Assembly: GCA_947595345.1 (NCBI GenBank) | Contig: CANQEQ010000004.1 | Coordinates: forward strand, 1-33,892 | Direction of reading: 5' to 3' | DNA from: an uncultured Bacilli bacterium | GTDB taxonomy: Bacteria; Bacillota_I; Bacilli_A; RF39; UBA660 | DNA length: 33,892 nt | Shown here: positions 1-33,892 of the stretch, one piece after another | Position numbering within the stretch: the stretch's first letter is position 1 | Layout: the number at the start of each line of letters is the position of its first letter | Program-made: the position numbers and the translations under genes | Notes under the pieces: generated by a model | Seen by the model: the letters and a program-made list of their open reading frames with translations, nothing else | The model's database searches: none | Told to the model about the DNA's origin: nothing

Positions 1-113
1 TTTTGGCATGGAACAAAAATCTTTTTTAGATTTTTGAAGAAAATGACTTGACTTTTTATAGTTAGTCACATCCTTAAGAATATTTTATAATTTTTTAGAA
101 TATTTGTAAACTT

Positions 114-135
114 AAAAAAGGCTTAAAGACCTTTT
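114..135 (-). terminator. Probable terminator after the DHH phosphoesterase
   Basis: On the minus strand the arms AAAAGG (130-135) and CCTTTT (116-121) enclose an 8-base loop and run into a T tract (114-119). It lies about 20 bases past the stop of the DHH gene. The stem is short, so efficiency is uncertain. Sequence 1-113 beyond it is AT-rich and I see no gene in it. Confidence 0.5.
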
Positions 136-156
136 ATATTTTTATTATTTTTAAGT

Positions 157-1092
157 TTATTTTTCAAAAATACTATCAAGCATTTTTTCTATATCAGCTC
201 TTTCTATAATACCACCTGCTGCCCTAGTATTGCCTCTTCCTTTAAAATATTTAGCTATATCATTAGCAACTAAAGTATTAGATATAGTCCTAAAGGAAAT
301 GGTATTATAGTCTGGTGATACAATTGCAATTAAAGTGGCATCAACCTTAATATCTCTTAAATAATCAGCTATATCATTTCTAAAGTCATAAGTTGCTATC
401 GCAATAACAACTTTTTCTCCTTTAAATTCTTTATAATATAAATTATCAAGTGCAAATTTTATTTTTTCTTCTACTTTTATTTTTCTACTATTAATAAGCA
501 TTTTCTCAAATTTATTAAACTTGAATTTAGCTTTATTTTCTTGTAATTTTTTAACCATTAATTCTATAAAAGACTCATTATCTAAAGTATTATAAAGTAA
601 GGTTAAATCTCTTGGAAGTGTGTCATTATAAATTGTCTTCCACTCCCAAGTATCATATTTTCTTACAATTTCCTTGAATTCATACCAAAGTTTATTATCT
701 TTACTTAAATAATTATTTTGAATTAAATAATCATAAAATAGACTAGTTCCTGAACAAAGTCCTAAATTATCCTGAACTTTAATTGTTAAAAAATCATAAT
801 TTTCTTTAACATCTTCAAGTGTAAAACGATGATGGTCAAAGATAAATATTTTATTTTTTAATTTTTTTAATTTAGCTATTTCTTTTGCAAATTTATCTCT
901 AATCGTTAAATCAGTTATGAAAACTAAATCATAATCATAAATAGTTTCATTTTCTAAATACTTATTAAATTCTTCTTCTAAAGTTTTAGATTCACATAAA
1001 TCATAGGTAACTTTACTAAAAGCTATTTTAGATAAGATTACACTTCCCATACCATCTATATCACTTTTATGAGAAAATATTAAAACATTCAT
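157..1092 (-). CDS. DHH-family phosphoesterase (NrnB-like)
   Basis: This 311-residue protein has the layout of the DHH/DHHA1 phosphoesterases, metal-dependent enzymes that cut short oligoribonucleotides or cyclic dinucleotides. Motif I is SHKSDIDG (His8, Asp11, Asp13), a further Asp is at about 61 (ITDLT), and the signature DHH is at 86-88. A glycine-rich RGNTRAAGG near 286-294 matches the substrate-binding motif of the C-terminal DHHA1 domain. There is no signal peptide or membrane segment, so it should be cytoplasmic. Length and N-terminal sequence resemble Bacillus NrnB more than the longer GdpP or RecJ. The gene starts 6 bases after the SDR gene and has no strong ribosome binding site of its own, so translation may be coupled. 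The exact substrate cannot be read from sequence. Confidence 0.8.
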   Translation of the reverse strand: MNVLIFSHKSDIDGMGSVILSKIAFSKVTYDLCESKTLEEEFNKYLENETIYDYDLVFITDLTIRDKFAKEIAKLKKLKNKIFIFDHHRFTLEDVKENYDFLTIKVQDNLGLCSGTSLFYDYLIQNNYLSKDNKLWYEFKEIVRKYDTWEWKTIYNDTLPRDLTLLYNTLDNESFIELMVKKLQENKAKFKFNKFEKMLINSRKIKVEEKIKFALDNLYYKEFKGEKVVIAIATYDFRNDIADYLRDIKVDATLIAIVSPDYNTISFRTISNTLVANDIAKYFKGRGNTRAAGGIIERADIEKMLDSIFEK

Positions 1093-1098
1093 AAAAAA

Positions 1099-1839
1099 TT
1101 AACTTCTAGCTCCACCATCAACACTTAATAATTCACCAGTTATATAACTTGCTAAATCACTAGCTAAAAATAAGAAAGCATTAGCTATATCATCTGGAGT
1201 TCCAATTCTTCCTATTGGTATTGTTTTAATAAGTGGTTCTATCATTTCCTTTGGTAAACTCTTAACCATATCGGTTTCAATAATTCCTGGTAAAACAGCA
1301 TTAACTCTTATACCTAATGGTGCTAATTCTCTAGCTAAAGATTTAGTAATTCCATTTACAGCAAATTTACTAGCTGGATACATAACTCCACTTGGTTGTC
1401 CATAAATACTTACCATAGAACTTGTATTAATAATTACTCCTTTAGTTTTCTTTAAATAAGGAAGACTTACTTTACTAGTTGTAAAAACTGATTTAATATT
1501 TAAGTTACTAATTTTATCATATTCTTCCTCAGTATAATCTTCTAATTTTGTTTTAGAAGCAATTCCAGCATTATTTACTAAAATATCTATTTTTCCCCAT
1601 TCTTTTTCAACTTTATTAAAGACATCTTCAACTTCTTTTATCTTATTCAAATTAGGATAAAAACCTAAAACTTCATACTTGGGATTTATTTCTTTAATTT
1701 TTTTAATAGCCTCATCTACTGTTTCACTACGAGAGCCTAAAACACATACACGTGCTTTATTTTCTAAAAACTTTGTAACAATAGAAAAACCAATACCTCT
1801 TGTTCCTCCTGTTACAATTGCAACTTTTCCTTCTAACAT
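1099..1839 (-). CDS. SDR-family oxidoreductase, FabG-like
   Basis: A 246-residue classical short-chain dehydrogenase/reductase. The NAD(P)-binding TGGTRGIG is at 10-17, NNAG at 89-92, and the catalytic set is Asn114, Ser140/141, Tyr154 and Lys158 (YPASK). The C-terminus LLSVDGGARS is typical of 3-oxoacyl-ACP reductases, so fatty-acid synthesis is the usual role. However, no other fab gene is adjacent, so a different carbonyl substrate is possible. Translation starts at an ATG preceded by AGGAGGT. An extended -10 (TGATATAAT, 1857-1865) lies directly upstream, so it may be transcribed separately from the thioredoxin-like gene. The DHH gene follows 6 bases later. Confidence 0.85.
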   Translation of the reverse strand: MLEGKVAIVTGGTRGIGFSIVTKFLENKARVCVLGSRSETVDEAIKKIKEINPKYEVLGFYPNLNKIKEVEDVFNKVEKEWGKIDILVNNAGIASKTKLEDYTEEEYDKISNLNIKSVFTTSKVSLPYLKKTKGVIINTSSMVSIYGQPSGVMYPASKFAVNGITKSLARELAPLGIRVNAVLPGIIETDMVKSLPKEMIEPLIKTIPIGRIGTPDDIANAFLFLASDLASYITGELLSVDGGARS

Positions 1840-1868
1840 AATTACCTCCTAAATTAATTATATCATAC

Positions 1869-1893
1869 AAAAAGCAGATTAACTCTGCTTTTT
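1869..1893 (-). terminator. Terminator overlapping the stop of the thioredoxin-like gene
   Basis: A perfect 10-base stem (AAAAAGCAGA with TCTGCTTTTT) encloses a 5-base loop that contains the TAA stop of the upstream gene. The arms are A/T-flanked on both sides, so it could work in both directions. It separates this gene from the SDR gene. Confidence 0.75.
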
Positions 1894-2556
1894 ACTTTTT
1901 TTCTTTACATTTTCTTTTGTGTTTTTCTTAATATTATCTTTTTGATTATTTTTAGCTTCTTTAACTTCTAATTTTTCTTTTCTTGGTTTTTCCTTTTCTC
2001 TTTCTTTTTTTAATTCTTGTTTATATTCTTTTAATAAACCTATCATTATATATATGCACCACAATATAACTAATATGCAAATTATAATTATTACCATTTT
2101 AAAAGGTGTAATAGGATTATATATATCTGAATTACCTTTTATACAATTATCTGTACCTAAATTATTTTCTATGTGACTAATTAAATCACAATAATCACCT
2201 TTAGTATTTAAGTAACTATCAATAACTTTATCTAACTTTTTACTATCAAAACCTATAAAATAATCTGAACCGATTACAATTACCGGATATTTATTTTCTT
2301 TAAATTTTAAAACTTTTTTAGTATTGTTATAAGTTTCTTTATTATCCTTTACTTCAATTTCTTTTAAAACGATATTTTGATTTTTCTTAGCTTTGTCGGA
2401 GATATATTTTTTAATATCCTCGCATTTTTCACATTCACTTTCTCTAAATAGATAAATATTCAAATCGCGAGTTCCAACTGATGATGCAACAGCAGCTTTA
2501 GCTGTTATAGGAAAAACACAAACAAAAATTCCAATTAGAAATAATAATTTTTTCAT
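1879..2556 (-). CDS. Secreted, membrane-anchored thioredoxin/glutaredoxin-fold protein
   Basis: 225 residues in four parts. Residues 1-22 are a signal peptide. Residues 30-115 form a thioredoxin-like domain. A membrane helix follows at about 154-175, and then a Lys/Glu-rich cytoplasmic tail. The redox motif is CEKC (Cys42, Cys45), and YPVIVIG at 90-96 carries the expected cis-proline. Two more cysteines (123 and 138) lie between the domain and the helix. It probably makes or reduces disulfides in exported proteins. This fits the cysteine-containing SpoIID-C39 protein encoded in the same window, but that link is inference. The terminator stem lies over its last codons. No named family could be assigned with certainty. 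Confidence 0.6.
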   Translation of the reverse strand: MKKLLFLIGIFVCVFPITAKAAVASSVGTRDLNIYLFRESECEKCEDIKKYISDKAKKNQNIVLKEIEVKDNKETYNNTKKVLKFKENKYPVIVIGSDYFIGFDSKKLDKVIDSYLNTKGDYCDLISHIENNLGTDNCIKGNSDIYNPITPFKMVIIIICILVILWCIYIMIGLLKEYKQELKKEREKEKPRKEKLEVKEAKNNQKDNIKKNTKENVKKKSKKQS

Positions 2557-2642
2557 AAACCCTCCTTACATTATAAATATATCATATTATTTTTAAAATT
2601 TATAGAAATATTCATTAAATAAATAAAATAATTTTTTCTTTT

Positions 2643-3083
2643 CTATTTTTTTATATAATTCATTTTTTCTAAAGCATACCGAGCAAAAGGTGACAACTGA
2701 CTTTCAGATAGTTCATTAATTAAATACCAATTAGCTCCATCAGAATCCAAACCATCAGCTTCTTTTTTTAATTCAACCTCATTAGTTTCAACTAAATACA
2801 AAATTCCAATATGATGTAAGTCCTCAAATAAATCTTCTTCTATTTTCCATTTTATATTAGTTGCTGTAACATCAAACAAACTATACTTGCTTACACTAAT
2901 TCCAGCTTCTTCCATTATTTCTCTTTCTAAGGTTTCACTTGGAAGTTCAGTATGCTCAATTCCTCCTCCAGGTAAATCAAGTTTGCCTTTATATCCTCCT
3001 CTAGCTTTTTTTACTAATGCAATTTTATTATCTTTTATAATAATTCCATATGCTCCAACATGTGTTTTTACAATAGTTTCCAT
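2643..3083 (-). CDS. Nudix hydrolase
   Basis: A 146-residue single-domain protein with a complete Nudix box at 40-62: Gly40, Glu46, Arg54-Glu55, Glu58-Glu59 and Gly61. The family hydrolyses nucleoside diphosphates linked to another group, including oxidised nucleotides and nucleotide sugars. The short MutT-like form and the LVKKARGGYKGKLDLPGG context do not fix the substrate. It starts at an ATG with GGAG upstream. It follows the T4SS operon but lies past that operon's terminator, so it is probably an independent gene. Confidence 0.85.
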   Translation of the reverse strand: METIVKTHVGAYGIIIKDNKIALVKKARGGYKGKLDLPGGGIEHTELPSETLEREIMEEAGISVSKYSLFDVTATNIKWKIEEDLFEDLHHIGILYLVETNEVELKKEADGLDSDGANWYLINELSESQLSPFARYALEKMNYIKK

Positions 3084-3156
3084 TATATATTATTCTCCTT
3101 TCAAACTTTTACTTAAAATATCTAATACTTAAAAATTCATTATTAAATAATTATAC

Positions 3157-3178
3157 AAAAAAGAAGAGTTTAATCTTC
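3157..3178 (-). terminator. Terminator of the type IV secretion operon
   Basis: GAAGA (3174-3178) pairs with TCTTC (3163-3167) and is followed by a T tract (3157-3162) on the minus strand. The stop codon of the VirD4-like gene lies in the loop. The stem is short but placed exactly at the operon end. Confidence 0.6.
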
Positions 3179-5677
3179 AAAGAAGTCATCAAAAAACTCA
3201 TCATCACTTACTTCTTTATATTTATTCTCTTCTTTTAAATCCATATTAGGTTTAATATTTTCTGGATTAGCTTCTAAACTCTTCTCTTTTATTTTATTTA
3301 TTAACTCATCAATATCACGAGGTGTATTATCCTCTTTAACATTATTTGAAGAATTACTAGCTTTAAAATCGGCATCATTAAAAGTATCTAAGAAATCTTT
3401 AAAAGACTCTTTATAATTACTTTCTTCGGACTTAACTTCAGGTTCTTTAATAGTAGAAGCTTTTTCTTCATTTCTAACATCATCATTACCTTTTAGCATA
3501 TTATCAAACTTAGTAAAATCAAATTTAGAAGTATAATCAGCTTCTCCTAAGAAATTAATCTTTTCCTTATTTTTTTCAGTATCTCTATTTGAAACATTCT
3601 CAGTTTCTATAACATTTTTGTCCTTAAAATTATTCGTAGTTTCTATATTATTATTTAAAGGAGCCTCTTTTTTCATATCAGCTAATTTCTTTTCTTCAGT
3701 TGTAATCTTATCTTTAGTTGCTTTTTCTTCTTCAGCTAGTTTTTTCTCCTCAGCTTCTATTTCAGCAATTTTAGCATCCAAATTTTCTAGAATTTTATCA
3801 ACATCAATCTTAGGTTCATTACTAGTTCTTCTAGGTTCATCAAATAAACCTGGAAAAGGTGGCCTAATCCCTCCGGACGTGCCGAATGGATTAGCTGAAA
3901 ATCCTCCTGGAAAACTTCCAGGAATTCCTCCGAATGGACTACCAGATTCCTTTTTCTTTTCAGTTACATATTCCTTAACATTAAATACTTTTACTTCTCT
4001 TGTTTCTCTTGGTTTAATATCCCGAGGGTCAGCTTCTTTAAATTTTCTTCCCCAATCCATTTGATAATCTGGAGTTAATTTAGTTTTAAAAGGAGGCATT
4101 CTAAGACGTCTTACAATTACTTCATTCATTTTTAATTTTTGTAAATCACTTATTGTAATTAAAGGTCTAGTTTCTTCCTTTTCTTTCTCGTCTTTTCCTG
4201 TTTTAACTTTTACTTCTCCACACATCTTACTAATCTCTTCTAAAGCCCTAAGCTCCGTTGAAATTAAGTAAATCATATTGCCACAGTTACCTTTAATAGT
4301 TTCAGCATTTTGTTCACCATAAACTTCATTCAATTGAGCAAAGTTCTGAATAATCATCGTAAAACGCATCAAACGACTACGGGCAGCTGTAATCATAGAA
4401 GTAACATCTTTTAAAGGTGGCATATTAGCAAACTCATCAAGTAAGAAATTTGTACGAACAGGAAGTGAACCACCATTGTTTTGGGCTACATCTATCAAAG
4501 TTTCATATACTTGCTTAGTAAAAATAGTAACTAAAGAATGATAAGTTTTCTTTTCATCTTGAATAACAACAAATACAGCAGTCTTTTCTCTACCAATATC
4601 TTCCATATTAAAATCACTATAAGATAACATCTCAGATAAAACAGCTCTACTTGCAAACAATTTAATTTTTTGTTTAAATACAGCTAAAATACTCATTTTA
4701 GTATCACTTGGAGCTAAAATTGTACTTGAAGCACTTACATATTCAGGACTATTAGGATCTTTTGTCTTAAAATACTCCTTAATATAAGTACTACCACCAA
4801 TTTTCTCTTCTCCAACTGTTGTCATTAAACTAATACTGTTTAAATTAATCTCTTCTTCTTTGGCATCTTTGAATAAAGCTAAGCACAAACCAGAAAAATA
4901 ATCAGCTGAAGTTCTTTCCCAGAAAGGATCAGAATTTTTATTAGATTCATCATACAAAATATTAGCAGCTAAATCTTCTAATAACTCAATAGCTTTATCT
5001 TGATTACCATTTTTCCATAATTTATAAGGAAGGGCTAAGGGATTCCAAGCATTACCTTTATTAGGTTCACGGAAATTAAGTAAAATTATTTTATACCCTT
5101 TGGCTCTTAACATATTACTTTTCTTTTTATATAATTCACCTTTAGGATCGGTTATAATCATTGATTCACCATGTTTAGATAAAAGCTCTATCATAGGATA
5201 AATTATAGCTGTTGTTTTTCCTGAACCAGTTGAACCAATTACCAAATTATGATACTCACTATTATCAACATAAATCTTTTTACCATTATTAATTAAAGCA
5301 ATTCCAGCATAATCAGAATGAACATCAGTTGGTAAGACTAACTTAAGCTCTTTCTTCATATCTTTTTCATCGCACCATTTACTATATCCATCACTTGAGG
5401 ATTTTTTTTCAGTTGAAATTCCAAACCCCTCTTCAAATTCAAAGAAATAACTTTTACAACTAATTAAAAGGGCGATTAAAGCTGCAAAATAGAAAACAAT
5501 AGTTGACATCAACAAATCACCACTAAAAGCCGGAAGTGGATTAAGACCTGTAAAATCACCAGTTGATGTAACACTTGATAAATTTGATATAGCAACAGCT
5601 ACAATATAAAGAAGAACTAAACAAATAATTAGAAATTTCTTCATATCCGAAGTATCAAAACGCAACTTTAATTTCAT
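3170..5677 (-). CDS. VirD4/TraG-like T4SS coupling ATPase
   Basis: An 835-residue coupling protein. Two N-terminal membrane segments (about 14-34 and 54-75) precede a RecA-like ATPase domain. Its Walker A is GSTGSGKT near 148-155 and its Walker B is LLDEFAN near 410-417. VirD4 proteins dock cargo, usually a relaxase-DNA complex, and feed it to the channel. After about residue 565 the protein changes character: a Gly/Pro/Phe-rich stretch, a Glu/Lys coiled coil (about 620-670), then a long acidic, Asn/Ser-rich tail ending in EFFDDFFED. This roughly 270-residue tail is unusual and could be a cargo or chaperone docking segment. It is the last gene of the operon, 16 bases after the lipoprotein gene. 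Assignment of the ATPase is firm; the cargo is unknown because no relaxase is encoded nearby. Confidence 0.9.
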   Translation of the reverse strand: MKLKLRFDTSDMKKFLIICLVLLYIVAVAISNLSSVTSTGDFTGLNPLPAFSGDLLMSTIVFYFAALIALLISCKSYFFEFEEGFGISTEKKSSSDGYSKWCDEKDMKKELKLVLPTDVHSDYAGIALINNGKKIYVDNSEYHNLVIGSTGSGKTTAIIYPMIELLSKHGESMIITDPKGELYKKKSNMLRAKGYKIILLNFREPNKGNAWNPLALPYKLWKNGNQDKAIELLEDLAANILYDESNKNSDPFWERTSADYFSGLCLALFKDAKEEEINLNSISLMTTVGEEKIGGSTYIKEYFKTKDPNSPEYVSASSTILAPSDTKMSILAVFKQKIKLFASRAVLSEMLSYSDFNMEDIGREKTAVFVVIQDEKKTYHSLVTIFTKQVYETLIDVAQNNGGSLPVRTNFLLDEFANMPPLKDVTSMITAARSRLMRFTMIIQNFAQLNEVYGEQNAETIKGNCGNMIYLISTELRALEEISKMCGEVKVKTGKDEKEKEETRPLITISDLQKLKMNEVIVRRLRMPPFKTKLTPDYQMDWGRKFKEADPRDIKPRETREVKVFNVKEYVTEKKKESGSPFGGIPGSFPGGFSANPFGTSGGIRPPFPGLFDEPRRTSNEPKIDVDKILENLDAKIAEIEAEEKKLAEEEKATKDKITTEEKKLADMKKEAPLNNNIETTNNFKDKNVIETENVSNRDTEKNKEKINFLGEADYTSKFDFTKFDNMLKGNDDVRNEEKASTIKEPEVKSEESNYKESFKDFLDTFNDADFKASNSSNNVKEDNTPRDIDELINKIKEKSLEANPENIKPNMDLKEENKYKEVSDDEFFDDFFED

Positions 5678-5693
5678 TTTTCATCAACCTTTC

Positions 5694-6401
5694 CTAAATT
5701 TTATTATTCTTTTTATTTTTCTTAACTAAATACCTTATTATTAAAATCAAAACAACAACCAACAAGCAAAGTATTCCAATTGATATATACATATATAAAT
5801 TATACACGTAAATTTTAGTTTTATCAAATGTTATTTTTAATTCTTCTTCTTTGGAAGCCTCAGTTATTTTCCACTTATAAGTATTCGTTTTTTTATCAAT
5901 CTCCGAAGCATTACTATCTACTACTTGATATGGTACTTTAATATTAATCATTAAATTAGAAATTGGATAACCATTATCTGTTTCATCTTCAATATAGGGA
6001 ATAAAGTTCTTAGCTTGAATTGTAATTAAATTGCCATCTACAATACTTTCTATATTTTCAAAGGAAATATTTTTAAAAACTGTTGTTTTAGTATAAGAAT
6101 CTATTGAATTATATTCTTTCTTAGCTAAAATACCTGGGTAATAAACATCCTCCTCTACCATGCTATAATCATAACCATTATCTTTAAGAGGTTTAATAAG
6201 TTCTCCATTATCATATATCCTTTTTATAATTGTTTTAGGATATTCTTTATAAAAAATATTAAAATATTCTTCTGTTGCTGTTATAAAAACTTCCTCTTTA
6301 ACACTTAAATCTTTATTAATCTCTAAGCTATAATTAGCTGATGCACAGCCTGTTATAAAAAATGGTACTACTAAAATTAAGATTAACTTGTTTAATTTCA
6401 T
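5694..6401 (-). CDS. Lipoprotein with C-terminal membrane helix, T4SS-associated
   Basis: 235 residues. The N-terminus is a lipoprotein signal with FITGC, so Cys19 is the predicted lipidated residue. The middle (about 25-195) is a beta-rich extracellular domain, followed by a membrane helix (about 203-225) and a short basic cytoplasmic end. The layout resembles LppM/DUF3153-type surface lipoproteins, but I do not recognise the family with certainty. It lies between the wall-hydrolase gene (11 bases upstream) and virD4 (16 bases downstream), so it probably belongs to the secretion apparatus, for example as an envelope scaffold. Anchoring at both ends would be unusual. Confidence 0.55.
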   Translation of the reverse strand: MKLNKLILILVVPFFITGCASANYSLEINKDLSVKEEVFITATEEYFNIFYKEYPKTIIKRIYDNGELIKPLKDNGYDYSMVEEDVYYPGILAKKEYNSIDSYTKTTVFKNISFENIESIVDGNLITIQAKNFIPYIEDETDNGYPISNLMINIKVPYQVVDSNASEIDKKTNTYKWKITEASKEEELKITFDKTKIYVYNLYMYISIGILCLLVVVLILIIRYLVKKNKKNNKI

Positions 6402-6412
6402 TTTTCCTCCTT

Positions 6413-8890
6413 TTAGTTATTTGAAAGAACCATAAAAGCTGGATTATTTACCCATTTTGCTATATCAGTTGCAAAATCTGCCCAATAGTTATCACGTGAT
6501 GCATTTCTTGTTGCTGGGTCCCATACTAATACTTTAGTTTTTCCACCTTCCGTTTTAACTCCAACTAAAGCAATATAATGTCCTGAGTCTGTTGAATATC
6601 TTGCTCCTTGACCACTATTAGGTGCAATTCTTGCTACAACAACTGAATGACCACTTGCTAAATCACTTAACATTTTATTAATCGTTGTTGTATCATTTTT
6701 ATTAACAGAATAAGCTGATAATCCGTATTCTTTAGCTGCCGATATTGGGTAAGTATACCGGCTACCACTACCTGTACACTTTCCAACTTCTTTTAGTTTA
6801 TTACTAACATCTAAAGGTGTAATTCTTTGATTAGTAAGTAAAGATACGGCAATTGCAGTTGAAGCAACACTACAACCTGATGCCGAAATTGTTCCACCTT
6901 CACAGAAACTATTAGCACCTTTATAATCAGTTTGGAGATAATGATATTCTTCGTTTAAATTTACTTGTCCATTATAATTATTAGTTGTTTCATAATATAA
7001 ACCTTCACGAATATTTATCAAATCAAAATTAGAATAATATTTATTTAAAATTTGCTCATAAGTCATACCATTTCTAGAATCAGCTAAAGCTTCGGTTTGA
7101 CCCATACAATCGCCACCATGGCAGTATGACATATTCTGATAATAATTTCCACCTTTTAATTGGTCACCACTTGTGAAAGTTTCAGCTGTTACACCTTTTT
7201 GAACCATTACCACACCATAAATTTCAGCTAAAACATCATCCATGAATTTATTTTGAGCTTCATTCCAAGGCCTATGATTTCCAGCCGTTATTCCAAATCG
7301 CTTAAGTCCACTATAAGCTGTTCCAAATTCATCGCCTCGATTAGCATAAGTACAACCATTCTTGACATCACAAGAAACTAAACGACAGTTTCCCGTTGGA
7401 AAGTTTATATCTTGAACCCCCGGATAAAAATCTACATTAAAGCTTCCTAACATATACGTTAAAGTCGCAACTGTAAATGCCTTTACTCCTTCTTTTTCAG
7501 CTTCGTTCAAGGAATCTCTACCAAGTTCTCCTTCAACTGCTCCTTTTAAGTATTCAGTCATACTAAAATACTCCGGATAATTTGTTCCAGCATTTATATT
7601 TCTATCATTTGAAAAAACTTTTTTTCCACGTTCATTTATGAAAGTTGAGTATTTCTGCTTACATGTCTGTAAAAATATTCGCATTGAATCGCCTAAAAAG
7701 GCTTGATTAGTATTTTTTTCTAACAATTGTCTTGCTATTTCTGAAAATTCAAATATATTTTTAACTAATTTTTCTTTATTGGCTACACTTGTATCATTGC
7801 CTAAAACATCTTTATAATAAGAAGCTAAAAAACTACTATTAACTAATTTATTATAAAATGTTCCATTTTCTTTAAAATCAGTACTATAACTTCCATTATT
7901 TTCAGTCACCATCAAATTAGCAACCTCTTCTATACGATTTGATGCTAATTTAAAATCTACTTCATTGGAATTTTCAACATCAGCAGTTGAAGAATAAAAT
8001 CTATATAAAAGAGTTGCATTTAATAAATATTTATCAAGATATACACCATAATCACTTGTAAATTTCGTAATAGTAGAGTTAATCTTTGCATAATATTCTT
8101 TCTCTTGTTGTTGTTTATCTCCTGTATTATAGACATAAAATGGGTTATCACTATTACTTGAATTTAAACCTAAAAAAGGTGAAATTATCAATGTAGGCTC
8201 CGAAAAAAGTATTGCAATTAAAAGAACAATTACTAATATTCCACCACCAAATACTATTATAGGTAATGACTTAATTAATAATAATATTTTTCCTACACCA
8301 CTAACTGTTCCTTCAATCGATTCTTCAACACTAGGCTCATTTTCATCTTTTACATCTTCATCATTAGAATCTGAATTTTTATCTTCTATATCATTATTAT
8401 TGTTATCATTATCTGAATCAGAATTTTCATTATCAAAAGGATTACCTAGAAAACTTCTTAATATATGAGACCTATTTCTATTTTTTAAAGCCCTAGGAAT
8501 ATTATCTTTATTTTTATTAATTTTACTTGGTTGATTATTATTAGCTTTAGGCCTTAAATCATTTTTTCCACTATCAATAGAAGGTGGATTTCGTCTAGCC
8601 CCTTGAGGAACTCTAGTTGCTTTAGTACCTACTCTATTTGGAATAGGATTTTGGCCTTTTGTAGGTTGATTGTTTAAATTAGAACCTACTTGAATATTAT
8701 TCGGAGTATCTAATTCTGGATTAAATCCTCTATTATAAGGTACTTGATTAAAATTATTATTAATTTGATTATTAAAATTAGAAGGAGCACTCCTATTAGG
8801 AGCCCCCCCTCTTTGATTTGGAGTCGTACTCCTATTATTAATATTTCTATTGGTTTGATTATTCATTTGGTTATTATTCATACGACTCAC
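6413..8890 (-). CDS. T4SS wall-remodelling protein: SpoIID-like domain plus C39-type peptidase
   Basis: 825 residues. Residues 1-190 are Asn/Gln/Pro-rich and then acidic, apparently disordered and cytoplasmic. One membrane helix lies at about 200-235 and the rest is extracellular. Residues about 440-625 match the SpoIID/LytB lytic transglycosylase pattern. EYLKGAVEGELG carries the candidate catalytic Glu, AFTVATLTYMLG matches the usual KAQAVAARTYAL, and HGGDCMGQ is followed by NGMTYEQILNKYYS. Residues about 665-825 are a papain-like C39-type peptidase with Cys near 672 (SGCSVAS), His near 769 (SGHYIALVG) and Asp near 788 (VWDPATRN). Gram-positive T4SS normally encode an SLT-CHAP or SLT-NlpC protein here (the VirB1/TraG role). 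This gene has that position but different domains. It would cut glycan strands and peptide bonds to let the channel through. The SpoIID call rests on motif recall, not a profile search. Confidence 0.75.
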   Translation of the reverse strand: MSRMNNNQMNNQTNRNINNRSTTPNQRGGAPNRSAPSNFNNQINNNFNQVPYNRGFNPELDTPNNIQVGSNLNNQPTKGQNPIPNRVGTKATRVPQGARRNPPSIDSGKNDLRPKANNNQPSKINKNKDNIPRALKNRNRSHILRSFLGNPFDNENSDSDNDNNNNDIEDKNSDSNDEDVKDENEPSVEESIEGTVSGVGKILLLIKSLPIIVFGGGILVIVLLIAILFSEPTLIISPFLGLNSSNSDNPFYVYNTGDKQQQEKEYYAKINSTITKFTSDYGVYLDKYLLNATLLYRFYSSTADVENSNEVDFKLASNRIEEVANLMVTENNGSYSTDFKENGTFYNKLVNSSFLASYYKDVLGNDTSVANKEKLVKNIFEFSEIARQLLEKNTNQAFLGDSMRIFLQTCKQKYSTFINERGKKVFSNDRNINAGTNYPEYFSMTEYLKGAVEGELGRDSLNEAEKEGVKAFTVATLTYMLGSFNVDFYPGVQDINFPTGNCRLVSCDVKNGCTYANRGDEFGTAYSGLKRFGITAGNHRPWNEAQNKFMDDVLAEIYGVVMVQKGVTAETFTSGDQLKGGNYYQNMSYCHGGDCMGQTEALADSRNGMTYEQILNKYYSNFDLINIREGLYYETTNNYNGQVNLNEEYHYLQTDYKGANSFCEGGTISASGCSVASTAIAVSLLTNQRITPLDVSNKLKEVGKCTGSGSRYTYPISAAKEYGLSAYSVNKNDTTTINKMLSDLASGHSVVVARIAPNSGQGARYSTDSGHYIALVGVKTEGGKTKVLVWDPATRNASRDNYWADFATDIAKWVNNPAFMVLSNN

Positions 8891-8902
8891 CTGCCTTTAC
8901 TA

Positions 8903-10690
8903 CTATAATCCTCCACCAGAGCCAAAGGAATCTAACTCATCTTGAGTTACAACAACATCTATTTGCATACGTCTTGAACCACAGACAAATAGAGCTTGCC
9001 CTTGAGAATATCTTTTAATACTTTCTACTTCATTTTCATTTAAGTCAACTAAGTAAGATAAATCTTCAACTGCTTGTTTACGAAGTTGCATTATCATATA
9101 ATATGATGCATTATCAAATATAGCTTTTCCTTGAACTATTACATCTTGGTCTGAAAAATCACTTGGTTGTTGTGTAATAATTATTGTACCTGTATTGTAC
9201 TTGCGACTTCTTCTTTGAACTTGAGCTAAGAAATCAGCTCCTAAAACATTTTTTCCACCAAGCAAAACATGTGCTTCATCTACCATTAAAATAGTATCCC
9301 GGCTTTTATCAAGACATAATCCCCAAGCAAACTTTAATATATTAAAGAATAAAGCATTTTTAATATTAGTATCTTGATTCATTAATTCTTTTATATTAAA
9401 TACTATATAATTACTATCACGTCTAATTGTTGTATGACCATTGAAATAATAACTAAGTTCTCTAACAAATGGTCTTACTTTAAGTTCCAAACGTTCCATA
9501 ACATCACGTTCATGCGTCTTTTCTGTTAAAGATGTTAATCTTCCTCTAATTGTAGCATAAACATCACTAAAAGTTGGAAAATCTTCGCTTGTTTTATTCA
9601 TAAAATTAGTATCAAAATTAATATCAAAACGACGATAAGTATCTTGGACAATTTCACTAAATAAAGTTTGAACATCCTCTTCTATATCAGGATAGTAATA
9701 ACGCATAAAGGCTTTTAAAAATTGTAAGGTTCTTGTAAGAACTGTATGACCAAGTCCTTGAGCTATTTCTTCTTCATCAACATCTAATATAATTTCAAGG
9801 GGATTAATCATACCAAATTGTCCACCTTTTCCAAGGTCAACACTATCTCCACCAAACATTCTTGTCATTTCTTCAAGTTCGTTTTCAGGGTCAATTGCTA
9901 CAATTTGACAACCATTACGAATATGTCCTCTAAGTAATAATTTAGCAGCTGTTGATTTACCTGAACCAGAACCACCTAGAATAATCATATTAGCATTATT
10001 TCTATTAGTTTCTTTACGATATTTATATAAAAATTGATTAAATAAAACTACACCACCTGAAAAATCTACACCTATTAAATTAGATAAACCAGGGTCTTTT
10101 AAAGAATCAAATACATAAGGATACATTCCAGCAATAGTTATACTTGGAATAGGTGTTCCTATTCTCTCTTCTATTTTTTGTTTAGGGAAAATTGGTAAAA
10201 TTGATTTTAAAATTGTTTCTTGTTCAAATCTTAAAGTTACAGCTCTAAGTTCCATTGAATCTAAATAATTTTTTACATTAGTTTTTTTAAGTTCTAATTC
10301 TTCTCTTGAATCAGCTGTTATCATGATATGCATTTGAAAATCAAAAATCATTGATTGATTAGCTGCTAACATAGAAACGAAATATTCCAAAGATTCAAAA
10401 TCTTGACGAATTCTCTCTTGCATAGTTCTATCTTTTTCTTCTTGATAACGTTGTTTATAATCAGCAATTTGCTTGTTAATCATTTTTTGAAGCATTGAAA
10501 ATGGAACTGGAATATGTTTAATTACTACTTTTATACCAGCAATATTAGTAAGTTCAGCTAAATAACCTGGAGTAATAAATTTAGGATATGATACAACTGT
10601 TAAAATTGTTGCATATTTATCACTTATATTAAAATCACTTGGATTGAATTGTAAACCTTTAGGTGCTATTTCACTTTTAAATATACTCAT
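8903..10690 (-). CDS. VirB4-like T4SS ATPase (TraE/TrsE type)
   Basis: 595 residues. The N-terminal part (1-200) includes KYATILTVVSYPKFITPGYL, matching the start of Gram-positive VirB4 proteins. The ATPase domain has Walker A GGSGSGKST near 238-246 and Walker B ILMVDEAHVL near 466-475, followed by the STIIITQQPSDF-type sensor region. VirB4 powers assembly of and transport through the secretion channel from the cytoplasmic face. The start overlaps the stop of the upstream gene by 4 bases (ATGA, 10687-10690), so the two are translationally coupled. The 595 residues plus the 201-residue upstream protein together equal a typical long VirB4, but separate TrsD and TrsE genes are also known in staphylococcal conjugative plasmids. 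Confidence 0.92.
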   Translation of the reverse strand: MSIFKSEIAPKGLQFNPSDFNISDKYATILTVVSYPKFITPGYLAELTNIAGIKVVIKHIPVPFSMLQKMINKQIADYKQRYQEEKDRTMQERIRQDFESLEYFVSMLAANQSMIFDFQMHIMITADSREELELKKTNVKNYLDSMELRAVTLRFEQETILKSILPIFPKQKIEERIGTPIPSITIAGMYPYVFDSLKDPGLSNLIGVDFSGGVVLFNQFLYKYRKETNRNNANMIILGGSGSGKSTAAKLLLRGHIRNGCQIVAIDPENELEEMTRMFGGDSVDLGKGGQFGMINPLEIILDVDEEEIAQGLGHTVLTRTLQFLKAFMRYYYPDIEEDVQTLFSEIVQDTYRRFDINFDTNFMNKTSEDFPTFSDVYATIRGRLTSLTEKTHERDVMERLELKVRPFVRELSYYFNGHTTIRRDSNYIVFNIKELMNQDTNIKNALFFNILKFAWGLCLDKSRDTILMVDEAHVLLGGKNVLGADFLAQVQRRSRKYNTGTIIITQQPSDFSDQDVIVQGKAIFDNASYYMIMQLRKQAVEDLSYLVDLNENEVESIKRYSQGQALFVCGSRRMQIDVVVTQDELDSFGSGGGL

Positions 10691-11292
10691 TCTGCCACCA
10701 CCGTTCCAAATTCAGTTCTTACTCCACCATTTAAGAAGTTATCTAAAATAGTTCTTAAATCATCATTTGATGTTTGACTAGCATTAAGTCCACAATTAGC
10801 AAGACCATTAATCAATAAACGAATTCTCTTGCCAATTTCGTCCGGATTTTTTTCTTTAAATAAAATATAATATTCAGTATCTACTACTTGATTATTAACA
10901 AACATATTAGCCTTTTCAATATCTTGAGAAATTATTTTATATTGAGCTGGTGTATTAGCATTTTGTAACATAATTTGAAGTTGAGACTGATAAACTGATA
11001 TATCAACTGGTCTATCAGCTGAAATCATCCAAAATTCAAAATTTAATAAATTATAAAAATTTCCTAGAGCATTAAGTATACCTTGTTGTTGAATAGGGTC
11101 TAAAATGAAAATATTTCTTGGTTGAATTTTAACACCTGTTACTTTTTCATTATTAGGTAAAACTATCATGTTATTATTAATAGTTTTTACATTAATCCAA
11201 TCTTCTGTATAACTTGAACCTGCTGGTTTCTTAGGGGGATTTACTGTTTGTTTTTTATTAACATTCATATTATTATTTGTCTTTGAATTCAT
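10687..11292 (-). CDS. TrsD/TraD-like T4SS protein (VirB4 partner)
   Basis: 201 residues with a low-complexity Asn/Lys/Pro-rich start (1-30), then a compact alpha/beta domain without membrane helices. The segment around GILNALGNFYNLLNFEFW and the later RIRLLINGLANCGL resemble the N-terminal domain that begins many VirB4 proteins. Gene order PrgI-type, this gene, VirB4 is the same as TrsC-TrsD-TrsE in pGO1/pSK41-type transfer regions, where the middle gene encodes a protein of similar size. Role: probably a VirB4-associated assembly factor. It overlaps both neighbours, by 20 bases upstream and 4 bases downstream. Its stop is TGA, which shows TGA is not read as tryptophan here. Confidence 0.65.
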   Translation of the reverse strand: MNSKTNNNMNVNKKQTVNPPKKPAGSSYTEDWINVKTINNNMIVLPNNEKVTGVKIQPRNIFILDPIQQQGILNALGNFYNLLNFEFWMISADRPVDISVYQSQLQIMLQNANTPAQYKIISQDIEKANMFVNNQVVDTEYYILFKEKNPDEIGKRIRLLINGLANCGLNASQTSNDDLRTILDNFLNGGVRTEFGTVVAE

Positions 11293-11596
11293 ATTTTGAA
11301 CACCAACCTCTCCATACGTATTTTTGCCTATTAGTATAAAAGCCTATAAGTTCTCCAACTGCAACCCGAACATTATGATAATTTGGAAACGGAAATACCA
11401 AAGCTACTGAGGTTAAAGCTGGTAATAAACCTAAAATTGATGTGTAGTTATCAAGTAAATTAGCTGACGAGATAATAACTAATATGATAAGGGTTAAGCC
11501 TACTCCCGTCAAAAAAATCACTAAATCAATAGGCATGAATATACCAAATATTAAACTGCTTCTTTTGGTATTTGCTGGGATTAAAAATTGATTCAC
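11273..11596 (-). CDS. PrgI-family T4SS membrane protein (TrsC-like)
   Basis: 107 residues. It starts MNQFLIPANTKRSSLIFGIF and has two closely spaced membrane helices at about 14-45 and 52-72, ending in a charged KYVWRGWCSKYEFKDK. This is the size, topology and position of the PrgI/TrsC proteins that precede VirB4 in Gram-positive T4SS operons, the functional counterpart of VirB3. It starts 20 bases after the VirB6-like gene and overlaps the next gene by 20 bases. The family call comes from topology plus context and is good but not certain. Confidence 0.75.
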   Translation of the reverse strand: MNQFLIPANTKRSSLIFGIFMPIDLVIFLTGVGLTLIILVIISSANLLDNYTSILGLLPALTSVALVFPFPNYHNVRVAVGELIGFYTNRQKYVWRGWCSKYEFKDK

Positions 11597-11616
11597 TTAT
11601 ATCACACTCCTTTTTA

Positions 11617-13716
11617 TTAATTTCCATTACTGCCTTTCCATCTTTGATTAGAAGACCTTGCTGCTGAAGTTTTAGAACTAGCAATTTTAGCACTAATTTC
11701 AGTATCTCTAGCAGTTAAAGCATCATCAACAGTTGACGAGTCATTTTCATAAGCTCTTACATAGTCATCAACTGAAGCATATACATGTTTATTACCTCTA
11801 GAATCAGTATACTCAGTTCTTCCTAAATTAGCAAAATTGTCTGAAATCTTTTGTCTAATACCAGTAAGTGCACGTCCAATTGATTGGTCTGTGTTTAAAT
11901 CACTACTGTTACCATCAACAGTCATAACATGATGTGTTCTACCATCATTTTGAATTTCTTTTTGAGCAGCTAAATATAAATCTCCTGTACTTGATAATTG
12001 AGAAGCAATACTACCAATACCAGCTGCTTGAGCTGATGAAGAAAGTGAAGATAAATCTCCAAAGCTTAAATATTTACCATTAGCTTTTAAACCATTATTA
12101 TTTAAAGTATTTAAGGCATCTATTAATGTTTGATTATTTGAAGCTCCAATAGCTGCAGCATTTTGATTAAAAAGAGTTCTTAAATCATTAACTGTTTTAG
12201 ATCTACCATTCTGAATTCCACTCCAAGTTGTTTCACTAGCTTTTTTATTTAATTTATCATTAAATACTGATTTGTATTCTTTATCTGCAGATTGTACTTC
12301 ACTAATTGAGCCCCTAATATCTCCAGCTAATGATATATCATCTTGAATATTAGCCCAATCACGTGCACCTACAGCCATTCTATCAAAAATGTTTACACCA
12401 GCTGCACGATCAGCTGCTCGTAAGTTTCTTCTACTCCAAGATTTTTGAACTGCACGATTAAATACTTTACCACCTGTTTCACCAGTTGCTGCTACCTTAG
12501 CTCCATTCCAAAAACCAGAACCTGCTCCAGCAATTGTTGAACGTAAACCTCTCCAAAAACCAGCATGATGCACACCAGCATTCCAAGCATTTCCTGCTCC
12601 AGCTACTAAACCACCTGCTACTGGAGCAACAGCTCCTGCTGCTTGTTTCCAGCCTTCTCCTGTAAGCATTCCTTTTAAAATATCTCCAGTATTTTGGAAA
12701 CCTAACATATCACCTATAAACTTAGGAGCTTGTTTAGCAAATTGAAGTAAACCAACTATAACAAAGACTACGATTAAACTACTTCTTAAAGCATCGTCAT
12801 CAAATTGACTACTCAAATAATTTAAATTGTCAGTTCCTAAGAAAGATTGAAAAACAAAAATTATAAAATAAATAATAATAAGCCGTATAAATAAATCTAA
12901 ATATGTAGTTGTTGAAGCTTTAACCCAACCATTAAAAGCCTGACCAGAAGTCTTAGGATCTATATAACTTGCTATTGGAATAGGTGAAATAAATTCACAT
13001 ACAGCTAATTTTATAGCACGTATAGCTGTTGCTACAGCAATTGTTCCTAGTACCCAAACAACATAGGCTCCAACAAGTGTAGACCACGGAAACCGATAAT
13101 TATACTTATATGTATTGGCGTCTGTTGAATATTGACAAGTAGCAAATTTTGCTTCTAATGCTGTGCCAACCGACCAAATAGTAGCATTATCATCATTACC
13201 TGTTCCCATAATTGATCCATCATTACAATTAGCATTATCATAATTAAAGAAAGGCATAAACGTGTAGAATGCCATCATTCTTCCAACACTAGCCATAGCT
13301 TCTTGAGAAGATTCATTTGTTGAATCTGGTGATATTTCATTTCCTAGAATAACTTTTGGAATTATGGTAACAACTTGAGTTTGTACTTGTCTTGCTAAAT
13401 CAAAAATAGATGGAACTAGATAGATTAAAGCAAGCGATATAACTACTCTTTTTAATACTCCTCCAACACCCTGTTCTTTATCATCCATTTTTTCCGGATT
13501 AATAAGTATTTGGATAAAAGATATCATGATTTTGAAGAGCATGACTAAACCAAGGATTATATAAATTCTTGTAGCAAAATTATTAATTACTGAATCAGAG
13601 AAAATAGATAAATTTGATAAATCCATTGTTAATTGCATTAATATTTCAATAGCCCAATAAATACCTTTATCTAAAGCTCCAAATATTCCTCTAAGAAGAC
13701 TATCAACTACAGCCAT
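11617..13716 (-). CDS. VirB6/TrbL-like polytopic T4SS channel protein
   Basis: 699 residues. The N-terminal half has at least five hydrophobic segments (about 50-72, 90-105, 213-234, 273-294 and 312-330). Between segments two and three is an extracellular loop with cysteines and many Asn/Asp residues. The C-terminal half (about 350-699) is hydrophilic: a Gly/Ala-rich stretch with GAGSGFWNGAK, then a long Ser/Ala/Asn-rich helical tail ending SSNQRWKGSNGN. This two-part form is typical of VirB6/TrbL proteins, which build the inner-membrane channel. First gene of the operon, with AGGAGGT upstream of the ATG and two candidate promoters at 13754-13850. The last ~250 residues are rich in Ala and Ser, unlike the neighbours, and have no recognisable domain. 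Confidence 0.8.
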   Translation of the reverse strand: MAVVDSLLRGIFGALDKGIYWAIEILMQLTMDLSNLSIFSDSVINNFATRIYIILGLVMLFKIMISFIQILINPEKMDDKEQGVGGVLKRVVISLALIYLVPSIFDLARQVQTQVVTIIPKVILGNEISPDSTNESSQEAMASVGRMMAFYTFMPFFNYDNANCNDGSIMGTGNDDNATIWSVGTALEAKFATCQYSTDANTYKYNYRFPWSTLVGAYVVWVLGTIAVATAIRAIKLAVCEFISPIPIASYIDPKTSGQAFNGWVKASTTTYLDLFIRLIIIYFIIFVFQSFLGTDNLNYLSSQFDDDALRSSLIVVFVIVGLLQFAKQAPKFIGDMLGFQNTGDILKGMLTGEGWKQAAGAVAPVAGGLVAGAGNAWNAGVHHAGFWRGLRSTIAGAGSGFWNGAKVAATGETGGKVFNRAVQKSWSRRNLRAADRAAGVNIFDRMAVGARDWANIQDDISLAGDIRGSISEVQSADKEYKSVFNDKLNKKASETTWSGIQNGRSKTVNDLRTLFNQNAAAIGASNNQTLIDALNTLNNNGLKANGKYLSFGDLSSLSSSAQAAGIGSIASQLSSTGDLYLAAQKEIQNDGRTHHVMTVDGNSSDLNTDQSIGRALTGIRQKISDNFANLGRTEYTDSRGNKHVYASVDDYVRAYENDSSTVDDALTARDTEISAKIASSKTSAARSSNQRWKGSNGN

Positions 13717-13753
13717 ATTGACCTCCTAACCAAAATATCCCATACTATAATTA

Positions 13754-13782
13754 AGTATAACATTTTTATAATTCAAAGTAAA
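13754..13782 (-). promoter_or_regulatory. Proximal sigma-A promoter of the T4SS operon
   Basis: On the minus strand, TTTACT (13777-13782) is followed after exactly 17 bases by TATACT (13754-13759). The start of the VirB6-like gene is about 38 bases downstream of the -10. Confidence 0.6.
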
Positions 13783-13822
13783 TAATTTACCTTAAAATAC
13801 TTCCCTTTAAATTGCTCTATTA

Positions 13823-13850
13823 TTATACTATATTTTAAAGATTTGTAAAT
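13823..13850 (-). promoter_or_regulatory. Distal candidate promoter of the T4SS operon
   Basis: TTTACA (13845-13850), 16-base spacer, TATAAT (13823-13828) on the minus strand. Either this or the proximal site, or both, would drive the secretion operon independently of tsf. Confidence 0.5.
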
Positions 13851-13881
13851 GTTTTTGCAAAATTTTTGTAAAGTTATTGTC

Positions 13882-13902
13882 AAAAAAAAGAAAATATTTT
13901 CT
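13882..13902 (-). terminator. Weak AT-only hairpin with T tract
   Basis: AGAAAATATTTTCT (13889-13902) is self-complementary and followed by eight T on the minus strand. It could stop transcripts coming from the small-RNA region before the T4SS promoters. The stem has almost no G-C pairs, so this is tentative. Confidence 0.35.
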
Positions 13903-13951
13903 ATTTTCCTTAATTACTTTTATTATTTATACTATTTTTTAGCAAACGAAT

Positions 13952-13993
13952 AATATCTAAAGTTCAATTTAATTAAAATAAACTTCAGATATT
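13952..13993. repeat. 13-base inverted repeat next to the small RNA end
   Basis: The arms 13952-13964 (AATATCTAAAGTT) and 13981-13993 (AACTTCAGATATT) pair with one mismatch across a 16-base AT loop. It directly abuts the hairpin at 13994-14030. There is no T tract, so it is not an obvious terminator. It could be an operator, an RNA stem or a second 3' hairpin. It lies in the 500-base gene-free stretch between tsf and the T4SS operon. Confidence 0.5.
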
Positions 13994-14117
13994 AATAATA
14001 AAACTAGAGGATTACTCTAGCTTTATTATTTCCTGTTATGGTCGGAATCACCAGCTTTTTTATGCTACAAGTAGCATTATTATTATATGCCGAAAGGCAT
14101 AACATAATTACTTATGT
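13990..14117 (-). ncRNA. Candidate free-standing small RNA (unknown class), about 125 nt
   Basis: The stretch starts just after a strong promoter (14124-14153) and ends at a 16-base stem (13994-14009 with 14015-14030). Between them, on the minus strand, are several stems. They are ACATAA/TTATGT near the 5' end; ATGCC/GGCAT (14087-14100) with a UUUC loop; ATGCTA/TAGCAT with a CUUG loop (about 14063-14078) followed by six A; and a long-range GTTATG/CATAAC pair (14098-14103 with 14035-14040), which competes with the second hairpin. A conserved-looking unpaired segment, GCTGGTGATTCCGACC, lies between. No open reading frame of note is present. I do not recognise the class (not tmRNA, RNase P, 6S or SRP by motif). 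The plus strand could fold the same way, but only the minus strand has a clear promoter. Confidence 0.5.
13994..14030 (-). terminator. 3' hairpin of the small RNA
   Basis: A 16-base stem with one G-U pair and a 5-base loop: AATAATAAAGCTAGAG (14015-14030) pairs with CTCTAGTTTTATTATT (13994-14009). The 3' arm is T-rich but no uninterrupted T tract follows, so it is a probable rather than certain terminator. Confidence 0.5.
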
Positions 14118-14123
14118 GAATAA

Positions 14124-14153
14124 ATAATATCATAAATTTATATTTAATGTCAA
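14124..14153 (-). promoter_or_regulatory. Promoter of the small RNA downstream of tsf
   Basis: TTGACA (14148-14153), 18-base spacer, TATTAT (14124-14129), with TGA just upstream of the -10 on the minus strand. It lies immediately after the tsf terminator, so it starts a new transcript in the gap. Confidence 0.6.
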
Positions 14154-14154
14154 G

Positions 14155-14184
14155 AAAAAATGACACATTAATATGCCATTTTTT
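14155..14184 (-). terminator. tsf terminator
   Basis: AAAAAATGGCA (14174-14184) pairs with TGTCATTTTTT (14155-14165) around an 8-base loop, with a built-in T tract. It lies 34 bases past the tsf stop and would end the translation-gene transcript. Confidence 0.75.
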
Positions 14185-14217
14185 CATATATATTCATATT
14201 TACTACCAACCACTTAA

Positions 14218-15093
14218 TTAACCATTTATTTGGTTCATTACTTCTTCAGCAAAATTTTCTTGACGTTTTTCAATTCCTTCGCCAACTTCAAATCTTGTCA
14301 TAGAAACTAATTTAGCTCCATTATTTTCTAAATATTTACCAACAGTTTCTTTATTTTCTGCTTTAACAAAGATTTGATTTTCTAAACAAACTTCTTCGTA
14401 ATACTTACGAACTTTACCAACTAAAATATTTTCTATTTTATCAGCTGGTTTTCCTTCGTTTAATAATTCTTGACGCATAATTTCTTTTTCACGTTTTAAA
14501 ACTTCACTTGGAACACTTGCTTCGTTTAAATATAATGGACGCATAGCTGCTGCATGCATTGCAACATCTTTAGCAACATTTTCATTTCCACCGGAAATTT
14601 TTACTAAAGAAGCAATTTTTCCACCCATATGTAAGTATGAGCCAAAATTTTCTTCATTTGTTTTTTCAACAACTTCAAATCTTCTAAAACTAATTTTTTC
14701 GCCAATTTTAGCAGTAATTTGAGTTACTAATTCAGAAACTTTACCATCTTTTGTTTCAAGTTCTAAAGCTTCTTCCATAGTTTTAACATTACTATTTAAT
14801 AAAGCTTCTCCTAAAGTATTAACAAAGTTTTTAAATTCTTCATTACGAGATACAAAATCTGTTTCACTATTAACTTCTAAAACAATAGCTTTATTTTGAT
14901 TTATAAAAATTTGACTTAACCCCTCAGCTGCTATACGGTCACTTTTCTTAGTTGCCTTAGCAATTCCTTTTTCACGTAACCAATCAATTGCAGCCTCAAT
15001 GTTGCCTTTAGTTTCATCAAGAGCCTTTTTGCAATCAAGCATTCCAGCTCCGGTTTTTTCTCTTAATGCCTTAACATCACTTGCACTAAACAT
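14218..15093 (-). CDS. tsf: Elongation factor Ts
   Basis: 291 residues, the normal full-length form. EF-Ts is the guanine-nucleotide exchange factor for EF-Tu in the cytoplasm. The N-terminal UBA-like domain (1-55) contains REKTGAGMLDCKKALDET, and the core signature EVNSETDFVSRNEEF lies near 73-87. It sits 9 bases after rpsB, the classical rpsB-tsf pair, with AGGAGG ahead of the ATG. Nothing odd is seen. Confidence 0.98.
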   Translation of the reverse strand: MFSASDVKALREKTGAGMLDCKKALDETKGNIEAAIDWLREKGIAKATKKSDRIAAEGLSQIFINQNKAIVLEVNSETDFVSRNEEFKNFVNTLGEALLNSNVKTMEEALELETKDGKVSELVTQITAKIGEKISFRRFEVVEKTNEENFGSYLHMGGKIASLVKISGGNENVAKDVAMHAAAMRPLYLNEASVPSEVLKREKEIMRQELLNEGKPADKIENILVGKVRKYYEEVCLENQIFVKAENKETVGKYLENNGAKLVSMTRFEVGEGIEKRQENFAEEVMNQING

Positions 15094-15102
15094 AAATCCT
15101 CC

Positions 15103-16062
15103 TTATTTTAAAACTTTTATTAATTCATCTTTTTTCATTTTAGAGTAACCTTTAACTCCTCTTTCTTTAGCAAGTTCTTTTAATTCAGTTAGAGTTAAAT
15201 CTTTAATATCAGTGTCTTTTACCTCTTCTTCTTTAGTTTTTTCTTTTGAAACTTCCTTCTTTACTTCTTTCTTTTTTTCAACTACTTCTTTTACTTCCTT
15301 TTTAGGTTCTGCTTTTACTTCTTCTTTTACATTCTCATCAACTGACTTTGAAGTATCGTCACTTCCACAGTCAACTACTTCATTTCCATTAACAGAAGCA
15401 ATAGCATTAGTTAAAGCATTAAGAACTACTTTAACAGCACGAACGGCATCATCATTTCCTGGAATTGGATAATCAAGAACATCAGGGTCACAATTAGTAT
15501 CAACAATACCAAATGTTTTAATACCTAATTTATGAGCTTCACGAATAGCAATTTCTTCTTGTTTAGGGTCAACAACTATCATAGCTTTTGGAAGTTCACG
15601 CATTTCACGAATTCCTCTTAAATATCTATCTAATTTTTCATATTCTTTATTTAAAAGGGCAACTTCTTTTTTAGGTAATAAATCAAAAGTACCATCTTCT
15701 TGCATCTTCTCAAGTTCTTCTAATCTCTTAACACGAGACCTAATTGTTCTAAAGTTAGTTAAAGTTCCACCTAACCAACGTTCAGTTACATAATACATTT
15801 CAGTACGAGTAGCACATTCTAAACAAGCTTCATTTGCTTGCTTTTTAGTACCAACAAAGATTACTTTGCCTCCATCTTTAACAATTTCACCTAAAGCCTC
15901 ATAAGCTTCTTCTAATTTCTTAACGGTTTTTTGTAAATCTATAATATAAATATCGTCTCTGGCTTCAAAGATGTATTCTTTCATCTTTGGATTCCATCTT
16001 CTTTTTTGATGTCCAAAATGAACACCTGCTTCTAATAAATAATTCATTGAAACTACTGTCAT
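15103..16062 (-). CDS. rpsB: 30S ribosomal protein S2 with C-terminal Rho_N/SAP-like extension
   Basis: 319 residues. Residues 1 to about 230 are canonical S2: it starts [20 protein letters not shown] and includes the [10 protein letters not shown] block. S2 binds the 30S head-body junction. Residues about 240-285 form a Lys/Glu/Val linker. Residues about 286-319 match the Rho N-terminal/SAP-like helix-extended loop-helix pattern ([17 protein letters not shown], then [11 protein letters not shown]). The same tail occurs on L20 in this cluster. Ordinary Bacilli S2 is about 240-260 residues, so the tail adds about 60. It may bind RNA or mRNA. An rpsB leader hairpin lies in the 89-base gap upstream. 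Confidence 0.97.
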
Positions 16063-16099
16063 ATTTTTTTAATTCTCCTTTTCTCTTCAATTAACTTCT

Positions 16100-16130
16100 T
16101 ATATTCTACCAATTTGGCAGGACGAATATA
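16100..16130 (-). promoter_or_regulatory. rpsB leader hairpin, candidate S2 autoregulatory element
   Basis: In the 89-base gap between rplT and rpsB, the minus-strand RNA folds as TATATTC/GAATATA, then an unpaired GTCC on the 5' side, then TGCCA/TGGTA with an AAT loop. Autogenous control of rpsB by S2 through a leader is known in bacteria. Matching this stem to a known S2 leader is inference. No T tract follows, so it would act on translation. Confidence 0.4.
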
Positions 16131-16151
16131 AATTCATTAATTTGTTTATTT

Positions 16152-16697
16152 TTATTTTAAAGCCTCTAATAATTCAGCTTTTTTCATTGTACTATAACCT
16201 TCAACCTTTTTAGCTTTAGCAAGTTCACGAAGTTCTGCAACTGTCATTGAACTAATAGCTTTTCCTTTTTCTTCTTTCTTACTTTCTGATTTTGTAGTAT
16301 TCTTTTCTTTAACGTCCTCTGTCTTAGCTACTTTAACTTCTTTTACTTCACCTTTTTTAGCAACTTCTACTAATTCTTTAAAAGCGTCCATGTCATTAAT
16401 AGCTATTTCAGATAACATTTTACGGTTGATTTCAACTCCAGCTTTGTTAAGACCATTTATAAACTTAGAATAACTAATATCATTCATTCTACAAGCAGCA
16501 TTAATTCTTGTAATCCATAGCTTTCTAAATTCCCTTTTATTTTGTCTTCTATCACGATAAGCATATACACGTGAATGCATTAATTGTTCTTTAGCAGTTT
16601 TATATAATCTATGTTTACTACCAAAGTAACCACGAGCATCTTTTAATACTTCTTTATGTCTTCTTTTTGTTTGAACTCCACTTTTAACTCTTGTCAT
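16152..16697 (-). CDS. rplT: 50S ribosomal protein L20 with C-terminal Rho_N/SAP-like extension
   Basis: 181 residues, against about 118 in most bacteria. Residues 1-118 are canonical L20, starting [19 protein letters not shown] and including [12 protein letters not shown]20 is an early assembly protein of the 50S subunit and the repressor of the infC-rpmI-rplT operon. A charged linker (about 118-146) joins a 34-residue tail, [19 protein letters not shown] then [11 protein letters not shown], nearly identical in pattern to the S2 tail. It lies 13 bases after rpmI with AGGAGG ahead of the ATG. The tail may have been duplicated from or onto rpsB, its downstream neighbour. Confidence 0.97.
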
Positions 16698-16710
16698 ATT
16701 AACCTCCTTA

Positions 16711-16899
16711 CTAGATTATGTCTCTTAATCTATTCTTGTCTGCTTTTGATAAAGCACTACCCTTTCTATTTTTTCTATTAATATCAGCATTCTTTTTACC
16801 AGTATTGTGTCTACTTCCTGGACGGCCAATTTTAATTGAACCACCTTTTCTTATTTTTAGTACTTTCTTTGTACCTTTATGTGTTTTTAATTTTGGCAT
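16711..16899 (-). CDS. rpmI: 50S ribosomal protein L35
   Basis: 62 residues, very basic, beginning [20 protein letters not shown] and ending NKNRLRDII, which is typical L35. It lies between infC and rplT as in most bacteria, with GGAGATG upstream of the ATG. Confidence 0.97.
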
Positions 16900-16916
16900 T
16901 TTAACATCTCCTTTTC

Positions 16917-17441
16917 TTATTTTTTAGGTGCAAGCATCATAGTCATAGTTCTTCCATCAAGCTTTGGTGCATCTGTAATTATAGCAATATCACTTAATCT
17001 ATCAGCAAACTTAATTAAAACATCTTGTCCAAGTTCGGTATGGGACATTTGACGACCTTTAAACCTTATTGTAAGCTTAATTTTAGCACCTTTTTCAAGA
17101 TACTTTGTTACTTGTCTTAACTTAGTTTCAAAATCTCCAACATCAATTACACTACTAAGACGAAATTCTTTAGTTTCAGTCATATTAGCTTTTTGACGTT
17201 TCATGTTTTCTTTTTCTTTTTTGTTTTTTAGATAACGATATTTGTTATAATCCATAATTTTACAAACTGGTGGATTACCACTTGGATTCATCAAAACTAA
17301 ATCAAGTCCTGCATAATTAGCAAGAATTAAGGCATCTTTAAGTGGTTTTACTCCAACTTGTTCACCATTTGGTCCTATAACTAAAACGGAATTTGCTTTG
17401 ATTTGTTCATTGATTAACAAAGCATTTTTGTTGTTTGCGAT
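16917..17441 (-). CDS. infC: Translation initiation factor IF-3 (probable AUC start)
   Basis: About 174 residues with both IF-3 domains. The N-domain includes LLINEQIKANSVLVIGPNG and LANYAGLDLVLMNP. A lysine-rich linker follows, then the C-domain with RLSSVIDVGDFETK and the FKGRQMSHTELG block. IF-3 keeps 30S subunits free and checks start-codon pairing. An open frame reaches a TTG at 17454-17456, but that TTG and the next two codons are part of the ribosome binding site GGAGGTG (17448-17454). The codon at the right distance (8 bases after GGAGG) is ATC at 17439-17441, followed by GCAAACAACAAA. Rare AUU/AUC starts are a conserved device by which IF-3 limits its own synthesis, so I place the start there. 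Confidence 0.9.
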   Translation of the reverse strand: MANNKNALLINEQIKANSVLVIGPNGEQVGVKPLKDALILANYAGLDLVLMNPSGNPPVCKIMDYNKYRYLKNKKEKENMKRQKANMTETKEFRLSSVIDVGDFETKLRQVTKYLEKGAKIKLTIRFKGRQMSHTELGQDVLIKFADRLSDIAIITDAPKLDGRTMTMMLAPKK

Positions 17442-17464
17442 ACAAAACACCTCCAATTAAATTT

Positions 17465-17492
17465 AAAAAAAGTAGATAAAATTATCCACTTT
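17465..17492 (-). terminator. Attenuator terminator in the infC leader
   Basis: AAAGTGGATAA (17482-17492) pairs with TTATCTACTTT (17469-17479) across a 2-base gap and is followed by a seven-T tract, 9-37 bases upstream of the infC ribosome binding site. A terminator inside a leader, ahead of the genes it serves, indicates attenuation. Confidence 0.75.
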
Positions 17493-17612
17493 AAATACAC
17501 TAAAAATAATCTAATGACTAACTATAAAAATTTATAGCTCTTATTATTTAGGCATTTAACCCATTGCTGATTGCAATCAGGTGGAATAATCTCTTTCCTT
17601 TTTCAATTTACG
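17493..17612 (-). promoter_or_regulatory. infC-rpmI-rplT leader RNA (L20-type attenuation leader)
   Basis: The transcript from the promoter at 17619-17647 has about 120 bases of structured leader before the attenuator. ATTATTCCAC (17581-17590) can pair, with one bulged T, with GTGGATAAT of the terminator's 5' arm (from 17489 downward). This gives a mutually exclusive antiterminator. A local stem CTGATT/AATCAG lies directly after it. In Bacillus, L20 represses this operon through such a leader. That it does so here is inference from gene order and these stems. Confidence 0.55.
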
Positions 17613-17618
17613 TATGTA

Positions 17619-17647
17619 ATCATACTTGATTTTTCCTTATTTGTCAA
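17619..17647 (-). promoter_or_regulatory. Promoter of the infC-rpmI-rplT-rpsB-tsf cluster
   Basis: TTGACA (17642-17647), spacer of exactly 17 bases, TATGAT (17619-17624) on the minus strand: one of the best sigma-A promoters in the window. The predicted start lies near 17612, about 170 bases upstream of the infC start. Confidence 0.8.
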
Positions 17648-17665
17648 GCATTTTTTAGTTTTTAC

Positions 17666-18403
17666 TTAATTATTTTTATAATACTTAAAATAATCTTCTA
17701 AAAGAGCTCTTTCATTTTGAAATTTAATATAATGTAAATTGTTTTTAGATAACTTATAAATATCTTTACAAACTTTCCTATTTTTAAACTTAAAATCATA
17801 AAGATACCTTTCAAGTAAAAACTTATTATACAAAAATTTAACCTCTTCAAGACTTTTTATAATTTTAAATACTAAAAAAATACTAATTAAAAATAAGTTT
17901 AAATTGCAATAATTAAATAGACAAAATAAAATTACTAAGAAAGTAGTTATAATAGATACAACAAATGTTATATAAAAACTCGTTATATAGTTAAAAAATT
18001 TATCTAAAAATAAATTTAAAAGTCTCCCTCCATCAAGTGACAAACAAGGAAGCAAATTAAAGCATAAAATTGATAAATGATAAATTCTAATATATGGATA
18101 ACTAAAAAAATGATTTAAAACTAAAAAAGTTAAAATCTGCATTAAAGGTCCGGCTAATAATACTAAAATTTCTTTATTAATACTTTCATTTTCATAATGT
18201 TCAAATAAAGTTTTTCCACCATAAGGATAAAAAGTTATCCTAATAATCTTCCAATTAAATAAAAGTCCTACTATAATATGACCAAGTTCATGAAAAAATA
18301 CTAAAAGAAAAATGAAAGTAAATTCTTTAAACATTCCTGTTATTATTACAAAGAATAATAAAATATACAAAGAATTATCAAACTTAATCCATGTAGTCTT
18401 CAA
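17666..18403 (-). CDS. SpoIVFB-like M50 intramembrane metalloprotease
   Basis: 245 residues with several membrane helices. The zinc site HELGH is at 38-42 inside a helix, and the second zinc ligand is Asp124 in NLLPCLSLDGGRLLN. This is the standard S2P/M50B arrangement. Such enzymes cut substrates within the membrane; SpoIVFB releases pro-sigma-K in spore formers. The C-terminal CBS domain of Bacillus SpoIVFB is absent and replaced by a short basic tail. It overlaps the upstream SpoIVFA-like gene by 20 bases, the same pairing as in Bacillus. The substrate here is unknown and no sporulation sigma factor gene is in the window. Confidence 0.85.
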   Translation of the reverse strand: MKTTWIKFDNSLYILLFFVIITGMFKEFTFIFLLVFFHELGHIIVGLLFNWKIIRITFYPYGGKTLFEHYENESINKEILVLLAGPLMQILTFLVLNHFFSYPYIRIYHLSILCFNLLPCLSLDGGRLLNLFLDKFFNYITSFYITFVVSIITTFLVILFCLFNYCNLNLFLISIFLVFKIIKSLEEVKFLYNKFLLERYLYDFKFKNRKVCKDIYKLSKNNLHYIKFQNERALLEDYFKYYKNN

Positions 18404-18992
18404 ATTTTAAATACTTCTCTTCCTTCTCAAAAACTAAATATAAAAAATTACCCTTGGCTTCTCCTAAATAATTACCAGCCGTTACATAATCATATAAACT
18501 AACACTAGGATTATTGATATTACCATACCAAATATCTACTCCATCTATTCCTTCTATAATTACTACATTACCATAATTGTCTATTTCTCCACTAAAAACT
18601 ACTACTCCATCTTTTATAATTGGTACTAAATAATTGTTACTAACTTCTAACTTATATCCATCATAATAAATATTATAATTTTTATATTCTAGTTTTTCAT
18701 TAAAAACTTCTTCTATTTCCCCATCTTCAATTTTAGGCAAAAGAGCTCCAAAATACTTTTCATAAATATTATTTAAGTAAGCAAATGATATATTATTATT
18801 AAAAACTTTTTCTTTAACAAATGTTTTAAACTTAGGATTAACTTTCATTACAATTAAACAAATTATTACTAATATAAAACAAATTAAAATTTTATTTAAA
18901 AGGCCTACTAAAAAACTTTTCTTTTTCTTATTTTCTTTATTAACTTTTTTTCCACTTTTTTGGTTTAAAAATTTACTTTCAGTTGGTTCCAT
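18384..18992 (-). CDS. SpoIVFA-like membrane-anchored degenerate M23 protein
   Basis: 202 residues from the preferred start. A basic cytoplasmic segment is followed by a membrane helix at about 29-49 and an extracellular C-terminal domain. The end (GNVVIIEGIDGVDIWYGNI, SVSLYDYVTAGNYLG, then NFLYLVFEKEEKYL) aligns well by eye with the lysostaphin-like end of SpoIVFA, which binds and inhibits SpoIVFB. The M23 zinc ligands are not visible, as in SpoIVFA. Start choice: an ATG at 19007 overlaps a TATAAT-like element, while the ATG at 18992 has GGTGAT 7 bases upstream and gives MEPTESKFL. The 20-base overlap with the protease gene indicates coupled expression. Confidence 0.75.
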   Translation of the reverse strand: MEPTESKFLNQKSGKKVNKENKKKKSFLVGLLNKILICFILVIICLIVMKVNPKFKTFVKEKVFNNNISFAYLNNIYEKYFGALLPKIEDGEIEEVFNEKLEYKNYNIYYDGYKLEVSNNYLVPIIKDGVVVFSGEIDNYGNVVIIEGIDGVDIWYGNINNPSVSLYDYVTAGNYLGEAKGNFLYLVFEKEEKYLKFEDYMD

Positions 18993-19076
18993 TATATTTA
19001 TCACCATTATAGTATATTAAATGTTCTAGTCTTTTATTAGTTATTTATTAAATTTTCCTATTTATTATTTTTTATT

Positions 19077-20273
19077 TTAAGTATATTTATTATTATTAAA
19101 AACTAATTTCATATTTTTAATCTCAGCACTAGTTTTAGATGTTTCTAAATTGTCATTAAATAAGAAATCATATCTAAATAGTGTAAAACCTTCATATTTA
19201 TTTAAAGTTTTAACATAATTTATTTGTCTATTAATTATATTATTGTTATTTAACCACTCATATTTTCCACTTCCAGCCTGCTTATCTAATTGACCAACTT
19301 TATAAAAAGCTAAAACCGGTACAATTTTAGTATCATTTGCAATTAAATCATTCCATTCTTTAACTGTTTCCATAAAAGGTTTATACTGATTTTCAAAACC
19401 ATAGTAAACTTGAGGCATTATTATATCAACATAACCACTTTCTTTAAGCCAAGTTTTAACATCAGCAAAATGATATTCATAATTATTATTTAAGTTTCCA
19501 TCAGGTGCTATACTAAAAACAATATCTTTATTATAACTTTTAATAGTTTCATAAACACTTCTTATCATAGTATTTACCATTTCTAATCTATAATCTCCTA
19601 AAGTAATGTTAGGATTTTTTAAAGAATATTTTTTATAATTTTCTAAATCTATTTCTTGGTCAACATAGAAATAATCATCAAAATGAATACCATCTATTTT
19701 ATAATTTGTAATTAATTCAAAAACTTGTTTAACAATTAAATCTATAACTTTAGAACTAGTTGGATTATAGTAAATTCCCAAATCACTTACTTTTACTTCA
19801 TTAGTATTAAGAAGTATATAAGCTGGATTTTCTTTAGAGATTTTTTCAGTATCATTACTTGAACTTATCCGATAAGGATTAATCCAAGCATGAACTTTTA
19901 TATTTCTTTTATGGGCTTCATTTAAAAAATATTCTAAATAATCCATTCCCGGATTTTTACCTTCTAAACCAGTTAAAGTACTTGAAAAAGGAAATATTTT
20001 AGATTTGTATATGCTATCTGAAAAAGGTGAAACATGCAAAAATATTGTATTCAAATCAAGAGACTTAATATTATCTAACATTTTATTAATATATGCTTTG
20101 TTAATACTTAAAGAATTTCCTTTAAAATAAGTTAGATATTCTAAATAGCTAATATAAACTCCTTTAATCTCCTCTTCTTCTAAAGACTTTTTTTCAAACT
20201 TTTTACTAGAAACTAGAACATTAGAAATTAAAAATAAACTAGAAATTAAAAAAAAGACAAATATTTTTTTCAT
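19077..20273 (-). CDS. Secreted glycoside-hydrolase-like protein, GHL10 (DUF187) family
   Basis: 398 residues. The N-terminus is a signal peptide or anchor (about 1-22) without a clear lipobox. The rest is a TIM-barrel of the GHL10/YngK type. Typical blocks are KGVYISYLEY, HVSPFSDSIY, VHAWINPYRI, DGIHFDDYF (with adjacent Asp residues of the presumed active site), DIVFSIAPDG and DIIMPQVYYG. Family members are linked to peptidoglycan or cell-wall glycan hydrolysis, but the exact activity is not fixed. Its length fits a single-domain member. It lies 56 bases downstream of argS and about 80 bases upstream of the SpoIVFA-like gene. Confidence 0.8.
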   Translation of the reverse strand: MKKIFVFFLISSLFLISNVLVSSKKFEKKSLEEEEIKGVYISYLEYLTYFKGNSLSINKAYINKMLDNIKSLDLNTIFLHVSPFSDSIYKSKIFPFSSTLTGLEGKNPGMDYLEYFLNEAHKRNIKVHAWINPYRISSSNDTEKISKENPAYILLNTNEVKVSDLGIYYNPTSSKVIDLIVKQVFELITNYKIDGIHFDDYFYVDQEIDLENYKKYSLKNPNITLGDYRLEMVNTMIRSVYETIKSYNKDIVFSIAPDGNLNNNYEYHFADVKTWLKESGYVDIIMPQVYYGFENQYKPFMETVKEWNDLIANDTKIVPVLAFYKVGQLDKQAGSGKYEWLNNNNIINRQINYVKTLNKYEGFTLFRYDFLFNDNLETSKTSAEIKNMKLVFNNNKYT

Positions 20274-20329
20274 ATAATCACTAATACATTGTATGAAATC
20301 TCTTTGTCTTTATTTGTCATTATTTAATA

Positions 20330-22045
20330 CTACATTCTATCTACTTCACTAATAGCTAATACATCAAGTAATTCATGCATAATATTATAAACTAATTTAC
20401 ACATTCCAAGATAAGTATTTTTAATATCAGCACTTTCTGTTAATATATGATGGTTATTATAAAATTTATTAAATAAACTTGCAAGTTCAAATAGAAAATC
20501 AGTAATATAATTTAAACTTTTATCATTATATGAACGTTCTAACACTTGAGGTAATTCTAAAACTTTTAAGAAAATAGCTGAAACTTTTTGATTAGGTACT
20601 TGAGTTATTTTAAATTCTTTTAAACCACTTTTTTTAAGTAATGATTTAAGTCTTACTACCGTATATAAAATATATGGTCCGGTTTTTCCATCAAATGAAG
20701 AAAATTTTAGAGGTTCAAATATATAATCAGTATTTCTAAACGACATTAAATCAGCAAATTTTAAAGTCGCAATTGTAAGTTTTTCACATACTTCTTCTTT
20801 ATTCTCAATATCTTCTTTTATCTTTGGTCTAATCATATCAGATATTTGTTCAATTAGAGTTTTAAGTTCCATGACTCCACCATCTCTTGTTTTAAATGGT
20901 TTTCCATCACTTCCATTAATAGTACCAAAGCCAAAGTGTAAAAGATTACAATTATAAGGAACTAATCCAGCTTTATAAGATGCTCTAAAAACTTGTTCAA
21001 AGTATAATGATTGACGATTATCTGTAAAATACCAAATCTCATCTGGATTAAATCGTTTAACTCTACTATAAATCGTTGCTAAATCACGAGTAGCATAAAT
21101 GGTAGCTCCATCTTTTTTTATTACAATTAAAGGTGGCATTTCTTTAGTATCCGTTTCTTCTTTAACATCCATGACTAAAGCTCCATTTGATTCATGTAAA
21201 TAAGGTTTTAATATTTCTAACATCTTGGGAACATCTTTAAAAGAGTCTAATTCCCCTTCCCATAAATCAAAATGACAATTTAATTTTTCATAAACTTCTT
21301 TAATAGATACAATTGAAATATTTACTAATTGTTTCCATAATTCTAAATATCTTTTATTGCCTTTATCAATTTCAGCTGTTATATCTCTTACTTCTTGCAT
21401 TCTTTCTTCATCTTCATTTGCTTTTATATTAGCTGAAACATATAATTCTCCTAAATCAGCAGGTGTATAAGTTAATTTAGGATATTCACCTTTAAAATTC
21501 TCGTCAAAGAAAGGTAAATCAGGTTCTCTTAATTTGAGCTCAGAAATAAGCATACCAGCTTGTCTTCCTAAATCTCCTAAATGAACATCAGATATTGTCT
21601 CATCACCAAGTAATTTAGCAAGACGTTTCATAGCTTCTCCGATATTTGGAGAACGCATATGTCCAACATGTAAAGCTTTAGCAGCATTAGCACCACCATA
21701 ATCTAGAAATACTTTTTTTGTAGGATGTTTATCAACTAATCTGTTAAAATCTTTTAAAACTTCATTTAAGTATTCTAAAACTTTTTCTTCTTTGAAAGAA
21801 AAATTAATAAATCCTGGATTAGCAACATTTACGTTTATAAATCTATCATCAATTTTATTTACTATTTCATTTGCAATATAAATTGGGCTTTTATGATATT
21901 TCTTAGCTAAACTCATAGCAATATTTAATTGATAATCGCCAAGTTCACGCCTGTTGGATGGTAATATTAAAACATTTGGCAATTCGTAATTTAATTCTTT
22001 TAAAACATCTTTTAAATAGTTTTCTTGCTCTTTAATAAAACTCAT
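20330..22045 (-). CDS. argS: Arginyl-tRNA synthetase
   Basis: 571 residues, the usual length. Class I synthetase that charges tRNA-Arg. The HIGH motif is HVGH at 126-129 after FLDYGGANAAKAL. The KMSK-equivalent region is KPFKTRDGGVMEL, as usual for ArgRS enzymes that lack a canonical KMSKS. The C-terminal anticodon-binding domain contains GPYILYTVVRLKSLL and ends LLDVLAISEVDRM. A consensus promoter lies upstream and the start has GGAAAAG spacing. Nothing odd is seen. Confidence 0.97.
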   Translation of the reverse strand: MSFIKEQENYLKDVLKELNYELPNVLILPSNRRELGDYQLNIAMSLAKKYHKSPIYIANEIVNKIDDRFINVNVANPGFINFSFKEEKVLEYLNEVLKDFNRLVDKHPTKKVFLDYGGANAAKALHVGHMRSPNIGEAMKRLAKLLGDETISDVHLGDLGRQAGMLISELKLREPDLPFFDENFKGEYPKLTYTPADLGELYVSANIKANEDEERMQEVRDITAEIDKGNKRYLELWKQLVNISIVSIKEVYEKLNCHFDLWEGELDSFKDVPKMLEILKPYLHESNGALVMDVKEETDTKEMPPLIVIKKDGATIYATRDLATIYSRVKRFNPDEIWYFTDNRQSLYFEQVFRASYKAGLVPYNCNLLHFGFGTINGSDGKPFKTRDGGVMELKTLIEQISDMIRPKIKEDIENKEEVCEKLTIATLKFADLMSFRNTDYIFEPLKFSSFDGKTGPYILYTVVRLKSLLKKSGLKEFKITQVPNQKVSAIFLKVLELPQVLERSYNDKSLNYITDFLFELASLFNKFYNNHHILTESADIKNTYLGMCKLVYNIMHELLDVLAISEVDRM

Positions 22046-22098
22046 ACTACTTTTCCTTTCTTTTTAATGTGTCTAAAGACTTTCTCAATACATCTAAT

Positions 22099-22127
22099 AA
22101 TATATTAAAATTTTTTAGGAAAGTCAA
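22099..22127 (-). promoter_or_regulatory. argS promoter
   Basis: TTGACT (22122-22127), exactly 17 bases, TATATT (22099-22104) on the minus strand, about 55 bases upstream of the argS start. Confidence 0.7.
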
Positions 22128-22145
22128 TTAGAAACAAAAGAAAAG

Positions 22146-23273
22146 TTAGTTAAAGCTTTGTTTAATTTCTTCAATATTACTAAATTGTTCTGATATCCTT
22201 TGAAATTTCTCTATACTTTCTACTATTCCCTCATAATTATCAGGATTTTTATTCATAAGTTGTAATTTTTTAGGTGTAATTAACATTTGTTTGTAAATTT
22301 GCAATATATTTTTAATAGCTTCTAAATCTCCTTTTTCAGATAATATCTCACATTTCTTTTCTAAATAATCTAATAAGATTAATTGAATATTTCCTAAAAT
22401 ATTTTGTTTTTCTTTTAAATCTCTAATTTGAAAATTTATTTCTATACTTCTAAATAATTGAAATGCTAAAGTTGAATTAGCAATTATTTTTTCTAATTTT
22501 TGTTCTAAAAGAGATGTTCCTAGATTTTCAAAATATGATTTTAAAAAGACATCTAATCCTATAATTTGAATAAGTTGATTTATTAAATTTTCTTCAATGT
22601 AATAATTAGAAGAAAATTCATAAACATTAGGAAACCCTGCCATAGCAATTATTTCGGTAAAACCTTCTGTAAGTCCTCTATTTTTTTCACTTTCAATATC
22701 AGATGGAAATTTATCAAATCCACACAATGATATTCCTGTTTTAGAATCATACTTACTAGAAGACATATGGGCTAGTTCATGTAATAAAGTCTCTGAATAA
22801 ATTTTTCCAAAACTCTCTTTAGGATTACTTGTTAATTTAGCTATTTCCCATGTCTTTAATGTAGTTTTTTTGTCCATTATTATACTATTATCTCTAGTAT
22901 TATAAGCTCCTCCAGCTTTTTCATTATTTACTTTTGAAGCTACATCATCAAAATCAAGATTTACTTTTAATGTTTTTAAATTATTATAAAAATTTTCTCT
23001 GCTATTAGCAGGAATTATATTTTCTAACCATTCTAGAATAGTCGTCAAGTATTCTTTACTTTCTAATTCCTGATTAGAATTTATTATTTCAATTAGTTTA
23101 TTGCTATCATACTCATAACCTTTTTTATTAGATAAAATATTAACTATTTCTTTTTCTTCATTTTCAGTTAATTTTACTAAATCACTATTTTCTTTTTTTA
23201 AAATTTTTAATGTTTTATCTTCAAAAAATATAAAATATTGCTGATTATTATAAGTGAAAAAATTTGTTTTCAT
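22146..23273 (-). CDS. Putative zincin-like metallopeptidase, unknown family
   Basis: 375 residues from the preferred start. The only recognisable motif is LLHELAHMSSSKYD near 160-173, a zinc-binding HExxH. TEGFTEIIAM follows about 38 residues later, whose Glu could be the third ligand, as in gluzincins. The N-terminus is rich in Lys and Asn and the C-terminal 150 residues are predicted helical. No signal peptide or membrane helix is evident, so it should be cytoplasmic. Start choice: a GTG at 23285 would use the ribosome binding site (GTGAGG) as its own codons, while the ATG at 23273 lies 6 bases after it. The gene stands alone between argS and a large gap. The substrate is unknown. Confidence 0.55.
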   Translation of the reverse strand: MKTNFFTYNNQQYFIFFEDKTLKILKKENSDLVKLTENEEKEIVNILSNKKGYEYDSNKLIEIINSNQELESKEYLTTILEWLENIIPANSRENFYNNLKTLKVNLDFDDVASKVNNEKAGGAYNTRDNSIIMDKKTTLKTWEIAKLTSNPKESFGKIYSETLLHELAHMSSSKYDSKTGISLCGFDKFPSDIESEKNRGLTEGFTEIIAMAGFPNVYEFSSNYYIEENLINQLIQIIGLDVFLKSYFENLGTSLLEQKLEKIIANSTLAFQLFRSIEINFQIRDLKEKQNILGNIQLILLDYLEKKCEILSEKGDLEAIKNILQIYKQMLITPKKLQLMNKNPDNYEGIVESIEKFQRISEQFSNIEEIKQSFN

Positions 23274-23367
23274 AAAGTACCTCACTATATTTCAATTGTA
23301 ATTTAATCCTGAACATTTATGATTTTTGTTATGTATATTTATTTAATTTACTTTATTTTCTAATTTA

Positions 23368-23397
23368 ATTATATCATATTATATGTAAAGGTTTAAA
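23368..23397 (-). promoter_or_regulatory. Candidate promoter of the zincin-like gene
   Basis: TATAAT (23368-23373) with TGA just ahead (extended -10), and a TTTAAA-like -35 about 18 bases further upstream. It lies about 95 bases before the ATG. Sequence 23400-23520 is plain AT-rich with no recognised content. Confidence 0.4.
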
Positions 23398-23523
23398 TAA
23401 ATTTAAAAGCAATTTTTCTAAATAAACAATATAATTTACATAGAAAAATATTAAATTTAGCAATTTTTCTTGATTTTTAGATTATTTTTTAATATTCTTT
23501 ATTTGGGTTAATCTAATGATAAT

Positions 23524-23643
23524 ATGTCGCCTAGAGAGTTCTGGACTCAAGGTTCAGCCGGTTGTGTTTGGAATGTTAACACGACTGGAGAAATCAACGA
23601 TAAACGGGTTTCTAACACTAATGGCGTGCGCGCAAGATTTTAA
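23524..23643 (+). pseudogene. Orphan fragment of a surface-protein variable domain (39 codons, plus strand)
   Basis: A 120-base island with about 45% G+C (54 of 120) stands in an AT-rich gap. It reads on the plus strand as 39 codons ending in TAA: MSPREFWTQGSAGCVW, then NVNTTGEINDKRVS, then NTNGVRARF. An in-frame stop lies 15 bases before the ATG, and there is no ribosome binding site. The peptide resembles the C-terminal lectin-like module of the surface protein at 32761-33892 (MSPGAF, VNTAGEL, ending LGFHAV), and both share the bases ATGTCGCCT. It may be a decayed gene end, a donor cassette, or the template or variable repeat of a diversity-generating retroelement. It ends in a GC-rich GGCGTGCGCGCAAG. 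No reverse transcriptase is in the window. Confidence 0.5.
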
Positions 23644-23670
23644 TTAAGTCTTTTTAAACTACTAAGGTAT

Positions 23671-23697
23671 AAAAAAAGAGATTAAAAACAAGATTAA
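23671..23697 (-). terminator. Hairpin with T tract in the 23.3-23.8 kb gap
   Basis: On the minus strand GGGATTAA pairs with TTAATCTC (one G-U pair) and is followed by seven T (23671-23677). No gene ends here. It may be the remnant of a lost gene or stop a short RNA started between 23700 and 23760. A palindrome TGGAAATTTTCCA lies just beside it. Confidence 0.45.
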
Positions 23698-23766
23698 TCC
23701 CTGGAAATTTTCCAAAATACATAATATAGATGTTTTTTAATTTTTTTAACAAACTAGAACTATATT

Positions 23767-23801
23767 AAAAAGCCAGATTACTTTAAAATAATCTGACTTT
23801 T
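23767..23801 (-). terminator. Terminator of the 800-residue protein gene
   Basis: A 13-base stem with one G-U pair: AAAAGTCAGATTA (23789-23801) with TAATCTGGCTTTT (23767-23780), 8-base loop and a T-rich 3' end. It starts 4 bases after the stop codon. Strong. Confidence 0.8.
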
Positions 23802-23804
23802 CTT

Positions 23805-26207
23805 TTATTTAAAATGTTTTAATAACTTTTTATTTTTTCCACTTAATTCTTCTAATTCAGCTGATACTAAATTATAATCTGATATATTATCAATTATATT
23901 ATCTACAACATCTTTAAAAGTTTCTTTTCCAAATTTTTCTCTATATTCTTTAGTATCATAGTTCATAACTTCACTAACTAAATCAGTAGTTTTTAAGTAT
24001 CCTAAATGTCTATAATTTATAAAGATTTCTTCTAAAGCTATTAATCTTTTCTCATCAGTTGTTTTTAATACTTCAATTAATAAATTAAATTCTAAATCTT
24101 CTAAATAGAAATCAGGATTTTCTTTTAAAACTCTTATAATTACTTCTACTTGTTTAGAAGTTTTAGTATTATTTATAAAATTAAAAATATCTCTTCCTAA
24201 GTTTGTATCAGCAAGAATTGGTATATTAAATATATTAACAATTCCTCGCATTTGAAAATCTTTATTTGAATGACTAAGTTCATATAAAGCTACTTCAAAA
24301 TTAGCATTATTTAGAATATCTGGTATATTTAATAAAGTGTATATAAAATGACAAGTCATACTATTTTTACTTTCTAATATACTCTTAATAACATTTAATT
24401 TACCTTCATAATCTGCAATTACACTACTTATTAAAACTAAACATCTTGCTTGATAATCTTTAGTACTTAAACATATGTAATCAACATAGTCTTTATTATC
24501 TATACTTATAGTTTTACCATCTTCTAAATTAGCATATAAATACTTAAATATAGCTACTAACTTAAATTCTTCTTTAACTTTAAATATTATATTAATAAAA
24601 TAATCTAAATTAACTTCATTACTTAAAACTGAAGCATTTTCTAATAAACTAATTAAACATGTATGTTGTTTATTATTTATATCAGTTCTATATAATCTAA
24701 GTAATTTAAGGAAAATATTATTATTTTTATTATCATTATTTAAAATTAAACTTGAATTTGAACTTTTTATTACTTCTAATAAGAAATTATCAACCATATA
24801 AAGATTAAACTCATCAATTGAATTTATAGTACTTAAAACATATCCTAAATTATTTAATTTTAAATATTTAGAAGTAGAAATAATACGCATGAAAATATTA
24901 AAATGTTTTTCACTTTTAACTTCAAGTAAATTATTTAAAATTACTTCTAATTTACCACTTGAAATTATATTTGGCACTTTTATAATTCTTTTTAAATAAA
25001 TAGTATCTTCTTCTTTCTTACTATTTAATATAAAATCAATTATATATTTACTCTCTAAATTTTTAAAATATGAACTTAAATCAACAATAGAAACTGCTTG
25101 TTCAGCATATTTTACTTTACTTAAACTATCAAGTACTAGACTAAATTCTTTATCATGTGGATTAATTTCTACAATATCTTTATTTTTTTCTAGATTAGCT
25201 AAATATCTATCAAGTTCTTTTAAAGCTATACTATCCATTTTAATAATACAATTAATTAAATAAGTTAAACGCATATTATTTTTATGTAATTTTTTGTAAT
25301 CAACTAATTTTAAAATACTATAACCTTGACCTTTAGTTTTACTTTTTAAAAGTCCTGTAAATAAAGTATAAAATACCTCTTCATTAACTAAATCAGAACA
25401 TTTTACTAAACCTTTAATATAAGGATAAAGTCCAATAGCTAGATTATCAATAGAAGCTAATATTTTATTTAAGTAGCTTGAATTAACAAGTATTTCATCA
25501 GTTAAAATACAATTAATAACTTTACTCTTTTCAAAATTTGAATTATTGCTAAAAACATAATTTCTAATAATTTCAATAGCATTATTTTTTCTTATAAAAT
25601 TTTTATTTTGTAAAACATTAAAGTATAAATCAACATTTTCATGATTTATATTTTCTATTAATAAATCAAGGTATCTTAAATAATTTTTTTCCCTTCTTAA
25701 TTCTAAATTATCTAAAAATTCATACAAATTGCTAATTGTATCATCATCTAATTCATTAAGAGTCATTACAAGTCCAGCTATATCCATTCTTATTACTTTA
25801 TCTTGATAGGCTAATAAAACTTTTCTTGTAACATCAGCTTTTCTTCTATCAAGTTCATTTATAAATATATAAGAAAATTCTTTAATATTCGCATTTTCTA
25901 TAATATTAGTTTCAGTTAATAAATTCATTAAAAATCTTGTATTTTTACTATCAAATACTTGAACCATTAAATTAGTTATGTATTCTAATATATCAACATA
26001 ACCATAAGTACCTTTTTTATTAACTATAAATCTTTTAATAAAATTTACATATTCTGAAAATTCGTTAATCTCTAAATATAATAATTTTTTAATTATAGTT
26101 CCTGATAACTCATTAAAATAAGGTCTAACTAGGCGAATATCATTTTCATTATAACCTGATTTTACATAATTATCTTCTAGTAATCGCATTAGTTCTTCTC
26201 TTTTCAT
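23805..26207 (-). CDS. Large helical-repeat protein of unknown function
   Basis: 800 residues, soluble, with no signal peptide or membrane helix. It is very rich in Leu, Asn, Ile and Lys, and almost wholly predicted helical. Units of about 30-40 residues with alternating Leu/Ile and Asn-rich turns recur throughout (for example VLQNKNFIRKNNAIEIIRNY and VALYELSHSNKDFQMRGIVN). This suggests a HEAT/ARM-like solenoid, which usually acts as a protein-binding scaffold. No catalytic motif was seen and I do not recognise the family. It has its own strong promoter and terminator, so it is a single-gene unit. The start is an ATG with GGGGG upstream. Confidence 0.6.
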   Translation of the reverse strand: MKREELMRLLEDNYVKSGYNENDIRLVRPYFNELSGTIIKKLLYLEINEFSEYVNFIKRFIVNKKGTYGYVDILEYITNLMVQVFDSKNTRFLMNLLTETNIIENANIKEFSYIFINELDRRKADVTRKVLLAYQDKVIRMDIAGLVMTLNELDDDTISNLYEFLDNLELRREKNYLRYLDLLIENINHENVDLYFNVLQNKNFIRKNNAIEIIRNYVFSNNSNFEKSKVINCILTDEILVNSSYLNKILASIDNLAIGLYPYIKGLVKCSDLVNEEVFYTLFTGLLKSKTKGQGYSILKLVDYKKLHKNNMRLTYLINCIIKMDSIALKELDRYLANLEKNKDIVEINPHDKEFSLVLDSLSKVKYAEQAVSIVDLSSYFKNLESKYIIDFILNSKKEEDTIYLKRIIKVPNIISSGKLEVILNNLLEVKSEKHFNIFMRIISTSKYLKLNNLGYVLSTINSIDEFNLYMVDNFLLEVIKSSNSSLILNNDNKNNNIFLKLLRLYRTDINNKQHTCLISLLENASVLSNEVNLDYFINIIFKVKEEFKLVAIFKYLYANLEDGKTISIDNKDYVDYICLSTKDYQARCLVLISSVIADYEGKLNVIKSILESKNSMTCHFIYTLLNIPDILNNANFEVALYELSHSNKDFQMRGIVNIFNIPILADTNLGRDIFNFINNTKTSKQVEVIIRVLKENPDFYLEDLEFNLLIEVLKTTDEKRLIALEEIFINYRHLGYLKTTDLVSEVMNYDTKEYREKFGKETFKDVVDNIIDNISDYNLVSAELEELSGKNKKLLKHFK

Positions 26208-26230
26208 AAATCCCCCTTAAAATCGTACGT

Positions 26231-26259
26231 ATTATATCATATATAAAGAAAAATTGCAA
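26231..26259 (-). promoter_or_regulatory. Promoter of the 800-residue protein gene
   Basis: TTGCAA (26254-26259), exactly 17 bases, TATAAT (26231-26236) with TGA ahead of the -10, on the minus strand, 24 bases upstream of the start codon. Confidence 0.75.
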
Positions 26260-26269
26260 ATTTCAAAGT

Positions 26270-26302
26270 AAAAACCTCATTTCTAAGATAGAAACAAGGT
26301 TT
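26270..26302 (-). terminator. Terminator of the phosphodiester glycosidase gene
   Basis: AAACCT..TTTCT pairs with AGAAA..AGGTTT around an ATCTT loop with a small internal mismatch, followed by T-rich sequence on the minus strand. It begins 5 bases after the stop codon. Confidence 0.7.
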
Positions 26303-26306
26303 ATCT

Positions 26307-27320
26307 TTAATCATTACTTGGAATTAAACCAAAGCCAGTTACAACCCTACGACCATTTGAAATTGATTGACCAAATACATTCTTAGGATTATTTACAAGT
26401 TTACCATCAACTACCATTTGAGATGATGTACCACCATCAAGATTAGCAGCATTATAAGCTCCATATAAAACTAAAGTATCTACAACTTCTTTCATAGTAG
26501 GTCCACTTCCATGAGTTCCTTCAGTTGCTAAGAATAAAATTACTCCATCTTTTCTTTGAGCAATTGCAACACGAGCAGCTCTATCATAACCACCTACGGA
26601 AGATTTGTATTTAATTGTTTCCCCATTGACAATTAAGAAAGGTCCAAATTGAATTCCATCACGCATTCCCATTTCAATTGCTTCTTCACCAGTTGCATAA
26701 GTCAAAAGAAGTTTATTATCCTCAGTTAAACCAATTATATTTTGTTTAGAATTATTTTCTGAAAAAGCAATTTCTCCATCTTTAATAACATAACCAAGTG
26801 GAATATCACTTCCCCAACCATCAGGGTCTTTAAATCCACCAGCATTTATACAAACTCTACCACCATATCTAGCACACATTTTTAAAATTGTTTCTTGGCC
26901 TGAACCTGTATTAAAGGTTTTACTACTTATTAATTTAACATCTTCAGGGTGATAAATAGCCACTAAATGTGCATTATATTTTCCAACTTTAACTTTTAAA
27001 TACTTATAATCTTGATTTCCATTTTCTCTTTTTAAAATTGCTTCATCATATTCATTATCATAAGTATCTTTCTCACCAGTATCAATTACAATATCGTCTA
27101 GTTTAATATCTTCTGAAACCGGAATAAAATTATTTAAGTCTAAAATTTCTTTAACTGTTTTTTCACTATAAAAGGTATAGGCAATATATTGATGTGATTT
27201 AGTTATCATAGCAGTATTTACTAAAACATTTCTAAATTCAGCATAAGGTCCATAGAAAAGTACAAAACAAATAATAGCTAAAACGTCAACTAAAATAAAT
27301 AAAATTGTTGTCTTTCTCAT
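26307..27320 (-). CDS. Membrane-anchored NAGPA-type phosphodiester glycosidase
   Basis: 337 residues. An uncleaved signal or membrane helix at about 5-25 is followed by an extracellular NAGPA domain (about 100-335). Diagnostic blocks are RVCINAGGFKDP, the IGLTEDNKLLL region, DGIQFGPFLIVNG, EGTHGSGPTMKEV and NAANLDGGTSSQMVV, ending VVTGFGLIP. The family cleaves GlcNAc-1-phosphodiester-type bonds. Bacterial members act on cell-surface polysaccharides or teichoic-type polymers. The start codon lies 1 base after the stop of the 419-residue membrane protein, so the two are cotranscribed. The substrate is not determined. Confidence 0.8.
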   Translation of the reverse strand: MRKTTILFILVDVLAIICFVLFYGPYAEFRNVLVNTAMITKSHQYIAYTFYSEKTVKEILDLNNFIPVSEDIKLDDIVIDTGEKDTYDNEYDEAILKRENGNQDYKYLKVKVGKYNAHLVAIYHPEDVKLISSKTFNTGSGQETILKMCARYGGRVCINAGGFKDPDGWGSDIPLGYVIKDGEIAFSENNSKQNIIGLTEDNKLLLTYATGEEAIEMGMRDGIQFGPFLIVNGETIKYKSSVGGYDRAARVAIAQRKDGVILFLATEGTHGSGPTMKEVVDTLVLYGAYNAANLDGGTSSQMVVDGKLVNNPKNVFGQSISNGRRVVTGFGLIPSND

Positions 27321-27321
27321 T

Positions 27322-28581
27322 TTAAGCCTCCACTATAAATGGTGCATATTTACTACCATTACCACTTATGATTTCTAAATCTTTCTTTAGTCCTAAACAA
27401 GGTCTTACATTTCTTTTAGTATTAACTTTACTTGAAACTAATGAGCCATTATATAAGTAAACTTTATTATCTAAAGTAGTACTTAAAAAGTAATTTTTTA
27501 AAGAACTATTAAATTTAAAATCTTCTACACTTAAAATCCCAACTTTACTACTAAGAGCCCCAAATTTAACTTCTTTTAATAAATCTTGATATTTAATTTC
27601 TTTTAAGTAAATTTCTTCTAAGTATTTCTTTAAACTAGAATCTTGATAAGTATTTTTACTATTATCAAATATTTGATTTTTAATTAATTTATTGCTTTCA
27701 ACTTTTAAATAATCTTCTCCAACTTCATATACAATGTAAATATCGTCATTAATATCTAAATAAGTTCCTACTCCTATTTTCTTAGTTTCTTTTACCCGAT
27801 ATGGATTATCAATTGAACCATCACCAGCCGTTAATATAGTTGTGTTTTTTAAAGTAATAACCGGTTTTATTTGATACATTTTAGTAACATCAGCTAAAGA
27901 AACTGAAGTACCATGCGAATACCAAGCCTCATCTTCACTTTGATTATATAACCATATAAAATCATTTTCTGAAGTTAAATACGTTCCACTTTCTGTTAAA
28001 GTATTCAAGAAATCCGTAATACCAAGCAATCTTACATAATTATTTGTATTAGGAGTATTACAACTAGCCTCACTTATTTCAGTAACTTTAGGTTCACATA
28101 CCGTTGTTTTTTCTAAAGTTGTTGTATCTAAATTTTCTACAAATTTCGTGTTTAAATACTTATTAATATAAGCTTCTTCATAAGGTTTATACGAAGTATC
28201 CCAATTTAATTTATTTAAGTAATCATCTAAAACTATATCAATTGTTTTATCAGCATTTATTTTTAAAATTCTAAAAACCATATTAGAATATATTAAATAA
28301 TTATTTACATCATGTCCTTTATAAAGATAATTACCATTACTTATATATAATCCATCGCCTTCATAAGCTAAAGAAGAGTTTGATATAATTGCCGTTGATA
28401 AATTTGTTAAAACTTCCCCTTTTTCTCCTTTTGGATTATATACTCTATAATATTTTACTAATCTATATCCATAAAATCCAAAGCATCCAAGTATAAAAAC
28501 TAAACTAACAATACAAAAAATAGTTTGAACACGGGGAGCTTTTATAACTTTTTCCTTTTTTTCTTTCTTTCTTTTTTTCAT
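27322..28581 (-). CDS. Type II membrane protein with repeated surface module
   Basis: 419 residues. A Lys-rich cytoplasmic start (1-17) and a membrane helix (about 19-41) are followed by a large extracellular part built of two similar modules. Each begins with a block about how the protein reads its own state (NNYLIYSNMVFRILKIN; GVGTYLDINDDIYIVYEVG) and ends with VRPCLGL or KPVITL plus a Gly-rich GDGSIDNPYRV or GNGSKYAPFIV. The same module type forms the surface protein at 32761-33892 (GNGTMEDPYTV). I do not know a function. The module belongs to proteins widespread in gut Bacillota and may be a carbohydrate- or protein-binding domain. Cysteines near 162-177 could form a disulfide. Cotranscribed with the NAGPA protein. 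Confidence 0.55.
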   Translation of the reverse strand: MKKRKKEKKEKVIKAPRVQTIFCIVSLVFILGCFGFYGYRLVKYYRVYNPKGEKGEVLTNLSTAIISNSSLAYEGDGLYISNGNYLYKGHDVNNYLIYSNMVFRILKINADKTIDIVLDDYLNKLNWDTSYKPYEEAYINKYLNTKFVENLDTTTLEKTTVCEPKVTEISEASCNTPNTNNYVRLLGITDFLNTLTESGTYLTSENDFIWLYNQSEDEAWYSHGTSVSLADVTKMYQIKPVITLKNTTILTAGDGSIDNPYRVKETKKIGVGTYLDINDDIYIVYEVGEDYLKVESNKLIKNQIFDNSKNTYQDSSLKKYLEEIYLKEIKYQDLLKEVKFGALSSKVGILSVEDFKFNSSLKNYFLSTTLDNKVYLYNGSLVSSKVNTKRNVRPCLGLKKDLEIISGNGSKYAPFIVEA

Positions 28582-28609
28582 ACATACTCCTTAATATCCC
28601 AATATATTA

Positions 28610-28638
28610 ATTATACAAAAATAATAGGTAAATTTCAA
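28610..28638 (-). promoter_or_regulatory. Promoter of the membrane protein-glycosidase pair
   Basis: TTGAAA (28633-28638), exactly 17 bases, TATAAT (28610-28615) on the minus strand, 29 bases upstream of the start. Together with the hairpin at 28652-28679 it separates these genes from the small RNA upstream. Confidence 0.7.
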
Positions 28639-28649
28639 CATATTTTTCT

Positions 28650-28909
28650 AAAGTAAAAGCACATCTAAATGTGCTTACTCTTAATCTTATGTTATAACAA
28701 TTGTTTATACCTAAGCAATTGTAGAAAACTTAGTAATAAAACCATTACATTTAAGTTTTCTTTATAACGATAAGAAAAATCACCTCCCGAGTTTTGTCAA
28801 TGTATTTTATATTTCTATAGTGAGTTAAATACGACAAAATCAAAAATCATGTAAACTACCTTGTTTACTAAAATATTTCAAATGGAAATATTTTTCTTAT
28901 CATGGACTC
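28650..28909 (-). ncRNA. Candidate free-standing structured RNA, about 255 nt, unknown class
   Basis: This minus-strand unit fills most of the 395-base gap. The first domain is closed by a perfect 12-base long-range stem, GATAAGAAAAAT with ATTTTTCTTATC (28890-28901 with 28769-28780). Inside are two hairpins: 28792-28807 with 28827-28839, and 28851-28856 with 28863-28868. The second domain follows with no gap. GTTATA/TATAAC (28763-28768 with 28691-28696) encloses GAAAACTTA/TAAGTTTTC (28724-28760, with an inner GTAAT/ATTAC) and ACAATTG/CAATTGT (28697-28722). A further hairpin AAATATTTC/GAAATATTT overlaps the first long stem and could compete with it. The only ribosome-binding-like sequence, GGGAGGTGAT, has no usable start codon after it. 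It does not match RNase P, tmRNA, 6S, SRP or a riboswitch I know. Confidence 0.6.
28652..28679 (-). terminator. Terminator of the structured RNA
   Basis: AAGCACAT (28669-28676) pairs with ATGTGCTT (28657-28664) around TTAG, extended by AGT/ACT, followed by TTTTACTTT on the minus strand. Confidence 0.6.
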
Positions 28910-28915
28910 AAGTTT

Positions 28916-28944
28916 ATTATACTATGCCAAGTTTTGATTTGCAA
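28916..28944 (-). promoter_or_regulatory. Promoter of the structured RNA
   Basis: TTGCAA (28939-28944), exactly 17 bases, TATAAT (28916-28921) on the minus strand. The predicted start (about 28908) is only 7 bases before the first long-range stem, as expected for an RNA gene rather than a protein leader. Confidence 0.75.
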
Positions 28945-28977
28945 TTCATATATTTTTAAATTCAACAATTTTACACT

Positions 28978-29646
28978 TTATTTGACATTGTTTGTATTTT
29001 CTACTTTACTTTCTTCTTGTAAACCTAAAACTCTTGAAATAGGAAGCGAAATAATTAACCCTCTAGCTTCTGTTTTAATTCCAGCTTCCTTAGTAATTTC
29101 TTTCATAACATTTTTAGCAATATCCGATTTAACAATATTTAAAACAATATCTTTCTCAGGTTCAATACTTAAATTCATGAAAACTGTTCTACTACTACCA
29201 AGACTTCTACCACTTATAACTGTACCTCCCCCACAGCCTTCTTTTTTAGCAGCACTCATGACTAAATCACTATAACCTTCTTTAACAATTGTAACAACAA
29301 GCTCATATCCTGAATCAAATTTTTCCATTTCTATATCACCCTTTACTAAAGCATCACTTATAAATTTATTAGAACTATTAAGTTCAATTGTAAAAGCTAT
29401 ACCTTTACCAAGTTCTACAATTTTTAATTTAGTTTCTAACTCATGAAATAAAGTATCTGAAATACGAGACGGGATTAAAGAAAAATAAATACTTTTTCTA
29501 ATCTCGTCTAAGCCAAAATACATAAGAACACTTTTAGAAGCCGTCCCACTTCCATAAGTCATAGCATTAAATGTCAACTTATATTTTCTAAATAACATTT
29601 TTAATTTTTTTTCATTATCATATATAATAACTAATAATTTAACCAT
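28978..29646 (-). CDS. Tandem PII-like (GlnB-fold) signalling protein
   Basis: 222 residues with two similar ferredoxin-like halves (about 1-95 and 108-205). The second half, LVVTIVKEGYSDLVMSAAKK followed by EGCGGGTVISGR and later VKSDIAKNVMKEITKEAGI, is the PII-like pattern. The first half, with YGSGTASKSVLMYFGL, is a diverged copy. PII proteins sense nucleotides or 2-oxoglutarate and gate transporters. It lies 3 bases downstream of the DUF1538 membrane gene, and DUF1538/PII-like neighbours are known, so it probably regulates that transporter. The ligand is unknown, and the uridylylated T-loop tyrosine of classical GlnB was not identified. Confidence 0.7.
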   Translation of the reverse strand: MVKLLVIIYDNEKKLKMLFRKYKLTFNAMTYGSGTASKSVLMYFGLDEIRKSIYFSLIPSRISDTLFHELETKLKIVELGKGIAFTIELNSSNKFISDALVKGDIEMEKFDSGYELVVTIVKEGYSDLVMSAAKKEGCGGGTVISGRSLGSSRTVFMNLSIEPEKDIVLNIVKSDIAKNVMKEITKEAGIKTEARGLIISLPISRVLGLQEESKVENTNNVK

Positions 29647-29649
29647 AAA

Positions 29650-31116
29650 TCACCTATAATCAACAATTGTATCATCTAATAAAGTTTTATCATAAGATTT
29701 TCTTTCAACATTATAAATTAATCCTACAATTTCAATTAAAATAATTGGAATAACACTTATTAAAGACATAACTCCAAAAGCTTCTTTTAAATAATTATTA
29801 GAAACTGTTTCAGCTAAACCAATAAGCAAAGGAAGTAAAAAGCTTGAAGTCATATTACCAGCTACCACTCCTCCAGAATCAAAAGCAATTGATAAGAAAT
29901 TGTTTGGAGTAAAGAAAGCTAAAAATACAGCTAAAAAATAAGTTGGTATTAAAAATTCCATAACTGAATAACCATTTAAAACTCTATATAATGATAACAT
30001 AACGGAAATTGAAGTACCTATACAAAGACAAACTTCCAAAAATTTATCTTTAATACCTCCATTTGTAACTTCATTAACATAACTTATTAATACTTTTAAA
30101 GAAGGTTCAATCTTAGATATAAAGTATCCAAATATTCCCCCTATTACTAAAATTAAAAGATGATTAACATTCTCAAAATTTGTTCCTAACATATATCCAA
30201 TTTTAAAGTATCCTACATCTCCCCCAGTTAAAAATAAAGTTATTCCAACTAAAACCATCAAAAGACCAATGGCAATTTTTCTAAATTCTTTTTTCCTTTT
30301 TTGCTTTTTAAAATGTACAAATATTAAATAAAAAATAACTAAAGGTGATAAAGACATGAAAACTTGATAAAAATTACTCCATAAAGTTTCTAAAAAATTA
30401 AGTTTTTTCAAAATTGGGTCTGAATCATAGATAATATTAGGTTTAAATATCAAACCTAAAATTAATACCATAATAATTGGACCAATAGAACAAATTGATA
30501 AAATACCAAATTCAGAATCTTTTTCTTTTTTAGAACGACTTTTAGAAGCAAATGCAACTCCAAAGGCCAAAATAAAAGGTGCTGATATAGCTCCACTTGT
30601 AACTGATGACATGTCAAAAGCAAATGGAATAACGTCCATACTAGAAATTATCATTAAAAGAAAAATCAAAAGATAACCCGAAATAAGTACATACTTAAAT
30701 TCAATTTTCTTTAAAATCCGAAAAATAGCCAGCATTAAAGAAATCCCAATTCCAATTGAAACAGAGATAAGCAAAATCGGAGTTGGAATATTTCCAGCTT
30801 CATAGCCAACAGTTAAAAACTCAGGTTCTAAAACTGTAATAAAAGTTCCAAGTAATAAGCAAGTTACTAAAATAATTGTTAAATTTCCTTTTTTAATTAA
30901 ACTTTTACTAAATTCTTCACCAATTGTATTAAGAGAAATATCAGCTCCGGTTGTAAATAAAGTTAAGCCAATTATAACTAAAATTGAACTTGATAAAAAT
31001 CTAATAATTGTACTTGTATCTATTTTAAAAATAAAACTTAAAACTAAAACTAAAAATATAATTGGTGAAATTCCATAAATAATTTTCTTTAAATTTTCTA
31101 CGATACTCCCGTACAT
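29650..31116 (-). CDS. DUF1538 polytopic membrane transporter-like protein
   Basis: 488 residues with about 12 predicted membrane helices arranged as two homologous halves. Each half carries the DUF1538 signature: IGLTLFTTGADISLNTIGEE in the first and VGITLFLTGGDVGYFKIGYM in the second. Each continues with an EPE/EPS motif (TVLEPEFLTVGYEAG; SKIEPSLKVLISYVNEVT). The later SIAFDSGGVVAGNMTSSF resembles a pore motif. The family is thought to be a transporter, with the substrate unknown. It lies 9 bases after the phosphoglycerate-mutase-like gene and 3 bases before the PII-like gene, so the three form an operon. Confidence 0.8.
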   Translation of the reverse strand: MYGSIVENLKKIIYGISPIIFLVLVLSFIFKIDTSTIIRFLSSSILVIIGLTLFTTGADISLNTIGEEFSKSLIKKGNLTIILVTCLLLGTFITVLEPEFLTVGYEAGNIPTPILLISVSIGIGISLMLAIFRILKKIEFKYVLISGYLLIFLLMIISSMDVIPFAFDMSSVTSGAISAPFILAFGVAFASKSRSKKEKDSEFGILSICSIGPIIMVLILGLIFKPNIIYDSDPILKKLNFLETLWSNFYQVFMSLSPLVIFYLIFVHFKKQKRKKEFRKIAIGLLMVLVGITLFLTGGDVGYFKIGYMLGTNFENVNHLLILVIGGIFGYFISKIEPSLKVLISYVNEVTNGGIKDKFLEVCLCIGTSISVMLSLYRVLNGYSVMEFLIPTYFLAVFLAFFTPNNFLSIAFDSGGVVAGNMTSSFLLPLLIGLAETVSNNYLKEAFGVMSLISVIPIILIEIVGLIYNVERKSYDKTLLDDTIVDYR

Positions 31117-31125
31117 AAATAACCT

Positions 31126-32562
31126 CTATTTAAAGAATAATTTATACAAACCATTTTTCTTTTCAACAATTGAATCAAATTTACTATCACGACGAATATT
31201 TTTATAAACTGACTTTGGAATATCATTAATTGTACCAGGTTCAACAAGATAGTTTTTACGAGTTATAAAATCGTCTATATATATAAATGGTACTTTATTT
31301 GAGAAAACAACTTGAACATTTGTACCTTTATCACTTGTCATTGTCTTAGTCATTCCATATAAAGAAGATACAATTAAAGTATATTTACTACCATTAGCAT
31401 TTTTTAAAACTTTATTTAAGACTAAATCTATATTTTTTAATTTTTCTTTTAATTTGAGAGTTTCTACGATACTATCTATCTCATAATTTAAAATTATTAA
31501 ATCTTGGTCTAATTGATTAATGACACTTACAACACTATCAGGATTATCTTGATATTCTTTAAAATCAACAAATGTTAAAGTATCACTTGCTTCATTTTTT
31601 AAACCATTACAAAAGTAATTTATAATACTAACTTGACTTGAATCACATAAAATTACTCCTCTAGCTTTAATACTTTCTAGGTTACTAATTATAGAATACT
31701 TAGAAGTTGCTTGTTCATACATATAAGGAATATTTTTATTACTTGTAACTGAAAACAATGAATAATAAGCAAAATTATTTTTTTCTTCTCCAAAATTTAT
31801 AGCACTTAAAGTATCAACAAAATTAGTTAAATTAATATTATCATAATTATAGAAGAAGAAAATATCGTCTTTAGTTAATTCAAAATTAGAGTTAACAATA
31901 AAAGGTTTAGTATTTCTAGGTAAAGTTTTCATACCATATAAAACATCAAATTTTTGTTTAAATGATTGCCACTTCTCACCTACTTTAGAAATAAACATCT
32001 TAAAGAAGAAATTTAAGTCAACTTGTTTAGCAGTATTATCAATAGCAGAAAGTCCCATAATAAAACCAATAGGTGCATATTCAGCAAGTTCTATATTAAT
32101 ATGACTAAATACATCAACTAACATTTCATAATCTTCAATATTATTAGAAGATATAACAAAATGTAAGAATACTTTTTTATTACGGTCTGGGTTTAAATAT
32201 TTTAAAGTTTCTTTTAAATGTTCAACTATTTTTAAACTAGTATCAACTAAACAAAAAATATGTAAATTACCTTTTTTAGCATCAAAATCTTGTTTTAAAG
32301 TTACTAAAGTTTTATTAGTAGTTAACTTCTTATCAAGAATATCTTTATCTAATAAACTATAACTATATAATTCATTTACATCAAGACTTATATTACGATA
32401 GGCATCATAATAATTATTAACTTTTGATTCAATTGTTCCAAATAAATAATTTTTTGTTAATTCTTCAAATGTTGGCATAAGTGTAGCATCATATATAGAA
32501 TAAGACTCTTTCTTTTCAACACCAAATCCATTAATTAAAAATAATACTGTTTTTTTATTCAT
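31126..32562 (-). CDS. Degenerate phosphoglycerate-mutase-like protein (alkaline phosphatase superfamily)
   Basis: 478 residues. The start TVLFLINGFGVEKKE and the ends ILNYEIDSIVETLKL and SKYTLIVSSLYGMT align by eye with cofactor-independent phosphoglycerate mutase (about 510 residues) at its metal-binding loops. But the first metal ligand is replaced (NGFG instead of DGxG), the catalytic Ser block (QMGNSEVGH) is missing, the VGHTG loop reads IDSIVETL, and TADHGN reads SSLYGM. It is therefore probably a pseudoenzyme that kept the fold. First gene of the operon with DUF1538 and the PII-like protein, starting at an ATG with GGGTGAT upstream. It could bind a phosphorylated ligand or regulate the transporter. 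Confidence 0.55.
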   Translation of the reverse strand: MNKKTVLFLINGFGVEKKESYSIYDATLMPTFEELTKNYLFGTIESKVNNYYDAYRNISLDVNELYSYSLLDKDILDKKLTTNKTLVTLKQDFDAKKGNLHIFCLVDTSLKIVEHLKETLKYLNPDRNKKVFLHFVISSNNIEDYEMLVDVFSHINIELAEYAPIGFIMGLSAIDNTAKQVDLNFFFKMFISKVGEKWQSFKQKFDVLYGMKTLPRNTKPFIVNSNFELTKDDIFFFYNYDNINLTNFVDTLSAINFGEEKNNFAYYSLFSVTSNKNIPYMYEQATSKYSIISNLESIKARGVILCDSSQVSIINYFCNGLKNEASDTLTFVDFKEYQDNPDSVVSVINQLDQDLIILNYEIDSIVETLKLKEKLKNIDLVLNKVLKNANGSKYTLIVSSLYGMTKTMTSDKGTNVQVVFSNKVPFIYIDDFITRKNYLVEPGTINDIPKSVYKNIRRDSKFDSIVEKKNGLYKLFFK

Positions 32563-32662
32563 TGTATCACCCTTTATTATATAGATATTGTAACATATTT
32601 ATTTTAAAAAAAATAGTTTTTTTTACTAAATTTTGCTTATTATTCATTATTTTAATATTCTT

Positions 32663-32701
32663 AAAATAAAAAGTATAAATTAGTCCTTTCTAATCTATAC
32701 T
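32663..32701 (-). terminator. Terminator of the surface protein gene
   Basis: AGTATAGATTAG (32690-32701) pairs with CTAATTTATACT (32672-32683), one G-U pair, 6-base loop, then TTTTATTTT on the minus strand. It lies about 60 bases past the stop codon. The stretch 32702-32760 is T/C-rich with no gene. Confidence 0.75.
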
Positions 32702-32760
32702 CTTACTCTATTTTCTTTTATTTTTTATTTTATTCTTATTTATTCTCTTTCATTACCTTA

Positions 32761-33892
32761 TTAACTTGCTAACTTTACTGTATATGGGTCTTCCATCGTT
32801 CCATTTCCTCCGGCAAGTAGTACATCTTTCTTTAAATTAATGACTGCGTGAAAGCCAAGGTTAGCAGCAATGACATGACCCCATTGTTGCAACTCTCCAG
32901 CAGTATTGACGTACAACGCGCGAGCAAAAACTAAGTCCATAGAAAAGGCGCCAGGCGACATTGTCCAATATTCAGCTCCTGTTCTTAAATAGTATCTATC
33001 ATTCTTAACTCCAAACGAACCACCTGCTAACGCAACTTCGTCGGCTGTAATTAAGCCTATCGGCTTCTCTAATTTTTGGTTACCTTTTCCTTCACTACCT
33101 CTAGCACTGAATAAGTCAGCTGTATTTGGACAGACAAGACTTGCAGCTCTATTAAGCGCGTTTCTATAATATGCTCCGTAGAAAGTTGTTGGTACAGTTG
33201 AAAAACCATCACCATTTCCACCTTGTGAAGATAAGGTTCTATCATTACAGAATGTTCCGCCAGTATTTATATATTTATCTGCTGTTTGGCCTGACTCGGT
33301 TACAGTTGCTAATTTAGTTGTATACCAGTTTTCAATCTGATTTTTGGCATTGCTACTTGCTGTATCTAATCTTGTGCTTGCATAACTTGTTGAGCCATAA
33401 GTCCAATAATATGCTTGTATACTTGACGCTGAATTAACACTAATCACTTCTATTAAAAATTGACAATTTCCAGTTGCATCTGGTAATTTACAAGTATACT
33501 TATGTGTTTCTTGCTTTCCAGATGCACTCCATTCTGTAAATGTTCCTAAATAATCAGCTCCTGTTAGTTTAAATGTCTTAGTACCAGCATCTGGAGTGTA
33601 TCCAGTTCCAAAATAATACTTAGTAGTTTGTGCTATATCTGTATAGTTTGCTTCTTTACTTTTAACTGGAGTTTCAGAAAAATTATCTCCGTACATATAT
33701 CCTACATAAGTTGGGTCAGCAAACCTTAAATTATAAGCTTCTCCTTTACCTGTCACACTCGTTGCTTCCATTTCTGTTGCATTTTCATGGTCTCCATTAT
33801 AAATTAATCTTATAGAACCATCTCCATTTATTCTTATGATTTTCCAGTAGAAACCAGCAAACTTTACGTTGTTATTCTTGACATCACCTCTA
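32761..33892 (-). CDS. Surface protein with variable lectin-like module, 5' end beyond the window
   Basis: The reading frame stays open to the right edge (at least 377 codons). The ATG at 33771 is internal: upstream in frame lie KFAGFYWKIIRINGDGSIR and LIYNGDHENATE, typical of this protein type. The visible part has a Tyr/Thr-rich middle and an end with YYLRTGAEYWTMSPGAFS, then VNTAGELQQWG, then LGFHAVINLKKDVLL, closing with GNGTMEDPYTVKLAS. The G+C content looks higher than in the neighbours, especially in the WTMSP-to-VINL stretch (about 32840-32965), which differs in every family member I can compare here. That stretch is where variable residues would sit. The start with signal peptide is outside the window. 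Function is probably surface binding. The end of the module also occurs as an orphan cassette at 23524-23643. Confidence 0.6.
   Translation of the reverse strand, partial: RGDVKNNNVKFAGFYWKIIRINGDGSIRLIYNGDHENATEMEATSVTGKGEAYNLRFADPTYVGYMYGDNFSETPVKSKEANYTDIAQTTKYYFGTGYTPDAGTKTFKLTGADYLGTFTEWSASGKQETHKYTCKLPDATGNCQFLIEVISVNSASSIQAYYWTYGSTSYASTRLDTASSNAKNQIENWYTTKLATVTESGQTADKYINTGGTFCNDRTLSSQGGNGDGFSTVPTTFYGAYYRNALNRAASLVCPNTADLFSARGSEGKGNQKLEKPIGLITADEVALAGGSFGVKNDRYYLRTGAEYWTMSPGAFSMDLVFARALYVNTAGELQQWGHVIAANLGFHAVINLKKDVLLAGGNGTMEDPYTVKLAS

Follow-up and report, generated by a model that had tools for sequence, protein, structure and literature searches.

A lineage-specific structured RNA absent from Rfam, with a Shine-Dalgarno-like accessory module, in an uncultured genus of Bacilli

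As a general class, trans-acting bacterial small RNAs (sRNAs) combine a conserved 5' end with an intrinsic terminator. Large structured RNAs of Firmicutes include the raiA motif and OLE, and sponge RNAs of the CsrB/RsmZ type carry GGA motifs, in many repeats. To our knowledge, regulatory RNAs have scarcely been described in the lineage of Bacilli considered here, and a literature search for RNAs that mimic Shine-Dalgarno (SD) sites, or for structured RNAs known from this lineage, returned nothing specific. The RNA described below resembles the trans-acting sRNAs in its own promoter, conserved 5' tail, structured body, terminator and variable flanking genes; it departs from them in an optional SD-like module and a three-way junction, and it comes without an Rfam family or a target found. 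Like raiA, OLE and others, it is a structured non-coding RNA of low-GC Firmicutes, but it gives no match to such Rfam models at E values up to 10. 6S RNA (RF00013) is similar in being an independent, single-copy, structured RNA of comparable length in the same genomes, and dissimilar in its long bulged rod. Identity with 6S RNA was rejected because the new RNA does not match the 6S covariance model and this genome has its true 6S RNA at another locus (G000:C70:2136-2320), one of 13 found in the 16 genomes searched.

The window, i.e., the whole stretch of 33,892 nucleotides that was analysed, has on its minus strand a 396-base gap between protein genes, and this gap almost certainly holds an independent and real RNA gene (Table 1). 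Reading along the minus strand, TTGCAA is followed by 17 bases, TATAAT, six bases and GAGTCCATGATAAG at 28909, with G28909 the predicted start. This promoter, described in the earlier note as near-perfect, matches the consensus at 10 of 12 positions. In such AT-rich DNA, shuffled sequence yields consensus matches just as often (28 promoter-like sites were found, with 25.7 expected by chance), and homologues had to be compared before the promoter could be accepted. In 18 of 18 homologues the spacer that scores best is 17, and six bases separate the -10 box from GAGTCC in all except G001, where there are seven; spacer and start are thus both kept. The terminator predicted to end the unit is present and is the sole terminator-like site within 27000-30500, and the following protein gene does have the separate promoter proposed for it.

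Table 1. Features of the RNA gene and its surroundings (window coordinates; homologue counts refer to the RNA and its relatives)
Feature	Position	Strand	Remarks
RNA, ~257 nt, predicted start to terminator end	28653..28909	-	promoter, terminator, fold; homologues in 17/17 genus genomes
222-aa gene, after DUF1538 gene, upstream flank of gap	28978-29646	-
419-aa membrane protein, weak DUF6273 match, downstream flank of gap	27322-28581	-
Upstream direct repeat TGTCAA-N6-TGTAAA at -78, putative activator site	28970..28987	-	15/18 homologues
-35 box TTGCAA	28939..28944	-
-10 box TATAAT, spacer 17	28916..28921	-
Conserved 5' tail GAGUCCAUGAUAAG	28896..28909	-	GAGUCCAU(U)GAUAA in 16/18
5' arm of 12-bp stem	28890..28901	-	perfect only in G000 and G010
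Insert able to form two hairpins	28851..28893	-	in the alignment, only here and in G010
Domain-1 hairpin P1, asymmetric loop	28792..28839	-	inner 6 bp covary
AACUCAC in P1 loop	28820..28826	-	can pair with 5' GAGU or GGUGA
SD-like site GGAGGUGAU (GGAGGTGAT)	28779..28787	-	complementary to canonical 16S 3' end; no start codon
3' arm of 12-bp stem	28769..28780	-
Domain-2 closing helix, 5' strand	28762..28774	-	99% paired
Domain-2 hairpin a	28723..28761	-
Domain-2 hairpin b	28698..28722	-	4/10 pairs with double changes
Domain-2 closing helix, 3' strand	28686..28697	-
Intrinsic terminator	28655..28676	-	3/7 stem pairs with double changes
Separate promoter of next gene, TTGAAA-17-TATAAT	28610..28638	-	11/12 consensus matches

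Upstream of the promoter, 15 of 18 homologues have a direct repeat of the form TGT(C/A)AA-N4..7-TGT(C/A)AA that begins between -76 and -79, where 0.002 occurrences would be expected per 70 nt; G108 has an extra copy at -88, and in this genome the repeat extends into the end of the gene upstream. Similar TGT(C/A)AA repeats were also observed near 6S loci and other promoters.

Homologues were collected by BLAST, by motif patterns and by synteny (the stretch preceding the DUF6273-like gene). In the 17 genomes of the genus, BLASTN produced clear matches, full or partial, which together with shared motifs and synteny indicated a single copy in all 17; one further genus has one copy, in G108 (= L044/L065), which brings the set to 18 homologues. 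In other genera of the order the RNA was not seen by exact motif patterns, which can miss diverged copies, so this phylogenetic range is a lower bound. A covariance model run on the fetched loci recovered its ten seeds and missed the divergent G005 copy. In another genus, L045 has TGAGTCCATTGATAA at ~1501 (-), straight after a TATAAT-like box and ~110 bases before an apparent T-box leader; neither the SD nor ACTCAC was seen there, and the site is a chance occurrence or a degenerate copy. A phage origin was also considered and rejected: there were 67 pattern matches on viral contigs, those inspected bore no resemblance to the RNA, and the ones that recurred were nearly identical repeats resembling one protein-coding gene.

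The window has no Rfam family at threshold (Rfam 15), and ARAGORN found no tRNA or tmRNA in it. At E values up to 10, the RNA region gave noise only, as did ten homologous loci if a T-box adjoining one of them is set aside. The earlier statement that no known RNA class fits therefore holds for the covariance-model search of the RNA and its ten homologues, and, judged by these comparisons, the family is one that is absent from Rfam, narrowly distributed and lineage-specific. A second, strongly structured intergenic region of the window, at 13930-14120 (-) downstream of the EF-Ts gene, folds into several hairpins (z = -7.4, a value reached by 0 of 200 shuffles) and has a promoter-like site, TTGACA-18-TATTAT, at 14153-14124; it too is without an Rfam match and is possibly another RNA of no recognised family.

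The genes around the RNA bear on whether it is a leader of the gene that follows. In most genomes of the genus a DUF6273-like gene lies downstream on the same strand, and two alternative folds lie 3 kcal/mol apart, as might suit a cis-acting leader or attenuator of that gene with a conditional, riboswitch-like terminator. Against such a role, the downstream gene has a promoter of its own, G008 and G108 have a convergent gene next to the RNA, and in G012 (L007) the RNA homologue is followed by a T-box and IleRS. The terminator is found in short and long forms of the RNA alike, with no anti-terminator pairing conserved, and the DUF6273-like gene occurs in 14 other genera with no such RNA upstream. 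With neighbours that differ or converge in place of a fixed same-strand gene, a cis-regulatory leader was rejected and is considered very improbable. Elsewhere a sigma-factor-like gene is the neighbour (L008/L009), and in G003 the RNA adjoins a tRNA. The link to DUF1538/NAGPA genes proposed in the earlier note proved to be no more than shared local synteny, which several genomes do not keep. By sequence, then, the RNA has its own promoter and terminator and a conservation independent of its neighbours, as a trans-acting sRNA does.

Several observations concern the surrounding genes themselves. The T-box leader in L007 (1737-1932) lies directly after the RNA homologue and before the IleRS-like gene, and scores 80 bits, below the gathering score. 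In the window, the DUF1538 protein (29650-31116) matches both UmpA and UmpB antiporter halves in one chain, below NCBIfam cut-offs, and the 222-aa protein that follows it has no family match. Genes for conjugative transfer (T4SS coupling protein, TraG-like ATPase, C39-like peptidase) at 3170-10690 lie beside housekeeping genes, an arrangement that suggests an integrated element.

The stretch of 264 nt that includes the RNA folds at -61.7 kcal/mol, compared with -41.1 +/- 4.0 for shuffled sequences (z = -5.1; 0 of 200 shuffles as good). The 5' tail is GGGUCCAUGAUAAG in G006 and GAGUUCACGAUUAA in G008, the two exceptions to the common form. In hairpin P1 the inner six pairs show double changes at six of six positions, and among 17 sequences they are canonical in 99% of cases with their own partner and in 62% when partners are swapped between species. 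The second closed domain, with its two hairpins, follows directly on the first, as had been described. Its three-way junction is closed by CUUAU-N-GUUAU / AUAAC-AUAAG, 99% paired in 12 sequences whose strands were aligned by hand; nine of ten positions have changed on both sides, with wholesale replacement in G005 and G013, and the partner-swap values are 0.99 (own) and 0.80 (swapped). For the whole structure in ten aligned sequences, the covariation score is 0.211 against 0.118 in shuffles, with 0 of 500 shuffles as high, and also lies above all slid controls; the shuffle control is inflated by relatedness, and the slid controls and partner-swap test agree with it in direction. Own promoter and terminator, homologues and covariation of the whole RNA together bear out the original proposal of an independent structured RNA gene.

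That proposal had been built around a perfect 12-base long-range stem, which is indeed present here but is not the main conserved element. The stem (GAUAAGAAAAAU/AUUUUUCUUAUC) belongs to the minimum-free-energy fold of this genome's RNA, and is perfect only in this genome and its closest relative, G010, the two that share the extra 5' insert. It is reduced or lost in the other homologues, five of which lack the entire 3' partner. The suggested covariation check, favorable for the RNA as a whole, found no excess in this stem, which has 67% canonical pairs compared with 70% in shuffled columns of ten aligned homologues. The stem was thus rejected as a conserved core, and from the alignment it is a local elaboration. 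Its 3' arm shares CUUAU with the conserved closing helix of domain 2. Two alternative folds, as anticipated, can be calculated: -58.4 kcal/mol with the 12-bp stem, and -55.4 with the domain-2 closing helix enforced. The fold with the 12-bp stem also ties up the SD, whose predicted mean unpaired probability is 0.15 here and about 0.4-0.6 in most relatives, so that the site is about half occluded in the predicted folds of most species and more so here. A conformational switch in this RNA is therefore possible on folding calculations.

Between the two covarying domains sits the SD-like site. GGAGGUGAU is identical in 13 of 13 long forms from two genera, with diverging flanks, and pairs with a generic 16S tail at -18.5 kcal/mol; the 16S 3' end was not found in these draft genomes, and the value refers to the canonical sequence, not to the host's own. 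The possible pairing with 16S rRNA proposed in the earlier note applies to the long forms, and does not extend to the five homologues from which the site is missing. The long form (~207-320 nt) is found in twelve genomes of the genus and in G108. The short form (~74-101 nt; G002, G003, G006 and G008) consists only of tail, hairpin and terminator, and G001 (~150 nt) lacks the SD and keeps another hairpin. Because the SD site and junction are missing from these five shorter homologues (~74-150 nt), the SD is an accessory module, and the shared core comprises the 5' tail, the hairpin (with AACUCAC in its loop, G013 excepted) and the terminator. The long form of the outside genus, a single outgroup, suggests that the SD and junction were lost in some lineages.

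An SD-like sequence might announce a tiny translated ORF, and several long forms do have an AUG 16 nt after GGAGG followed by four to six codons. That spacing is too long, and the AUG is replaced by AUA or AUU in G000, G010, G004 and G005. No ATG or GTG lies 4-13 nt after GGAGG in any of the 13 long forms; nine have no start codon at all at that distance, and the others have only scattered TTG. Lacking a conserved start codon, a hidden ORF was rejected and is held to be extremely improbable. The exposed GGA recalls the CsrB/RsmZ sponges, but the new RNA has a single such site, extended to nine bases of 16S complementarity. A CsrA sponge was accordingly rejected: one conserved GGA-bearing site, not several in hairpin loops, is present, and it is missing from five homologues.

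With leader and coding roles rejected, the simplest reading is that of a trans-acting RNA, and we put at about even the chances that this is a lineage-specific regulatory sRNA with the SD as an accessory module. In the mechanism envisaged for this sRNA, an activator protein would bind the repeat at -78 and switch the RNA on, and the RNA would then act in trans through its exposed 5' tail and loop. When the complement of the 5' tail was sought by one pattern, no conserved target emerged, and the other matches were scattered coding hits; since the complement does not recur at a conserved gene, the target may use shorter or looser pairing or may be a protein. The tail and the AACUCAC loop could instead form a protein-recognised pseudoknot, making the RNA a sponge or scaffold that does not pair with mRNA. 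The near-invariant GAGU and ACUC segments are able to pair, and no conserved antisense target was found, both in keeping with such a role. There is, however, no candidate protein, and ACUCA, present in 17 of 18 homologues, is missing from G013, which keeps GAGU; being invariant where present, the GAGU:ACUC pairing shows no compensatory change. We consider a protein-binding RNA unlikely.

In the long form of the proposed sRNA, GGAGGUGAU may dock on the 3' end of 16S rRNA in 30S subunits. Internal pairing would gate this docking: in most species through UCCA:UGGA and UCACU:GGUGA, and here through the longer 5' stem. That the RNA captures 30S subunits in this way, through a perfect start-less SD mimic gated by a conformational switch, is a tentative reading with the odds against it. 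We are equally doubtful that it serves mainly to bind idle 30S subunits by way of GGAGGUGAU, storing or inhibiting them, with the rest of the molecule as scaffold. The invariance of the site in long forms of two genera with diverging flanks, its position between two covarying domains, and the lack of an ATG or GTG at a usable distance speak for such a role; the five homologues without the site nonetheless keep the 5' tail and hairpin, so SD docking cannot be the shared function.

A single-copy RNA whose promoter and upstream site vary unusually little, in genomes of ~1.2 Mb, can be expected to serve a specific function. Every examined member of the genus, a group of uncultured gut Bacilli whose genomes are small, has this RNA. 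If 30S capture were true, it would link ribosome availability to a lineage-specific regulatory RNA whose 5' tail and loop compete for the SD. An SD module that is invariant and start-less, and that is acquired or lost as a whole, makes possible a direct test of RNA-based ribosome capture.
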